A stretch of 56,958 nt of DNA. It comes from an uncultured Ulvibacter sp. Its GTDB lineage: Bacteria > Bacteroidota > Bacteroidia > Flavobacteriales > Flavobacteriaceae. How positions within the stretch are numbered: position 1 is the stretch's first letter; each line of letters starts with the position of its first letter. Position numbers and translations under genes: made by a program. This document shows positions 1-56,958 of this stretch, piece after piece. The notes under the pieces were generated by a model. That model saw nothing but the letters and a program-made list of their open reading frames with translations, had not been told where the DNA came from and searched no databases. The stretch lies in contig CALIAF010000029.1 of assembly GCA_938041335.1 (NCBI GenBank), forward strand, positions 1 through 56,958. Reading direction: 5' to 3'.

Positions 1-71
1 ACAGATCGTCCTTGTTCGTTTTCCTTGAGAGCCTTGATAATTTGACTCTCGCTAAATTTGCTTTGTTTCAT
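1..71 (-). CDS. IS3-family transposase OrfA, N-terminal fragment (runs off the window)
   Basis: Reading the reverse strand from the ATG at 71, the 23 visible codons begin MKQSKFSESQIIKALKE, followed by a few polar residues. This is the typical start of IS3-family OrfA proteins, whose N-terminal helix-turn-helix binds the element's ends. The rest of OrfA and all of OrfB lie outside the window. The element's outer end appears to be near 156, about 85 bases upstream of the start codon, as expected for an IS3 left end. The short sample limits certainty, but the motif is distinctive. Confidence 0.85.
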   Translation of the reverse strand, partial: MKQSKFSESQIIKALKENEQGRS

Positions 72-156
72 TGTGACAGTTTGAATTTAAAGTTAGTAAA
101 TTCGAATTAATTACTGTCCTATTTTTAGGGAAGCCTACAAAAGGGGGAAGCCTACA
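72..156. mobile_element. Terminal region of an IS3-family insertion sequence
   Basis: Upstream of the OrfA start the sequence carries two direct copies of GGGAAGCCTACA (128-139 and 145-156). Read from the outside in, the element would begin TGTAGGCTTCCC at 156, with the TG terminal dinucleotide usual for IS3-family ends. The other end lies off the window, so the inverted repeat and any target duplication cannot be verified. Confidence 0.65.
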
Positions 157-486
157 ATACTACATTATAGCTATCAAATGGATAAACCACTCTTATTAAC
201 TAAACAATACATTTGTACTATAATGTTTTGCGTTATGTCACTGTGCTTTGGTAAAAGCGAAGTTATAACCAAGCTTCATTGGTTTTTTTACATCTTAAAT
301 GTTTCTCACTTAGTTAATGCAACACTCTTTTTACGAAGCGACGATAGGAGCGTAGTGGAATGTGTGTGGAATGGGTTTATATTAACTGTTAATAATATCT
401 AATAAAATGGTTGTTTTAATATAACATAAAACTCTAAAAGACAGTACTTTTATTATCTATTTAAATTTTAAAAACCACATAATAAA
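157..486. other. Gene-free stretch between the IS end and the accessory operon
   Basis: No convincing gene is seen here. A 74-codon open frame (178-402) has no recognisable features. Next to the IS end, ATTATAGCTA (164-173) recurs at 6923-6932 in the repeat cluster on the far side of the operon. A terminator-like hairpin sits at 267-288. The last 80 bases are strongly AT-rich and probably hold the operon promoter, but I see no clean TAnnTTTG box. Confidence 0.5.
267..288 (+). terminator. Terminator-like hairpin
   Basis: AACCAA (267-272), loop GCTTCA, TTGGTT (279-284), then further T residues. No gene now lies directly upstream on this strand, so it may be left over from a gene displaced by the IS element. 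Confidence 0.4.
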
Positions 487-2994
487 TTGCTTAACCACAA
501 ACTTTACGATTTTAAATTACTATGGGAGTTTAAACATAAAATAGAAAATTTAAAACTTAAGTTTAATATTTTTAAGTTTAAAGCGAGGAAGAAGTATTTA
601 TTTGAACGTGAGAAACTTTCAGTACGAAAAATCTATTTATTTGAAATATCGAAAAATATATTAATAGCTATTTTGGTTGTTATTTCATTATCTCTAGTAG
701 AGTATTTTTCACAATTAATTTACACAAAATATATAGAAAATTCAACAAGTTGGTTTAAGACTGTTACAGATATTATACCTAAACCCAGCTATCCTGAAAA
801 TAAGGATTCTGTTAATGGTTTTGTATCATTATTGGCAAGTATTTCAGGTGTCCTTCTAGCGTTGTTTTATCCAATTTTAGCTACAATTGCTAGTTCTGGA
901 TATGCAAAAGTAAATTCTAGTATTAGGAATTTATTATTCCTAGAACCCATTACTCAAAACTATTTAAGAAGATTAGCTTTTTTAACAGCATATTCCGTTT
1001 GTGTTTTATTATTTGCAACTTTCGGGTATTACCCTGGAAATCTAATTCTTATTTTTTTATCGATTTTAAGTCTTATCAGTTTATTTAATCTATTAAAAAT
1101 AGGTGCTGGAGTTTATAGTCTTTTTGAACCAGAAACTTTAGCTAGAATTGCAAACAAACAAATTGTTGATAACATCAACAATGTAACAATACAAAGTGCA
1201 TATTGGAACAATTCAAATTTTCAAGTGTTTTTTAGAAGACAAGTTGAAAAAGATATAGAGATTTTAAGATTATTAAATATTATTAGTATTGAAGGAGTTC
1301 CAATTAATAAAACATCCTTCCTGAATACTGTCAATCAAACATTGGGTCTCTTAGAGTATTATTTAAATAAAAAAAGAAATATCCCATTAAAGAGTAGCTG
1401 GTTTAAAAACAAAAGAACTCATCAATCATATTTTGAAACAGATATGAGTGGTAGGGAATTAGCGATAAGTACAAGAACTTATATAATGCCAAAAGAAGTT
1501 TCAAACAATTTTTGGTTAGAAGAGGAGATTTTTAAAATATATAGTGAAATAGGAAAAAAAGTAGTCCTATTAGAGGATCAAGAAATACGTTATGAATATC
1601 TTTCTAATTCTGTGAGATTACTGCAATATTTTGGATATTCCTTAGAATTTGATTTAGCAAATCGATTACTTTCTGAAAATTTGAATATCACGACAAATTC
1701 ATTAATTCATAATGAAAACAATACCTACTCTAATTCTAAGACAAATTTAATTTTAATTGAAGCAATGATTTCTTCTTGTGTAAGAGACTTTCAAATTAGT
1801 TTTTTTCAATCCATTGAATCCCTAGATAGAGACAACTTCAATGCAGAAATAGAAAAAATAAATTGGAACGAAAAATCTTCTTTGTACAAGCTAAAATTGC
1901 CATATGTGTTAAATACATTTTTCGAAGATTATTTTAAATTCATTAATAATGAGAAATTAGTTGAGGATAAACAAATTACACCATTGTGGTACGTGATTCA
2001 ACATATTTCAGCTGAGTATTTATTGTTAGTAGAAAGAAAGTTTCAAAAAATCATAGATCAAATAGAGATTTTTGTAATTCCCCTAGTTGAAATTTGTAAA
2101 GAAAATAAAAATCATCTAGCCGTTTCTTTTGCTTGCCATTGTGCGTTAGAGCTAATTGATAAAATAAAGTTTAGGATTCCACGAATAAACCAAGTTATTG
2201 AAGAGTTTCAATCAAATAATATGCATATTGACTCACATAAATGGACGAAAATTGATACTGAGAAGGCTTATCTAAAACTAGATAAATTAAATAGTCAATT
2301 TGTTTTTGATATTGCTGATAGTATGCATGAGATATGTAATTTGACGTGGGATGATGATAATCCTGATATTTTTGCTCACTCATTTACAATAATTTCCAAC
2401 GAAATAAATGAATGTTATATTAATAATGATTTAGAGAAGTTTAGAAAATTATATCCAAGTTTTCTAGATAGTTCATTGGCATCTTTTTTTAGTTTATATA
2501 GAAGATATAAGGATAAATACTATCATCACTTAGAAATTATATATCAAGTACATATTGAATTAATTCAGCTTTCCGGCTTGGGTTATATCTACACTGAACT
2601 ATTAGAAACGCCTTTTTGGGAGGAAATTGTTAGGTCTTGGGATAAATTAAACTTAAATAAAAATCAAATAGAGCTAATTATGTCTTCTTATGATTATTAC
2701 AAAAATGATAAACATGGAACAGGTATTAATTTTACCGATAATTTTAATAGGGGAAGAAAATTAATGGATTTAATTAGAAGAAAAAATATAAATATTAATG
2801 ATTATAAAGATACAATAATTAGAAGGTACGTATCTGAAAGAAATATGTATAAAGATTATGAAGATATCTTCTTAGAGTTTTACTTATTTACATACATAGA
2901 CGCAAAAGATAGTGTAAAGGGTATCAATCAGGGTCGCAGGTCAGTTTTCTTTGACATTAACAGAATAATAGAGAAAAAGTATGGGGGAAATTAA
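487..2994 (+). CDS. Unrecognised four-helix membrane protein; first gene of the candidate defence operon
   Basis: This 835-residue protein matches no family I know. The N-terminal 50 residues are rich in Lys and Arg. Four hydrophobic segments follow at about 57-77, 112-135, 163-181 and 184-206. The remaining 620 residues are hydrophilic, probably helical and soluble. The start is TTG: the frame has an upstream stop shortly before it and no ATG before the membrane segments. The stop overlaps the next gene by 14 bases, so the two are co-translated. Base composition is visibly AT-richer than the chromosome beyond 7 kb, suggesting horizontal acquisition. A membrane-anchored component in a cluster with a nuclease-like gene could be a sensor or an effector. 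That is inference. Confidence 0.75.
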   Translation: MLNHKLYDFKLLWEFKHKIENLKLKFNIFKFKARKKYLFEREKLSVRKIYLFEISKNILIAILVVISLSLVEYFSQLIYTKYIENSTSWFKTVTDIIPKPSYPENKDSVNGFVSLLASISGVLLALFYPILATIASSGYAKVNSSIRNLLFLEPITQNYLRRLAFLTAYSVCVLLFATFGYYPGNLILIFLSILSLISLFNLLKIGAGVYSLFEPETLARIANKQIVDNINNVTIQSAYWNNSNFQVFFRRQVEKDIEILRLLNIISIEGVPINKTSFLNTVNQTLGLLEYYLNKKRNIPLKSSWFKNKRTHQSYFETDMSGRELAISTRTYIMPKEVSNNFWLEEEIFKIYSEIGKKVVLLEDQEIRYEYLSNSVRLLQYFGYSLEFDLANRLLSENLNITTNSLIHNENNTYSNSKTNLILIEAMISSCVRDFQISFFQSIESLDRDNFNAEIEKINWNEKSSLYKLKLPYVLNTFFEDYFKFINNEKLVEDKQITPLWYVIQHISAEYLLLVERKFQKIIDQIEIFVIPLVEICKENKNHLAVSFACHCALELIDKIKFRIPRINQVIEEFQSNNMHIDSHKWTKIDTEKAYLKLDKLNSQFVFDIADSMHEICNLTWDDDNPDIFAHSFTIISNEINECYINNDLEKFRKLYPSFLDSSLASFFSLYRRYKDKYYHHLEIIYQVHIELIQLSGLGYIYTELLETPFWEEIVRSWDKLNLNKNQIELIMSSYDYYKNDKHGTGINFTDNFNRGRKLMDLIRRKNININDYKDTIIRRYVSERNMYKDYEDIFLEFYLFTYIDAKDSVKGINQGRRSVFFDINRIIEKKYGGN

Positions 2995-3916
2995 AGAAGG
3001 ACAGCTATCTCTAGATTATGAATCTTCCAGAAATGATTTTCTGTTGAAGTTTAACTCATCCATGTTTATTCAGGATTTATCTATTTCAAAATATTCTGTA
3101 AAGGACGAGTTTTTATCCATTTCATTGGATTCAAAAAAGGAAGAAGAAATATGTGAATTTTTAGCAAATAAAGTGACTACATTTCAATATAGAAATCAAT
3201 ATTGGATGAATAGTTCTAATCTTGAAGATGAAATATTGCAATTAATAGAAACAATTTCAAATCAACTAACAAATAAAGGGCATTGTGTTTTTGAAAAAGT
3301 ATATGATGCAGGTAAATTGAGTAGATTAAAAATTGTAATTGGTGAAGTTAAGATTAAAAGGAATAACGTAGTGCAGATTATTCCTGATACAATTGCCTTA
3401 AAAAATGAATCTAAGAATAGAATTTCAATACCTAAAGAGAAGTGTTTTATAATTGACTTCCCAAAAAGCATTTGCTCAAGAAAAGAGTATCTAAATATTT
3501 TGAAAAAAATGCATGAAATAGATTCAAAAAACCCTATTCATTCATTTTTGAATCCATCAAGTTTAAATAAGGCTAATGGATATGATATGATGAAACATAG
3601 AGATAAACTAGATATAATTTTAAAAAGGTCAACGAAAAAAGTATCATGGCATCATAGAGAACAGTTTTCTTCGAAAGAGAAATTTTCATCGTATTATTCC
3701 ACATTAAGAAGTTTGAAATTTAGGCGTACAAAAATTATAATGTTGAATCATATTTTTGATTTTATTAAGTTAATTATTGAAGATGTTTTTAACGAAACAA
3801 CTTTGAAAATATCTTATATTAAAACATTAAATGAAATTGATAATATTATTCTTGAATATGAAAAAGGCAATTTTACAAGAGAGCAAAATTTAAAGATCAT
3901 AAAAGAATTCATGTGA
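2981..3916 (+). CDS. Unrecognised protein; second gene of the candidate defence operon
   Basis: This is a 311-residue protein with no signal peptide, no membrane segment and no motif I recognise. The first half is mixed; the second half is basic (for example the KRSTKKVSWHHRE stretch near residue 215) and ends in long predicted helices. Its ATG lies inside the end of the upstream gene (14-base overlap), and the downstream gene starts 28 bases after its stop, so it is the middle gene of a three-gene operon. The basic C-terminal half might contact nucleic acid, but nothing in the sequence proves this. Composition is AT-rich like its neighbours. Confidence 0.75.
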   Translation: MGEIKEGQLSLDYESSRNDFLLKFNSSMFIQDLSISKYSVKDEFLSISLDSKKEEEICEFLANKVTTFQYRNQYWMNSSNLEDEILQLIETISNQLTNKGHCVFEKVYDAGKLSRLKIVIGEVKIKRNNVVQIIPDTIALKNESKNRISIPKEKCFIIDFPKSICSRKEYLNILKKMHEIDSKNPIHSFLNPSSLNKANGYDMMKHRDKLDIILKRSTKKVSWHHREQFSSKEKFSSYYSTLRSLKFRRTKIIMLNHIFDFIKLIIEDVFNETTLKISYIKTLNEIDNIILEYEKGNFTREQNLKIIKEFM

Positions 3917-3944
3917 TTTGTTATGACACGATAAAATAATAATT

Positions 3945-6242
3945 ATGGGAGGAGCAGCAACAAATTCAGGAATTAACTATCAACAAAGAATAGCCGCTTT
4001 AGTACTAGTATCTCAATATTCTGACTTTGATTTATCGCCAGTATTTGGAATGAATAATTCGTTAAAAATTAATACTGTCCATTTTGAGACAGATGAACCA
4101 ATAGATGACTTAAAAATAGTTTGTGTTGACTATAAGTTATTACTTCAAATAAAAAGGTCATTAACATTTCAAACCGATGAAAATAGTGAGTTTTATAAAA
4201 CTCTAATGCAGTTTATTAATCAATATATTAATAAATCAAGAAATGAAGCATATATACTAGTTACATCACCTCAGACGTCAAGAACCATTACCCAAGATTT
4301 TAATAAAATTATTGAATCGATTCGTTTAAACGATGAATCATTTAAAGATAATCCTTTGAATAAATCCGAAAAAGAAACTTATATTAAATACAAAGATTTA
4401 TTTTATCTTATTTATGAAGAGAAGACAAAAAGCAAGCCAACTGAACGCGATTTTATAGACTTTTCAAAAAATGTTTTTATAAGTGTAGTTGATATAGAAA
4501 AAGGAAGACCTAATGAACAAGTTGCTCTACTTTTATTAAAAAGCATGAATCTAGTTGACCCAAATCTATTATGGGGCACTTTAATAACTAATTCACTAGA
4601 ATACGCTAGAAATAGGCAATCATTAAATAAACCAGCATTAGACAGTCTTTTAAATCGTTATATTAAAATCAATTCAAATGAAACGGGAGATAGCGATTTA
4701 GATGAAATGTTTAAAACGAAAATTATTGAAGATGGTCGTTTCTCTGTTGCAAAAGAAGTATTATTAATCGAGCCAAAAGATTTTGGTATAAAAGATATTG
4801 AAGAAAGCGATTATTTAGTAGTAGAGCTTTTTAGGTTTGATGACGAAGGAAATATTAAACATACTTTCCAAGATAATAAATTAAAACTAGATGGAGCATC
4901 AGAGGAAATTACTGTTTTACATAGGTCTGCAACTTTTGAAGGAATGACCAGACATCTAATGGAAAATGAAGATTTATATAAGGACAAAAAAATCGCAATA
5001 ATACCAGCTAATGATATTGATGAAGTTGAAAATACAGTATCAGCACAATTACATCGAAAATATTTACAAAGTCTGCAAGACTCGAACAAAGATGTAATGA
5101 AATGCTTGCATTGTGAAAAGACAGTTAACAGAAATAATAGCTTATTAATTGAAGTCGATGATTTGGATACAAACCCAGCTTTAGGGCTAGTACATGGTAA
5201 ATGTGCACGACAAGTTGATAGAGTATTAGGACTAGCTAAATCACCAAATGAAGAATCAATATCAATTTTAGATGATTTTGATTTTAAGAGTTGGGCGAAA
5301 TTTATGATGAAGGGTCAAGGACTTATAAATCAACTTCGTGCATCTTCATTAAAAAATAAATTACAAGTAATTGCTTGGAGCAGTGAAGATAAGAGCTCAA
5401 GAGATTATGGCTATTGCCTCAAATATGTTCTTATAGATGGACCAACAATATACGTTAGAGATAGAGGAAAGATACATAGATTTAAAAAATCTGACGCTGA
5501 AAAAACAAAAAATGAATTTAACCTTGGTTTAGAAAAAAGTCTAAAAGACAATAACCCCTTAGGTTATACCTCAAAAAATTTACTTTATGGAAATTATAAT
5601 CAATTAATTGAATTAATGGATGATGACGAAACGTTTTTAGAAGTAAAATCAGTTGAAATTTATAAATACAGTAAACTACAGGAGAAAGATGATCAATTTG
5701 TAAATTTTTATTCTCCTGTGTGTTTATTACTCGATAAAAAAGACAAGTCTTTATTAAATTTAGGAGGATTAGTACCAATAATTTCTGATCCATTAACATT
5801 TGAAAATATTTTTGAATCTTGGAAGAATCTTGGACTTGATATCAACATAGATGAACTTGAGTTCAAAATAATCGAAAGTGATGCTGAATTCGATGAGTAT
5901 ATGAGATTTTTTTTTAGCGATGGAATGAAGCCAGTTTTGGATCCAGTTTTCAATAAAAAAAGTAAAATTGTAAAAGGAGATATAATTGAGCATTTACAAG
6001 AACTAGAAGATAAATTAAAATCAAAAGAGGATCCACAAACTTGGAAAAAAGGTGATTTTGTTAGGCTAGAACTGCCTTCTTATTCTAATGGGAATTGTCC
6101 AAAAGGAGTTATACTAGAAGAGGAGTTCATTGGAGAGAATGGCAAAAAATTTGTCCTTTTTCAGCCAATTGACATAGAAAAAGGAGAGGAACCAATAGTA
6201 TTTTCAGTTCCTTCGGAGTTTTTAGTTAAATTGTATGTTTAA
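3945..6242 (+). CDS. Predicted PD-(D/E)XK-type nuclease (DUF4297-like N-terminus) with C2HC zinc cluster
   Basis: This 765-residue protein starts MGGAATNSGINYQQRIAALV. That resembles the first helix of DUF4297/Cap4-type restriction-fold nucleases found in bacterial defence proteins. It is followed by an acidic strand (E48, D54, D55) and a QIK motif (Q68, K70), the usual order of the PD-(D/E)XK active site in its QxK variant. A cysteine/histidine cluster C387-x2-C390...H417-x2-C420 looks like a treble-clef zinc site. The last 60 residues look beta-rich. I see no Walker A or STAND ATPase motif. The protein closes the three-gene operon. The nuclease fold is inferred from motif order only and could be degenerate. 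Confidence 0.7.
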   Translation: MGGAATNSGINYQQRIAALVLVSQYSDFDLSPVFGMNNSLKINTVHFETDEPIDDLKIVCVDYKLLLQIKRSLTFQTDENSEFYKTLMQFINQYINKSRNEAYILVTSPQTSRTITQDFNKIIESIRLNDESFKDNPLNKSEKETYIKYKDLFYLIYEEKTKSKPTERDFIDFSKNVFISVVDIEKGRPNEQVALLLLKSMNLVDPNLLWGTLITNSLEYARNRQSLNKPALDSLLNRYIKINSNETGDSDLDEMFKTKIIEDGRFSVAKEVLLIEPKDFGIKDIEESDYLVVELFRFDDEGNIKHTFQDNKLKLDGASEEITVLHRSATFEGMTRHLMENEDLYKDKKIAIIPANDIDEVENTVSAQLHRKYLQSLQDSNKDVMKCLHCEKTVNRNNSLLIEVDDLDTNPALGLVHGKCARQVDRVLGLAKSPNEESISILDDFDFKSWAKFMMKGQGLINQLRASSLKNKLQVIAWSSEDKSSRDYGYCLKYVLIDGPTIYVRDRGKIHRFKKSDAEKTKNEFNLGLEKSLKDNNPLGYTSKNLLYGNYNQLIELMDDDETFLEVKSVEIYKYSKLQEKDDQFVNFYSPVCLLLDKKDKSLLNLGGLVPIISDPLTFENIFESWKNLGLDINIDELEFKIIESDAEFDEYMRFFFSDGMKPVLDPVFNKKSKIVKGDIIEHLQELEDKLKSKEDPQTWKKGDFVRLELPSYSNGNCPKGVILEEEFIGENGKKFVLFQPIDIEKGEEPIVFSVPSEFLVKLYV

Positions 6243-6441
6243 ACGGCCTCAGAAACTCTTGGCTCAAACAATAGGTGAGAGGAGTGGCCATATTTTAGAG
6301 AGCTAGCAAAATATAGTATTGACATTATTAAAGTTTAAATCTAGTTCTAAACACACTTAAGACATTCAAAACCTTTCTAAAATATAGCGATACGAGCCGT
6401 AATTGTTTCCAAGGGTTTGTGCAGCCTTGATTTTTTTGTTT

Positions 6442-6463
6442 CTTTTTTGATCAAGCAAAAAAG
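6442..6463. repeat. Perfect hairpin 200 bp after the accessory operon
   Basis: CTTTTTTG (6442-6449), loop ATCAAG, CAAAAAAG (6456-6463). The stem is 8 bp and A/T-rich. It could act as a weak terminator for the operon, but it lies 200 bases after the last stop. Confidence 0.4.
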
Positions 6464-6735
6464 ATAAGAATGAATAATAGACTATAACGATCACCAAATT
6501 TCTATTTTACATAATATTGACAAGCACAATCTAAAAAAAAATCAACAGGAGACCGAATTTGAGCAAGTGCTTAGAAATTTACTCGCAGAGAAATTTTAAG
6601 CTTTTGCGGAACGTTTTACGAGAATGTCGTAGAAAAAAATCTTGCAGGATTTTCCCCAAATAACGTAATTGTGGTATAAAGCAAAAGTTAAGCTTTTTTT
6701 TGGTGTGGCCAAGCGTTGGACAATTGTGTGTATAG

Positions 6736-6756
6736 AAAAATGCATTGAGCATTTTT
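6736..6756. repeat. Perfect 8-bp hairpin within the intergenic repeat
   Basis: AAAAATGC (6736-6743), loop ATTGA, GCATTTTT (6749-6756). It is followed by a GC-rich patch, GGTTGGGCGCGGCAA (6776-6790). The combination resembles dispersed intergenic repeats in flavobacteria; this is from memory and was not searched. Confidence 0.4.
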
Positions 6757-6905
6757 ATTTACAAAGCAATCTAGCGGTTGGGCGCGGCAATTTTACATAA
6801 CGGCTAATTATGGGACATTGCGATGAATCTTCGAGTTAGACCAAACTAAAAAGTTTAATGACCACCAGACAAACATAAAATGAGCCAGACGATATAATCA
6901 GGGAT

Positions 6906-6999
6906 ATTTTACATAATATAGAATTATAGCTACACAGACTACACATTAATGAAACTAACATAATAATCAAAATGTACTATAATTTACATTATGTAAAAT
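6906..6999. repeat. Imperfect 23-24 bp inverted repeat
   Basis: The left arm (6906-6929) begins ATTTTACATAATATAG and ends ATTATAG. The right arm (6977-6999) is its near-complement. The first 12 bases pair exactly, and the inner part differs by a few positions. Both arms contain the half-site that resembles the XerD-binding arm of dif, so they may be two inverted Xer sites about 40 bp apart. Confidence 0.5.
6972..6999 (+). other. Candidate XerC/XerD recombination site (dif-like)
   Basis: The 28 bases divide into ATGTACTATAA, a 6-bp centre TTTACA, and TTATGTAAAAT. The last 11 bases match the XerD half of E. coli dif (TTATGTTAAAT) and of B. subtilis dif (TTATGTAAACT) at 10 of 11 positions each. 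By eye about 21 of 28 positions agree with the B. subtilis site as I remember it. This could be the chromosomal dif or an attachment site of an element that exploits Xer. Neither the terminus position nor binding can be judged from this window. Confidence 0.5.
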
Positions 7000-7075
7000 A
7001 GATAATTCCAACAGCCCTATAAACCCCCACATCTTCCTAATCCGCCAGAATCCCTTAAAACAATTTAAATATTCA

Positions 7076-7618
7076 TTATTCCTTAATAACAAACTCCTTA
7101 AGATCGCCTTCATACTTTATAAAAGTACGCTTAGAGCTATTTACATTCATATCACAATTACCGCTGGGATAGACCGTAATATGAAATTCATAATGCTCCA
7201 TTTCGTGGGTAGCTTTAAAATAAATATGGGTGCGTTTTTTCTTTTGGTTGTAGCTTACTTCATAATCTTCTATCGCATCATTTAAAACAATACCAATATT
7301 GTTTGCATTTGCACTACCAAATCGCTGCTCCCCATAATAGGATATATCTGCTAGTACTTTGTTATCACTAATCCTTAAAAAATCACCACGGCCCTGCAGA
7401 TTGATTCTATTCACGGTATTTCCTGCTCCTAACATATTACTATTGGCGATCTGGCTCAATGCGTTCGTTACAAACGGAAAAGCAACCGTGCAATTAATTT
7501 CAAAAGAAGGTTCGTTTAGCCAGGTTTCATTTGCAGCAACAAGCGTTGATGTTTGCGATGTTTCCGAAGTTTTACAACTTACCAAGATCCCTATTAATGC
7601 AATTAGTATATATTTCAT
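7076..7618 (-). CDS. DUF4251-family lipoprotein
   Basis: A small exported protein of 180 residues from the ATG at 7618 (an ATG three codons upstream at 7627 is possible). It begins MKYILIALIGILVSCK, a lipoprotein signal with Cys at about position 15, so it should be anchored in a membrane. The body (INLQGRGDFLRISDNKVLADISYYGEQRF..., then a basic strand and IYFKATHEMEHYEFHITVY) fits the DUF4251 beta-sheet family common in Bacteroidota, whose function is unknown. It stands alone at the junction between the accessory island and the ordinary chromosome and is divergent from the thioredoxin-like gene. Confidence 0.8.
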   Translation of the reverse strand: MKYILIALIGILVSCKTSETSQTSTLVAANETWLNEPSFEINCTVAFPFVTNALSQIANSNMLGAGNTVNRINLQGRGDFLRISDNKVLADISYYGEQRFGSANANNIGIVLNDAIEDYEVSYNQKKKRTHIYFKATHEMEHYEFHITVYPSGNCDMNVNSSKRTFIKYEGDLKEFVIKE

Positions 7619-7761
7619 ATGGCTCATTTTTACATTTTAATCACAAAAAACGTGCTATAATTTTCTCACCACAATCATATACTCTTTATACAATATACCA
7701 ATGCTGAAAAAGACACCTTTTTATCTAATGTGTTTTATTAAAGATACGACAATCTATCAAG

Positions 7762-7792
7762 TTGTGATTTCATACCTAGAATCATATCTTTG
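7762..7792 (+). promoter_or_regulatory. Bacteroidota-type promoter of the TlpA-like gene
   Basis: TTG (7762-7764), a 20-base spacer, then TATCTTTG (7785-7792), which matches the Bacteroidota -7 consensus TAnnTTTG. Transcription should begin near 7798, so the GTG at 7792 cannot be the start codon and the ATG at 7819 or later must be used. Confidence 0.7.
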
Positions 7793-7818
7793 TGACCACA
7801 CGTATTACACAAAAAAAA

Positions 7819-8985
7819 ATGTTTATGAATCGCATTGCAATGAACTTAAAGCTCCTACTTTTAGGAGGTATTAGCTTATCTATGAGCCTAGGCTGTCAAC
7901 AGGATATTGCTAAAGAAATTAGCTCAGAAACTCACAAAGGGTACACCATTGCAGGGACCATTATCAATCAAGATGCCGCTATGCTTTATTTAGTGGATAG
8001 TAAGGAGCAGATTGTAGATTCTACAGCAATTACCAACTCCTCCTTTGTTTTAAAAGGAACGGTGGTACAACCAGATTCTTACAATTTGGTTTTTAAGAAT
8101 CAGCTCCAACCCTACGCTATTATTGTTGAGAACACCAGCTTCAAGGTGTTTATCAATCAGGACCAAATGATGATTGCTGGTGGCGATTTAAATACGAAGT
8201 TGACCGCTTTTCAAAAAAACGAAGATATGCATAATGAGCATCGACTCACCGCTCTAAATAGTTTTGCCACAAAATTAATAACCGAAAAGGCGCTTCACAC
8301 CTCATTAGATTCTATTTCTAAAATGGAATCCCAATTTGCCATACGTTTTATTGAAGAGAACCAAGATAACCTGCTCTCTTCTATAGGCTTAGCGGCTACA
8401 GACTTACAATTAGATGCCGTACTTAGTTTATCTGAAAATACAAAAGATGCAAAAAACACGCATTTAGTAAATACAATAAGTGAAAATCTAACGGCACTAC
8501 AAAAAGAAGAAGATATCCGGAATACGGCACTAGCAAAAGAAGCAGAAGTAAAAGATGTAGTAGAAAAAGTGTATCGAGCTCCTGCTCCATATTTTACTGG
8601 AGAATCACTTAATGGCTCAGACTTGGCATTCGCAAACGTATTAAAAGGTAAAAAAGCAGTATTGATAGACTTCTGGGCTAGTTGGTGTAAACCTTGTCGT
8701 ATGATAACACCTCAAGTTCGTGCCATACACCAGCGATATAGAGATCTAGGATTTGATGTGATTACTGTTTCACTAGATAAAAATAGAGCAGCCTGGAAAC
8801 AAGGTGTTTTAGAAGACCAGATGTCTTCTTGGAATCATATTTATGATGAAAGTAAAGATATTTCGTACTCCTATAGTGTTAGAGCCATACCTCATATGGT
8901 TTTAGTAGATGGTGAAGGCAGGATTATAGAAAATAAAATTTCTATCACGAAGCTAAAAAGTGAATTAACTAAAATCTTTAAATAA
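7819..8985 (+). CDS. TlpA/ResA-like thioredoxin-fold lipoprotein with DUF4369 domain
   Basis: A periplasmic thiol-disulphide oxidoreductase anchored as a lipoprotein (signal ends in SLSMSLGC). Residues about 35-125 form a DUF4369-type beta domain (YTIAGTIINQDAAMLYLVD). A helical linker follows, then a thioredoxin domain from about 260 with the WCKPC active site (C290, C293) and the cis-proline RAIPHMV near the end. Such proteins keep periplasmic thiols reduced, for example during cytochrome maturation; the substrate here is unknown. The start was set from the promoter: an in-frame GTG at 7792 lies inside the -7 box. ATGs at 7825 and 7840 are also possible starts. The reading frame ends 29 bases before a convergent transporter gene. 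Confidence 0.87.
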   Translation: MFMNRIAMNLKLLLLGGISLSMSLGCQQDIAKEISSETHKGYTIAGTIINQDAAMLYLVDSKEQIVDSTAITNSSFVLKGTVVQPDSYNLVFKNQLQPYAIIVENTSFKVFINQDQMMIAGGDLNTKLTAFQKNEDMHNEHRLTALNSFATKLITEKALHTSLDSISKMESQFAIRFIEENQDNLLSSIGLAATDLQLDAVLSLSENTKDAKNTHLVNTISENLTALQKEEDIRNTALAKEAEVKDVVEKVYRAPAPYFTGESLNGSDLAFANVLKGKKAVLIDFWASWCKPCRMITPQVRAIHQRYRDLGFDVITVSLDKNRAAWKQGVLEDQMSSWNHIYDESKDISYSYSVRAIPHMVLVDGEGRIIENKISITKLKSELTKIFK

Positions 8986-9013
8986 GCAGCGGTTTACCAT
9001 TAGATGGATTGGA

Positions 9014-9919
9014 TCAATCATCATTATTGACTACCGGTCGCTTTCTACTATTTATAAAATAGACTCCAATTAATAGTATCCCAGCGGCAAGCATAGACTG
9101 CCCGGTAATCGTCTCATCCAGAAAGTACCATCCTAGCAATAAAGCCACAATAGGATTAATATACGCAGAGGTAGTCACCTTCTCTGTGTCAACCACTTTA
9201 AGCAAATAATTAAACGAAGTAAAAGCAGCTATACTCCCAAAAAGCACCAAACAAAGTAATGAAATAGAAACATCTAGCTCCCAATTTTTTGGTGAGATCC
9301 ACTCCTCTCCTAGTATGAGACTGGTCGCAATTAAGAGTACACTAGCAATGGCCATTTGGTAGGCGGTAGACACAAAATGATTTTTAGGGAAATCTGCCTT
9401 AGCCACAAAGACACTACCTATACTCCAAGCCACCACAGCACTCAGCGCCATTAGAATTCCAATGCCACTCCCCGTTTCTAGACGCAACTCTTTCTGGCTA
9501 ATTAATAAAACCATTCCAGCAATACCAAATAGAATCCCAACTATAGTAAGAGGTTTCATTCTTCTTTTATGCATTACAGCTAGTATCACTACCACAAATA
9601 AGGGGTTTAAAGAAGATATTAAAGACCCAAAACCACTGTCTATATATTTAAGCGCCCACACAAACATCCCGTTACCAAAAGCTAAAAACAGAAATCCAGC
9701 AATGAAACAATTAATAAATTGGCGTTTAGTAATTGCCAGTGATAGCCCCAAAATCTTGGTGATACCAAAAACTAAGAACGCTGCGATACTCATTCGTATT
9801 CCAGAGATATAGAATGGTGCCAGCTGTGTTACTGCAATTTTATTCCATAAATAGGTACTGCCCCAAAAGACATAGATGGAAAAAAATGCAAGAATAATGA
9901 GAAGTAGGTTTCTTTTCAC
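9014..9919 (-). CDS. EamA-family (DMT superfamily) transporter
   Basis: About 300 residues with ten hydrophobic helices arranged as two EamA repeats (roughly 5-140 and 150-290). The first repeat starts with FWGSTYLWNKIAV and the second with VVAWSIGSVFVAKADFP. Members export small metabolites; the substrate cannot be told from sequence. No ATG precedes the first helix. I chose the GTG at 9919 giving MKRNLLLII, but a GTG at 9943 would add eight residues. The gene is convergent with the TlpA-like gene and appears to be a single-gene unit. Confidence 0.85.
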   Translation of the reverse strand: MKRNLLLIILAFFSIYVFWGSTYLWNKIAVTQLAPFYISGIRMSIAAFLVFGITKILGLSLAITKRQFINCFIAGFLFLAFGNGMFVWALKYIDSGFGSLISSLNPLFVVVILAVMHKRRMKPLTIVGILFGIAGMVLLISQKELRLETGSGIGILMALSAVVAWSIGSVFVAKADFPKNHFVSTAYQMAIASVLLIATSLILGEEWISPKNWELDVSISLLCLVLFGSIAAFTSFNYLLKVVDTEKVTTSAYINPIVALLLGWYFLDETITGQSMLAAGILLIGVYFINSRKRPVVNNDD

Positions 9920-10056
9920 CACACGAAGATACTTTATTAGCACTTGCTTACTCTTCTGGCTTTCGCCAAAATGTTAAAATTTATTAAATGCGCTATCCCT
10001 ATAAAACATGGAACACAATTTGCTCTTACAGTCATGAATTAATACAATAATAAATT

Positions 10057-10296
10057 ATGAGTACGAGTAACAAAAAAGCAGGATTAGCCGCAGTATTAGG
10101 TATTGGAGCAGGCGTTTTTGCCATGTGGAAATACCAAAACCTATCTACAGAAGACAAAGAAAAGATCAAGTCTAAAATTGATAAAACGAGTAAAAAAATC
10201 TCTGATACCTATACCGAAGTTGAAGAAAAACTATCTGAAAAGTATAGCCAATTAAAGGACAAAGTGAAACACGAAGTAGAAGAATTAAATAGTTAA
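10057..10296 (+). CDS. Small YtxH-like protein with one membrane segment and a coiled coil
   Basis: A 79-residue protein. Residues 8-24 are a short glycine/alanine-rich hydrophobic segment (AGLAAVLGIGAGVFAMW), followed by a charged helix with Lys/Glu heptads through to the end. This layout is that of YtxH/gas-vesicle-like small stress proteins; the exact function is unknown. A strong terminator follows within 35 bases, so it is transcribed alone. Confidence 0.75.
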   Translation: MSTSNKKAGLAAVLGIGAGVFAMWKYQNLSTEDKEKIKSKIDKTSKKISDTYTEVEEKLSEKYSQLKDKVKHEVEELNS

Positions 10297-10328
10297 TATT
10301 TTAAAACTACTATTTATAGCTAATAGGG

Positions 10329-10362
10329 TGCCCCTTTCAATTTTTTGTAAGGGGCATTTTCT
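10329..10362 (+). terminator. Rho-independent terminator
   Basis: TGCCCCTT (10329-10336), 12-base loop, AAGGGGCA (10349-10356), then TTTT. It closes the YtxH-like gene. Confidence 0.85.
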
Positions 10363-10465
10363 TGCTTAGCTTTTTTTCATAAACCCAATGATCATAGTTA
10401 TCATTAGTCGCTTTTAAATTGAAAAACTGCGCTATATACTTGTATCGAAGGTGTACTTCTGCGGC

Positions 10466-11683
10466 TTGAAAAACACCACAAAAAAATCGCAACTAGAATT
10501 TATCGCTTTAATGGCGGCATTAATGTCTGTCACGGCATTGTCTATTGATGCCTTACTCCCAGCTCTTGGAGTAATTGGCGAGGAGATTGGTACTGTCACA
10601 GCAGCAGATAATCAGCTTTTAGTGACTATGATTTTTGTTGGTTTGGGTATTGGACCCTTAGTTTTTGGACCATTGTCTGACGCAACAGGAAGAAAACCCT
10701 CCGTATATCTAGGCTTTATTATTTTTATAATCGCGAGCATCATTTGCATAAACGCAGATAGTTTACAAGTCATGATTATTGGGCGTATACTTCAAGGCGT
10801 AGGGCTCTCTGCACCTCGTACTATTTGTATCGCTATTATTAGAGATTTATTTGATGGGGATTACATGGCGCGTATTATGTCTTTTGTCACTGTTGTTTTT
10901 CTATTAATACCAATCGTGGCTCCCGCAATGGGCAAGTTTGTTTTAAATCATTACGACTGGAAAGGGATATTCTATGTTCAGATTATTATAAGTATTCTGG
11001 TGGCCGGCTGGTTCTGGCTTCGGCAAAAAGAGACGATCCATCCCGAAAATAAAATACCTTTTTCATTAGACAGAATCACAAAGGGATTTGTAGAAACCTT
11101 AAGGCAAAAAGAGACCATGGGATATACACTTATCTCAGGTTTTGTGGTGGGTTCATTTTTAGTGTATCTCAGTGCCTCACAGCAGATTTTTGAAGTACAA
11201 TATAATATGGCAGATCAGTTTCCTTATATTTTTGCTGGCCTGGCGATTGCCATTGGTGCTGCCATTATTCTCAACGCCACCTTTGTTATCCGTTTTGGGA
11301 TGCAAAAAATGGTGACCTATTCTCTCTACGGCTTCTTTGCCGTTTCTTTATTATACGTGATCTTATTTTATAACAATGCCCACCCTCCTATTGCCGTATT
11401 ACTTGGATTCTTTGCCGTGCAGTTTTTCTGTATTGGTTTTCTCTTCGGAAACGTTAGAGCCCTTGCCATGCAGCCCTTAGGTCATATTGCAGGCATTGCA
11501 GCTGCAGTCACTGGGTTTATATCTACATTGATGGCCGTGCCTATTAGCACCTTTATTGGAAGATTTGTGGAGCATAGCACGCTTCCCTTATTCATGGGCT
11601 TTTCAGCCTGCTCATTCATTGCTATTTGTGTCTTATTATATATCAAAAAAGCAACACGGCATATTTCCGAAGCACCGATTTAA
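10466..11683 (+). CDS. Bcr/CflA-family MFS multidrug transporter
   Basis: A drug/H+ antiporter-type major facilitator with twelve hydrophobic helices in about 405 residues. The start FIALMAALMSVTALSIDALLPALG and the loop GPLSDATGRKPSVY (MFS motif A between helices 2 and 3) are diagnostic. GRILQGVGLSAPRTICIAIIRD is the usual helix-4/5 segment of Bcr/CflA exporters. The likely start is TTG at 10466 (MKNTTKKSQ); a GTG at 10451 would add five residues. It is preceded by an imperfect -7 box, TATACTTG (10435-10442), and followed at once by a terminator. Confidence 0.88.
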   Translation: MKNTTKKSQLEFIALMAALMSVTALSIDALLPALGVIGEEIGTVTAADNQLLVTMIFVGLGIGPLVFGPLSDATGRKPSVYLGFIIFIIASIICINADSLQVMIIGRILQGVGLSAPRTICIAIIRDLFDGDYMARIMSFVTVVFLLIPIVAPAMGKFVLNHYDWKGIFYVQIIISILVAGWFWLRQKETIHPENKIPFSLDRITKGFVETLRQKETMGYTLISGFVVGSFLVYLSASQQIFEVQYNMADQFPYIFAGLAIAIGAAIILNATFVIRFGMQKMVTYSLYGFFAVSLLYVILFYNNAHPPIAVLLGFFAVQFFCIGFLFGNVRALAMQPLGHIAGIAAAVTGFISTLMAVPISTFIGRFVEHSTLPLFMGFSACSFIAICVLLYIKKATRHISEAPI

Positions 11684-11692
11684 AGCATAAAA

Positions 11693-11722
11693 AAGCATCA
11701 CAATAGTGATGCTTGTATTTTT
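11693..11722 (+). terminator. Rho-independent terminator of the MFS gene
   Basis: AAGCATCAC (11693-11701), loop AATA, GTGATGCTT (11706-11714), followed by a T-rich tail. It also lies just downstream of the convergent PepSY-like gene. Confidence 0.8.
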
Positions 11723-11756
11723 ATATAAATTTTCTGGCCGGCCCTACATCCATCCT

Positions 11757-12212
11757 TTAGTCCTCCCCTATTATAGTCCCGTCTTTCTTAAACATAATGT
11801 CGTGATTTTTACCTTTCTGTTTAAACTCCACATCATAAAATTCGCCATACTTTGCACTCATCACATGTTCTACTTCAGTGATGGTATATAAAGCATATGT
11901 CGTATTAAGTTTTTCTTGAATAACCTTTGGCAGCTCACTCACTTTAATGCTATTTTCGGTTTCTCGCCAAGTACCATCTGCATTAAAATCTGCTCTGTAC
12001 TTCTCTCCTTTCTCCTTAAAATGAGCTTCCCAATATCCGTGCGCATCCGTTTTAAATTCTGGTATATTTTCTTTCGGGTATTTTTTCTGAAACGAAATGA
12101 GAACCTCCACGGGGACTCCAGCATTTTTTTGCTCCTTTTTAGCTACTTGCTCTTGGCAACTAGAAGTCCCAATAGCCAGTAGTATAGCGAATGACGCAAT
12201 TATGTTTTTCAT
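11757..12212 (-). CDS. PepSY-like (PF11396-type) lipoprotein
   Basis: A 151-residue exported protein with a lipoprotein signal (LLAIGTSSC, Cys near 19). The mature part has two similar halves, each with a strand pair and helix, for example YWEAHFKEKGEKYRADFNADGTW and FYDVEFKQKGKNHDIMFKKDGTI. These are the beta-lactamase-inhibitor-like PepSY-like repeats common in Bacteroidota. The likely role is periplasmic binding or inhibition; no partner is known. It is convergent with the MFS gene and divergent from the peroxidase. Confidence 0.8.
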   Translation of the reverse strand: MKNIIASFAILLAIGTSSCQEQVAKKEQKNAGVPVEVLISFQKKYPKENIPEFKTDAHGYWEAHFKEKGEKYRADFNADGTWRETENSIKVSELPKVIQEKLNTTYALYTITEVEHVMSAKYGEFYDVEFKQKGKNHDIMFKKDGTIIGED

Positions 12213-12302
12213 ATTTTTTTTACAAATTTAAGAACTCAGTATAAGCTTTACTACCAATAAAGTCTTAAATGTTAATAGCTTATCTGTAAGTTTTACTATT
12301 TA

Positions 12303-12334
12303 TTGTGACTAACCCCGTTTTTTATTTATTTTTG
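12303..12334 (+). promoter_or_regulatory. Bacteroidota-type promoter of the peroxidase gene
   Basis: TTG (12303-12305), 21-base spacer, TATTTTTG (12327-12334), matching TAnnTTTG. It places the transcription start near 12341 and so sets translation at the ATG at 12359. Confidence 0.65.
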
Positions 12335-12358
12335 ACACCGTATTTTAATGCTAAGATT

Positions 12359-14281
12359 ATGAAAAAAAGTTACCTAATTCCTTTGTTCACGGCACTTTGT
12401 GCTACTGTGCTAGTACATGCACAAGAAAACAGATCCTATGATGGGACTGATAATAATGTTGCTAACCCAGAGTGGGGAGCGGCAGACACCCACTTCAGGA
12501 CATTTACAACAGTAGATTATACAGATGGTATTAGTCAACCGGCTGCACTGGATAGAGCAAACCCACGTACGGTGAGTAATGCGCTTGGAAGTCAAGAAGC
12601 GTTTATGCCTAACGAGTTAGGTCTTAGTGATTTTATTTGGGGATGGGGACAATTTATTGACCACGACATTAATCTTAATGATGATGCGCCATTAGAGCCC
12701 TTTGATATTGATGTGCCTAGTTGTGACCCTATGTTTGACCCTATGTGTGTGGGAGATAAACAAATACGCATGTTCCGTTCTAAAAATGATGAGACTACGG
12801 GAACAAGTACTGCAAACCCAAGAAGACATATTAATGATATTACATCGTATATAGATGGCTCTGGTGTGTATGGAAGTGACGAAGTACGTGCAGATTGGTT
12901 GCGTTCTAATGTTGACGGCAAGCTTAAAGTTTCTGCTAATAATGCATTGCCTTACAACACTATAGATGGTGAATTTGATAGCGCGATAGACCCAACTACA
13001 CCATTTATGGTGCTTGATGGGCCAGAAATACCAGTTAAGTTTTTTGTAGGTGGAGATATAAGAATAAATGAGCAACCCGGTTTAATGTGTTTTCACACTT
13101 TAATGGTACTGGAGCATAACAGCCAATGTGATATTTTAAAGGCAGCAAACCCGGGTTGGACAGATGAAGAACTCTACCAGAGAGCTCGTAAAATAGTAGG
13201 TGGCTTAATTCAAGCTGTTACTTATGAAGAGTTTTTACCAAAAATAGGGGTTACACTTCCTGCTTTTTCAGCCTACAATCCTAACTTAGATGCGAGCATT
13301 ACAAATGTTTTTTCTGCTGCAGGCTATCGTTTTGGCCATACGATGGTAAATGGTCGTTTAATTCGTTTTGAAGAAAACGGAGATGATTTTGAGTTTGGTG
13401 CCATTGACCTTAGAGATGGATTTTTTAATCCAGATATTTTAAGAACTGAAGGTGGGATAGCACCTTTTTTAAGAGGGATGGCCGCACAAAAGCATCAACT
13501 TGTAGATCCATTAATTATGAATGATTTACGTAATTTCTTATTTGGACCTCCTGGTTCTGGAGGGATAGACTTACTAGCCACTAACTTTGCTAGAGCCCGA
13601 GAGCGCGGTATTACAGATTACAATACCATACGTCAAGAATTTGGTTTATCGGCCTTAACCTCATTAGCAGACTTAACCAGTGATCCCTTACTACAATCTA
13701 AATTAGCTACGGTATACACAGATATCAATGACATAGATCCTTGGATAGGTTTTATGAGTGAAGATCATTTAGAAGACGCTATTATTGGCGAAGGACTTAA
13801 CGCGCTATTTGTAATGCAGTTTGGTGGGCTTAGAGATGGTGATAGATATTATTATGAGAATGATCCAGCATTTACTGCAGAAGAAAAAGCAGCAATTAAA
13901 AAAACGAAACTTTCAGAAATTATTTTACGCAATACCACTATTGAAGTTTTGCAAGAAGATGTGTTTACCGCTGTTCCAAGAGAAGAACTTGATGTAGAGT
14001 TTTATCCTTTTTCTGGTGTGATGAATATGAATTTAAAGGCCTACCCTAACCCAGTTCAGAAATACTTTAACATCCAGATAGAAGCTAGAAGACCTTCTAC
14101 GGCCACATTAACTATTTATAATGCAAACGGTGTTACGGTTCAATCACGCAAGATCAACATTTTGCCAGGGGTAACGGATCACGCTTTTGAGTTGAGTGAT
14201 GCTCTCGCTAGTGGGCTTTACGTAATCTCATTAGATTCAGACTCTGGTAAAGGGCAATTAAAGATTATTAAGTCTAAGTAG
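12359..14281 (+). CDS. Secreted animal-type haem peroxidase with T9SS C-terminal sorting domain
   Basis: This 640-residue protein starts with a Sec signal peptide (MKKSYLIPLFTALCATVLVHAQ). The peroxidase-cyclooxygenase fold is shown by WGQFIDHDI with the distal His at about 102, ITSYIDGSGVYGS, LEHNSQCDILKAANPGWTDEELYQRARKIV, and the proximal-His motif GYRFGHTMV (His about 327). Residues 560-640 (LKAYPNPVQKYFNIQI...GLYVISL) form a type A T9SS sorting domain, so the enzyme should be exported by type IX secretion and attached to the surface or released. The substrate is unknown; halide, lipid or phenol oxidation are possibilities. The start is set by the promoter at 12303-12334. The PorX regulator of T9SS is encoded at 54624-56174. 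Confidence 0.9.
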   Translation: MKKSYLIPLFTALCATVLVHAQENRSYDGTDNNVANPEWGAADTHFRTFTTVDYTDGISQPAALDRANPRTVSNALGSQEAFMPNELGLSDFIWGWGQFIDHDINLNDDAPLEPFDIDVPSCDPMFDPMCVGDKQIRMFRSKNDETTGTSTANPRRHINDITSYIDGSGVYGSDEVRADWLRSNVDGKLKVSANNALPYNTIDGEFDSAIDPTTPFMVLDGPEIPVKFFVGGDIRINEQPGLMCFHTLMVLEHNSQCDILKAANPGWTDEELYQRARKIVGGLIQAVTYEEFLPKIGVTLPAFSAYNPNLDASITNVFSAAGYRFGHTMVNGRLIRFEENGDDFEFGAIDLRDGFFNPDILRTEGGIAPFLRGMAAQKHQLVDPLIMNDLRNFLFGPPGSGGIDLLATNFARARERGITDYNTIRQEFGLSALTSLADLTSDPLLQSKLATVYTDINDIDPWIGFMSEDHLEDAIIGEGLNALFVMQFGGLRDGDRYYYENDPAFTAEEKAAIKKTKLSEIILRNTTIEVLQEDVFTAVPREELDVEFYPFSGVMNMNLKAYPNPVQKYFNIQIEARRPSTATLTIYNANGVTVQSRKINILPGVTDHAFELSDALASGLYVISLDSDSGKGQLKIIKSK

Positions 14282-14303
14282 TTTTAGATTTTCGTCAAAA
14301 AAG

Positions 14304-14337
14304 TAAATGGCTTTATCCCTCGGGTAAAGCCATTTTA
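14304..14337. terminator. Bidirectional terminator hairpin
   Basis: AAATGGCTTTA (14305-14315), 9-base loop, TAAAGCCATTT (14325-14335). It lies between the convergent peroxidase and acetyltransferase genes and can serve both. Confidence 0.8.
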
Positions 14338-14340
14338 CAT

Positions 14341-14790
14341 TTATATGTTCTTCCCAAAACAAAAACTATTTTCCACCCCCTCATACTGCCCGTAATTCGG
14401 GATACGCTGGTACCCACATTTTTCATACAATGCAATCGCAGCTTGTTGATTGATTCCTGTTTCTAAAACGCAGCGAGTAGCGCCTAATTCTTTTGCCCAA
14501 ACTTCGAGTTCGTTTAGTACAACTACAGCAAATCCATTGCCCCTTGCCTTATCTATGGTATACATTCGTTTCACTTCAAACGTAGTGTCGTTAAACGTCT
14601 TTATAGCGCCACAGGTCACTGGAATTTTATACTGGTAACCTACGATAGTATGTTTAATGGCATCTAATTTATTAAACTGATCATAAAAGGCATGATCCGC
14701 ACCATCAGATATGGCTAGGTTTTGATCCAATCGCTTTACTAAAGCAATAAAATCTAAATGAGTAGACGAAACCCGTTCTAGGCGTATCAT
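14341..14790 (-). CDS. GNAT-family N-acetyltransferase
   Basis: This 149-residue protein has the acetyl-CoA-binding core VKRMYTIDKARGNGFAVVVLNELEVWAKELGA (RGNG loop) and the C-terminal AIALYEKCGYQRI segment of GNAT enzymes. Substrate unknown. Its ATG overlaps the helicase stop by four bases (ATGA), so the two are translationally coupled, which may or may not reflect a shared role. Confidence 0.88.
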   Translation of the reverse strand: MIRLERVSSTHLDFIALVKRLDQNLAISDGADHAFYDQFNKLDAIKHTIVGYQYKIPVTCGAIKTFNDTTFEVKRMYTIDKARGNGFAVVVLNELEVWAKELGATRCVLETGINQQAAIALYEKCGYQRIPNYGQYEGVENSFCFGKNI

Positions 14791-16139
14791 CTCTTATTGC
14801 GTCTATTGAAATTCTTGTCTCCTTTGGTTTTAGGCTTTTTGTACTTCGCGGCAATTTTATATTGATAAGAACCTCCCCTATTTTCTTTGGAGTTCTTTTC
14901 ACTCTTCTCATGAAAACTAGGTCCTGGCACGTGCTCATCACTTGCTTTGTGAGGATTATTAGGCTCGTGAACCTGTGGCATTTCTTCTGGTAAAAGCTTT
15001 GTAGCCGTTTCTACTTCACTCGGCATTTCCAATAATGGAATTTTATAATCCATTAAAGCTTCAATAGCTTCTTTTGCTTGGGCCTCCTTTTCTGTTGAGA
15101 ATAAAATGGAATGACCCTGCGCCTCTGCCCTACCAGTTCTACCTATGCGGTGCATATAGTTTTCTGCATAACGCGGCACATCCATATTAAAAACATGCGT
15201 GATTCGATCAAGGTCTAATCCACGAGCCATTATATCTGTAGAGATTAATATTCTTTTTTCGCCTTTATTAAAATTCTCAATAGACCTTAGACGATAGTTT
15301 TGCGTTTTGTTACTGTGAATAACAGATGCTTGACCAGGGAAAAAATCATCTACCTCTCTGTAAAGCGTATCTGCTTGTCTTTTATTCGGTACAAAAACTA
15401 ACACCTTTGTGTAGATGTCTTCCTCTTGTAAAAGATGGTTTAATAGATTTGCTTTAGTGTAAAAATTTGGCGCCTCATAAGATTCTTGTGCTATATTATC
15501 TAAAGGCGTACCGCTTACTGCCACAGATATTTTTACCGGACTTCTAAAAAAATCATCAATCAAAACTTCCACATCATCTGTCATCGTTGCAGAAAATAGA
15601 ATATTCTGTCTTTTATCTGGGAGCAGCTCAAAAATATTAGTGATCTGAAAACGGAAACCTAAATCGAGCATGACATCTACTTCGTCAATGATTAGTTTTT
15701 TGACATTCTTTAAACTTACCGCCCTGCTTAATGCTAGGTCATATAACCTTCCCGGGGTTGCTACAACAATATCACAACCTTGTGACACGGCTTCTTTGTG
15801 GGTGTTTATATTAACACCGCCATAGACTCCCGTTACTCTTACAGAAAGATACTTCCCTATTTTTTCAATTTCTTCTACTACTTGAACTACTAATTCTCGT
15901 GTAGGTACTAATACTAAAACTCTTGGGTTGATCTCTCTAGAGTATTTTAACGTTTCTAATACTGGCAGCATATAGGCAAAAGTTTTACCTGTACCCGTTT
16001 GTGCGATACCCACCATATCTTTTCCTGCTTTTATGACAGAAAAAGACTGCTCTTGAATGGGTGTAGGCGTTGTAATACCTAGATCATCTATCCCGAACTG
16101 GAGCTGTTTACCTAGTTTTAAATCTGAAAAAGTGGTCAT
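14787..16139 (-). CDS. DEAD-box-type RNA helicase (DEVD variant)
   Basis: About 450 residues from the ATG at 16139 (MTTFSDLK). Motifs in order: Q motif (GITTPTPIQEQ), Walker A AQTGTGKT, PTRELV, TPGR, motif II DEVD in place of DEAD, SAT in FSATM, then RGLDLDRITHV and HRIGRTGR. A lysine-rich tail ends in NFNRRNKR and probably binds RNA. These helicases remodel RNA in ribosome assembly and mRNA decay, often in the cold. An ATG nine codons further upstream is less likely. It precedes and is coupled to the acetyltransferase gene. Confidence 0.92.
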   Translation of the reverse strand: MTTFSDLKLGKQLQFGIDDLGITTPTPIQEQSFSVIKAGKDMVGIAQTGTGKTFAYMLPVLETLKYSREINPRVLVLVPTRELVVQVVEEIEKIGKYLSVRVTGVYGGVNINTHKEAVSQGCDIVVATPGRLYDLALSRAVSLKNVKKLIIDEVDVMLDLGFRFQITNIFELLPDKRQNILFSATMTDDVEVLIDDFFRSPVKISVAVSGTPLDNIAQESYEAPNFYTKANLLNHLLQEEDIYTKVLVFVPNKRQADTLYREVDDFFPGQASVIHSNKTQNYRLRSIENFNKGEKRILISTDIMARGLDLDRITHVFNMDVPRYAENYMHRIGRTGRAEAQGHSILFSTEKEAQAKEAIEALMDYKIPLLEMPSEVETATKLLPEEMPQVHEPNNPHKASDEHVPGPSFHEKSEKNSKENRGGSYQYKIAAKYKKPKTKGDKNFNRRNKR

Positions 16140-16234
16140 ACCCGTAGAATTTTGGCAAAGGTACAAGAACTATTATTCTTAAGATATCTAAAGTTCAATT
16201 ACATAAAGTGATATATTTACATTAAAAACCAAAT

Positions 16235-16828
16235 ATGAAAAAATCACTAATAGTACTGGTCGTTTTATTCTTTTCAATCCAGCACGTTTCCGCACAGGTA
16301 AAAGAAATAAAAATAGAGGAAGAACGCGTTAATAATAGGCTCATGCTTTATGGCGTGAACGAAAACTTACAAGATCTTGATGTAACGATGACGGTTGAAG
16401 GGACTGGTTTTAGGCAAAGTACCCGTAAACCAAGAGCTTTTAGAATACCAGCAACTTCGAGGGTAAACCTTTTAATGTTGATGGTAAATAAAGGAGAAAC
16501 GCCTAATTACACGTATGAATTGGCTGTAACAGACAGCTTAAGTAGAAGGGCCTTACGCAAACCAGCAACACCTATAAAAATTGATCCTAAAAGCCCTATT
16601 ATTTTTTATGTTTCTGAAACGTGCCAGACTTGTGATTCGCTAGTGTCATCACTAGATAAGAGCCCTTACAGATATAGCATCACGCGATTTGCAGATCACC
16701 CAGAAATTAAAAACCAAATAAAGGCAGCAATCCCAGAACTAGACACTGTTAGTAATGCCATAGTAAACCTAAAAGGAAAGTTATTTGTAGATATTGAAAC
16801 GTTAGAAGAGTTGTTGAGTAAATTATAA
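16235..16828 (+). CDS. Exported protein with a CxxC thioredoxin/glutaredoxin-like C-terminal domain
   Basis: This 197-residue protein has a signal peptide (MKKSLIVLVVLFFSIQHVSAQ). A beta-rich N-terminal half (to about residue 115) precedes a small domain starting PIIFYVSETCQTCDSLVSSL, with the CQTC pair near 129-132, as in glutaredoxin-like folds. It could act as a periplasmic redox protein; I do not recognise the family. The RDD-protein gene begins 17 bases downstream, so the two probably form an operon. Confidence 0.75.
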   Translation: MKKSLIVLVVLFFSIQHVSAQVKEIKIEEERVNNRLMLYGVNENLQDLDVTMTVEGTGFRQSTRKPRAFRIPATSRVNLLMLMVNKGETPNYTYELAVTDSLSRRALRKPATPIKIDPKSPIIFYVSETCQTCDSLVSSLDKSPYRYSITRFADHPEIKNQIKAAIPELDTVSNAIVNLKGKLFVDIETLEELLSKL

Positions 16829-16845
16829 GTATTACCAAATAGAAC

Positions 16846-17274
16846 ATGCAAATAATAGATCAAAACGAAACTCAGCAATTTATCATGGCTGATAAAGGAA
16901 CTAGATTTGGAAATAATATCATAGACACCATCGTCTTTTATTTCCTTATTTTTTTAAGCGCCATGCTCTTTGATGAAGTGTTAGGGATTGTACCAGAAGG
17001 TGGTTCGGGTTGGTTCTTAATATATTTTGTGTTCTTGTATATTATATTCCACACCGGTTTTGAGCATTTTTTCAGTAAAACACCTGGAAAATTTTTGACA
17101 AAAACAACAGTGGTAAATAAAGATGGCAATAAGCCGACTTTTAGTAATCTATTAGGGCGCAATGCAGCTAGACTGATTCCTTTTGATGGGCTATCATTTC
17201 TAATATCTGAAAGAGGATGGCACGATCAATTGTCTAACACGTATGTGATTAAAGATATAAAACAGCAGGAATAA
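16846..17274 (+). CDS. RDD-family membrane protein
   Basis: 142 residues. The RDD hallmarks are the N-terminal Arg in DKGTRFGNNIIDTIVFYFLIF, the SKTPGKFLTKTTVV loop and the C-terminal WHDQLSNTYVI. Two or three hydrophobic helices are visible (about 24-42 and 55-75). RDD proteins sit in the inner membrane, and some act in sodium or pH balance; the role here is unknown. It follows the CxxC protein gene and ends at a strong terminator. Confidence 0.85.
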   Translation: MQIIDQNETQQFIMADKGTRFGNNIIDTIVFYFLIFLSAMLFDEVLGIVPEGGSGWFLIYFVFLYIIFHTGFEHFFSKTPGKFLTKTTVVNKDGNKPTFSNLLGRNAARLIPFDGLSFLISERGWHDQLSNTYVIKDIKQQE

Positions 17275-17292
17275 CCTTAGTTTAATTTATTA

Positions 17293-17340
17293 AAAAACTC
17301 CTTAAACATTTTAATATTAATGTTTAAGGAGTTTTTATTT
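17293..17340. terminator. Long perfect bidirectional terminator
   Basis: An 18-bp perfect stem: AAAAACTCCTTAAACATT (17293-17310), loop TTAATATT, and its exact complement (17319-17336). A and T runs on both sides allow it to work for the RDD gene and, facing it, the helicase gene at 17381. Confidence 0.9.
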
Positions 17341-17380
17341 ACTTCTTTATCTATCCACTTAGACTGTTGCATTCCACTTA

Positions 17381-18943
17381 TTATGAATCTTCTTCAATAG
17401 GAGCATGCCCGTGTATTTCTTCAAACATCGTGTCAAAGTTTTCTCTAAGATAGGAGCGTAGCTTTAAACGATAGTCGTTTTTTAACCAGGTTAAAAAGTT
17501 ATGTGTGCTTTTACTAATACATTTTGAGTAGCGTTCTATCCTAAAATCAATATCATCACCAAGCATTTTTGCCAAGCCTAGCGCGTCAAAGATATCTTCA
17601 CTATTCTCAATACAAATACTAGCGTGTTGATGTATAGAGCGTTCTAGAATAACCTTTGAAGACTCTCCAGACTTTACAGATGCAGTATACGCCTTTTTGA
17701 TATCAAACGAGACGTCCTCAGTTTTTGCAAATTCTGCACGTAAGGCTTCTGGCATTTCATATCTAAAGTAGCTTTCAATCTCATTATCATCAAGTAAGTT
17801 TTCTAGATAATAATTAGGAGACCTAAAGATAGCTTGCCAGTCCAGATCTGCTCCCCAAGGACCAAAACGATGAAAATTGTTTCCTAAATCAATAACATCA
17901 AAGGTACTTTTGCTGTTTAGTATTCTGGAACCACGACCAATCATTTGATAGTATAAGGTCAATGATTTTGTCGCTCTATTTAATATTATTGAACCAACGG
18001 TGGGTTCATCAAAACCAGTAGTTAAAATACTTACAGAAGTTAAGATGGCATCTGGTGTTTCTTTAAACCATTTTAATATTTGTTTTCGCTGTTTTTTAGT
18101 CGCAGTATTATCCAAGTGCATTACTGGGTATCCGGCATGCTTAAAGGCATCATAAACATAAAGAGATGTGTTTATACCATTGTTAAATATCAAGGTTTTT
18201 TTGCCCTTACTACGCTCTTCATATGCTTGCATAAGCTTGCTTAGCATATCACTTGTCGTGTATAAATCTTCAGAAGATTTTACCGTATAATCTCCATTTG
18301 CACCTACTTCTAGTGACGTAAGACCTACATTATAAGAAAAGGTTTGTGCCTGCGCTAAGAATTCATTTTCTATTAATGCTTCTATCGTTTCTCCTACAAT
18401 TAGCTCATCATAGTTATCATTCATAGGGAGTTTAATATTAGAACTTAACGGCGTCGCCGTTACCCCTAGAATAAATGATTTTTCGAAAAATTTAAAAAGC
18501 TTTGTAAACGAGTTATAATGTGCTTCATCAATAATCACAAGACCAACATCAGATATATCAAGCTTCTCATCGTGTAGTCGATTGTTAAGTGTTTCTACCA
18601 TGGCAACAAAACAACTAAAGTCTTGTTGATCATCGAGATTTGCCGTACTATTCACTACCTTATTCACTACACCAAACTCAGTTAACATACCAGAGGTCTG
18701 CTTACAAAGCTCAATACGGTGTGTCATCACTAATACTTTCTTTTTATGATTTTTAAGGTATTGCCTGACAATTTCAGAAAAAATTACGGTCTTACCTCCA
18801 CCTGTAGGTAGCTGATATAATAAATGATAATCCTCACGCTCTTCATCAAATAGCTTGAAGATCTTATCAATTGCGCCTTTTTGATAGCTGTACAGCTCTT
18901 TATCGCTGCGTTTATCTAGTACTGAAATATCAATTTTCTCCAT
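17381..18943 (-). CDS. SF2 DEAD/DEAH-box helicase, SSL2/type III restriction-like
   Basis: 520 residues. Walker A LPTGGGKTVIF (about 43-53), MTHRIELCKQ, DEAH in LVIIDEAHYNSF (about 137-140), GVTATP, a C-terminal helicase domain with TSVSILTTGFDEPTVGSIILNRAT, and the arginine-finger motif QMIGRGSR. The family resembles the helicase subunit of type III restriction enzymes and SSL2/RadD-like repair helicases. No methylase or nuclease partner is adjacent, so this looks like a stand-alone housekeeping helicase, probably for DNA. It is convergent with the RDD gene across the terminator. Confidence 0.88.
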   Translation of the reverse strand: MEKIDISVLDKRSDKELYSYQKGAIDKIFKLFDEEREDYHLLYQLPTGGGKTVIFSEIVRQYLKNHKKKVLVMTHRIELCKQTSGMLTEFGVVNKVVNSTANLDDQQDFSCFVAMVETLNNRLHDEKLDISDVGLVIIDEAHYNSFTKLFKFFEKSFILGVTATPLSSNIKLPMNDNYDELIVGETIEALIENEFLAQAQTFSYNVGLTSLEVGANGDYTVKSSEDLYTTSDMLSKLMQAYEERSKGKKTLIFNNGINTSLYVYDAFKHAGYPVMHLDNTATKKQRKQILKWFKETPDAILTSVSILTTGFDEPTVGSIILNRATKSLTLYYQMIGRGSRILNSKSTFDVIDLGNNFHRFGPWGADLDWQAIFRSPNYYLENLLDDNEIESYFRYEMPEALRAEFAKTEDVSFDIKKAYTASVKSGESSKVILERSIHQHASICIENSEDIFDALGLAKMLGDDIDFRIERYSKCISKSTHNFLTWLKNDYRLKLRSYLRENFDTMFEEIHGHAPIEEDS

Positions 18944-19101
18944 GTATAATGTCTAAAATAAGGCTGCAAATATACGATGAATTAAAGGTTCTATAACAAA
19001 AGTTTTGTTTTATATGAAGAAGAATTTTTTAGGACTTCTAAAATATTAATGGCATCAACCATTAGCATAAACAGTGTATTTTTACAGACAGATATTTAAA
19101 C

Positions 19102-19668
19102 ATGCCAGTACACTCTCATTTTAAAATTTACAAACCCTATGGCTATGTGAGTCAGTTTATGACTAACGATAGGCATGCGAAAAATAAAAAATTCTTAGGA
19201 ACCTTAGGCGATTTCCCAGCAGGAACTATGGCTATAGGGAGACTAGATGAAACCTCTGAAGGGTTGTTATTATTGACTACAGATGGAGCTTATAGCTATC
19301 ATGTAAACAACAGTAATATTGAAAAAGAGTACTATGCCCAAGTAGATGGTTTAATCACAGCTAATGAAATTCAACTTTTAGCAAAAGGACTTTCTATAAG
19401 CATCAATGGATCTTTATATCAAACAAAACCATGTAAAGCACGTATTATTACGACTCCTCTCCTACCTCCAACAAGACAAAAAATTAGAGACGATCGCCAT
19501 GGTCCCACATCTTGGGTTTCAATAACTGTCACTGAAGGTAAGTTTAGGCAAATACGTAAAATGACTGCAGCCGTAGGGTTTCCAACGCTAAGACTAGTGC
19601 GGGTGCGTATTGATAACTTTACAATAGAAGCCATGCAGCCAGGTGATGCATTTGCCATTAACCCATAA
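19102..19668 (+). CDS. Pseudouridine synthase, RluE/RsuA-type
   Basis: An enzyme that isomerises uridine in rRNA (or tRNA) to pseudouridine. The 188-residue protein carries the catalytic loop AIGRLDETSEGLLLLTTDG (Asp49) and the C-terminal GKFRQIRKMTAAVGFPTLRLVRVRI typical of the RsuA/RluB/E/F family. It lacks an N-terminal S4 RNA-binding domain, as RluE does, and has about RluE's length. The exact target base cannot be told from sequence. A terminator overlaps its end. Confidence 0.88.
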   Translation: MPVHSHFKIYKPYGYVSQFMTNDRHAKNKKFLGTLGDFPAGTMAIGRLDETSEGLLLLTTDGAYSYHVNNSNIEKEYYAQVDGLITANEIQLLAKGLSISINGSLYQTKPCKARIITTPLLPPTRQKIRDDRHGPTSWVSITVTEGKFRQIRKMTAAVGFPTLRLVRVRIDNFTIEAMQPGDAFAINP

Positions 19669-19669
19669 A

Positions 19670-19699
19670 AAAACCTTGAGACGATGCTCAAGGTTTTAA
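19670..19699. terminator. Bidirectional terminator hairpin
   Basis: AAAACCTTGAG (19670-19680), loop ACGATG, CTCAAGGTTTT (19687-19697), flanked by A and T runs. It separates the pseudouridine synthase gene from the convergent metalloprotease gene. Confidence 0.85.
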
Positions 19700-19721
19700 A
19701 ATTTCCGAAGTTAAAATGGAC

Positions 19722-22178
19722 CTATTTTGAAGGATCAAGAATCACTTTTATTCTTTCACTCAAATCTTCAAGATGTATTTTACTCATAGTATCGCTAGTA
19801 CTTCTGGCAGCAGACATAGTAGTATTCTGCAACCTTTTTAGCTCAGCCCTAGCAACAGAGCGAATATCACTCTGACTTACATTAACTCGAGTTCCACGAC
19901 TCGAATTACCTTGGTTTTGTGTCATTAAATATGCCAGTCTATCTACATATGCGCGTTGTAAATTTCTTCTGTATGTATCTATACTATTTCCGTTAGAAAG
20001 TTCAGAGAAGATGCCATTACGAAGGTCATCCATCATATTTAATAAAGAATAACTCTGAGCACCTTGAACGGCTTCATTCTCACTCATACGCGCCATTCTA
20101 CCAAAATCTAAAAGGTTATTTAGGGTTCTAACCTGTACACCTCTTAAATCATTTACACTACCGTCAAACTGGATTTTATTAAAAATGTTTTGATCTAATA
20201 ACCATCTCGGCGTTGTAAAAAGTTGCTCGTTTATAAAAAGTAAACTCTCTCGTTGCTTATTTCTATCAACAGCGGTATAAACGGCTCCAGACTGATCATA
20301 GGTTTTATAATACTCATAAACACCGCCTACATTTGCAGCGACGTGCCCCATATATCTATTAAATTGACCCACAACTTGATCGTACATTGTTCCTAAATCG
20401 CTATAGTTTTTACCATCTTCTGCAGTGTACTCTATAAGTTTAGGTACAATTCGCTTGAGATTCATTATTCCATATCTACTTGCTTTTACCGCATCATCAC
20501 CTAAATCTTCTGTTTGCGAACTTGGATCAATAACACCACGTTGCTGTCTCCCAAAACGGTACATAGGATCACCCGCATGTTCTAGAATCCATTGGTCTAA
20601 GATTGGTTTTTCATCTTCTGCACTTTTGTTAAGAATTTCTCTGTAGCCCCAATTGATCGCATATTTATCATAAACACCAATATTAGGCATTAATGCTACA
20701 TCACCATCTCCAGGTTGTGCCACATAATTAAAGCGAGCATAATCCATAATAGAAGGTGCCGTACTATTTTTTGCAGTAAATTCTGGGTCCCGCAGAGAAT
20801 CTACTGGATACGCTACAGAACTCCCCATATTATGAGGTAATCCTAAAGTATGTCCAACCTCGTGAGAAGATACAAAACGTACCAAACGTCCCATAATCTC
20901 GTCTTTAAATTTAACACCTCTTGCTTCTGGATTAATTGCTGCAGTTTGCACAAAATACCAGTTACGCAATAAAGTCATTACATTATGATACCAGTTGATA
21001 TCAGACTCTAAAATCTCTCCACTTCTTGGATCACTCACGTGAGGTCCATTAGCATTGGGGATGGGAGATGCTAAATATCTTACCACAGAATAGCGCACAT
21101 CTTCTGGAGACCATTCTGGATCTTCTTCCACTGTTGGAGGGTCTTTGGCAATAATAGCGTTTTTAAAACCTGCGGCTTCAAAAGCGACTTGCCAATCATT
21201 TATACCTTGCTTAATGTATTTTTTCCATTGTTCTGGAGTCGCTCTATCTACATAATATACAATTTGCTTTTTAGGTTCTACAAGTTCACCACGCATATAA
21301 GCACCACGATCTTCTGGCTTTACCTCTAATCTCCATCTGTCTAAGTAACGTACTGTTTTACTTTCTTGCGCATCCAATCCATAATCTGTTTGTCCTCTTG
21401 CAAACCAACCTACACGTTCATCAAAATAACGACGCTTCATTGGTGTTTCTGGCAGTAAAATCATAGACGTATTCATCTCTACAGTTATAGAGCCCAATGT
21501 TCCGTTGCTAGGTGGTTCTTTAGCATTGTACGTTTTAACGTGTCTCATCTCTATGTTTTCTGGGTAGCTTTTTATACTTTCTACATAAGATCTATTTTTA
21601 TCTACATTAGAAACCTTATAACGCGTTCTATAAAATGACGGAATTCCTAATGCTTTTACATCGCCTTCTAGAAATTCATTTACTTTAATCACCGTAGATG
21701 TAGAGTCTTTACTTATTGTTTCTATATCAAAAGCATATAAAATGGGTTCGAAATTAGAATTTTTAACCGCTTCATGAATAGCCAATGAATCTGCAGCAAA
21801 AACTTGATGTGAAATGATACGAAGTAATACTTTATCATCTTTGCGATCCCAACGTAATACCTGCGTATTTGCTTTACCACCACCAAAACCAAGGTTAGAA
21901 GCAGTTTTTGCAATACGTGACACCATAAGCATTTCTTTATTAAAAAGACTATCTGGAATCTCATAGAAGTAGTCCTTTTTAACTTTGTGTACCGCAAAGA
22001 GACCAGAATCTGTAACCGCATCTTTAGTGATTACTTTACTGTATACCTTCATGGCATCTTTATCTTTTTTCTTAGAAGCTTCTGTAGCTTCTTCTTTACC
22101 TTTTTTCATTCCTTTTTGAGAAGAACAAGCGGTAATCACAAAGCATATAGCAAGCATTGAAAGTAATTTAAACTTCAT
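19722..22178 (-). CDS. Zinc-dependent metalloprotease lipoprotein (DUF5117/DUF5118 type)
   Basis: This 818-residue protein has a lipoprotein signal (LLSMLAICFVITAC). The active site is HEVGHTLGLPH (His439, Glu440, His443, with third ligand His449), the extended HExxHxxGxxH motif of metzincins. A Met-turn candidate follows in APSIMDYARFNY. The regions before it (GLFAVHKVKKDYFYEIPDSL...) match the DUF5118/DUF5117 arrangement of large Bacteroidota secreted proteases. It presumably degrades proteins at the cell surface. No partner genes are in the same transcript. Confidence 0.9.
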   Translation of the reverse strand: MKFKLLSMLAICFVITACSSQKGMKKGKEEATEASKKKDKDAMKVYSKVITKDAVTDSGLFAVHKVKKDYFYEIPDSLFNKEMLMVSRIAKTASNLGFGGGKANTQVLRWDRKDDKVLLRIISHQVFAADSLAIHEAVKNSNFEPILYAFDIETISKDSTSTVIKVNEFLEGDVKALGIPSFYRTRYKVSNVDKNRSYVESIKSYPENIEMRHVKTYNAKEPPSNGTLGSITVEMNTSMILLPETPMKRRYFDERVGWFARGQTDYGLDAQESKTVRYLDRWRLEVKPEDRGAYMRGELVEPKKQIVYYVDRATPEQWKKYIKQGINDWQVAFEAAGFKNAIIAKDPPTVEEDPEWSPEDVRYSVVRYLASPIPNANGPHVSDPRSGEILESDINWYHNVMTLLRNWYFVQTAAINPEARGVKFKDEIMGRLVRFVSSHEVGHTLGLPHNMGSSVAYPVDSLRDPEFTAKNSTAPSIMDYARFNYVAQPGDGDVALMPNIGVYDKYAINWGYREILNKSAEDEKPILDQWILEHAGDPMYRFGRQQRGVIDPSSQTEDLGDDAVKASRYGIMNLKRIVPKLIEYTAEDGKNYSDLGTMYDQVVGQFNRYMGHVAANVGGVYEYYKTYDQSGAVYTAVDRNKQRESLLFINEQLFTTPRWLLDQNIFNKIQFDGSVNDLRGVQVRTLNNLLDFGRMARMSENEAVQGAQSYSLLNMMDDLRNGIFSELSNGNSIDTYRRNLQRAYVDRLAYLMTQNQGNSSRGTRVNVSQSDIRSVARAELKRLQNTTMSAARSTSDTMSKIHLEDLSERIKVILDPSK

Positions 22179-22317
22179 AGTTTTGATTTTTGAATTGAAG
22201 CATCGAAAATAACCAATATTAAGAAGCTTCTATATTTCAAAATGTTAAAACAAATATAAAATGCCCGAAGAAATAATACGCAAAATAGAATAGGTGAAAG
22301 TTAAAAGGAAATAACCT

Positions 22318-23742
22318 CTATTCTGAAAAATGCCGGTCAAGAAAAATGAGCCGCTTTTGAAGCCAAGTAGTCATAAACAGAAGGTCTTCATCACTATGCT
22401 CTTGTTGCCAGACGAGCACTTCTCGCTCAAAAATAAGCCGCTCATTAAACTGGTTAATATGCGCATCAATAGCACCAAACAAGGCTTCATCACTAAAATA
22501 GGATTCTCGTAAATCTCGCCATCGCGTAATGACGCTATTTCTATAGGCATTAGGGTTCTCCTCCCATAATCTAGAGAACAGATTATTAGTAAGAATATCT
22601 GTGGTAATATTCATCTCGCGCCCATCTATAACTGTACCTAAGACTCCATCAAGGTCCCATGGAACGATAAAATATGGACTATCCGCATCATATTTAGCGA
22701 GGTAATAATTCTTTCCTAAGTTATCAGTACCTCTTAAAAGATTAATAAAAAGGTAATAATCTATAAGATTTTGTTCGTTAAAATGCTTGGTATAATTAGC
22801 GGCAAACTCAGCTTTAGTGGCATGGACCACAAAAGCAGTAGTTTTCTGCAGGTTATCAAAGTAATATACATAGGCATCTTCTCCTGGGTATTCTGCTCTA
22901 AAGCCTCCCCAATGTGGCAATGAAGACTTAAACTCTGGAGCTTCTTTAAACTCTGTCGCACCTTTATATTGGGCAGCCTTATAAAGTTCGCCACGCACTA
23001 AGTCTTGCTCCTTTTTCTTTAATTTAAGTAGCTTCCTATCTACTTGATCAATCATAAGATAAACACCTTGATAGGTGTTATTCAAGAAAACTTCTACAAA
23101 CTGCTCCCCTATTCCACTTTTTGCATTTGGCTCTAAATCGGCATAATGTGGTGCATGTATTTTTCGCCATAACTGTTGAGAAAAATTGGCTCTCATTCTT
23201 AATGGCTCATTGTACATGGCATCTAGTACAAAGTCATCATCGCTTCGTAAACCGTTAAACTTTAGGTCTTTTGACTCTTTTGAAGTGGCGTCAGTCCAGA
23301 ATTCAATGTCGTATGATTTCTTCGGAAATGTTAATGAAATATTACCTCTTTGCTCAATACCAATAGTACTCACAAAAGTGGTGTCCTTGTCATAATAACG
23401 AAACTCCGCGGCTATTTTAGGATGATTAACTATACTGTCTAATACTGAAATATGAAGTATTGGAAAAGAAGTAGAATAGACGGTATAAGGGACATCGTGA
23501 TGTGTCACTTTATAGGTTTTCTTTCTTGAAATTTCTGAAGTAGGTATATCTAATGTAAAAGAATCACCAAATGTAATTTCTGACCACTCTCGGGTTTTTG
23601 ATATTTCAGAAGTATTCCATACGATGATGCCATTTGTATTATCAATGACATAGCTGTGTGGTAGCGGCTGATCTTTTAGGGTTTTCTGGCTAGAAGCCAT
23701 CGTGCAGCTTAAGAGTATAAGTACAAAAGCTATATTTTTCAT
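22318..23742 (-). CDS. CotH-family secreted protein (predicted protein-kinase-like fold)
   Basis: 474 residues from the ATG at 23742 (MKNIAFVLILLSCTMASSQ, a signal peptide). CotH family segments: IGIEQRGNISLTFPKKSYDIEFW, DDDFVLDAMYNEPLRMRANFSQQLW, YQGVYLMIDQVDRKLLKL, LLRGTDNLGKNYYLAKY and YFIVPWDLDGVLG. CotH proteins of spores and fungi are atypical secreted kinases, with the WDLDG Asp as a metal ligand; whether this member phosphorylates anything is unknown. The upstream gene ends one base before its start codon, so they form an operon. A longer in-frame start would overlap that gene. Confidence 0.88.
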   Translation of the reverse strand: MKNIAFVLILLSCTMASSQKTLKDQPLPHSYVIDNTNGIIVWNTSEISKTREWSEITFGDSFTLDIPTSEISRKKTYKVTHHDVPYTVYSTSFPILHISVLDSIVNHPKIAAEFRYYDKDTTFVSTIGIEQRGNISLTFPKKSYDIEFWTDATSKESKDLKFNGLRSDDDFVLDAMYNEPLRMRANFSQQLWRKIHAPHYADLEPNAKSGIGEQFVEVFLNNTYQGVYLMIDQVDRKLLKLKKKEQDLVRGELYKAAQYKGATEFKEAPEFKSSLPHWGGFRAEYPGEDAYVYYFDNLQKTTAFVVHATKAEFAANYTKHFNEQNLIDYYLFINLLRGTDNLGKNYYLAKYDADSPYFIVPWDLDGVLGTVIDGREMNITTDILTNNLFSRLWEENPNAYRNSVITRWRDLRESYFSDEALFGAIDAHINQFNERLIFEREVLVWQQEHSDEDLLFMTTWLQKRLIFLDRHFSE

Positions 23743-23743
23743 A

Positions 23744-24403
23744 TTACTCTTTAATAATGATAAAAGTTGCTCGATACCCGGTGAGTAGATTCCATTCTTT
23801 AGCAGAAATGAGTTTCCCTGTATCATCATAAATATGCAACTCTGCCGTGTTAGGCCCGGAATTTCCTTGATTTAATGCTACAAACTCAACTTTATTTGGA
23901 CCTTTATCTAGGGGTAAATCAAAACCCTGAAAACTCCCGTACAAGCTCACATTTGCCCGAACGATATCATCATTTACCAACACCATTATTTGATCGCCAT
24001 CTACTGCTTGATGGTCTCTATAAACCACATTAACATAAGCTCTAGTCACTCTTATTTCGCCAAGATTTTGATCTCGAGCATATTCATTTGATGCCTTTTT
24101 CTCTTTAGAAAAATACTTAGGTGCATCATTTGTTTTATAATCTAGTAAGCCGTCACCTTTTGTTATATCCAATGGTTTAGGGTCTAACTCACCAATGCTT
24201 TTCATACTAAACTTGGGGTCTTTCTCTTCGGTTAATTTAGGTAGATTTATTTTAGGGAATGACGAAGTCGTTGGTGGTGCCGCTTTATCCGGTGTAGGCA
24301 CTTCGGGATCTGCCTCAATTTTAATAACCCTATTAGGTCGCTCTATTTGCGCAAACAAAGCGGTTGATGATACTAAGAGGAAGAAGATAATAAGATGTCT
24401 CAT
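23744..24403 (-). CDS. Conserved secreted protein, partner of the CotH gene
   Basis: 219 residues with a signal peptide (MRHLIIFFLLVSSTALFAQ). A proline-rich linker (about 20-75) precedes a beta-rich domain from about 115 (LGEIRVTRAYVNVVYRDHQ to the C terminus YRATFIIIKE) that looks immunoglobulin-like. I do not recognise a named family. It lies one base upstream of the CotH gene and is first in the two-gene operon, so a functional link is likely. Confidence 0.75.
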   Translation of the reverse strand: MRHLIIFFLLVSSTALFAQIERPNRVIKIEADPEVPTPDKAAPPTTSSFPKINLPKLTEEKDPKFSMKSIGELDPKPLDITKGDGLLDYKTNDAPKYFSKEKKASNEYARDQNLGEIRVTRAYVNVVYRDHQAVDGDQIMVLVNDDIVRANVSLYGSFQGFDLPLDKGPNKVEFVALNQGNSGPNTAELHIYDDTGKLISAKEWNLLTGYRATFIIIKE

Positions 24404-24598
24404 TTCAGTAATTTGTATGTATAAGGTTCAAATCAATAATTGAACCAAACTCTATGTACAACAATAGAGACCATAAAATAGCAATAATGTTGCAAAAGTA
24501 AAGCTATAAGATACTTCAATTAATAAAAATATGTTAATAAATTTGGAATTGTCAATGCTACACCATATAATGGGCTCAGTTAAATATAAAAATATCCT

Positions 24599-25465
24599 AT
24601 GAGACAACTTAAAATCACCAAGCAGGTAACAAACAGAGAGACTAAATCTTTAAATAGTTACCTACAAGATGTAAGTAAAATTGATATGATTACTGCCGAG
24701 GAAGAAGTAGAATTGGCACAACGTATTCGTGAGGGAGATAAAAGAGCCCTTGATAAGTTGACTAGAGCAAATCTACGTTTTGTGATTTCGGTGGCTAAAC
24801 AATACCAAAACCAAGGGCTAAGTCTTCCAGATTTAATTAATGAAGGAAACGTTGGTCTTGTTAAAGCTGCAAAGCGTTTTGATGAAACTCGTGGTTTTAA
24901 ATTTATTTCTTACGCAGTTTGGTGGATTAGACAATCTATATTACAAGCAATCGCAGAGCAATCTAGAATTGTACGTTTACCACTTAACAAGATTGGAGAC
25001 ATAAATAAAGTAAAGAAAGCGAGCATACACTTACAACAAGTGTACGAGCGCGTGCCTACAGCACAAGAGATTGCAAACGAACTTGACATTACAGTATCAA
25101 GCGTGAAGTCTTCTATGAAAAATAGTAACCGTAGTATTTCTATGGATGCACCATTTCAAGAAGGTGAAAACGATAATAACTTATATGATGTAATTAGTTC
25201 TGGTGAATCTCCTAATCCAGATAATGGATTAATGCAAGAATCATTAAAGACAGAAATTGACAGGGCACTTGATACGCTATCTCAAAGAGAAGCAGATGTG
25301 GTAAAACTTAATTTTGGTCTCTCTGGAAATCCAGTGATGACATTGCAAGAAATAGGTGACACCTTTGATTTATCTAGAGAAAGGGTTCGTCAAATACGTG
25401 AAAAAGCGATTCGTAGATTACGTCACGAGTCTAAAAGTCATATCTTGATGAAATATCTAGGATAA
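24599..25465 (+). CDS. rpoD: Primary RNA polymerase sigma factor (sigma-70, RpoD/SigA)
   Basis: 288 residues, the short group 1-like form usual for Bacteroidota (no long region 1.1). Region 1.2/2 begins [21 protein letters not shown]; region 2 carries [28 protein letters not shown] and [14 protein letters not shown]. Region 3 starts near 128, and region 4 has [17 protein letters not shown] plus the helix-turn-helix [18 protein letters not shown]. This sigma should read the TTG/TAnnTTTG promoters seen in the window. It is transcribed alone with a terminator 25 bases after the stop. Confidence 0.96.
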
Positions 25466-25489
25466 CATTTAGTTCTTTAAAAACTATTA

Positions 25490-25521
25490 AAACGGAAGCA
25501 AGCAATTGTTTCCGTTTTTTT
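25490..25521 (+). terminator. Rho-independent terminator of rpoD
   Basis: AAACGGAA (25490-25497), 12-base loop, TTCCGTTT (25510-25517), T-run. It closes the sigma factor gene. Confidence 0.85.
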
Positions 25522-25670
25522 ATGCACCGTTTTAGTCATAGATATGCCAATGTGTTAAAAAGTTAATTGTGATATTATTAGCTATCATTTAACATAACTA
25601 TAATAGATACGCTAAAATAAATAGAAGAACTTTGAACTATTAATACTAACAAACCATAAAACTTAGAATT

Positions 25671-26531
25671 ATGAAAAAATTTGCAGTACTATCTGTACTA
25701 TCCTTAGCAATTTTGACCGCTTCTTGTGTGTCAAAAAAAAAGTACGTGGAACTAGAAAGCCAGTACAATGAAACCGTATCTACACTGAGCAAAAGCCAGT
25801 TAGAAAATGAACGCCTAGAATCAAGGCTTAGCGATATTGATGAAAAAGTAGACACCTACTATAATAGGATTCAATCACTATCAGATAGCAATACCTCGCT
25901 AGAACAGATAAGCAGAAGTCGTTACCAAAAGATGGGCAACGTTGTCCTTTCTGAAAATGATAGGGATAAAATGAAAGCCGCATTAGCTCGTGTAGATCAA
26001 AACAAGCTACGCAATGCCAAAACACTTCAAGACTCTATGAACCTTATCGTATCTCACAACCTAAAAGCTGGATTGAGTGAAGATATGATGACCAATAATG
26101 ATGATATTGACATTACAATAGATGAAACTGTCGTAATGATTACAATCTCAGATAAGATGTTATTTAACTCTGGTAGTTATAAGATCAGTTCTAAGGCAAA
26201 TCCACTCTTAGAAAAACTAGCAGCACTAATTAACAGCGAACCGGCATTAGAAGTAATGGTAGAAGGTCACACCGACTCGCAAACCGTAAAAAAAGGTGCA
26301 AGTATAAAAGATAACTGGGACTTGAGTGTTGAGCGCTCTACGGCTGTAATTAGAAAATTACAAGACGTGTATAATGTGGCTCCCGAAAAATTAATTGCAG
26401 CTGGACGTAGCAGTTATCAGCCACTTACAGAAAATGAGACAAAAGAAGGTAGATCTAAAAACAGAAGAACACGTATTGTAATTCTGCCTAACCTTGACAA
26501 GTTTCTAGCACTATTAGCTGACAAAGGGTAA
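25671..26531 (+). CDS. OmpA-family peptidoglycan-binding lipoprotein
   Basis: 286 residues with lipoprotein signal (LSLAILTASC, Cys19). A coiled coil of about 25-80 (YVELESQYNETVSTLSKSQ) is followed by the OmpA C-terminal domain (about 150-275): MLFNSGSYKISSKANPLLEKLA, VEGHTDS, LSVERSTAVIRKLQ and the peptidoglycan-contacting NRRTRIVIL. It should tether the outer membrane to the cell wall. It is transcribed alone. Confidence 0.92.
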   Translation: MKKFAVLSVLSLAILTASCVSKKKYVELESQYNETVSTLSKSQLENERLESRLSDIDEKVDTYYNRIQSLSDSNTSLEQISRSRYQKMGNVVLSENDRDKMKAALARVDQNKLRNAKTLQDSMNLIVSHNLKAGLSEDMMTNNDDIDITIDETVVMITISDKMLFNSGSYKISSKANPLLEKLAALINSEPALEVMVEGHTDSQTVKKGASIKDNWDLSVERSTAVIRKLQDVYNVAPEKLIAAGRSSYQPLTENETKEGRSKNRRTRIVILPNLDKFLALLADKG

Positions 26532-26557
26532 TTGATTAAGTTAAGTTTAGAATGAGA

Positions 26558-26587
26558 AAAGCACCTATAAATAAGGTGCTTTTTTTA
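26558..26587 (+). terminator. Rho-independent terminator
   Basis: AAAGCACCT (26558-26566), 7-base loop, AGGTGCTTT (26574-26582), then TTTT. It closes the OmpA-family gene. Confidence 0.85.
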
Positions 26588-26685
26588 TACAGAAATAGTA
26601 ATAGAAATCACATTCGTCAGAAAATTCATATACCGCTATCTACTTTTAAAGTTTTAATCTACTTCCTTTAATTAACACTAATCCT

Positions 26686-27411
26686 CTATTTAACAGGAGG
26701 CATTGTAGGTCTTACTTCAATCTTACTAGGCAATGTTCTCGGGTTCATTTTTAACAAATCAACTACTAATTCACCAATATCTTCACTCTGTATTTTCCAA
26801 GCGTCTTTATCGCTAGGTTCATTACCGTTAAAATGTGTAGAAACGCTACCAGGCATAATCGTACTTACTTTTATTCCGCTCTGCCTAACATCTAACATGG
26901 CAGCCTGAGTAAAACCAGTTACCCCAAATTTACTGGCATTATACGCCGTACCTCCCGCAAAGAAGTTAGTTCCTGCCAAACTAGAGATAGAAATATAATA
27001 TCCTTGACTCTTTTTTAATGCAGTTAATGCAGCTTTAAAGCTATAAAATGCTCCAGTTAAATTGGTGTCAATCACTTGGTTCCATTGTTCAATAGAAATA
27101 TCTTCTATGTGACCAAAATGCCCTAAACCAGCATTTGCTACCATCACATCTAGACCACCAAATTCTTGCACTGCTTTTTCAATCGCAGATACTTGTTCTT
27201 GGTAGTTACGCACATCTGCAGCTACTCCAAATGCTTTTGCTTCGCCAGTATTGTCCTTATTAAGATTACCCGCCGCCTCATCAGCTTTTTTTTGAGATCT
27301 ACTTGTAATAACTACGTTCACCCCATTAGCTAGTAATGAATGTGCTATCCCATATCCTATTCCCTTTGAACCACCAGTAATGAAGGCCGTTTTGCCTTTT
27401 AAATCTTTCAT
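26686..27411 (-). CDS. Short-chain dehydrogenase/reductase
   Basis: 241 residues with a full classical SDR pattern: TGGSKGIG cofactor loop (12-19), NAG (about 93-95), catalytic Ser in SISSLAG, and YNASK (Tyr157, Lys161). The C-terminal part MPGSVSTHFNG is typical. It is an NAD(P)H-dependent oxidoreductase of unknown substrate. It differs from FabG (45520-46266) in its C-terminal tail. It is divergently transcribed from the dipeptidase gene. Confidence 0.9.
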   Translation of the reverse strand: MKDLKGKTAFITGGSKGIGYGIAHSLLANGVNVVITSRSQKKADEAAGNLNKDNTGEAKAFGVAADVRNYQEQVSAIEKAVQEFGGLDVMVANAGLGHFGHIEDISIEQWNQVIDTNLTGAFYSFKAALTALKKSQGYYISISSLAGTNFFAGGTAYNASKFGVTGFTQAAMLDVRQSGIKVSTIMPGSVSTHFNGNEPSDKDAWKIQSEDIGELVVDLLKMNPRTLPSKIEVRPTMPPVK

Positions 27412-27479
27412 ATATAAGTTTTTGATAAAGTTACAAAGACTGTACTACTCTTTTATTAAGATTTCCTTAATTTTAGATA

Positions 27480-28082
27480 ATGAAATTTTTTGTGGCTTCC
27501 CTACTTTTATTAATCCCTTTTAAACCAGTTGATTCTAATGATTTGATGGATATGGCCTTCTACGGGACAGAATTTGATTATGAAATACGCTACGCCACAC
27601 CAGACAACTTTATTGGAGAAACACTTTATGATTGCGATAAATGTCTATTACAACCCCAAGTGGCAATTGCTGTCTGGGACGCCAATCAATATTTTTGTGA
27701 ATTAGGTTATAAGATTAAATTTTACGACTGTTACCGCCCACTTGATGTACAAAAATTTATGTGGTCAAAAGTACCAAGACCTAACTATGTTGCAAATCCT
27801 TATGGTAAAGGCAGTATACATAATAGAGCAGCAGCAGTAGATATTACCCTAGTAACTTTAGAAGGTTGCTTTGTAGAGATGGGCAGTGATTACGATTTTT
27901 TTGGTCGTGCATCTCACATTGACAATCTCAACTTTTCTTCGGAAATATTAGCGCATCGACAACTGCTAATAGAAGGAATGCAAAAACACGGGTTTCAAAC
28001 GGTACGCACAGAATGGTGGCATTATAGTTTCAGAAAAAATTACGGCTTTTCTATTCTAAATGATGATTTACCTTGCGAATAA
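27480..28082 (+). CDS. ddpX: VanX/DdpX-type D-alanyl-D-alanine dipeptidase (peptidase family M15D)
   Basis: 200 residues with a short signal-like N terminus. The zinc and catalytic motifs of VanX-type enzymes are present: SIHNRAAAVDITL (His114, Asp121) and TEWWHY (Glu178, His181), plus the substrate-pocket Arg in DCYRPLDVQKF. It hydrolyses D-Ala-D-Ala, in this setting probably for cell-wall amino-acid recycling rather than glycopeptide resistance, as no van genes are near. It ends two bases from the convergent MscS gene. Confidence 0.88.
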   Translation: MKFFVASLLLLIPFKPVDSNDLMDMAFYGTEFDYEIRYATPDNFIGETLYDCDKCLLQPQVAIAVWDANQYFCELGYKIKFYDCYRPLDVQKFMWSKVPRPNYVANPYGKGSIHNRAAAVDITLVTLEGCFVEMGSDYDFFGRASHIDNLNFSSEILAHRQLLIEGMQKHGFQTVRTEWWHYSFRKNYGFSILNDDLPCE

Positions 28083-28084
28083 AT

Positions 28085-29008
28085 TTAGGTAAGCAATTCT
28101 CCAATATCATTCTCATTATTAACCATTCGCAACGGGAGGTCATACTGGCCACCGTACATTTTCAGCTCTGTAATATTACCTGGCAATAAGAATCCAGCCT
28201 CGTTAAGCTCAGTAAGTACTTTATTAATAATACGTCCCTTTAAAACATTTGCTGCTACTTTATAATCTTTAGTATATACCCAGAAAAAAACCTTTAAGTT
28301 AATCGTACTTGCTGCTAATTCCTGTTCCATCACAAAGTTTTTATGGGTATCATTCTGTACTATACCATCGGTGGTTGCTAGAATATTCTCGATAATGGCT
28401 TTTGCTTGTAAAAGGTTATCTTCATAACCAATACCTATTAAAAAGTCAATTCTAAAAAATCCATCTGCAGTATAGTTGGCAACAGGTTTAGTAAGTACAT
28501 CGCTATTAGGTATATAAATATCACGACCATCACTTGTTTTTATGTGTGTGTATCTAAAATTTAAAGCTTTAACGTTTCCGAAGTGAGCATCAATTTTAAT
28601 CGTATCATTAATATTAAATGGTCTATTAAAAGCTAATATGATACCTGCCAGAAAATTTTTCCCTATATCCTGAAATGCAAAACCAAGTATTATTGCTCCA
28701 CCACCAACAGCGGTAAGAATACCCGTGGCCACGCCATCAAGCCCCGCTGCTTTTAAGGCTAGATATGCCGCTATTGATATGAGTATTAATTTTAAGGCTT
28801 GCGCTAAAAATCGCGCCATTAAAGGATCATTAGATTTTTTTATAAATCTTTTTCTATAAAAATTTGTAATCAATTGGGCTATTAATACACCTGCAACGAT
28901 AATAAATATACCAAGGATAATACGTGGTAAAGCTGTAACTATTGAATCGTAATAATATGCCATTGCATCTGTAACTACGGCAATAGTTTTATTTGTCTGT
29001 AAGCTCAT
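28085..29008 (-). CDS. MscS-family mechanosensitive channel
   Basis: 307 residues. Three N-terminal hydrophobic helices, the pore helix with VATGILTAVGGGAIILGFAFQDIGKNFLAGI, then the MscS beta domain (FNINDTIKIDAHFGNVKALNFRYTHIKTSDGRDIYIPNSDV) and the alpha-beta C-terminal vestibule. It opens under membrane tension to release solutes. Four bases separate it from the upstream M16 peptidase gene, so they are co-transcribed. The stop is almost touching that of the convergent dipeptidase gene. Confidence 0.93.
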   Translation of the reverse strand: MSLQTNKTIAVVTDAMAYYYDSIVTALPRIILGIFIIVAGVLIAQLITNFYRKRFIKKSNDPLMARFLAQALKLILISIAAYLALKAAGLDGVATGILTAVGGGAIILGFAFQDIGKNFLAGIILAFNRPFNINDTIKIDAHFGNVKALNFRYTHIKTSDGRDIYIPNSDVLTKPVANYTADGFFRIDFLIGIGYEDNLLQAKAIIENILATTDGIVQNDTHKNFVMEQELAASTINLKVFFWVYTKDYKVAANVLKGRIINKVLTELNEAGFLLPGNITELKMYGGQYDLPLRMVNNENDIGELLT

Positions 29009-29012
29009 AAAA

Positions 29013-31844
29013 TTATAGCGGATTTCCGTAGATGTCTAATTCAATCACATTTTTACCTAGTTTTTTCACTTCTTTTAATTGTGTTGCTTTATCTCCAACA
29101 ACTAGATATACCATATCTTTTTCGTCAATATAGGTTGTAATAGCGTCTTTAAAATCTTCTAATTTCATACTCGTTAATAAGGCCTGATCTTGATCTACAT
29201 AATCTAAAGATCTTCCGTATTTACTAATACGATTAAGCATTCCTAGCTTTGCACCAAAAGATTCAAAAGCTCTTGTATTTGCTTTAATTATTTTGTTTTT
29301 TGTAAGATCTACATCTGCATCTGTAAAGCCAGTACCGTAGGTTTGTAGCATCTCTTCAATAATTTTTAATGACGGCAAAGTGGCATTTGCTCTCACACTA
29401 GAGTTAATGGTGAATGCCGCCTTTTCTGCACGTTCTGGTATTCTAGAATAGGCACCATAGGTATATCCTTTACTTATTCTGAGTGTTTGAAATAAACGAC
29501 CACTTGAACCACCACCTAAAATTTCGTTAGCATAATCTAATTTCTTTGCATCTGGATCGTTAGCATTTACCGCGAGTTTACCAATATATAAGACAGATTG
29601 CTTAGAGTTAGGGACATCAATAAAGTATAAATTTCCAGCTTTTTCTTGTACTTGCAGGGTTTGATCTTCTATAGCAATCGCATCACCATTCCATTTGTCT
29701 GAAATACTTTTCAATGCATCATTCACTAAAGATTTATTTACATTTCCTACTACGTGAAAATTTGCCCCTTTTGGAGATAGGTTTTTGTAGAAGTCTTTTA
29801 CATCTTGTAATGTGATCTCTTTAATAGTTTCTAAAGTACCATTAGTAGGAATCCCGTAACTGTGATCTTCACCATAAATCAATTTATTAAAGTTGATAGC
29901 CGCAATCGCTGTTGGGTTGGCCTCTCTGCCTTTTAATGAAGTTTCTAACTCTTTTTTAAGGCGGTCAAATTCTTTCTCATCCCAGCGAGGTTGTAATAGC
30001 ATCTCTTCTACATATGCCATAGTCTTGTCAAAATTTCTAGATAAACTACTCCCACTAATCACGATATCTTCAGACCCAGAACCTATGTAGATGCTAGATC
30101 CTAATAGACCTATTGCTTCTTCTAATTCTGCAGCAGTCTTAGCCACTGTACCTTCATTCATCAGGTCTGCCATTAATGACGCTACACCTGCTTTGCCTAT
30201 TGGATCTAACTTATGACCACCTGGTATAATAATATTGAAATTTACCAAAGGAAGTTCGTTGTTTTCTATTCCATAAAGCCCCAACCCATTTTCTAGTTTT
30301 CCCGTCCAGACTTCTGGCATTTTTAATAATGGTGCATCGCCAAAATCTGGCTCAGAACGATCATAGGCAGAAGCTGTCTTTTCATACACTGCTTCTTCTC
30401 CTTGGCTTACCTCTTCACTAGCAGCCATTGCTCCTACTTCTTCTATCCACACTGTTGCTTCTTCTGCTCCACTTACCGCTAAATCTGGACTATCCTTAGG
30501 TACCACACTTGTCATAATGTAGTTTTGCCCTTTAATATATGTATCATAGACAGCCATTACCTCTGCACGAGTCATATTTTTAATAATTTCTGTGTCCTTA
30601 ATAGTTTGTTCTGGATCTCCTGCAAACTCATTGTCTTGCACTAACTGGAATGCTTTATTTAATACCGTCGCAATACCAGAATAGGCTTGTGTTTCTAGCT
30701 CTGCTTTAATGCGTTCTAGCTCATTATCTGTAAATCCGTTAGTTTCAAAATTTGCTAGCCCTTCTTCAACAGCGGCTTTTACTTCATCAAGATCAACACC
30801 TTCATTGGCGCGAACTCGTATTATAAACTCTCCAGCTAATTCATTACTACTTTGGTATGAACCAGCATTTGGCGCTAGTTTTTTCTCTTCTACAATGGTT
30901 TTATATAATGCAGATTTTTTACTTCCGCTTAATAATTGTCCCAAGACTTGTAGTGCGTAACTATCTTTATTGTAATTCTCAACAGTTGGAAAAACCATTC
31001 TTAATTCGGGTAGTTTTGCAAAATTGTCTTTAAATGATAATGACTTTGTTTCGGCTAAAGTAACCGGCATTGGACTTAATGGAGCTACTTCTGGCCCACT
31101 TGGTATTTCACCAAACCATTTTTGCACTTGCTTCTTTGTTTCTTCGATATCAATATCTCCTGCTATTACCAAAGATCCATTTGCTGCGCCGTAATATTGA
31201 TTGTAAAATTCCTTTACATCATCTAATGTAGCAGCTTGTAAATCAGGCAATGCGCCTATTACGGTCCAGCTATAAGGATGTCCCTCTGGATACAGATTTT
31301 TTCTAATAATTTCATCAGTATATCCATAAGGTGCATTATCTACACGCTGTCGCTTTTCATTCTTTACTACTTGTTTTTCACGCTCTAATGCTGCAGTAGT
31401 CACTGTATTAATCATATAACCAAAACGGTCACTATCAATCCATAAAATTTTCTCGAAAGCATCTTTAGGGACCACTTCATAATAAATAGTACCATCACTC
31501 CAAGTACCACCATTACGGCTTCCTCCCCACTCTGGTATCATTTTTCTATTTGCTCCTACTGGAACATTTTCAGAGTCATTAAAAGCCATATGCTCAAAAA
31601 AGTGAGCAAATCCTGTTTTACCCGGCACTTCACGATTAGAACCTACGTGCATCACTGTGGCTACTGCCACAATCGGATCACTTTTGTCCACATGTAATAT
31701 GACATCAAGACCATTATCGAGTGTAAATTTTTCATAGTCTAAGGTAAATTCGGCGTCTTTATTTGCATCCCTATTTTTATCAGATTCACAAGATAGAATT
31801 GCAGTGGTTACTGCTATAGCCATTAAGAAGTTGGTTAATTTCAT
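29013..31844 (-). CDS. M16-family zinc peptidase, tandem N- and C-terminal halves, lipoprotein
   Basis: 943 residues from the ATG at 31844 (MKLTNFLMAIAVTTAILSC, lipoprotein signal). The active N-terminal half has HFFEHM (His81, Glu84, His85) of the HxxEH motif and a Glu ligand farther on in the AALEREKQVVKNE stretch. The C-terminal half (from about 515, KLENGLGLYGIENNELPLVNFNI) is the inactive closing half. Such pitrilysin-like proteins degrade small peptides in a closed chamber. It is followed by the MscS gene in the same transcript. Confidence 0.92.
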   Translation of the reverse strand: MKLTNFLMAIAVTTAILSCESDKNRDANKDAEFTLDYEKFTLDNGLDVILHVDKSDPIVAVATVMHVGSNREVPGKTGFAHFFEHMAFNDSENVPVGANRKMIPEWGGSRNGGTWSDGTIYYEVVPKDAFEKILWIDSDRFGYMINTVTTAALEREKQVVKNEKRQRVDNAPYGYTDEIIRKNLYPEGHPYSWTVIGALPDLQAATLDDVKEFYNQYYGAANGSLVIAGDIDIEETKKQVQKWFGEIPSGPEVAPLSPMPVTLAETKSLSFKDNFAKLPELRMVFPTVENYNKDSYALQVLGQLLSGSKKSALYKTIVEEKKLAPNAGSYQSSNELAGEFIIRVRANEGVDLDEVKAAVEEGLANFETNGFTDNELERIKAELETQAYSGIATVLNKAFQLVQDNEFAGDPEQTIKDTEIIKNMTRAEVMAVYDTYIKGQNYIMTSVVPKDSPDLAVSGAEEATVWIEEVGAMAASEEVSQGEEAVYEKTASAYDRSEPDFGDAPLLKMPEVWTGKLENGLGLYGIENNELPLVNFNIIIPGGHKLDPIGKAGVASLMADLMNEGTVAKTAAELEEAIGLLGSSIYIGSGSEDIVISGSSLSRNFDKTMAYVEEMLLQPRWDEKEFDRLKKELETSLKGREANPTAIAAINFNKLIYGEDHSYGIPTNGTLETIKEITLQDVKDFYKNLSPKGANFHVVGNVNKSLVNDALKSISDKWNGDAIAIEDQTLQVQEKAGNLYFIDVPNSKQSVLYIGKLAVNANDPDAKKLDYANEILGGGSSGRLFQTLRISKGYTYGAYSRIPERAEKAAFTINSSVRANATLPSLKIIEEMLQTYGTGFTDADVDLTKNKIIKANTRAFESFGAKLGMLNRISKYGRSLDYVDQDQALLTSMKLEDFKDAITTYIDEKDMVYLVVGDKATQLKEVKKLGKNVIELDIYGNPL

Positions 31845-31927
31845 AATAATAGTACGTTTAAAAAATTTCAGCAAGAAAGATAGTTACTTTAAAGTAAGAG
31901 GGTACTAAAAAAATCATAAATAATGGA

Positions 31928-31954
31928 TTGACAATTCATAGCAATGTATCTTTG
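31928..31954 (+). promoter_or_regulatory. Bacteroidota-type promoter of the DUF3817/YbdG-like operon
   Basis: TTG (31928-31930), 16-base spacer, TATCTTTG (31947-31954), a full match to TAnnTTTG. The spacer is slightly short of the usual range. The ATG lies 17 bases after the box. Confidence 0.6.
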
Positions 31955-31970
31955 CATAAAAATATAAACC

Positions 31971-32240
31971 ATGAATAAAGCAATAAAAGCTTTTAAGGTA
32001 ATTAGTGTACTAGAGGCCGTTTCGTTCTTAGTGTTATTATTTGTTGCTTACATACATAGAATGCCTGAAATGGTTAGCGTTGTAGGTAGAGCACATGGTG
32101 GGTTGTTTATAGCCTATATTGCAATGGCGATATATGTATCCACGCTTTTAAAATGGAATTTTAAAACACTCGCCATTGTAATTTTTTGCTCAATAATTCC
32201 TTTTGGACCGTTTTACGCGGATAAAAAATACCTCCCATGA
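31971..32240 (+). CDS. DUF3817 integral membrane protein
   Basis: 89 residues with three hydrophobic helices (about 8-28, 42-60, 66-82) and the conserved VGRAHGGLFIAY segment characteristic of DUF3817. Function unknown. Its stop codon overlaps the start of the next channel gene by four bases (ATGA), so the two are coupled. Confidence 0.88.
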   Translation: MNKAIKAFKVISVLEAVSFLVLLFVAYIHRMPEMVSVVGRAHGGLFIAYIAMAIYVSTLLKWNFKTLAIVIFCSIIPFGPFYADKKYLP

Positions 32241-33520
32241 ATCAAGATAAATGGTTTACATATGGTTCTTTTTTAAAAGATTATTTTATTGAGCTTGGTT
32301 TAAACAAAACGCTTGCTATTATTCTCAATATTATTGTTTGTTTGGTGATTGTAGCGATTGTCGCGACCATTTTAGATATTATTTTCAGAAAAGTAATTGT
32401 CCAAATTTTCAAGGCCTTTAGCGATAAATCAAAAAGTACTTTCGATGATTTTTTGGTAGAAAGTAATTTCCCTAGATATGTTGCGCATTTTATCCCTGTG
32501 CTCATAGTATGGTATACCTTACCTTTTGTATTTCAAGAGTACCCCGAGATACTTTCTTCATTATTTACTGTTGTATTATTGTATGTCGTTGTTCTAAGCG
32601 TATTGGTTTTTAGAAGTATTTTAAGAACTACAAAAAACTATGCCGAGACCAAACCTAAATATCAAGATAAGCCGCTGCAGAGCTATGTTCAGGTATTAAT
32701 GATTTTTGCATGGGGAACTAGTATTTTCTTTATCATAAATTTACTCACACATTATGATATTAAAAGTGTAGCCACCTTAGGTGCCGTGTCTGCGGTTGTT
32801 CTTCTTATTTTTAAGGATACTATTTTAGGTTTTGTTGCAAGCATACAAGTCTCTGTAAATGATATTGTTCGCATAGGCGATTGGATTACCTTTAGTAAAT
32901 ATGGTGCAGATGGGTATGTTACTGAGATTAACCTTGCCACAGTAAAGGTTCAAAACTTTGACAATACATTTACTACAGTCCCTACCTATAATTTAATTGC
33001 AGACTCTTTCCAGAACTGGCGTGGTATGCAAGAAAGTAAAGGTAGACGTATAAAAAGATCTATTTTCATTAAACAAGGTACTGTTAAGTTTATGACTGAT
33101 GATGATCTGACTAGATTAAAACAGATAAAACTTATCGCTCCTTATATAGAACATCGTGAGAAGGAAGTTCAAACATTTAATAGAAATAGATCTGTAGAGA
33201 AAACTTCGTTAATAAATGGTCGTAATCAAACCAATTTAGGGATATTTAGAACGTATGCAGAATCTTTTATAACAGAAAACGAGTTGATCAATCCAGATTT
33301 GTTTTTAATGGTACGCCATCTTCCTCCCACAGATAAAGGGATTCCAATTGAGGTTTTCTGCTTTAGCTATGACAAGAGTTGGGAAAACTATGAACGCATA
33401 CAGGCAGATATTTTTGATCATCTTATTGCGGCAGTTCCTTACTTTGATTTGGAGATTTTTGAAAGCCCTTCTGGGACAGATTTTTCCAAATTTGGAGTGA
33501 ATTCTACAAAAGATAAGTAG
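32237..33520 (+). CDS. MscS-family channel, YbdG/MscM-like
   Basis: 427 residues. Five hydrophobic N-terminal helices, pore region with VATLGAVSAVVLLIFKDTILGFVASI, then FVASIQVSVNDIVRIGDWI and VQNFDNTFTTVPTYNLIADSFQNWRGMQESKGRRIKR. The last segment and the overall length match the YbdG subfamily rather than short MscS. It probably provides a miniconductance response to osmotic downshift. It is coupled to the DUF3817 gene. Confidence 0.9.
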   Translation: MNQDKWFTYGSFLKDYFIELGLNKTLAIILNIIVCLVIVAIVATILDIIFRKVIVQIFKAFSDKSKSTFDDFLVESNFPRYVAHFIPVLIVWYTLPFVFQEYPEILSSLFTVVLLYVVVLSVLVFRSILRTTKNYAETKPKYQDKPLQSYVQVLMIFAWGTSIFFIINLLTHYDIKSVATLGAVSAVVLLIFKDTILGFVASIQVSVNDIVRIGDWITFSKYGADGYVTEINLATVKVQNFDNTFTTVPTYNLIADSFQNWRGMQESKGRRIKRSIFIKQGTVKFMTDDDLTRLKQIKLIAPYIEHREKEVQTFNRNRSVEKTSLINGRNQTNLGIFRTYAESFITENELINPDLFLMVRHLPPTDKGIPIEVFCFSYDKSWENYERIQADIFDHLIAAVPYFDLEIFESPSGTDFSKFGVNSTKDK

Positions 33521-33686
33521 CAAGTAACTATTTTTTATTTCTTTTCGGAAATAGTAATTACTGCAGTACTGCCCATTTGAAGGCAACTTATACACTTGAT
33601 TTACATTTCAGAATTAAAAATTATTGTTTTTGTAACAATTAATTAACCCATGCGTCCTATCTTTATATCAATAACTAAATTGAATC

Positions 33687-34427
33687 ATGAAAAACATTAA
33701 AACTTTTTTTGTAGCAGCATTGATGCTTGCTATCGCTCCAGCAGTAGTTGCACAGACAGCAGACGAAATCGTAAATTCTTATTTTGAAAACACAGGTGGT
33801 ATGGATGCCTGGAAAAGCTTAGAGGCTACAAAGATAAGTGCCACGGTAAATCAAGGAGGAATGGAAATTCCAATCGACATCTATAGTACTAAAGAGGGTA
33901 AGCTTGCTATTATTGCAAACTTTCAAGGTATGAATATGACTTTTATGGCATATGATGGAGAGACAGCTTGGAATACCAATCAAATGACTATGGCGCCAGA
34001 AAAAATGACGCAAGAGCAAACAGATAATATGAAGCTACAGGCAAATGATTTTCCAAGCCCATTTATGGATTATCAGTCTAAAGGATATACAGTTGAGTAT
34101 GTTGGTGAAGAAACAATGGAAGGTACAAAAACACATAAAATCAAAATGGTACAAGAGCCAATGATGGTTAATGGTGTGCAAGAAGAAAGCATCACGTATT
34201 ACTATTTTGAAGCAGAAAACAATGTGCCAATAGCTACCGAGGTTTCCGTATCTGGTCAAACCATGAAAGATACCATGAGTGATTATGAAGAGGTAGATGG
34301 CTTATATTTTCCTTTTGCAATGACCATGATGGGTGGAATGCCACTTGAAATAAAAAGTGTAGAAGTGAATCCAGATATCGATCCAAAAATATTTACTTTT
34401 CCTGCAAAGGCTGTAGTGAAAGAATAA
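33687..34427 (+). CDS. Exported LolA-like (outer-membrane lipoprotein-sorting-like) protein
   Basis: 246 residues with a clear signal peptide (MKNIKTFFVAALMLAIAPAVVAQ). The mature part begins TADEIVNSYFENTGGMDAWKSLEATKI, followed by many antiparallel strands and the closing VEVNPDIDPKIFTFPA; this is the half-barrel pattern of LolA/LolB-like proteins of Bacteroidota. It may bind lipid or lipoprotein in the periplasm. A terminator follows, so it is not part of the next gene's transcript. It is unusually methionine-rich. Confidence 0.75.
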   Translation: MKNIKTFFVAALMLAIAPAVVAQTADEIVNSYFENTGGMDAWKSLEATKISATVNQGGMEIPIDIYSTKEGKLAIIANFQGMNMTFMAYDGETAWNTNQMTMAPEKMTQEQTDNMKLQANDFPSPFMDYQSKGYTVEYVGEETMEGTKTHKIKMVQEPMMVNGVQEESITYYYFEAENNVPIATEVSVSGQTMKDTMSDYEEVDGLYFPFAMTMMGGMPLEIKSVEVNPDIDPKIFTFPAKAVVKE

Positions 34428-34445
34428 CAATGTATCAATAGTATT

Positions 34446-34472
34446 AAATCCCCTTTGTTGGGGATTTTTTTT
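34446..34472 (+). terminator. Rho-independent terminator
   Basis: AAATCCCC (34446-34453), loop TTTGTT, GGGGATTT (34460-34467), T-run. It ends the LolA-like gene. Confidence 0.88.
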
Positions 34473-34508
34473 ACATCATTTTTAACCAAATACTAAAAAC
34501 CAACCCAC

Positions 34509-37500
34509 ATGAAAAAACTAATAACCCTATTGATAGTGCTAATTTTAGCTCCTTTTGCTACCAGCGCACAAGAATCAACAGCATTAAAAGGAAAAGAACT
34601 TTTTGGCGATATGCGCGCTAGACACATTGGTCCAGCATTAATGAGTGGTCGTATTAATGATCTAGAGATGCACCCTACTAATTCTCGTGTTATATACGCC
34701 GGAACTGCTGGTGGTGGCGTATGGCGTTCTAATGATGGTGGAGCCACCTTCTCTCCTATCTTTGATGATCACGTTCAATCTATAGGCGCAGTAGAATTGG
34801 ATCCTTCTAATCCGGATCAAACGATATGGGTGGGAACTGGAGAAACCTGGACCCGTAACTCCGTTTCTGTAGGGGATGGATTATTTAAATCAACAGACGG
34901 AGGAGCAAATTTTAAAGAAATTCCTGGATTTGAGAATAGTGAGCGTATTGCCTCTGTTATCGTGAATCCAAATAATTCCAATGAAGTTTATGTAGGTGTA
35001 CTAGGTGCCTTATGGAGCGCCAGTGAAGATAGAGGAGTTTATAAAACTCTAGATGGCGGAGCCACTTGGAAAAAGATACTATACGTTGATAATAGTACGG
35101 GCGCGGCAGATGTGATTATGGATCCTAAAAACCCTAACATTCTCTATGCATCTATGTGGGAGTTTAGAAGAAGCGGATGGGGTTTTAGTTCTGGAGGAGC
35201 AAATAGCGCTTTATATAAATCTACAGATGGCGGTACTTCTTGGAATAAAATTCATAGTGGCTTTCCTGCTGGAGACCTTGGTAGGATTGCAGTAGCAGTT
35301 GCTCCAAGTGATGGGAATATTTTATATTCAGTATTAGAAACAGAAGATAAATCTAAAAACGGACTTTGGAAATCTACAAATGCAGGGCAAACTTGGGAAC
35401 ACCTAAATAACGATTTTGGCCTTGTAGTTCGTCCATTCTATTTTTCTAGAATCACAATAGACCCTAAAGATCCAGATGTAGTGGTCAAGGGTGGTTTAAG
35501 CGGTTCAATAAGTAGAGATGGCGGTAAAACCTTCCAGAACCTAGGGAACATGCACAGTGACATTCACGACATCGCTTTTCATATTGATTACTCAGATCAA
35601 ATGTTTAGTGGAACAGATGGTGGGGTATATCGCTCTTGGGATGGTGGTGTTACTTTTGAAATAGTAGAAAATTTACCCTTATCTCAATTTTATCACATTA
35701 GCGTAGATGACGCAACACCCTACAATGTGTATGGAGGATTGCAGGACAATGGTTCTTGGTATGGTCCCTCTTCTTCTCCTGGCGGTGTAAACGCTCGTGA
35801 TTGGAATAGTGTGGGTTATGGAGATGGATTTAGAGTACTAAAACATCCAACAAAAAATATTGTGTATTCTGAAATGCAAGGGGCCGAAAACGTTTGGCGT
35901 TATGATGTAGCTCTTAACAGAACAAAAACAATACAACCGCTTGCAAAAAAGGGAGATGCAGAACTACGGTTTAACTGGAATGCACCTATGGCAGTAAGTT
36001 CACACCAGCCAGATCGTTTTTATATGGGAAGTCAATTTGTCCATAAAAGCGAAGATATGGGGGAAACGTGGAAAATTATTTCGCCTGACTTAACTACTAA
36101 TGATCCTGCAAAGCAAGACCAATCTAAATCTGGAGGATTATCTGTTGATAATAGTGGTGCTGAAAACCACACCACCATATTTACTATCGCAGAGTCACCA
36201 TTAGATCAAAACATAATATGGGTTGGTACAGATGACGGGAACGTACAAGTCACCACAAATGGCGGTAAAAAATGGAATAATGTGACTAAAAATCTTACTG
36301 GAATCCCAGCTAATACTTGGGTGTACCACATTGAAGCAAGTGTACATAATAAAGGAACCGCCTATGCCGTATTTGATGGACATTCTAGCGGAGATATGAA
36401 ACCTTACGCTATGAAAACAACAGACTTCGGAAACACCTGGAAAAACATAATTAGCCCAGATATTCAAGAAAATGCTTTTGTGCGTAATATTCAGGAAGAT
36501 TACGAGAACGAAAACCTGCTATTTCTGGGTACAGAATTTGGATTATACGTTACCATTGATGGAGGAAGTAACTGGTCCCATTTTACAAATAACATGCCTC
36601 CTGTAGCCGTTCATTTTATTGACATGCAAAAGCAAACAAATGATATTGTAATGGGCACTCACGGTCGTGGTGTAATTATTATAGACGACATTAGCCCTTT
36701 ACGAGAACTAAATAATAGTATTTTAGAAAAGGAAGTACATTTCTTTAAAACAACACCATTTACTATGGTAGAAGAAAGTGGCTTTTCTGGTAATTTTGGG
36801 GCAGAAACACAGTTTGTAGGGAATAACAAGCCTACAGCTGCAAGAGTAGTTTACTACCTTAAAAAACGGCACACCTTTGGTAAAATGAAAATGGAAGTAC
36901 AGGATATGCAAGGAAATAAAGTAGCAACTTTAGATCCTGGTAAATCAAAAGGGATTAATATCGTTACTTGGAATTACATTAGCAAAACTCCAAAATTAGC
37001 GCGGTCTAAGACCATGGCAAGAGGAGGATTTACTCCTAAAAGAGTCCCAGCGGGTACCTATAAAATAGTGATGACAAAGAAAAAAGAAGTCTTTGAAAGT
37101 ACTATTGAGGTTGTCTATGATGAAAAAACACCAACCACACTAGCTGCTCGTAAAGAACAAGAACAGTTATCAGGAGAATTATTTGATATGGTTGAAGAAC
37201 TTGCTTTTTTAGTAAATGAAATTGAAGAGACTCAAAAATTTACAGCAAAGATGATAACCGATCAACCTGCAGTTTTAAAGTCCGCTCAAAAATTTCAAGA
37301 TGCCTTAGAAGCGTTGCGCAAAGATCTAGTGATTACCACTGGAGACAATTATGTTGAAACTGCAGAACCTGAACTTCGTGAACGTATGGCAGATTTGTAT
37401 GGAAATGTAGCTAGCGCATATGATGCTGTGAGTCCATCACGAAAAGATAACTACATCTTAATTAAGGAAGAAATGGCCGCAGCAAAAAAGCGATATGACA

Positions 37501-37601
37501 GCATTAAAAATAAGGATGGGAAGAAGTTTAAAGACGCTGTTGAGAAAGCCGGAGTTACATATCCAACCCTACCTACTTTACAAGAGTTTTTAGAAGATTA
37601 A
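34509..37601 (+). CDS. Secreted BNR/VPS10-type beta-propeller protein
   Basis: 1030 residues with a signal peptide (MKKLITLLIVLILAPFATSAQ). At least eight Asp-box-like repeats are visible, e.g. SNDGGATF, STDGGANF, TLDGGATW, STDGGTSW, SRDGGKTF, SWDGGVTF, TIDGGSNW. They form one or two propellers as in sortilin/VPS10 and sialidase-like proteins. Residues from about 760 form strands and then a helical C-terminal region. No T9SS sorting domain is obvious. It is annotated in relatives as a glycosyl hydrolase-like protein, but I see no catalytic pair to support an enzyme. Confidence 0.88.
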   Translation: MKKLITLLIVLILAPFATSAQESTALKGKELFGDMRARHIGPALMSGRINDLEMHPTNSRVIYAGTAGGGVWRSNDGGATFSPIFDDHVQSIGAVELDPSNPDQTIWVGTGETWTRNSVSVGDGLFKSTDGGANFKEIPGFENSERIASVIVNPNNSNEVYVGVLGALWSASEDRGVYKTLDGGATWKKILYVDNSTGAADVIMDPKNPNILYASMWEFRRSGWGFSSGGANSALYKSTDGGTSWNKIHSGFPAGDLGRIAVAVAPSDGNILYSVLETEDKSKNGLWKSTNAGQTWEHLNNDFGLVVRPFYFSRITIDPKDPDVVVKGGLSGSISRDGGKTFQNLGNMHSDIHDIAFHIDYSDQMFSGTDGGVYRSWDGGVTFEIVENLPLSQFYHISVDDATPYNVYGGLQDNGSWYGPSSSPGGVNARDWNSVGYGDGFRVLKHPTKNIVYSEMQGAENVWRYDVALNRTKTIQPLAKKGDAELRFNWNAPMAVSSHQPDRFYMGSQFVHKSEDMGETWKIISPDLTTNDPAKQDQSKSGGLSVDNSGAENHTTIFTIAESPLDQNIIWVGTDDGNVQVTTNGGKKWNNVTKNLTGIPANTWVYHIEASVHNKGTAYAVFDGHSSGDMKPYAMKTTDFGNTWKNIISPDIQENAFVRNIQEDYENENLLFLGTEFGLYVTIDGGSNWSHFTNNMPPVAVHFIDMQKQTNDIVMGTHGRGVIIIDDISPLRELNNSILEKEVHFFKTTPFTMVEESGFSGNFGAETQFVGNNKPTAARVVYYLKKRHTFGKMKMEVQDMQGNKVATLDPGKSKGINIVTWNYISKTPKLARSKTMARGGFTPKRVPAGTYKIVMTKKKEVFESTIEVVYDEKTPTTLAARKEQEQLSGELFDMVEELAFLVNEIEETQKFTAKMITDQPAVLKSAQKFQDALEALRKDLVITTGDNYVETAEPELRERMADLYGNVASAYDAVSPSRKDNYILIKEEMAAAKKRYDSIKNKDGKKFKDAVEKAGVTYPTLPTLQEFLED

Positions 37602-37626
37602 CATAGAATCTCGTGAAACTTAAAAG

Positions 37627-37659
37627 GCACCTTCTGAAAAAATTCAAAAGGTGCTTTTT
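37627..37659 (+). terminator. Rho-independent terminator
   Basis: GCACCTT (37627-37633), 14-base loop, AAGGTGC (37648-37654), T-run. It ends the propeller-protein gene. Confidence 0.8.
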
Positions 37660-37757
37660 ATATTAACTTCTGATTGTTGACATAATGTCGATAACTTAAA
37701 GTAAAGATTATCACACCCTAAACGGTATACGTGTATCTTTAATAAAACACAATTAGT

Positions 37758-38162
37758 ATGGAAACTAGAGACACACAATTAATTGCCCTAAGACCAAAGC
37801 TCCCTAATGTACGTCTAGATAGCTCCATGTCTTCCGAAGAATCATTTCAGAATAAAACATTACGCCCTATTATAAAACTACAAAATGATCTTTTAGTAGC
37901 CGTATTTAATAATTATATCAATAAACATAAAAATGTATTTCAAGACCTTACAATAGATGGTCGTCTTGATTACATTGATAATACGATACAGAAAGACATC
38001 AAGTTTAGAAACGCTTTAAAAGGAATTATAATTGGCCAGTTTACTGTCCTTGAATACGAATTATATATACAAAACTCATCTGCGCTTAATAAAAGGATGA
38101 TGAATATTGTTAAGGAAAGATTGAAAAACAACTTGCTGCAATTTGAAAACAAAGCACTTTAG
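37758..38162 (+). CDS. Conserved flavobacterial protein of unknown function
   Basis: 134 residues, no signal peptide, probably all-helical: LRPIIKLQNDLLVAVFNNYINKHKNVF, then IDNTIQKDIKFRNALKGIIIGQFTVLEYELYIQNSSALNKRMMNIVKERL. I recall close relatives across Flavobacteriaceae that are sometimes labelled glyoxalase, but no glyoxalase metal-binding pattern is visible, so I would not use that name. It appears to be transcribed alone. Confidence 0.75.
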   Translation: METRDTQLIALRPKLPNVRLDSSMSSEESFQNKTLRPIIKLQNDLLVAVFNNYINKHKNVFQDLTIDGRLDYIDNTIQKDIKFRNALKGIIIGQFTVLEYELYIQNSSALNKRMMNIVKERLKNNLLQFENKAL

Positions 38163-38204
38163 CAGTGTACAGCATTAACACAATAGTCTACTCCAGTTTA
38201 TTTT

Positions 38205-38885
38205 TTATTCTATCAAAGAAACTCCGTTTAAATCGGTGGTTAGCACAGCACTCATATAATTGTAATAAGGTCTAAGCAATTGAAAATGATATAGTAAATT
38301 CTCTAAAAAATCGGAAGCATGAACTTCTGCATCTGTAAATTCGTGTTGCACAAAGTAACTCTTCAGTCGTATTAAATCAATGTTTGGATCTTCTTTACTG
38401 AAACCTTTTGGGGCGGTTTTTACGGCATTCGATTGATTAAAGCCTCCAAAGGCAGTATTAAAATCTGGTTTTGCTAGTATCTCTCTAATCTCTGTAGCAT
38501 CCATTTCAAACTCTTTACGGATTCTTAATAAATCTGCAGGTTCTGGAGCAAAAAAGCCTCCAGCCATAAAATTGTTCCCAGGTTCTAGTCGAAGGTAATA
38601 GCCTCCTCTGCGCTGCGCTCCTGATCTACTCCAACTCACACTGCGGTGTACATTGTAAGGCGTTTTATCTTTACTAAAACGAATATCTCTATTAATTCTG
38701 AAAATTTTCTGCTTGGCAATCTCGTCTGTTTTTTCGAGCCCGTTTTGTATTTCGGTATAGAAAAGCTTTAGCTCTTTTTCACTCGCTAAATATTCTTTTT
38801 TATGTTCCTGCATCCAATCGCGATGATTGTTTTTGCCTAATTTTTCAAGAAATTTAAAGGAAGATTTAGGAATGGTTACGCTCAT
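38205..38885 (-). CDS. DUF2461-family protein
   Basis: 226 residues from the ATG at 38885 (MSVTIPKSSFKFLEKLGKNNHRDWMQEHKKEYL). The motifs FRINRDIRFSKDKTPYNVH and GGYYLRLEPGNNFMAGGFFAPEP are diagnostic of DUF2461, a family found in bacteria and fungi with unknown function. A longer in-frame extension exists upstream but lacks conserved sequence. Confidence 0.88.
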   Translation of the reverse strand: MSVTIPKSSFKFLEKLGKNNHRDWMQEHKKEYLASEKELKLFYTEIQNGLEKTDEIAKQKIFRINRDIRFSKDKTPYNVHRSVSWSRSGAQRRGGYYLRLEPGNNFMAGGFFAPEPADLLRIRKEFEMDATEIREILAKPDFNTAFGGFNQSNAVKTAPKGFSKEDPNIDLIRLKSYFVQHEFTDAEVHASDFLENLLYHFQLLRPYYNYMSAVLTTDLNGVSLIE

Positions 38886-38959
38886 AATATTTCGGTGTAA
38901 AATGTAAATATAATTGCTTTTCCTTATATTGAACGGCAATAACCTTAAAACCAACTCAA

Positions 38960-39394
38960 ATGAATACGTACAACAAACCGACAAAAGGCTTCTGGATTAT
39001 AGCAGTCATTGCATTATTATGGAATCTTATGGGGACTATTCAGTTCTAATCTGCAACAGTACTAAAAGATATGCAACGTGAGGTATTAACAGATGCTGAA
39101 TTTGCTTTAATTGATAACACGCCCACTTGGTACGCAGTAGTTTTTGGTATTGCAGTAGTTACGGGTGTATTGGGTAGCTTGTTTCTTTTACTGCGGAAGA
39201 AGTTAGCCATACTACTTTTTACAATATCTGCAGTTGCAGTTATCATCCAGATGGGATACTGGATTTTAGGCACTAATGTTATTGAGGTATATGGCACTTT
39301 AGATGCCATTACTATGCCTCTAATTGTAGTTATAACGGCTATTGTACTCTTGTTTTACAGCAAAACTGTTGCAAGAAAAGGATGGTTGTCTTAA
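38960..39394 (+). pseudogene. Small membrane protein gene interrupted by an in-frame TAA
   Basis: An intact reading frame runs from ATG 38960 (MNTYNKPTKGFWIIAVIALL) to the stop at 39392-39394, apart from one TAA at 39047-39049 (codon 30). Before the stop the sequence is ...LWNLMGTIQF, and after it SATVLKDMQREV, in the same frame. The whole 144-codon product would have four hydrophobic helices and ends KTVARKGWL, matching a common flavobacterial membrane protein (sometimes labelled sugar transporter) in which a Leu often follows the aromatic residue. A single T-to-A change in TTA would explain it. It could be a recent nonsense mutation, a sequencing error, or restarted translation from ATG 39071. 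Confidence 0.75.
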
Positions 39395-39406
39395 GCTATC
39401 AAACTC

Positions 39407-39438
39407 AAAAAGGCTGCGAAATTTGCAGCCTTTTTTTT
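39407..39438. terminator. Bidirectional terminator
   Basis: AAAAAGGCTGC (39407-39417), 7-base loop, GCAGCCTTTTT (39425-39435). It lies between the broken membrane-protein gene and the convergent corA. Confidence 0.88.
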
Positions 39439-40522
39439 ATAACCATTTCTTTCTTTTAAAATAAAATAACATCCCAAAAAACACGGCAATCATAGCTCCC
39501 CAGAGTACAAAGTAACCGTATTTAAATTTAAGTTCTGGTATAAACTCAAAGTTCATCCCATAAATACCAGCCATAAAAGTAAGCGGAATAAAAATGGACG
39601 CCATTATGGTAAGCACCTTCATAACTTCGTTCATTTTATTACTAATGGTAGTCATGTACATATCCATCAACCCCCATATCATCTCTCGATATATATCTAC
39701 ACTTTCAGAAACCTGAATAATATGGTCGTATAGATCTCTAATATAATTATTAGTACGTTCTTCTATAAGTGCTGTATCTGTCTTTTCGAGACGATTGATG
39801 ACTTCTCTTAAAGGAAAAACAGCTCTTCTTATTTTTAAAATCTCTTTTTTAAGATCTTGTATGTCCTTCGTGATATCATCTTCCACTTCATCTCCAAACA
39901 ATTGATCTTCAAGTAATTCGATTTTATCACTCATTACTTCTATCACATTAAAGTAATTGTCAATTACAGCATCTAATATGGCAAACATAAGATAATCTGC
40001 TCCGCCATTGCGTATACGACCTTTTGAGTTTTCGAGCCGTTCTCTGAGTCCGTCAAAGACATCCCCATCTGCTTCTTGAAAAGTTAAAACGTAGTCATCA
40101 CCCAAAACTAAACTAACGTGTTCATTGACAAATTCGTTATTTTCATTATAATGGAGCATTTTAAAAACGATAAAAAGATAGTCATTATACTCGTCCATCT
40201 TTGGGCGTTGATTTACGGAAACAATATCCTCTTGAATAAGCGGATGCAACTTATAATGATCTCCTAGTCGTTCTATTTCGCGAGTGTTATTAAGACCATT
40301 TACATTTATCCAAGTCACGTGATCCGTGCCTTTAAACTTAAAAGCCATTTCGATATCTTCTGTATCTATGCGCTCATAGCGTTCTTTAGAATAATCAATA
40401 ATTTCTAAAGACGTAGATAATCCGGTTTTAACTCCTGTATATTTTACTGCACCTGCAGCATAGTTTTCCGTTTTTTTTGTCTTAACATGAATTTCTTTAT
40501 TTCTATTTTTTCTCGCACTCAT
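39437..40522 (-). CDS. corA: CorA-family magnesium/cobalt transporter
   Basis: 361 residues. A large N-terminal cytoplasmic domain with a long helix, then two C-terminal membrane helices (MASIFIPLTFMAGIYGMNFEF and YGYFVLWGAMIAVFFGMLFYF). The signature GMN sits at the end of the first, followed by the acidic/aromatic loop EFIPELKFKYG. CorA forms a pentameric Mg2+ channel. The last residues KRKKWL are the usual basic tail. Transcribed alone. Confidence 0.95.
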   Translation of the reverse strand: MSARKNRNKEIHVKTKKTENYAAGAVKYTGVKTGLSTSLEIIDYSKERYERIDTEDIEMAFKFKGTDHVTWINVNGLNNTREIERLGDHYKLHPLIQEDIVSVNQRPKMDEYNDYLFIVFKMLHYNENNEFVNEHVSLVLGDDYVLTFQEADGDVFDGLRERLENSKGRIRNGGADYLMFAILDAVIDNYFNVIEVMSDKIELLEDQLFGDEVEDDITKDIQDLKKEILKIRRAVFPLREVINRLEKTDTALIEERTNNYIRDLYDHIIQVSESVDIYREMIWGLMDMYMTTISNKMNEVMKVLTIMASIFIPLTFMAGIYGMNFEFIPELKFKYGYFVLWGAMIAVFFGMLFYFKRKKWL

Positions 40523-40692
40523 GGTGTTGTTATTTAAGCTAAATATAGCAGTAATTATTGGTTGTAAAAATCTACACCTTGATAATGTTAATTAATTGTA
40601 AAAAACTCCAACCTATACGCTTTATTATAAGCTATATAAATGTTAAATTCGCTAGTACATCAAATTTAATTAATCTAGAAGAATAACAATTG

Positions 40693-41646
40693 ATGAAAAA
40701 TTTTTTGGTCGCCTTATTGGTTTTCCTTGTTTGGTCTGTCATTGGGTTATGGATATATTCATTTGGTCATACTTCAAATTTTGCAAAGAATGATGCGGTG
40801 CAAGATATTTCAGCAATGGAGACCGCATCCCCTATTGCTCAAAAAGACACTATTTCAATTGCTTCTGAAATAGTCAACATAGAAAAAACACCAGTACCAA
40901 AAGAGTTCCAGATCTTTTCAATTGATGAGCAAATTCTATTTGAATCAAATCAAACTATCGCAATCAAAAAGGATAGTTCTCAAGTGAATTTGCCCACTGA
41001 GTTGTCTGTTTTACCATCACTATTAGCATCCTATTTGTTTGAACATCCTGGGCAAGAAATACACATTACTTCTAATTATAGTCCATCTGCGAAACTCCAA
41101 ACGCCCAACATAGGAGAACAAAGAGGGAATAGTTTTAAAAAATTATTATTAGATGAAGGCGCTGATGTAAATCAAATAGTGATAAAGCCGGTACTTACTA
41201 CCGCTAATTTTGAGACTGATGATTCGCTACAAAATGCAATGACATTCTCCTTTAAACTGCTAGATAGAAATCGTATTGAAAATCATAAAAGTGCGATTCC
41301 AGATTTGATTACGTTCTACCCTACTTACAACTTTGATGAAGTTATCGCTAATAAAAAACTAACAGCATTTTCTGATTCTGTTGTCTCATTGCACGAGGCG
41401 CATCCAGAGTTAACAATAAAGGTTATTGGACATACAGATCATATAGGAGCGAGTTCAGAAAATTATATCCGTGGATTAAAATCTGCGAGACAAATAAGAT
41501 GGTACCTTGTGACCAAAGGAGGAATAGACAGAAAAAATATTATAGCCTTATCAAGAGGCGAAACCGAGCCATTACTTCGTGACGGAAGACCGGCCAGTAG
41601 AAAAGAAAATGCACGGATAGAAATACAGTTTTCAGAAAAAAAATGA
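40693..41646 (+). CDS. OmpA-like protein with N-terminal membrane anchor
   Basis: 317 residues from the ATG at 40693; a TTG directly before it is an unlikely start. One N-terminal hydrophobic segment (about 4-23) without a clear cleavage site suggests an inner-membrane anchor. The C-terminal domain (about 205-315) is OmpA-like: ITFYPTYNFDEVIANKKLTAFSD, VIGHTDHIGASSENYIRGLKSARQIRWYL and the KENARIEIQF end. A first, degenerate OmpA-like domain may precede it (about 75-195: QILFESNQTIAI ... GEQRGNSFKKLLL). It overlaps the next gene by four bases. Confidence 0.82.
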   Translation: MKNFLVALLVFLVWSVIGLWIYSFGHTSNFAKNDAVQDISAMETASPIAQKDTISIASEIVNIEKTPVPKEFQIFSIDEQILFESNQTIAIKKDSSQVNLPTELSVLPSLLASYLFEHPGQEIHITSNYSPSAKLQTPNIGEQRGNSFKKLLLDEGADVNQIVIKPVLTTANFETDDSLQNAMTFSFKLLDRNRIENHKSAIPDLITFYPTYNFDEVIANKKLTAFSDSVVSLHEAHPELTIKVIGHTDHIGASSENYIRGLKSARQIRWYLVTKGGIDRKNIIALSRGETEPLLRDGRPASRKENARIEIQFSEKK

Positions 41647-42236
41647 TAGAAACTATAGACATACAAACGCTATGGTCTGCCTACGGCGGAATATTTTTAC
41701 TTATGCTAAGCACCTTTATTTTGGGCTATGGTCTTGCCACCTGGTTTTCTAAAATAAAAACCACTACTGCAATGAAAGTTCAGAAAGAAGAGATAGAGTC
41801 ATTGCACAATATTCAAAATATTAAAGATATTGAGACCATCTTTACAGAAATCAAACCAAAGATTATTGATATTGTAAAAGAGACACAAAAACAAACCGCG
41901 GCTATCAAAGCACCAGAAGCAAAAATGACCGTTGCAGAAAAAGCTAAATCTACTTATGTCTCCTATTCAAAAAAAGCAGTAGTACTCAACATGGACACCA
42001 TAGGCTTGGGTAATCCAGATATACCAGATGATCTTACCAAGATTGACGGCATAGGTCCGTATATTGAAGAGCGTCTAAATATTATTGGCATATATAATTT
42101 TGAGCAAATTTGTAAGCTCAACATAAGCGATATACGGGTAATCACTGAACTTATTGAATTTTTCCCGGGAAGAATAGAAAGAGATAACTGGGTGGGTCAA
42201 GCAAAATCGTTAATGATATATCGTTCAAAGTTATAA
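41643..42236 (+). CDS. Membrane-anchored helix-hairpin-helix protein
   Basis: 197 residues. A membrane helix (about 15-35), a polar helical linker, then a C-terminal domain DDLTKIDGIGPYIEERLNIIGIYNFEQI...FFPGRIERDNWVGQAKSL. The GIGP core resembles the helix-hairpin-helix of flap-endonuclease-like proteins (COG3743), which usually binds DNA or a protein partner. It is coupled to the OmpA-like gene by an ATGA overlap, so the two products may act together at the inner membrane. Confidence 0.82.
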   Translation: MIETIDIQTLWSAYGGIFLLMLSTFILGYGLATWFSKIKTTTAMKVQKEEIESLHNIQNIKDIETIFTEIKPKIIDIVKETQKQTAAIKAPEAKMTVAEKAKSTYVSYSKKAVVLNMDTIGLGNPDIPDDLTKIDGIGPYIEERLNIIGIYNFEQICKLNISDIRVITELIEFFPGRIERDNWVGQAKSLMIYRSKL

Positions 42237-42562
42237 ATTCGAAAATTTTATTTCGCTTCTAATGGTTATTTTATTAAACCAACCACACTTGGAGTAGTTG
42301 TCATTGGACTCCTTATTGCACTTTCTTTTCATTGGATTCTACATCTCTAAAAAAGAAGAAAAAAATACCCTCTAAGTTTTTCTTTACTTGCCGAAACATC
42401 CCTTAGCAGCTATTAGTAATAACTATAACAGTAACAACCTTCATTGCCATTATCCCTTAAGCTATTACCTGTAGACGTAAAAGAAAACCCCCAAAGACTT
42501 AGTCTTTGGGGGTTTTCTTTTAATTTAATGCAAAGTGAATCAATAGATCAAATTTGGAGCAA
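42237..42562. other. Intergenic region between the HHH gene and the prohibitin-like gene
   Basis: 326 bases. No intact gene. A short patch at about 42285-42375 reads in two frames like a single membrane helix with a basic tail (TLGVVVIGLLIALSF and, one frame over, FIGFYISKKEEKNTL), as if a small membrane-protein gene had lost a base. It has no convincing start. A palindromic terminator occupies 42481-42519. Confidence 0.35.
42481..42519. terminator. Perfect palindromic bidirectional terminator
   Basis: A 19-base arm starting AAGAAAACCCCCAAAG and ending GACT (42481-42499) is followed by one base and its exact complement (42501-42519). It serves the convergent HHH and prohibitin-like genes. 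Confidence 0.92.
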
Positions 42563-43375
42563 TTAGTTATCACCTAAAATTAATGGAAGACCACTATCTC
42601 CAGATCCCACGATTACTACTTTAGAATTCGGGGATTCTGCTAATTTTAAAGTGGCATCAATTCCTTTATCTAAAAGAATTTTATCTGTAAGTGAAGCACT
42701 TAAAATTCTATTTGCATCCGCCTTACCCTTTGCCTCAATCGTTACTTTCTCCGCTTCTTTCTTTGCCGTTACAAGTCTAAATTCATATTCTAATGATTCT
42801 TGTTCCTGCTTTAATTTTCGTTCAATGGCCGTTTTTATAGTAGCAGGCAAAGTAACATCACGAACTAACACTTCATTTAATTGCACGTATTGCTTGTCAA
42901 GTATTAGTTTAGTTTCTTCAAAAATCTCGTCTTGAATAACATCACGTTTACTACTGTACAGTTGTTCAGGTGTATACCTACCTACCACGCTTCTTGCCGC
43001 ACTACGTATGGCCGGCTGTATTACACGTTGCAGATAGTTCTCCCCAAGTGTTTGGTGTAAAAACCCTACTTTTTCTGGTACAGGTTGGTACCAAGCAGAA
43101 GCGTCAATTTGTATTTCAAGACCATTAGATGAAAGTACTTTCATCTTTTCAAAAAGTTCTTGTTGTCTTACCTCGTACTTAATCACATCGTTCCAAGGTG
43201 CAATAAAATGTAATCCCTCGCCTAGTGGTGGTACATCTGTAACAACTCCATCTGTTAACTTATATAATACCCCAGCTTCCCCAGATCCTATTCTGACAAA
43301 TGATTTCATCATAACAATGATGAGTATTACTAATATGATGATTACTGGTATGCCTATTTTTGGTAATTTTTCCAT
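42563..43375 (-). CDS. Prohibitin-like SPFH/Band 7 membrane protein
   Basis: 270 residues: an N-terminal membrane anchor (IGIPVIIILVILIIVMMKSF), then an SPFH domain (about 30-200) with FVRIGSGEAGVLYKLTDG, PPLGEGLHFIAPWNDVIKYEVRQQ and the predicted coiled coil AIERKLKQEQESLEYEFRLVTAKKEAEKVTIEAKGKADA. Prohibitins form large ring assemblies that organise membrane lipids and proteases such as FtsH. Fifteen bases separate it from the upstream VWA-like gene, so they are probably co-transcribed. Confidence 0.92.
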   Translation of the reverse strand: MEKLPKIGIPVIIILVILIIVMMKSFVRIGSGEAGVLYKLTDGVVTDVPPLGEGLHFIAPWNDVIKYEVRQQELFEKMKVLSSNGLEIQIDASAWYQPVPEKVGFLHQTLGENYLQRVIQPAIRSAARSVVGRYTPEQLYSSKRDVIQDEIFEETKLILDKQYVQLNEVLVRDVTLPATIKTAIERKLKQEQESLEYEFRLVTAKKEAEKVTIEAKGKADANRILSASLTDKILLDKGIDATLKLAESPNSKVVIVGSGDSGLPLILGDN

Positions 43376-43390
43376 GCCGTTTGTTTTAAA

Positions 43391-45424
43391 TTAAATGAGT
43401 CCGTTATATTTTCTAATAAACCACTCTAATGCGAGGGTTAATGCAATTAATCCTAATAAATACTTCCAATCTATGAGCGGTACTATTTTTTGTTCACTCT
43501 TCTGGACGGTCGCAAAACGAACATCACTAATAAGTGCCGCAGATAACGCTTCATATTGACTAGTAGTAAATAATCTTCCTTTTGTATTAGTCGCTAAGGT
43601 ACGTAACTTCGTTACATTAGCACTATTAAATTGTTTTTCTGCATCATATCCAATTACAGTAAAGTTACCACTTCTGGCAACACTTTGATCTTGAGCAGAT
43701 ACCGTATACTTATAATTGCCGGCTTGCAGCGAACTTAGATCTACTTCAAAGAAGTTATTACGCAAAAGCATTGGATAAACAGTACGATCCTGGTTTTCTG
43801 CATTAACTACAGTGATGCTTAGCGGTACTCGAGGGTCAAATACAAAGTTTTTATCAAAGTATTGTGCCGAAATTTTAATGGCATTATTATTATAGTAAAA
43901 AGACTCACTACTAACTTCTAACCTGCTTCTGCGCTTATTAGAGGCTAAATACTGCACCATCTTACCGACAAAGTTATCAAAGGTTTCAAAGTTTTTCTCA
44001 CGCACATAACTCTCTGCTCTCCATCGCCAAAGATTTTCTCCATCCCATATGGCATGGCGATTTCCATTTAACTCCATAGTGGCAAGCATAGATGTTTCAG
44101 AAGAAAAACCATCTACTTGCTGCTCTAATATCACCTCGTGTGGGACCGTAATCTCTAATTCTCCAAAAAGAGTGCGCATAGGTGGCATTCGTGAAAATCC
44201 AATATCTTCAATAGCAAACGTACCGTAATTTATATTCAAAGCGCCCGTAACTTCTTCAGATTGATTGGTAGCGTTTTTGTTAAAATTTGTTTGCGCTGTG
44301 TTTAAGAAATTCCAATCGGTCTCTAAACCAGAAATAATGAAACTGTTTTTCTTTAAACGATCTAACTCAGAGAACACACCAGCAAAGGTTCTGTCTGGCT
44401 GATATAAAATAACCAGTTGAGAATCATTTAGTAATGACACGGCTTCAGAAGGTTTCTTTAGCTGAAACTTTCTTTGTTCATTACTCGTGATTGCTTTTTT
44501 TAATGCTCCTAAATCTGGATGAATGATGTTGCTTACTACCAAAACATTAGTAGATTGATCAATAACCTCTACAGCAAAGTACTTGGCATTATTAGAGGTG
44601 TTCTTCTCGCCCGTTATAGGAACCACTTGTGCTTTGTATTTTTGAAATCCTACAGCAGTGGCAGGTAGTGTAAATGCAATGGTTTCTGATGTTTTACTTT
44701 CATTAAAGCTCACATTTTTCGAATAGACTGTATTCCCTCCTTTACTCACTAAAAAGCGACTGTTTACAGCTCCTTTACCAGAATACGATAAAATAACCTC
44801 TACCGGAAATTGATTCTTAAGAAATGCATATTTATTGGTGTTCAGTTGTGAGATTTTTAAATCTGTATATTTTGTAGAATCTCCAACGGTAACAGGAAAC
44901 ACAGGATTTTTAACTGAACTCCCTAAATATTGATAATCTCTCCCTATGGTTTGATTACCATCTGTTATTAATAGTATCGGTGCTGTTTCATCTTGATACA
45001 ATTCTGTAATAGAAGAAAGCGACTTTGAAATGTTTGTATTTTTAGCTGTAAAAGACAGCGAATCTAGGCTATTAATATCTTCACCAAAATCAAAGTAGTT
45101 AATATCAAAAGCATCGTTTAATGCCACGTCTGCTTTAAGTGCCTCAATAAGACCTACGACACTTCCATTTTTATCTAATTCACTTATTGATAGTGAGTTA
45201 TCTACAAGTATAGGAAGTTTCGGTTTAACTGAATAATAGTTATCTGTTGTCAATTTCGGATTGATCACCAACATCAATATAAAGAACAAAGTTAAAAATC
45301 GAAGTGCCCCAAACAGCCACTTAAACTTACCATTATACTTGGCTTTATACCCATACATGAAAATAGCAAGCCCAAGCGATACAAGGGCCGCAATACATAT
45401 ATATAAAATAGTTTCTGGAGTCAT
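43391..45424 (-). CDS. VWA-like membrane protein (BatA/BatB-like layout)
   Basis: 677 residues. Two N-terminal membrane helices (about 5-25, 38-58), then a von Willebrand A-like region with the metal-site motif ILVDNSLSIS and the strand PILLITDGNQTIG. A long beta-rich periplasmic part follows, with a final membrane helix near the C terminus (LIDWKYLLGLIALTLALEWFIRKYNGLI). This is the layout of the exported VWA/Bat-type proteins of Bacteroidota. The function is unclear; it is upstream of the prohibitin-like gene in one operon. Confidence 0.8.
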   Translation of the reverse strand: MTPETILYICIAALVSLGLAIFMYGYKAKYNGKFKWLFGALRFLTLFFILMLVINPKLTTDNYYSVKPKLPILVDNSLSISELDKNGSVVGLIEALKADVALNDAFDINYFDFGEDINSLDSLSFTAKNTNISKSLSSITELYQDETAPILLITDGNQTIGRDYQYLGSSVKNPVFPVTVGDSTKYTDLKISQLNTNKYAFLKNQFPVEVILSYSGKGAVNSRFLVSKGGNTVYSKNVSFNESKTSETIAFTLPATAVGFQKYKAQVVPITGEKNTSNNAKYFAVEVIDQSTNVLVVSNIIHPDLGALKKAITSNEQRKFQLKKPSEAVSLLNDSQLVILYQPDRTFAGVFSELDRLKKNSFIISGLETDWNFLNTAQTNFNKNATNQSEEVTGALNINYGTFAIEDIGFSRMPPMRTLFGELEITVPHEVILEQQVDGFSSETSMLATMELNGNRHAIWDGENLWRWRAESYVREKNFETFDNFVGKMVQYLASNKRRSRLEVSSESFYYNNNAIKISAQYFDKNFVFDPRVPLSITVVNAENQDRTVYPMLLRNNFFEVDLSSLQAGNYKYTVSAQDQSVARSGNFTVIGYDAEKQFNSANVTKLRTLATNTKGRLFTTSQYEALSAALISDVRFATVQKSEQKIVPLIDWKYLLGLIALTLALEWFIRKYNGLI

Positions 45425-45519
45425 GAATGATTTGCAATGTATGTCCTAGTAGATATTGGGAGTAGATTTACGACTTACGGTTTACAAATTTTACACCTTA
45501 AATCTTTAACACTGAAACT

Positions 45520-46266
45520 TTAAGTTAGCATCCCTCCATCCACGTTAAGTACTTGTCCGGTAACATATGCAGATAAATCACTAGCAAGATACACGCATGT
45601 ATTTGCAATATCTTCTGGCGTTCCACCGCGTTTTAATGGTATAGCTTCTCTCCAAGATTGCACGGTAGCTTCGTCTAGTTTACCTGTCATCTCAGTTTCT
45701 ATAAAGCCTGGTGCGATAACATTACATCTAATCGTACGAGAGCCAAGTTCTAGTGCAACTGATTTTGAAAAGCCTATGATTCCAGCTTTAGAAGCCGCAT
45801 AATTAGTCTGGCCCGCGTTACCCTTTACTCCTACTACAGAGCTCATATTAATAATAGAGCCTTTACGTTGCTTAAGCATCGTACGTTGTACTGCTTTGGT
45901 CATATTGAAGACAGACTTCAGGTTTACTTCAATTACGTTATCAAAATCTTCTTCAGACATGCGCATAAGCAAGTTGTCTTTTGTGATACCCGCGTTATTA
46001 ATCAAGATGTCAATACCACCAAAGTCTTCTATCACTGCTGCTGCAAGCGTCTGAGATTCGTCAAAATTGGCCGCATTGCTTTTGTAAGCTTTTACTTTAA
46101 CACCTGTTTTGCTAAGGGCTGCAGCTAATTCATCTGCAGGTGCTGCAGATGAGTTGTAGGTAAACGCTACGTTACAACCGTGACTTGCAAAAACTTCTAC
46201 AATTCCTTTTCCTATTCCTCTGCTACCTCCTGTAATGATAGCTGTTTTTCCTTCTAATAGTTTCAT
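45520..46266 (-). CDS. fabG: 3-oxoacyl-ACP reductase FabG
   Basis: 248 residues from the ATG at 46266 (MKLLEGKTAIITGGSRGIG). NNAG, the catalytic Ser in NMSSVVG, YAASK (Tyr/Lys) and the C-terminal ITGQVLNVDGGM-type ending (VTGQVLNVDGGM) identify the fatty-acid-elongation reductase, which uses NADPH. It is downstream of the sucD terminator, so it is transcribed separately from sucD. A longer in-frame start upstream lacks conservation. Confidence 0.95.
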   Translation of the reverse strand: MKLLEGKTAIITGGSRGIGKGIVEVFASHGCNVAFTYNSSAAPADELAAALSKTGVKVKAYKSNAANFDESQTLAAAVIEDFGGIDILINNAGITKDNLLMRMSEEDFDNVIEVNLKSVFNMTKAVQRTMLKQRKGSIINMSSVVGVKGNAGQTNYAASKAGIIGFSKSVALELGSRTIRCNVIAPGFIETEMTGKLDEATVQSWREAIPLKRGGTPEDIANTCVYLASDLSAYVTGQVLNVDGGMLT

Positions 46267-46398
46267 ATGGTTGCTGGCTCGACCCGAGATCGATGTATTA
46301 AGTTTAACGAATATTGAATACATATAAATTCTGGTGAATCTTTAGATTTTCAGAAATTACACGGACTCAAATATACCAAAAGCTTCACGCTTTTACAT

Positions 46399-46426
46399 AA
46401 AAAAGCCCTACATATTTGCAGGGCTA
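46399..46426 (-). terminator. Terminator of sucD
   Basis: On the reverse strand AGCCCT pairs with AGGGCT across a 10-base loop (46404-46409 with 46420-46425), followed by a T-run. It lies just after the sucD stop and separates it from fabG. Confidence 0.82.
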
Positions 46427-46448
46427 TTATTATATTATGTAGAAATGA

Positions 46449-47321
46449 TTAAGCCATCAATTCTGCTACTTTTAATCCTATTTGAGCAGGTGAGTCTACC
46501 ACGTGAATACCACACTCACGCATAATTTTCTTTTTTGCTTGTGCTGTATCATCACTTCCGCCTACTATCGCACCTGCGTGCCCCATAGTACGTCCTGCAG
46601 GAGCCGTCTCACCAGCAATAAAACCAACAACTGGTTTTTTACTTCCACTATCTCTGTACCAGTAGGCTGCATCTGCTTCAAGCTGGCCACCTATTTCACC
46701 AATCATAACTACCGCTTCTGTCTCTGGGTCATTAATTAAAAGCTCTACGGCTTCTTTAGTTGTAGTTCCAATAATAGGATCTCCACCAATACCAATAGCT
46801 GTTGTGATACCAAGACCTTGTTTTACCACTTGATCTGCGGCCTCATAGGTTAATGTTCCAGATTTTGAAACAATACCAACCTTCCCTTTCTTAAAAACAA
46901 ACCCAGGCATAATACCTACTTTTGCCTCTCCTGGAGTAATCACTCCTGGACAGTTAGGACCAACAAGTCTGCACGCTTTATGCTCAATATAGTTTGCTGC
47001 TTTAATCATATCTGCAACAGGAATTCCTTCGGTAATAGTTATTATTACTTTAATACCAGCATCTGCAGCTTCCATTATCGCATCTGCAGCAAAAGCTGGC
47101 GGTACAAAAATAATGGTTGTGTCTGCTCCAACTTCTTTTACAGCTTCTTCGACCGTATTAAAAACAGGTCTATCAAGATGTGTTTGCCCACCTTTACCTG
47201 GAGTTACACCACCTACTACATTTGTTCCATACTCGATCATTTGACCTGCGTGAAAAGTACCTTCACTACCGGTAAAACCTTGTACAATTATTTTAGAATC
47301 CTTGTTAACTAAAACACTCAT
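46449..47321 (-). CDS. sucD: Succinate-CoA ligase, alpha subunit
   Basis: 290 residues. CoA-binding N-terminal domain ([31 protein letters not shown]), [23 protein letters not shown] and the active-site phosphohistidine in TMGHAGAIV (His near 246). It catalyses substrate-level ATP or GTP formation in the citric acid cycle with the beta subunit SucC, which is not in the window. It is downstream of the lpx/efp cluster, with an approximately 115-base gap to the NTF2-like gene. Confidence 0.97.
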
Positions 47322-47438
47322 GGGCTATTATTCTTTTTATGTGATTAATTTTCCGTGACTTCTACGGAAATATGCTGTTTTTTGAGATGGCAAAGATACA
47401 ATATATCTCTGTTTTTAAAGAAACTTGTTCTTAAGATT

Positions 47439-47852
47439 TTACACTTTTACTTTATGATAAGAACCATTAGTATCATCTTGATTCATGGCAGGCTGGCTTA
47501 CTTGATGCCCTCTATATAACTTGCCGTCTTTTACTTCCCAAATAGATATAAAATGAGCAATACCTAGCTCTTCATCTGGATTCTCAATAGTACGTACATA
47601 ATACTTATAACGTGTTGTTACATAATTATCATCTGCAAGTACATGACTCACCTCGATACGGAGATCCGCATAAGTGCGCGCTATTTCTTGAAAAGTCTCT
47701 ACAATTTCTTTTAATTTAAAAATAGTGAGCCCTTCTGTGCTATTCCATATTAATTCTACATCTGGATGCATGTACTTACTTAATACGGTATCATCATTTA
47801 AAAAATCTGAATTGTAAAAATCTTTTACAATCTGTTTAGCGTTTACACTCAT
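47439..47852 (-). CDS. NTF2/SnoaL-like protein
   Basis: 137 residues with a cone-shaped NTF2 fold: DFYNSDFLNDDTVLSKYMHPDVELIWNSTEG at the start, then alternating strands (EVSHVLADDNYVTTRYKYYV, IAHFISIWEVKDGKLYRGHQVSQ). It is probably a small binding or isomerase-like protein of unknown ligand. Its start overlaps the end of the LpxD-like gene (ATGA), so it is coupled to that gene and could act on the same envelope metabolite. Confidence 0.82.
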   Translation of the reverse strand: MSVNAKQIVKDFYNSDFLNDDTVLSKYMHPDVELIWNSTEGLTIFKLKEIVETFQEIARTYADLRIEVSHVLADDNYVTTRYKYYVRTIENPDEELGIAHFISIWEVKDGKLYRGHQVSQPAMNQDDTNGSYHKVKV

Positions 47853-48787
47853 GTTAATTTATCTAGTTTTTCAATTATATCTGGTATTAACCTGATGGAA
47901 GCTATTTCCTTATATTTTTTTCTAAATTCATCTGCCGGTGACCCAAAATAACTCTTATGTCCCGCTAGTGACTTACTCACTCCGCTTTGCGCAGAGATCA
48001 CTGCTTTTTCACCTATGGTCACACCGCTAGTTATAGCGGCTTGCCCCCATATGGTTACAAAATCTTCTATCACTACACAACCTGCTACCACTACCTGTGC
48101 AGCAAATAGACAGCGTTCACCTATTATAGTGTCGTGACCTATGTGTACTTGATTATCAAGTTTTGTCCCTTTACCAATAGTAGTAGACCCGGTTACACCT
48201 TTGTCTATAGTACAAGAAGCGCCAATATCAACATGATCTTCTATCACTACATTACCGCAACTCAATAATTTATCAAATTTTTCTGGTCTTGTTTTATAAT
48301 AAAAAGCATCTGCTCCTATAACAGCACCAGCATGAATAGTCACATTATCGCCTATTACCGTATTATCATAAATACAAACATTGGGATGTATTAAACAATC
48401 TTTACCAATTTTCACATGGTTACCTATAAAAACATTAGGCTGTATTACCGTATGTAATCCTATTTCTGAAGAATCTGAAATTACGGCTCTTGCAGGTACA
48501 AATGGATTAAAATGGCTAGAGATTTTATTAAAATCTCTAAAAGGATCATCAGAGATCAATAAGGCTTTGCCTTCTGGGCAATCTACCTCTTTGTTAATCA
48601 ACACAATAGTCGCAGCAGACTCTAGTGCTTTGCTATAATACTTTGGGTGATCTACAAACACAATATCTCCGGGAGTGACTACGTGAATCTCGTTCATACC
48701 CAAAACAGGAAAGTCATCTTTACCCACAAATGAACAGCCTATAAGCTGAGCAATGTCTTTTAACGTTTGGGGTGCAGAAAACTTCAT
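47849..48787 (-). CDS. LpxD-like acyltransferase, second paralogue
   Basis: 312 residues. An N-terminal uridine-binding-like domain (MNEIHVVTPGDIVFVDHPKYYSKALES), then a long left-handed beta-helix of hexapeptide repeats (VFIGNHVKIGKDCLIHPNV, TIGKGTKLDNQVHIGHDTIIGERCLFAAQ). The putative catalytic His is kept in the NQVHIGHD segment, as in LpxD. It is less similar to typical LpxD than the protein at 51756-52775 and lacks the LpxC neighbours. It may acylate a different sugar nucleotide in envelope synthesis. It follows the efp terminator, so it is transcribed separately from efp. Confidence 0.85.
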   Translation of the reverse strand: MKFSAPQTLKDIAQLIGCSFVGKDDFPVLGMNEIHVVTPGDIVFVDHPKYYSKALESAATIVLINKEVDCPEGKALLISDDPFRDFNKISSHFNPFVPARAVISDSSEIGLHTVIQPNVFIGNHVKIGKDCLIHPNVCIYDNTVIGDNVTIHAGAVIGADAFYYKTRPEKFDKLLSCGNVVIEDHVDIGASCTIDKGVTGSTTIGKGTKLDNQVHIGHDTIIGERCLFAAQVVVAGCVVIEDFVTIWGQAAITSGVTIGEKAVISAQSGVSKSLAGHKSYFGSPADEFRKKYKEIASIRLIPDIIEKLDKLT

Positions 48788-48800
48788 GAGTCAAATATAA

Positions 48801-48841
48801 AAAAATCCCTCACTGTATTTGATACAGGAGGGATTTATTTT
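48801..48841 (-). terminator. Terminator of efp
   Basis: Long imperfect stem: AAATCCCTC and CTGTAT (48803-48818) pair with ATACAG and GAGGGATTT (48822-48836), one bulge base. Its T-run lies on the reverse strand. Confidence 0.85.
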
Positions 48842-48857
48842 TGGGCAGAAAGCGATA

Positions 48858-49424
48858 CTACTCCTTCACTCTCTCTTTATACGTGCCTTTTTCTGTTTCT
48901 ACTTTAATCTTGTCACCTTCATTAATAAACAAAGGCACATTTACGGTCGCTCCGGTTTCTACCGTTGCTGGCTTTAAAGCATTTGTAGCCGTATTTCCTT
49001 TTACACCAGGCTCTGTTGCCGTCACTTCTAGGACAACACTTGCAGGCAACTCCACCGATAATGGGGAGCTATCTTCAGAATTCATTATCACCGTCACCAC
49101 TTCTCCTTCTTTCATTAATCCTGGGTTGTCTAATGCTGCCTCTAACAAACGAATTTGCGTGTAATCTGCTTCGTTCATAAAATGATAAAATTCGCCATCA
49201 TTATACAAATACTGAAACTTGTGGGTCTCCACACGAACATCGTCTAATTTATGCCCTGCAGAAAATGTATTATCTACTACTTTCCCGTTTGTCACACTTT
49301 TTAGTTTGGTTCGCACAAAGGCTGGCCCTTTTCCTGGCTTTACGTGTAAAAACTCGATTACTTTGTAAATATCGTGGTTATACCTAATGCACAATCCGTT
49401 TCTAATGTCTGATGTTGATGCCAT
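48858..49424 (-). CDS. efp: Elongation factor P
   Basis: 188 residues with the three-domain EF-P pattern. Domain I has VIEFLHVKPGKGPAFVRTKLK, in which Lys32 (in GKG) corresponds to the loop residue that is modified in E. coli. TFSAGHKLDDVRVETHKFQYLY and the end MNEADYTQIRLLEAAL follow, and domain III carries the signature VKGNTATNALKPATVETGATVNVPLFINEGDKIKV. It relieves ribosome stalling at polyproline. It sits in the reverse-strand block behind lpxA, with a 143-base gap and a hairpin in its leader. Confidence 0.97.
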   Translation of the reverse strand: MASTSDIRNGLCIRYNHDIYKVIEFLHVKPGKGPAFVRTKLKSVTNGKVVDNTFSAGHKLDDVRVETHKFQYLYNDGEFYHFMNEADYTQIRLLEAALDNPGLMKEGEVVTVIMNSEDSSPLSVELPASVVLEVTATEPGVKGNTATNALKPATVETGATVNVPLFINEGDKIKVETEKGTYKERVKE

Positions 49425-49442
49425 ATTATATTTTTTATGTCT

Positions 49443-49460
49443 TTTCCGCGAAGGCGGAAA
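49443..49460 (-). promoter_or_regulatory. Hairpin in the efp leader
   Basis: TTTCCGC (49443-49449), loop GAAG, GCGGAAA (49454-49460), just 18 bases upstream of the efp start codon. On the transcript the loop reads CUUC. It may affect efp translation or be a small dispersed palindrome; neither is shown. Confidence 0.4.
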
Positions 49461-49567
49461 TCTAAATCCCCTAGCGCAATTATTTTAAAATTTGTTTATT
49501 CTTTAACTATTCTCATTTTCTTCGGAAATACAAAATCTTTACAATTTCCAAATTAAATAAAAACGTA

Positions 49568-50350
49568 TTAATTACTGAAATACCCTTTCATTATACCTCG
49601 CTTAGAATTTTTGATAAATTGTAAAATCTCATCACGCTCTGGAGTTGCTTCCATTTCTGCTTCAATAATTTGAGCCGCTTGCGAGTTATTATAACTTTTT
49701 TGGTACAAAATACGATACACATTTTGAATTTCTTTAATCTTATCTGCCTCATAACCACGACGCCTTAACCCAATAGAGTTTATCCCTACGTAACTTAAAG
49801 GCTCTCTTGCTGCTTTTACAAATGGCGGTACATCTTTACGTACCAAAGATCCTCCTGTAACAAAGGCGTGATTACCTATCATACAAAATTGATGTACAGC
49901 GGTCATCCCAGCTAGTATCACATAATCACCCACCGTACAGTGTCCTGCCAGTGTGCTATTATTAGAAAAAATACAATTATTACCTACGATGCAATCGTGC
50001 GCAATGTGGCAATAGGCCATAATAAGACAATTATCACCAATTACCGTTTTACCTCTATCTACAGTACCTCTATTTACGGTTACATACTCCCTAATGGTTA
50101 CATTATCACCTATTACAGCAGTTGTATCTTCATCTTGAAACTTTAGATCCTGTGGTATTGCTGAAATTACAGCACCTGGAAAAATATTACAGTTTTTTCC
50201 TATTCTGGCACCTTCCATGATGGTTACGTTAGAACCAATCCAAGTACCTTCACCTATGATTACATTATTATGTATGGTTGTAAATGGTTCAATCACAACG
50301 TTTTTTGCAATCTTCGCTCCTGGATGTACGTATGCTAAAGGTTGATTCAT
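49568..50350 (-). CDS. lpxA: UDP-N-acetylglucosamine acyltransferase LpxA
   Basis: 260 residues; hexapeptide beta-helix (IAKNVVIEPFTTIHNNVIIGEGTW...) with the LpxA segment NRGTVDRGKTVIGDNCLIMAYCHIAHDCIVG (catalytic His in MAYCHIAHDC) and the C-terminal helical bundle (SIGLRRRGYEADKIKEIQNVYRILY). It catalyses the first acylation of lipid A synthesis using hydroxyacyl-ACP. Its ATG shares one base with the lpxC-fabZ stop (TAATG), so the two are coupled. Confidence 0.97.
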   Translation of the reverse strand: MNQPLAYVHPGAKIAKNVVIEPFTTIHNNVIIGEGTWIGSNVTIMEGARIGKNCNIFPGAVISAIPQDLKFQDEDTTAVIGDNVTIREYVTVNRGTVDRGKTVIGDNCLIMAYCHIAHDCIVGNNCIFSNNSTLAGHCTVGDYVILAGMTAVHQFCMIGNHAFVTGGSLVRKDVPPFVKAAREPLSYVGINSIGLRRRGYEADKIKEIQNVYRILYQKSYNNSQAAQIIEAEMEATPERDEILQFIKNSKRGIMKGYFSN

Positions 50351-51756
50351 TATAGATTTTTTGTTTTAACTATTTGCGCCATTAATTCTGCTTCTGTCAC
50401 CAACTTGTCACCTACAAAGGCATTTCCTTGCATATGGACAATCCCTCTTCTTATAGGCGTGATTAATTCTAGACTAAACACTAAAGTATCCCCTGGGTTT
50501 ACTTGTTGTTTAAATTTCACATTATTTATTTTCATAAAAAATGTTAAATAATTTTCAGGATCTGGTACGGTACTTAATGCCAAGATACCTCCTGTTTGTG
50601 CCATTGCTTCTACTATAAGAACACCTGGCATTACTGGAGCACCAGGAAAATGACCCACAAAAAAGGGCTCATTCATAGTCACATTTTTAAGACCAATTAC
50701 ATGTTCACTAGAAAGCTCTAATATTTTATCTACAAATAAGAATGGCGGCCTATGAGGCAGCATTTCCATTATCTGGTTAACATCTTTAACAGGCTTTGCA
50801 TTCACATCTACCTTAGGAACCTTACTACGCTGTTCTAGTTTAATTTGTTTTGAAAGTTTCTTTGCAAACTGCGTATTTACGCCATGACCAGGTTTGTTGG
50901 CTATGACTTTTCCGCGAATGCGTGTTCCAACTAATGCAAGATCCCCTATCACGTCTAATAGCTTGTGTCTGGCCGCCTCATTAGCGTGATGTAATGTTAG
51001 GTTATCAAGAATTCCATTAGGTTTTACAGAAATGGACTCTTTACCAAAGGCCTTTCTGAGTTTGGTCATTGTTTCTGGAGAAAGCTCTTTATCTACATAA
51101 ACGATGGCATTATTTAAATCACCACCTTTAATAAGACCATGTTCTAATAACATTTCTATCTCGTGTAGAAAGCTAAATGTTCTTGAGTCTGAAATTTCTT
51201 TTTTAAATTCTGATATTCGTTCTAAAGAGGCATTCTGAGTTCCTAATATTTTTGTCCCAAAGTCAACCATAGTAGTCACTTGGTACTCATCACTTGGCAT
51301 CAATATAATCTCACTACCTGTTTCTTCATCTTTATAAGTAATTACTTCTGTAACTACATATTCTTCTCTAAATGCATCTAATTCTAAGATTCCAGCTTTC
51401 TCTATAGCCTCGACAAAAAACTTAGAAGAGCCATCCATAATAGGAGGTTCACTGGCATTGAGTTCTAATATACAATTATCAACCTCCATACCTACAAGAG
51501 CTGCAAGCACGTGTTCGCTAGTTTGAATATTTACTCCATTCTTGTCAAGATTAGTACCTCGTTGCGTATTCACTACATAATTTGCATCTGCTTCTACAAC
51601 AGGATTATCCTCTAGATCTACACGTATAAACTTGTACCCGTAATTAACAGGAGCAGGCTTAAAAGTGAGTGTTACTTCTGCTCCGGTGTGCAGACCAACA
51701 CCTGTTAACGAAACTTCTTTCGCTATGGTTGTTTGTTTACTTGTACTCGTAGTCAT
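50350..51756 (-). CDS. lpxC: Bifunctional LpxC-FabZ fusion: UDP-acyl-GlcNAc deacetylase and hydroxyacyl-ACP dehydratase
   Basis: 468 residues. Residues 1 to about 305 are LpxC with zinc ligands His82 (SEHVLAALVG) and HxxxD in HHANEAARHKLLDVIGD. Residues about 320-468 are FabZ with HRPPFLFVDKI and GHFPGAPVMPGVLIVEAMAQ. This fusion is a known feature of Bacteroidota: it combines the committed step of lipid A with the dehydratase of fatty-acid elongation, the two routes that compete for hydroxyacyl-ACP. It overlaps lpxD and lpxA by one base each. Confidence 0.97.
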   Translation of the reverse strand: MTTSTSKQTTIAKEVSLTGVGLHTGAEVTLTFKPAPVNYGYKFIRVDLEDNPVVEADANYVVNTQRGTNLDKNGVNIQTSEHVLAALVGMEVDNCILELNASEPPIMDGSSKFFVEAIEKAGILELDAFREEYVVTEVITYKDEETGSEIILMPSDEYQVTTMVDFGTKILGTQNASLERISEFKKEISDSRTFSFLHEIEMLLEHGLIKGGDLNNAIVYVDKELSPETMTKLRKAFGKESISVKPNGILDNLTLHHANEAARHKLLDVIGDLALVGTRIRGKVIANKPGHGVNTQFAKKLSKQIKLEQRSKVPKVDVNAKPVKDVNQIMEMLPHRPPFLFVDKILELSSEHVIGLKNVTMNEPFFVGHFPGAPVMPGVLIVEAMAQTGGILALSTVPDPENYLTFFMKINNVKFKQQVNPGDTLVFSLELITPIRRGIVHMQGNAFVGDKLVTEAELMAQIVKTKNL

Positions 51757-52775
51757 TATTGGTTATTTTTTTCAAAGGTATTAAATCGCTTCATGATATC
51801 TGGCAGATTTTTAAAGTGAACATAGCTTTTGTTCCAATCTCCATAATTAAATGCTGGTGACCCTTGTAACACCGCATTGTCTTTTATATTGCGTCCTATT
51901 CCACTTTGTGCTTGTATTTTAACATTATCGCCAATAGTTAGATGACCAGCGATACCCACTTGTCCTCCTATCAAACAGTTCTTACCAATCTTTGTAGAGC
52001 CCGCGATGCCTGTTTGTGCAGCGATAACCGTGTTCTCCCCTATCTCTACATTATGTGCAATCTGGATTTGGTTATCAAGCTTTACACCTTTTCTAATAAT
52101 GGTAGAACCTAAAGTAGCTCTATCTATTGTAGTTGCCGCACCGACATCTACATGGTCCTCTAAAATTACATTTCCTGTTTGAGGCACTTTACTATAAATT
52201 CCATCTTCATTAGGCGTAAATCCAAAACCATCGGCACCAATAATAACGCCGCCATTAATCACACAGTTATTTCCAATAACAGATTCAGAATAGATTTTAG
52301 CACCTGCAAAGACAACTACGTTATCTCCAATGCTAGCATTATCACCTATATATACATTAGGATATAGTTTTACATGATCACCAATAGTTACATTGTCTCC
52401 TATATAGGCAAAAGCACCTATATACGGATCGGCTCCATACGTCGCAGACTCTGAAATAAAAACCGGCTGTTCAATACCTGTTTTATTCATCTTAACCATA
52501 TTATAATACTCCAGTAATTTTGAAAATGCCTTATAAGCATCATCAACTCTAATCAATGTTGTTTTAATTGGATTTTCTGCTTGAAAGTCCTTATTTACAA
52601 TTGTTACAGAGGCCTGTGTATCATATATATAAGAGGTGTATTTTGGGTTTGCTAAAAATGTCAACGAGCCAGAGACTCCTTCTTCTATTTTAGCTAATTT
52701 AGACACTTCTATCGCTTCATCTCCTTCAACTTCTCCTTCTAGAATGCCTGCAATTTGCGCTGCTGTAAATTTCAT
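51756..52775 (-). CDS. lpxD: UDP-3-O-acylglucosamine N-acyltransferase LpxD
   Basis: 339 residues from the ATG at 52775 ([18 protein letters not shown]). N-terminal uridine-binding domain, then hexapeptide beta-helix with [10 protein letters not shown] and the catalytic-His segment [26 protein letters not shown]. It adds the N-linked acyl chain in lipid A synthesis. It is the first gene of the lpxD, lpxC-fabZ, lpxA set. An in-frame start six codons upstream is less likely. Confidence 0.96.
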
Positions 52776-53180
52776 AGACAATAGGTTGTGCACTTTGTCA
52801 AAATGTTACATCAAGTGCACACAAAAATAAGGAAAATAATAGACCTATGTTAGTAGGTGATTTTAAGAGGTTTAGATGGCTTCGGAAATGTTTCAAAAAA
52901 GGACAAAGAGAAAAGAACAAAGAAAAAAGATTCTTGCATCTTGGTTCTTGGCTCCCGCAGTGAAGCGGTCTTGTATTATGGTTTCTTTATTCATTCTTTG
53001 TTATTGAATTATATTTAGTCCTTAGGCTGCACTTCGACTGCGCTCAGTGCGACTCTGTTCTTTGGTAAAACGGTCTTTGTTCTTAGTATTTGATGCGCTC
53101 TTCTACCTTCTTTTTTCCTGCAGCGAACTGTTCATGTATCAAACACAGAAACAACTATCAAGTAAATCTGCCAATTACCG
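52776..53180. repeat. 405-bp gene-free region with small palindromes and a simple repeat-like stretch
   Basis: No gene is seen. It contains CCGC-N6-GCGG (52955-52968), the stem GCACT...AGTGC (53029-53050) inside CTTCGACTGCGCTCAGTGCGAC, and A/T-rich stretches made of AGAACAAAG- and TTCTTGG-like words. The CTTCGACTGCGCTCAGTG word is one I remember as widespread between Bacteroidota genes. Confidence 0.5.
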
Positions 53181-54413
53181 TTACTCCCCCAATCCTTTAG
53201 GAAAGCAAAAATAATGCTTTACTACTTTTTGTGATAAAGCCTCTATATTAAGAAGATCACTGGCTTTTGCTACATCAACTACCTTTCCTTTTTTGGTCAG
53301 AATATTAATAGTATCATGGCTCATATTATATGCTTGGTTGGTCATCGTACCTGTAAACACAAAGTAGTCCGCCTCTGCTTCTGTGAGCATGTGTCTATCC
53401 ATGAGCTGTTTTCTTTTTTCTAAAACTTTGGCCACTGGAATGGCCTTCTTCTTTATTTTAATTTTAAGTAAGGTTCTGTTTAAGATCATTTTTGACAATT
53501 CTGACAAAACAAAATCATCATTTGATGACCAAAACTTCATGGCAGAAATTATATCTGTATCATCGAGTTTAGCAAAGGTCTCAAGCACTGCTGTACTAAA
53601 ACTCTTTTTCTCTATTTTATGTTCCAAAAAGTACTGTAATGCATCACTACACCTTAATGAAATTCCTTTTTGGCTTAACTCCTTAGCACGTCTTAATACA
53701 CGCATTAGGAGATTTTCTGCTACAAATCCTGTTTTGTGTAAGTATACCTGCCAGTACATTAGTCTGCGCGCGACAATAAATTTTTCTACAGAATAGATTC
53801 CCTTTTCTTCTACCACTAGTTTATCATCCTTTACATGAAGCATAGAGATAAGACGTTCGCTATTCACGGTACCTTCTGCCACACCCGTGTAAAAGCTATC
53901 CCGTCTCAAATAGTCTAAGCGATCCATATCTAACTGACTACTAATTAGCTGATGTAAAAACTTTCTAGTGTATTCATTCTTAAAAATAGAAATAGCAAGA
54001 GCTAATTTGTTTGACATTTCGGTATTAAGGGCTTCCATAAATTGTAAAGAAATGTCTTCATGGCTTATACCATTAACAATACTGTGCTCCATGGCATGTG
54101 AAAACGGCCCGTGACCTATATCATGTAATAGTATACCTATATATAATGCCTCTGCCTCTTCATCACTTATCGCTACCCCTTTGAAACGAAGTACTTGTAC
54201 TGCTTTTTGCATTAAAAACATAGCCCCTAGGGTATGATGAAAACGGGTATGATGCGCTCCAGGATAGACGAGGTAGCTCATCCCCATTTGTGAGATTCTA
54301 CGCAATCGCTGAAAATACCGATGCTCAATTAGATTAAAAATGAGCGAGCTAGGGATGGTAATAAACCCATAAATGGGGTCATTAATTATTTTTAAGGTAT
54401 TTCGTTCTTTCAA
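53181..54413 (-). CDS. HD-domain phosphohydrolase (dNTPase/SAMHD-like)
   Basis: 410 residues. The metal-binding HD residues are visible: HTRFHHTLGAM, LLHDIGHGPFSHAMEH and, later, SSQLDMDRLDYLRRD. Family members hydrolyse nucleotides (dNTPs or related). The C-terminal part is helical with KIKIKKKAIPVAKVLEKRKQ. In Bacteroidota this gene usually sits directly upstream of lpxD, as here, separated by the repeat region. Confidence 0.92.
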   Translation of the reverse strand: MKERNTLKIINDPIYGFITIPSSLIFNLIEHRYFQRLRRISQMGMSYLVYPGAHHTRFHHTLGAMFLMQKAVQVLRFKGVAISDEEAEALYIGILLHDIGHGPFSHAMEHSIVNGISHEDISLQFMEALNTEMSNKLALAISIFKNEYTRKFLHQLISSQLDMDRLDYLRRDSFYTGVAEGTVNSERLISMLHVKDDKLVVEEKGIYSVEKFIVARRLMYWQVYLHKTGFVAENLLMRVLRRAKELSQKGISLRCSDALQYFLEHKIEKKSFSTAVLETFAKLDDTDIISAMKFWSSNDDFVLSELSKMILNRTLLKIKIKKKAIPVAKVLEKRKQLMDRHMLTEAEADYFVFTGTMTNQAYNMSHDTINILTKKGKVVDVAKASDLLNIEALSQKVVKHYFCFPKGLGE

Positions 54414-54623
54414 ATTTTAACGTTTATTTATGGTTTCAAAAGGCCATCACAGATACTTCATAATTAATTTTGAAGTTATAACAATAATTCATTTCTAGTA
54501 CAGTGATTGAATTTATGGTATTTCGGCATTAAAACTACTGAAATGTTCTACTAGGAAACCAGTCTATCAATTAAACATACTCCTTGGCAAAAAGCGGCGG
54601 AGCTCTAAGACAAAGATACATAT

Positions 54624-56174
54624 ATGAGTGAGATTAAAATTTTATGGGTTGACGACGAAATTGCATCATTAAAGCCTCACATTCTTTTTCTTGAAAAGAA
54701 GGATTATAATGTGACCACAGCACAAAGTGGTACAGAAGCACTTGAGATTGTTGAAGAGCAAACTTTTGATATTATTTTTCTGGATGAGAACATGCCTGGG
54801 CTTACCGGTCTAGAAACTTTAGCCGAAATTAAAGAGAAACGCGCAGATGTTCCTGTGGTGATGATCACAAAAAGTGAAGAAGAATACATCATGGAGGAGG
54901 CTATTGGGTCTAAGATTGCAGATTACTTGATTAAACCTGTCAATCCAAACCAGATTTTATTGAGTTTAAAAAAGAATCTGGATCATTCCCGTTTAATTAG
55001 TGAGAAAACAACCGCTAATTACCAGCAAGAGTTTAGGAAGATTGCGATGGATATGGCCATGATTAACACGTATGAGGGCTGGGTAGAGCTCTATCAAAAA
55101 CTCGTATACTGGGAGTTGGAGTTGGAGAATATAGAAGATAGTGGGATGTTTGAGATTTTAGAATCTCAAAAAACAGAAGCAAATAGTCAGTTTTGTAAAT
55201 TTATAGATAAAAATTATCCAGACTGGTTTAATGGAGAAGAAGATGCTCCTGTAATGTCGCATACCTTATTTAGAGATTGGGTAAAACCTCATTTAAGCCA
55301 GAAGCAACCTACGCTATTAGTGGTAGTAGATAATTTAAGGTATGATCAATGGAAAGCATTTGAACCCTTTGTACAAAACGCATACAAAAAAACAGAAGAG
55401 AAACTCTTTTGCAGTATTCTACCTACAGCAACTCAGTATGCTAGAAATGCAATTTTCTCTGGCTTAATGCCAAGTGATATGGAAAAACTGCATCCTAACT
55501 ACTGGTTAAATGATACCGATGAAGGTGGAAAAAACATGTATGAGGATAAATTTCTGGAAGCTCAATTAAAGCGACTGGGGCTAGACTACAAATGGAGTTA
55601 CCATAAAATATCTAGCTTAAAGCAAGGTAAAAAACTCTCAGATAATTTTAAAAAATACAAAGACGATGATCTTGTGGCGGTGGTATACAATTTTGTAGAT
55701 ATGCTCTCACACTCTAAGACAGAGATGGAGGTTATTAAAGAATTAGCCTCCACAGACAAGTCTTACAGATCGTTAACCCAAAGTTGGTTTAAAAATTCGC
55801 CACTAATGGAGATTATCCAGCAAGCGAGTAAATTAGGCTTTAAATTAATCATAACAACAGACCACGGAACCATTAATGTGAAGAATCCAACAAAAATTAT
55901 TGGTGATAAAAATACCAGTAGTAATTTGCGTTACAAAACTGGACGAAGTCTTACTTATGAAGACAGAGATGTCCTTGCTGCAAAAAATCCAAAGAGCATA
56001 CACTTGCCATCTATTAATATGAGTAGCAGCTTTGTGTTTGCTAAGGGTGACCTGTTCTTTGCCTATCCTAACAACTATAATCATTATGTAAGCTATTACA
56101 GAAACACCTATCAACACGGGGGAGTTTCATTAGAAGAAATGATTATCCCTTTCTGTGTACTTACTCCTAGATAA
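54624..56174 (+). CDS. porX: PorX-type response regulator with PglZ domain (T9SS regulator)
   Basis: 516 residues. Residues 1-120 are a CheY-like receiver (WVDDE, phospho-acceptor Asp54 in IIFLDENMPG, Thr and Lys in MITKSEE and YLIKPVNP). The PglZ domain follows (about 205-516): LLVVVDNLRYDQWKAFEPF, LPTATQYARNAIFSG, YNFVDMLSHS, LIITTDHGTINV and YQHGGVSLEEMIIPF. PorX acts with histidine kinase PorY to control type IX secretion, and its PglZ domain resembles alkaline-phosphatase-fold enzymes. PorY is not in the window. It fits with the T9SS substrate at 12359-14281. Confidence 0.95.
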   Translation: MSEIKILWVDDEIASLKPHILFLEKKDYNVTTAQSGTEALEIVEEQTFDIIFLDENMPGLTGLETLAEIKEKRADVPVVMITKSEEEYIMEEAIGSKIADYLIKPVNPNQILLSLKKNLDHSRLISEKTTANYQQEFRKIAMDMAMINTYEGWVELYQKLVYWELELENIEDSGMFEILESQKTEANSQFCKFIDKNYPDWFNGEEDAPVMSHTLFRDWVKPHLSQKQPTLLVVVDNLRYDQWKAFEPFVQNAYKKTEEKLFCSILPTATQYARNAIFSGLMPSDMEKLHPNYWLNDTDEGGKNMYEDKFLEAQLKRLGLDYKWSYHKISSLKQGKKLSDNFKKYKDDDLVAVVYNFVDMLSHSKTEMEVIKELASTDKSYRSLTQSWFKNSPLMEIIQQASKLGFKLIITTDHGTINVKNPTKIIGDKNTSSNLRYKTGRSLTYEDRDVLAAKNPKSIHLPSINMSSSFVFAKGDLFFAYPNNYNHYVSYYRNTYQHGGVSLEEMIIPFCVLTPR

Positions 56175-56241
56175 TTTTGTAAGAATATTCTTCAATAGTG
56201 CATTTTATCGATTAAACAAGCGGGTATATCGGTTTTATTGT

Positions 56242-56249
56242 TATATTTG
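56242..56249 (+). promoter_or_regulatory. -7 promoter box before tsaE
   Basis: TATATTTG fits TAnnTTTG, 13 bases before the ATG at 56262. No good -33 TTG is at the usual distance, so the call is tentative. It rules out the in-frame TTG at 56238 as start. Confidence 0.45.
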
Positions 56250-56261
56250 ACCACCATTAAT

Positions 56262-56675
56262 ATGATAAAACATACCTACATATTAGAAGACTTACCCGAG
56301 GTTGCCACATTTATTTTAAATAATGTGGAAACCAAAAGTGTTTTGTTTTATGGTGCAATGGGCGTAGGCAAAACCACTCTAATTAAAGCTTTAGCGCAAA
56401 AGCTCCAGGTAAAAGACACGATAAGCAGTCCTACCTTTTCTATCGTAAACGAGTATGAGGCTGCGGATGATCTTTTATATCACTTCGATTTTTATAGAAT
56501 AGAGAATGAAGAAGAGGCGTTAGATATAGGAGTGGAAGAATATTTTGATTCTGGAAAATGGGTTTTCGTTGAATGGCCGGAAAGGATAGCCACAATACTG
56601 CCAGAAAAGGCAGATAGGATTTATTTAAGCAATAATAAGAACGGAAGTAGAACTTTAAAAATCAACCCAAATTAA
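56262..56675 (+). CDS. tsaE: tRNA threonylcarbamoyladenosine biosynthesis ATPase TsaE
   Basis: 137 residues from the ATG at 56262 (MIKHTYILEDLPEVATFIL). Walker A GAMGVGKTTLIKAL, SSPTFSIVNEYE, YHFDFYRIENEEEALDIGVEEYF and WVFVEWPERI identify TsaE. It supports TsaB/TsaD in adding the t6A modification at position 37 of tRNAs reading ANN codons. It lies downstream of porX on the same strand. Confidence 0.95.
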   Translation: MIKHTYILEDLPEVATFILNNVETKSVLFYGAMGVGKTTLIKALAQKLQVKDTISSPTFSIVNEYEAADDLLYHFDFYRIENEEEALDIGVEEYFDSGKWVFVEWPERIATILPEKADRIYLSNNKNGSRTLKINPN

Positions 56676-56819
56676 TTAAATGATCGACTAAATGCATTTT
56701 ATCGCGATAAATTGAAAAATAATCAGTTTATTGTAGGAATTATTGACAAATTCTTATAAAAAAAGAATAACCACTAAAGATACGTCAATGTTATTTTCAA
56801 TACATGTGACTTTTTGTGA

Positions 56820-56827
56820 TAGGTTTG
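56820..56827 (+). promoter_or_regulatory. -7 promoter box of the terminal lipoprotein gene
   Basis: TAGGTTTG matches TAnnTTTG, 30 bases before the ATG at 56858. A clear -33 element is not seen. Confidence 0.5.
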
Positions 56828-56857
56828 TACTATTAACCTCACAAAAAGAACATTATT

Positions 56858-56958
56858 ATGAAGGCAAAGTACATTTTTTTCGCAGCATTATTTAGTATGG
56901 GTATTTTCGCGTCTTGCACGCCAGAAAGTATAGAAAATGACAACACAGAACAACAAGT
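56858..56958 (+). CDS. Lipoprotein, N-terminal fragment (runs off the window)
   Basis: 33 codons are visible: a lipoprotein signal (MKAKYIFFAALFSMGIFASC, Cys20) followed by a polar stretch TPESIENDNTEQQ. The body is outside the window, so no function can be given. It is preceded by a TAnnTTTG box. Confidence 0.7.
   Translation, partial: MKAKYIFFAALFSMGIFASCTPESIENDNTEQQ

What the first reader, a model, noticed from the sequence alone, without database searches (positions are those of the whole stretch)
487..6242. Undescribed three-gene operon that looks like a defence system
Three tightly packed genes (14-base overlap, 28-base gap) encode a four-helix membrane protein with a 600-residue soluble part, a protein with no recognised domain, and a predicted restriction-fold nuclease with a zinc cluster. 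The AT-rich cluster lies between an IS3 end and a repeat-rich non-coding region, which is typical accessory-island placement. I know of no named system with this gene order. The nuclease motifs follow established PD-(D/E)XK knowledge; the defence role is inference.
Basis: partly seen in the sequence, partly recalled or inferred. Interest (0 to 1): 0.72.

Follow-up and report, generated by a model that had tools for sequence, protein, structure and literature searches.

The report
Two stacked immune modules in cassette
What looked like one three-gene bacterial defence operon appears to be two separate units, an undescribed membrane gene pair and a self-contained DNA-cutting-type protein built like known phage-defence effectors, side by side between two copies of a repeated DNA element that elsewhere also encloses defence-type genes.

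Summary
The three genes are real and placed as described, but they are not a conserved three-gene system. The membrane gene (g1) and the 311-aa gene (g2) form a pair: all 7 g1 loci found (six independent) carry g2 next to it, and only the window has g3 nearby. g3 is separable. Its N-terminal part matches the nuclease end of a PADLOC defence candidate (1.6e-26). Its ~510-residue C-terminal part is fused to a caspase instead of a nuclease in one other genome, and a full-length relative sits beside Hachiman on an Agrobacterium plasmid. g3 is therefore very probably an immune effector with an exchangeable killing domain. For g1-g2 a defence role is plausible but circumstantial: plasmid and IS settings, purifying selection, a truncated PD-T7-1 gene in the same interval in Polaribacter filamentus. 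The cluster lies between direct copies of a ~0.9-kb non-coding element with dif-like sites. The same element brackets a PDC-S60 defence candidate elsewhere in this genome, and the g1-g2 cassette of P. filamentus with a different third gene. No phage test exists.

The parts
487..2994 (+). g1: 835-aa membrane protein, four N-terminal transmembrane helices plus ~600-residue helical part, probably cytosolic (topology inferred); first gene of a conserved two-gene unit
   Evidence: ORF; hydropathy; model; relatives in L005, L006, L007, L013, L014, L015; dN/dS
2981..3916 (+). g2: 311-aa soluble protein of unknown fold, found directly after g1 in 7 of 7 loci
   Evidence: phmmer/tblastn of neighbours; alignment A6; no convincing family; AF2 model too weak to use (pLDDT 45)
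3945..6242 (+). g3: 765-aa stand-alone effector-type protein
   Evidence: ORF; Agrobacterium full-length relative; caspase-fused relative
3945..4700 (+). g3 N-terminal nuclease-type domain (residues 1-252), E48..D54D55..Q68xK70
   Evidence: PADLOC PDC-M54A N-terminus 1.6e-26; alignment A9; LmuA hit of the Agrobacterium relative 5.5e-5
4707..6239 (+). g3 C-terminal module (residues 255-765), joined to a caspase instead of the nuclease in G246
5103..5204 (+). predicted zinc site C387-x2-C390 ... H417-x2-C420 in the C-terminal module
   Evidence: invariant in 3 of 3
1..139 (-). end of an IS3-type insertion sequence that cuts the upstream repeat copy and ends the contig
   Evidence: 100% copy at G000:C40; OrfA start
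140..384 (+). 3' part of the upstream copy of the repeat element (5' part missing beyond the IS)
   Evidence: 84% to L013 4602-4833, 78% to L013 9730-9904; dif-like site 219-240 on the - strand
6241..6996 (+). downstream, direct-repeat copy of the element, with dif-like sites at 6793-6812(+), 6909-6928(+) and 6978-6996(-)

Best explanation
The locus is a cassette with two functionally independent immune modules. Module A (g1-g2) is a two-gene unit: a four-helix membrane protein whose large helical cytosolic arm probably binds the soluble partner g2, which senses or transmits an infection signal; activation would disturb the membrane and stop the cell (abortive infection). Module B (g3) is a one-gene effector: the C-terminal zinc-containing module senses or is switched by infection, then releases or oligomerises the N-terminal PD-(D/E)xK-type nuclease, which cuts DNA. 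The cassette is held between direct copies of a ~0.9-kb non-coding element, so cargo can be exchanged. SHOWN by sequence: the genes, the pairing of g1 with g2, the separability of g3, one effector swap on g3's C-terminal module, conserved nuclease-type residues, the flanking direct repeats. INFERRED: nuclease activity, zinc binding, sensing, membrane action, binding of g2 to g1, defence as the role, and cassette exchange by recombination.
For: g1-g2 adjacency in 7 of 7 loci, six independent, in Bacteroidota, Bacillota and Pseudomonadota plus one unclassified MAG. g3 within the fetched flanks in 1 of 7. Homology between window and P. filamentus runs through g1 and g2 (211-3874), stops before g3 and resumes at the repeat (6241); in P. 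filamentus that slot holds a transposase and a 5'-truncated PD-T7-1 (2e-94). g3 N-terminus: PDC-M54A 1.6e-26; relatives of it stand at the N-terminus of 1562-1620-aa proteins with weak AAA/STAND NTPase hits. g3 C-terminus fused to Peptidase_C14 (3.8e-15) in G246, with a nearby gene matching PADLOC 'cll' 7.2e-16. Agrobacterium g3 next to HamA 2.9e-97 and HamB E=0. Purifying selection on g1 and g2. Patchiness: g1 in 1 of 98 genomes of the relatives set, the own one; 10 other same-genus genomes negative, of which 4 are at least 90% complete.
Against: g1 and g2 match no defence family: 0 of 6 g1, and 1 of 6 g2 with a 39-residue PDC-S06 hit at 0.0025 that I take as noise. Only some g1-g2 neighbourhoods have defence-type genes: PD-T7-1 remnant in L013, PDC-S31 (1.5e-38) about 2 kb upstream in Dyella L015, a VapC toxin beside the Burkholderia copy. 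Near the Paenibacillus pair I saw only a helicase with weak DpdE/ZorD hits (0.003-0.005); L014's neighbours were not run against PADLOC. No matched control was run for how often random accessory genes lie near such genes. Pfam's Cap4_nuclease model does not hit g3 or the Agrobacterium relative. The g2 model is unusable. Only two relatives of the g3 C-terminal module turned up, so the swap rests on one caspase protein. The close packing of g2 and g3 allows co-transcription, so a local functional link is not excluded.
Confidence: 0.66

Rival explanations
1. A genuine three-component system: g1 anchors, g2 bridges, g3 cuts, and the other loci are degraded or variant forms.
For: Tight packing, 28-base gap between g2 and g3, same strand, similarly low G+C.
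Against: g3 missing in 6 of 6 other g1-g2 loci; both relatives of the g3 C-terminal part lack g1-g2 in the 12-22 kb fetched; homology with P. filamentus breaks between g2 and g3.
Confidence: 0.1
2. g3 is a defence effector but g1-g2 is not defence: it is an accessory membrane pair of plasmids and islands with another role (for example surface, transport or plasmid maintenance).
For: No convincing defence family hit for g1 or g2; three g1 loci are on plasmids with mostly ordinary or IS neighbours; the repeat element also encloses non-defence genes in P. filamentus and peptide-export type genes in G554.
Against: Shares a repeat-bounded interval with PD-T7-1 in P. filamentus and with g3 here; PDC-S31 nearby in Dyella; patchy distribution.
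Confidence: 0.28
3. g1-g2 is a toxin-antitoxin-like or abortive pair in which g2 neutralises or controls the membrane protein g1 and which only secondarily acts on phages.
For: Constant gene order with overlap or close spacing; membrane protein first, soluble partner second.
Against: g1 is far larger than usual membrane toxins (size norm recalled); nothing tests toxicity here.
Confidence: 0.25

Closest known systems
PDC-M54 (PADLOC defence candidate; M54A about 1,620-1,660 aa, with M54B)
   Same: g3 residues 2-254 match the N-terminus of M54A (1.6e-26)
   Different: g3 lacks the rest of M54A and has no M54B beside it; instead it has a zinc-site C-terminal module
Cap4/DUF4297-type nuclease effectors (CBASS Cap4, Lamassu LmuA, HerA-DUF4297)
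   Same: N-terminal PD-(D/E)xK-type nuclease with a separate C-terminal regulatory part; the Agrobacterium relative hits LmuA at 5.5e-5. DUF4297-HerA degrades DNA and works by abortive infection (PMC11291478, passages seen); LmuA has variable effector domains (PMC10586767, passages seen)
   Different: Pfam PF14130 does not hit; g1 and g2 match no HerA, LmuB, LmuC or CD-NTase model
Caspase-domain effectors of bacterial conflict systems
   Same: A caspase replaces the nuclease on the same C-terminal module in G246
   Different: The window protein carries no caspase; the shared module reaches no Pfam cut-off
Hachiman (HamA/HamB)
   Same: The Agrobacterium g3 relative lies directly upstream of HamA-HamB
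   Different: No HamA or HamB in the window cluster
pdif/dif modules of Acinetobacter and integron cassettes
   Same: Exchangeable genes between repeats holding CATAA-N(5-9)-TTAT sites, like Xer sites (comparison recalled; listing and start of abstract of PMC12907356 seen)
   Different: Repeat is about 0.9 kb with two or three sites of varied spacing; no integrase or Xer activity was tested

Membership tests
   0 of 6 other g1-g2 loci have g3 in the fetched DNA (15-22.5 kb each); 0 of 2 relatives of the g3 C-terminal part have g1-g2
g1-g2 two-gene unit | g2 directly follows g1 wherever g1 is found | tested here: met
   7 of 7 loci, six independent
Cap4/DUF4297 nuclease (PF14130) | match to the Pfam model | tested here: not met
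   no PF14130 hit at E<=1 for g3 nor at E<=0.5 for the Agrobacterium relative; none in the own genome, but no control genome rang either, so one search is uninformative
PD-(D/E)xK-type nuclease | conserved acidic residues followed by (D/E/Q)xK | tested here: met
   E48, D54, D55, D62, Q68, K70 invariant in 5 of 5; fold and activity not tested
PDC-M54 | full-length M54A with M54B partner | tested here: not met
   only residues 2-254 match; no M54B hit for g1 or g2
Lamassu | LmuA effector with SMC-like LmuB neighbour | tested here: not met
   no LmuA hit for g3 itself and no LmuB hit for g1 or g2; other window genes not scanned
Caspase effector sharing the g3 C-terminal module | same C-terminal module on a caspase | tested here: met
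   L016 9325-11643(-): C14 3.8e-15, g3 match 7.2e-98; one example
DUF2254 membrane proteins (considered for g1) | profile similarity to PF10011 | tested here: inconclusive
   with 12 correct DUF2254 rows hhalign gives E 0.0014-0.0015, probability 17%, in the transmembrane stretch; 2 of 40 block-shuffled controls do as well or better. No Pfam hit for g1
Known anti-phage system for g1-g2 | match to a PADLOC model | tested here: not met
   0 of 6 g1; 1 of 6 g2 with a 39-residue PDC-S06 hit at 0.0025
Anti-phage defence system | reduces phage plating | not testable with these tools
   needs plaque assays
Xer/dif module | dif-like sites in the bounding repeats | tested here: inconclusive
   4 sites in the window, all in the element, 0.83 expected; 9 in L013, 0.26 expected; 0 in 60 kb of other stretches L047-L049. 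But the pattern was drawn by eye from these copies and the likeness to dif is recalled
Xer/dif module | site-specific excision by XerC/XerD | not testable with these tools
   needs junction PCR
Integron | integron integrase and attC sites | not tested

The most novel reading that the evidence does not exclude
g1-g2 is an undescribed two-gene, membrane-acting anti-phage system found in at least three phyla; g3 founds a family of one-gene effectors in which one zinc-containing sensor module is paired with interchangeable killing domains (nuclease or caspase); and both travel in an integron-like cassette array of Flavobacteriaceae-type genomes whose ~0.9-kb boundary repeats carry dif-like sites and whose cargo (g1-g2-g3, PDC-S60, g1-g2 with PD-T7-1, peptide-export clusters) is exchanged at fixed chromosomal sites.
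Probability: 0.22. Interest if true: 0.82.

Novelty: new variant of a known kind. Interest (0 to 1): 0.56.

Why it matters
If right, it adds a wide-ranging but rare membrane gene pair to the list of testable immune candidates, shows a regulatory module shared by a nuclease-type and a caspase effector (a direct handle on what that module senses), and points to a repeat-bounded cassette route by which marine Bacteroidota may swap immune genes. It also corrects a likely error: testing the three genes only as one system would miss that either part may act alone.

Tried and rejected
DUF2254 as the parent of the g1 membrane part (a resemblance recalled from memory). My first two comparisons used wrong rows: L034 and L045 were wrong ORFs, and L034, L038 and L042 lie on the other strand, so two of these gave no ORF; one search repeated the strand error. 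One search, with all 12 loci read in the right frame, gives E 0.0014-0.0015 (probability 17%) against 2 of 40 shuffled controls at that level or better: suggestive, not enough to file g1 there.

A phage-portal-like fold for g2, suspected by eye: PHROGs gave only unnamed hits at E>=0.049, the Paenibacillus g2 has no phage match at E<=1, and Foldseek on the weak g2 model gave nothing better than E=1 (portals appear at ranks 19 and 27 with E>4). Not pursued.

Structure search for g1: of the 50 PDB hits listed, one is below E 0.001 (8ga7, 2.4e-4, a designed repeat protein); the rest are designed repeats and HEAT/MUN-type and other helical proteins, with TM by query length at most 0.25. No viral hit at E<=0.001. 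Only 'helical superhelix' can be said.

Weak hits taken as noise: G386 for g2 (E 8.6e-4, inside a dihydrouridine-synthase-like ORF), G220 for g1 (50 residues, 5.7e-4), ISP1_C (0.0017) and PDC-S06 (0.0025), each in 1 of 6 g2, zf-BED (0.59) and PRK08306 (0.11) on g3, the PDB sequence hits of the g1, g2 and g3 profiles (best 0.032).

Replication terminus (true dif) at the downstream site: the G+C skew changes near 7 kb in the window, but there is no clear switch at the matching place in G554. Rfam: no match at E<=0.1 in 1-7700. Viral contigs: no relative of g1 or g3 in 4 scans; no phage record for g1 or g3 at E<=1e-3.

One search's similarity table came out empty through a scripting fault and was redone.

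Full report
Observation. The three ORFs, the 14-base overlap, the 28-base gap, the four N-terminal hydrophobic regions of g1, the lack of a known domain in g2 and the nuclease-type residues and zinc-type site of g3 are all there. G+C is 27.4% in the cluster and 36.1% from 7076 on. The contig starts inside an IS copy (1-139, 100% identical to a second place in the genome). The window is a whole contig of a 3.25-Mb, 63-contig assembly.

g1-g2 is a unit of its own. g1 relatives (20-22% identity to the window protein, 70% in P. filamentus) were found on a Burkholderia glumae plasmid, two near-identical Paenibacillus plasmids, in P. filamentus, Dyella mobilis and an unclassified MAG. In each the next gene downstream is a g2 relative: 7 of 7 loci counting the window, six independent. 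In P. filamentus even the 14-base overlap is kept. Substitutions against P. filamentus give dN/dS about 0.09 for g1 and 0.21 for g2, rough because dS is saturated. None of the six other loci has g3 within the 15-22.5 kb fetched. The pair is rare: g1 in 1 of 98 genomes of the relatives set, the own one (10 other same-genus genomes negative, 4 of them at least 90% complete), and one credible hit, own, in 395 genomes of the class (a second, 50-residue hit I take as noise). The single genome-contig scan that gave three of the loci uses short conserved stretches and misses distant members, so the counts are lower bounds.

g3 is a modular effector. Its first ~250 residues match the N-terminus of PADLOC candidate PDC-M54A (1.6e-26). 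The same domain stands at the N-terminus of 1562-1620-aa proteins in two Streptomyces and a Rhizobium, with weak AAA/STAND hits; the Rhizobium one is a full PDC-M54A with M54B beside it. E48, D54, D55, D62, Q68 and K70 are invariant in the 5 aligned. The Agrobacterium protein also hits LmuA weakly (5.5e-5). The Pfam Cap4 nuclease model does not hit, so I do not file g3 in that family. The remaining ~510 residues, with an invariant C-x2-C...H-x2-C, are joined in genome G246 to a caspase domain (C14, 3.8e-15) in place of the nuclease, and a gene about 0.7 kb further on matches PADLOC 'cll' (7.2e-16). Searches for g3 or its C-terminal part found 2 of 395 class genomes (own and G246) and 1 of 198 phylum genomes (own). 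On the Agrobacterium plasmid the full-length relative lies just upstream of a complete HamA-HamB pair, with VapBC and RelE-type genes further up. Nuclease on one copy and caspase on another, on a shared C-terminal module, is the pattern known for immune effectors: LmuA-type effectors are described as having variable enzymatic domains (PMC10586767, passages read), and a DUF4297 nuclease works by abortive DNA degradation (PMC11291478, passages read). That g3 works like these is my inference.

The cassette. DNA homology to P. filamentus covers window 211-3874 (72%), stops before g3, and resumes at 6241-6811 (70%). Between those two points P. filamentus has a DDE transposase and a 5'-truncated PD-T7-1 gene (2e-94, profile positions 147-446 of 452). 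PD-T7-1 protects E. coli against phages (PMC9519451, passages read). The flanking sequence is a repeat of about 0.9 kb: upstream copy at 140-384, lacking its 5' part beyond the IS, and downstream copy at 6241-6996, in direct orientation. P. filamentus has three copies (4053-4845, 9018-9919, 15987-16915). The own genome has another at the end of contig C9, and the gene between it and a partial copy there is a nearly full-length PDC-S60 (E=0, metallophosphatase plus STAND NTPase). In a second species of the genus (G554) a copy sits next to a 49%-identical counterpart of window gene 7792-8985, with gene 10451-11683 also syntenic, though the window has one more small gene (7076-7627) between. A second nearly whole copy lies about 8 kb on (L046 498-1414) and partial copies at about 17-23 kb, with other cargo: a Cro/C1-type gene and peptide-export type genes. 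The best conserved stretches of the element are ATTTTACATAA and GGGATATTTTACATAAT...ATTATAG. The motif T-N-ACATAA-N(4-9)-TTAT(A/G) occurs 4 times in the window, all in the element, against 0.83 expected, 9 times in L013 against 0.26, and not at all in 60 kb of other stretches L047-L049; since I drew the motif from these copies, the excess shows repetition, not function. The layout CATAA-N6-TTAT is that of Xer/dif sites (recalled). Not all enclosed genes are defence: the other P. filamentus interval holds LytTR and kinase genes, a CAAX protease and a beta-lactamase-like gene.

Mechanism, with likelihoods. g3 as a DNA-cutting abortive effector switched by its C-terminal module: about 0.8. g1-g2 as a defence pair acting at the membrane: about 0.45, on circumstantial grounds (PD-T7-1 in the same interval, PDC-S31 near the Dyella pair, plasmid and IS settings). 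Independence of the two modules: about 0.85. Exchange of cassettes by recombination at the repeats: about 0.35; homologous recombination between direct repeats, or plain repeat-rich intergenic DNA, are alternatives.

Novelty. g1: no Pfam hit for the window, Burkholderia and Paenibacillus proteins (the other three not run), no PADLOC hit for 6 of 6. g2: one weak Pfam and one weak PADLOC hit in 1 of 6 each, only unnamed weak PHROGs. NCBIfam was run on the window proteins only. PDB sequence searches with the g1, g2 and g3 profiles gave nothing below 0.03. Literature searches for PDC-M54 (0 papers), PDC-S06, DUF2254, Cap4/Lamassu/DUF4297, PD-T7-1, caspase/Cap4 and ABC-3C, integron/Xer and Flavobacteriaceae cassette terms did not show this pair or this nuclease/caspase module in the titles and abstract starts listed; the library holds only open-licence papers, and apart from passages of four papers I saw listings only. 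I rate it a new variant of a known kind: effector logic known, composition new, g1-g2 possibly new altogether.

Noticed in passing
window 140-384 and 6241-6996; L013 4053-4845, 9018-9919, 15987-16915; L032 9645-10359; L027 10594-11360; L046 498-1414: A ~0.9-kb non-coding repeat with dif-like sites bounds accessory genes in three genomes; the copies next to the chromosomal flank in the window, L013 and L027 end in a CATAA-N6-TTAT site, while copies inside an array carry a longer-spaced site and a ~150-base extension.
   Followed up: partly
L032 6394-9636 (own genome, contig C9): A metallophosphatase-STAND NTPase protein matching PADLOC candidate PDC-S60 over nearly its full length lies between copies of the same repeat.
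   Followed up: partly
L016 9325-11643 and 7799-8596: A caspase fused to the g3 C-terminal module, with a nearby gene that matches PADLOC 'cll'.
   Followed up: partly
L027 and L046 (genome G554, contig C3 about 210.6-234 kb): Whole and partial repeat copies recur; the intervals hold a Cro/C1-type gene, peptidase-ABC exporters and ATP-grasp/SPASM-like genes, probably peptide (RiPP) clusters (RiPP naming recalled).
   Followed up: no
L014 5010-5930, L015 12480-13448 and other g2 rows: g2 proteins differ strongly in their first ~60 residues while the rest aligns; part of this may be wrong start codons.
   Followed up: no
window 7000: G+C skew is positive to about 7 kb and mostly negative after it; part of this is the gene strand of the foreign cluster.
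   Followed up: partly
window 487-1120 (g1 residues 1-212): The g1 transmembrane part shows a weak profile resemblance to DUF2254 (E 0.0014; 2 of 40 shuffles as good).
   Followed up: partly
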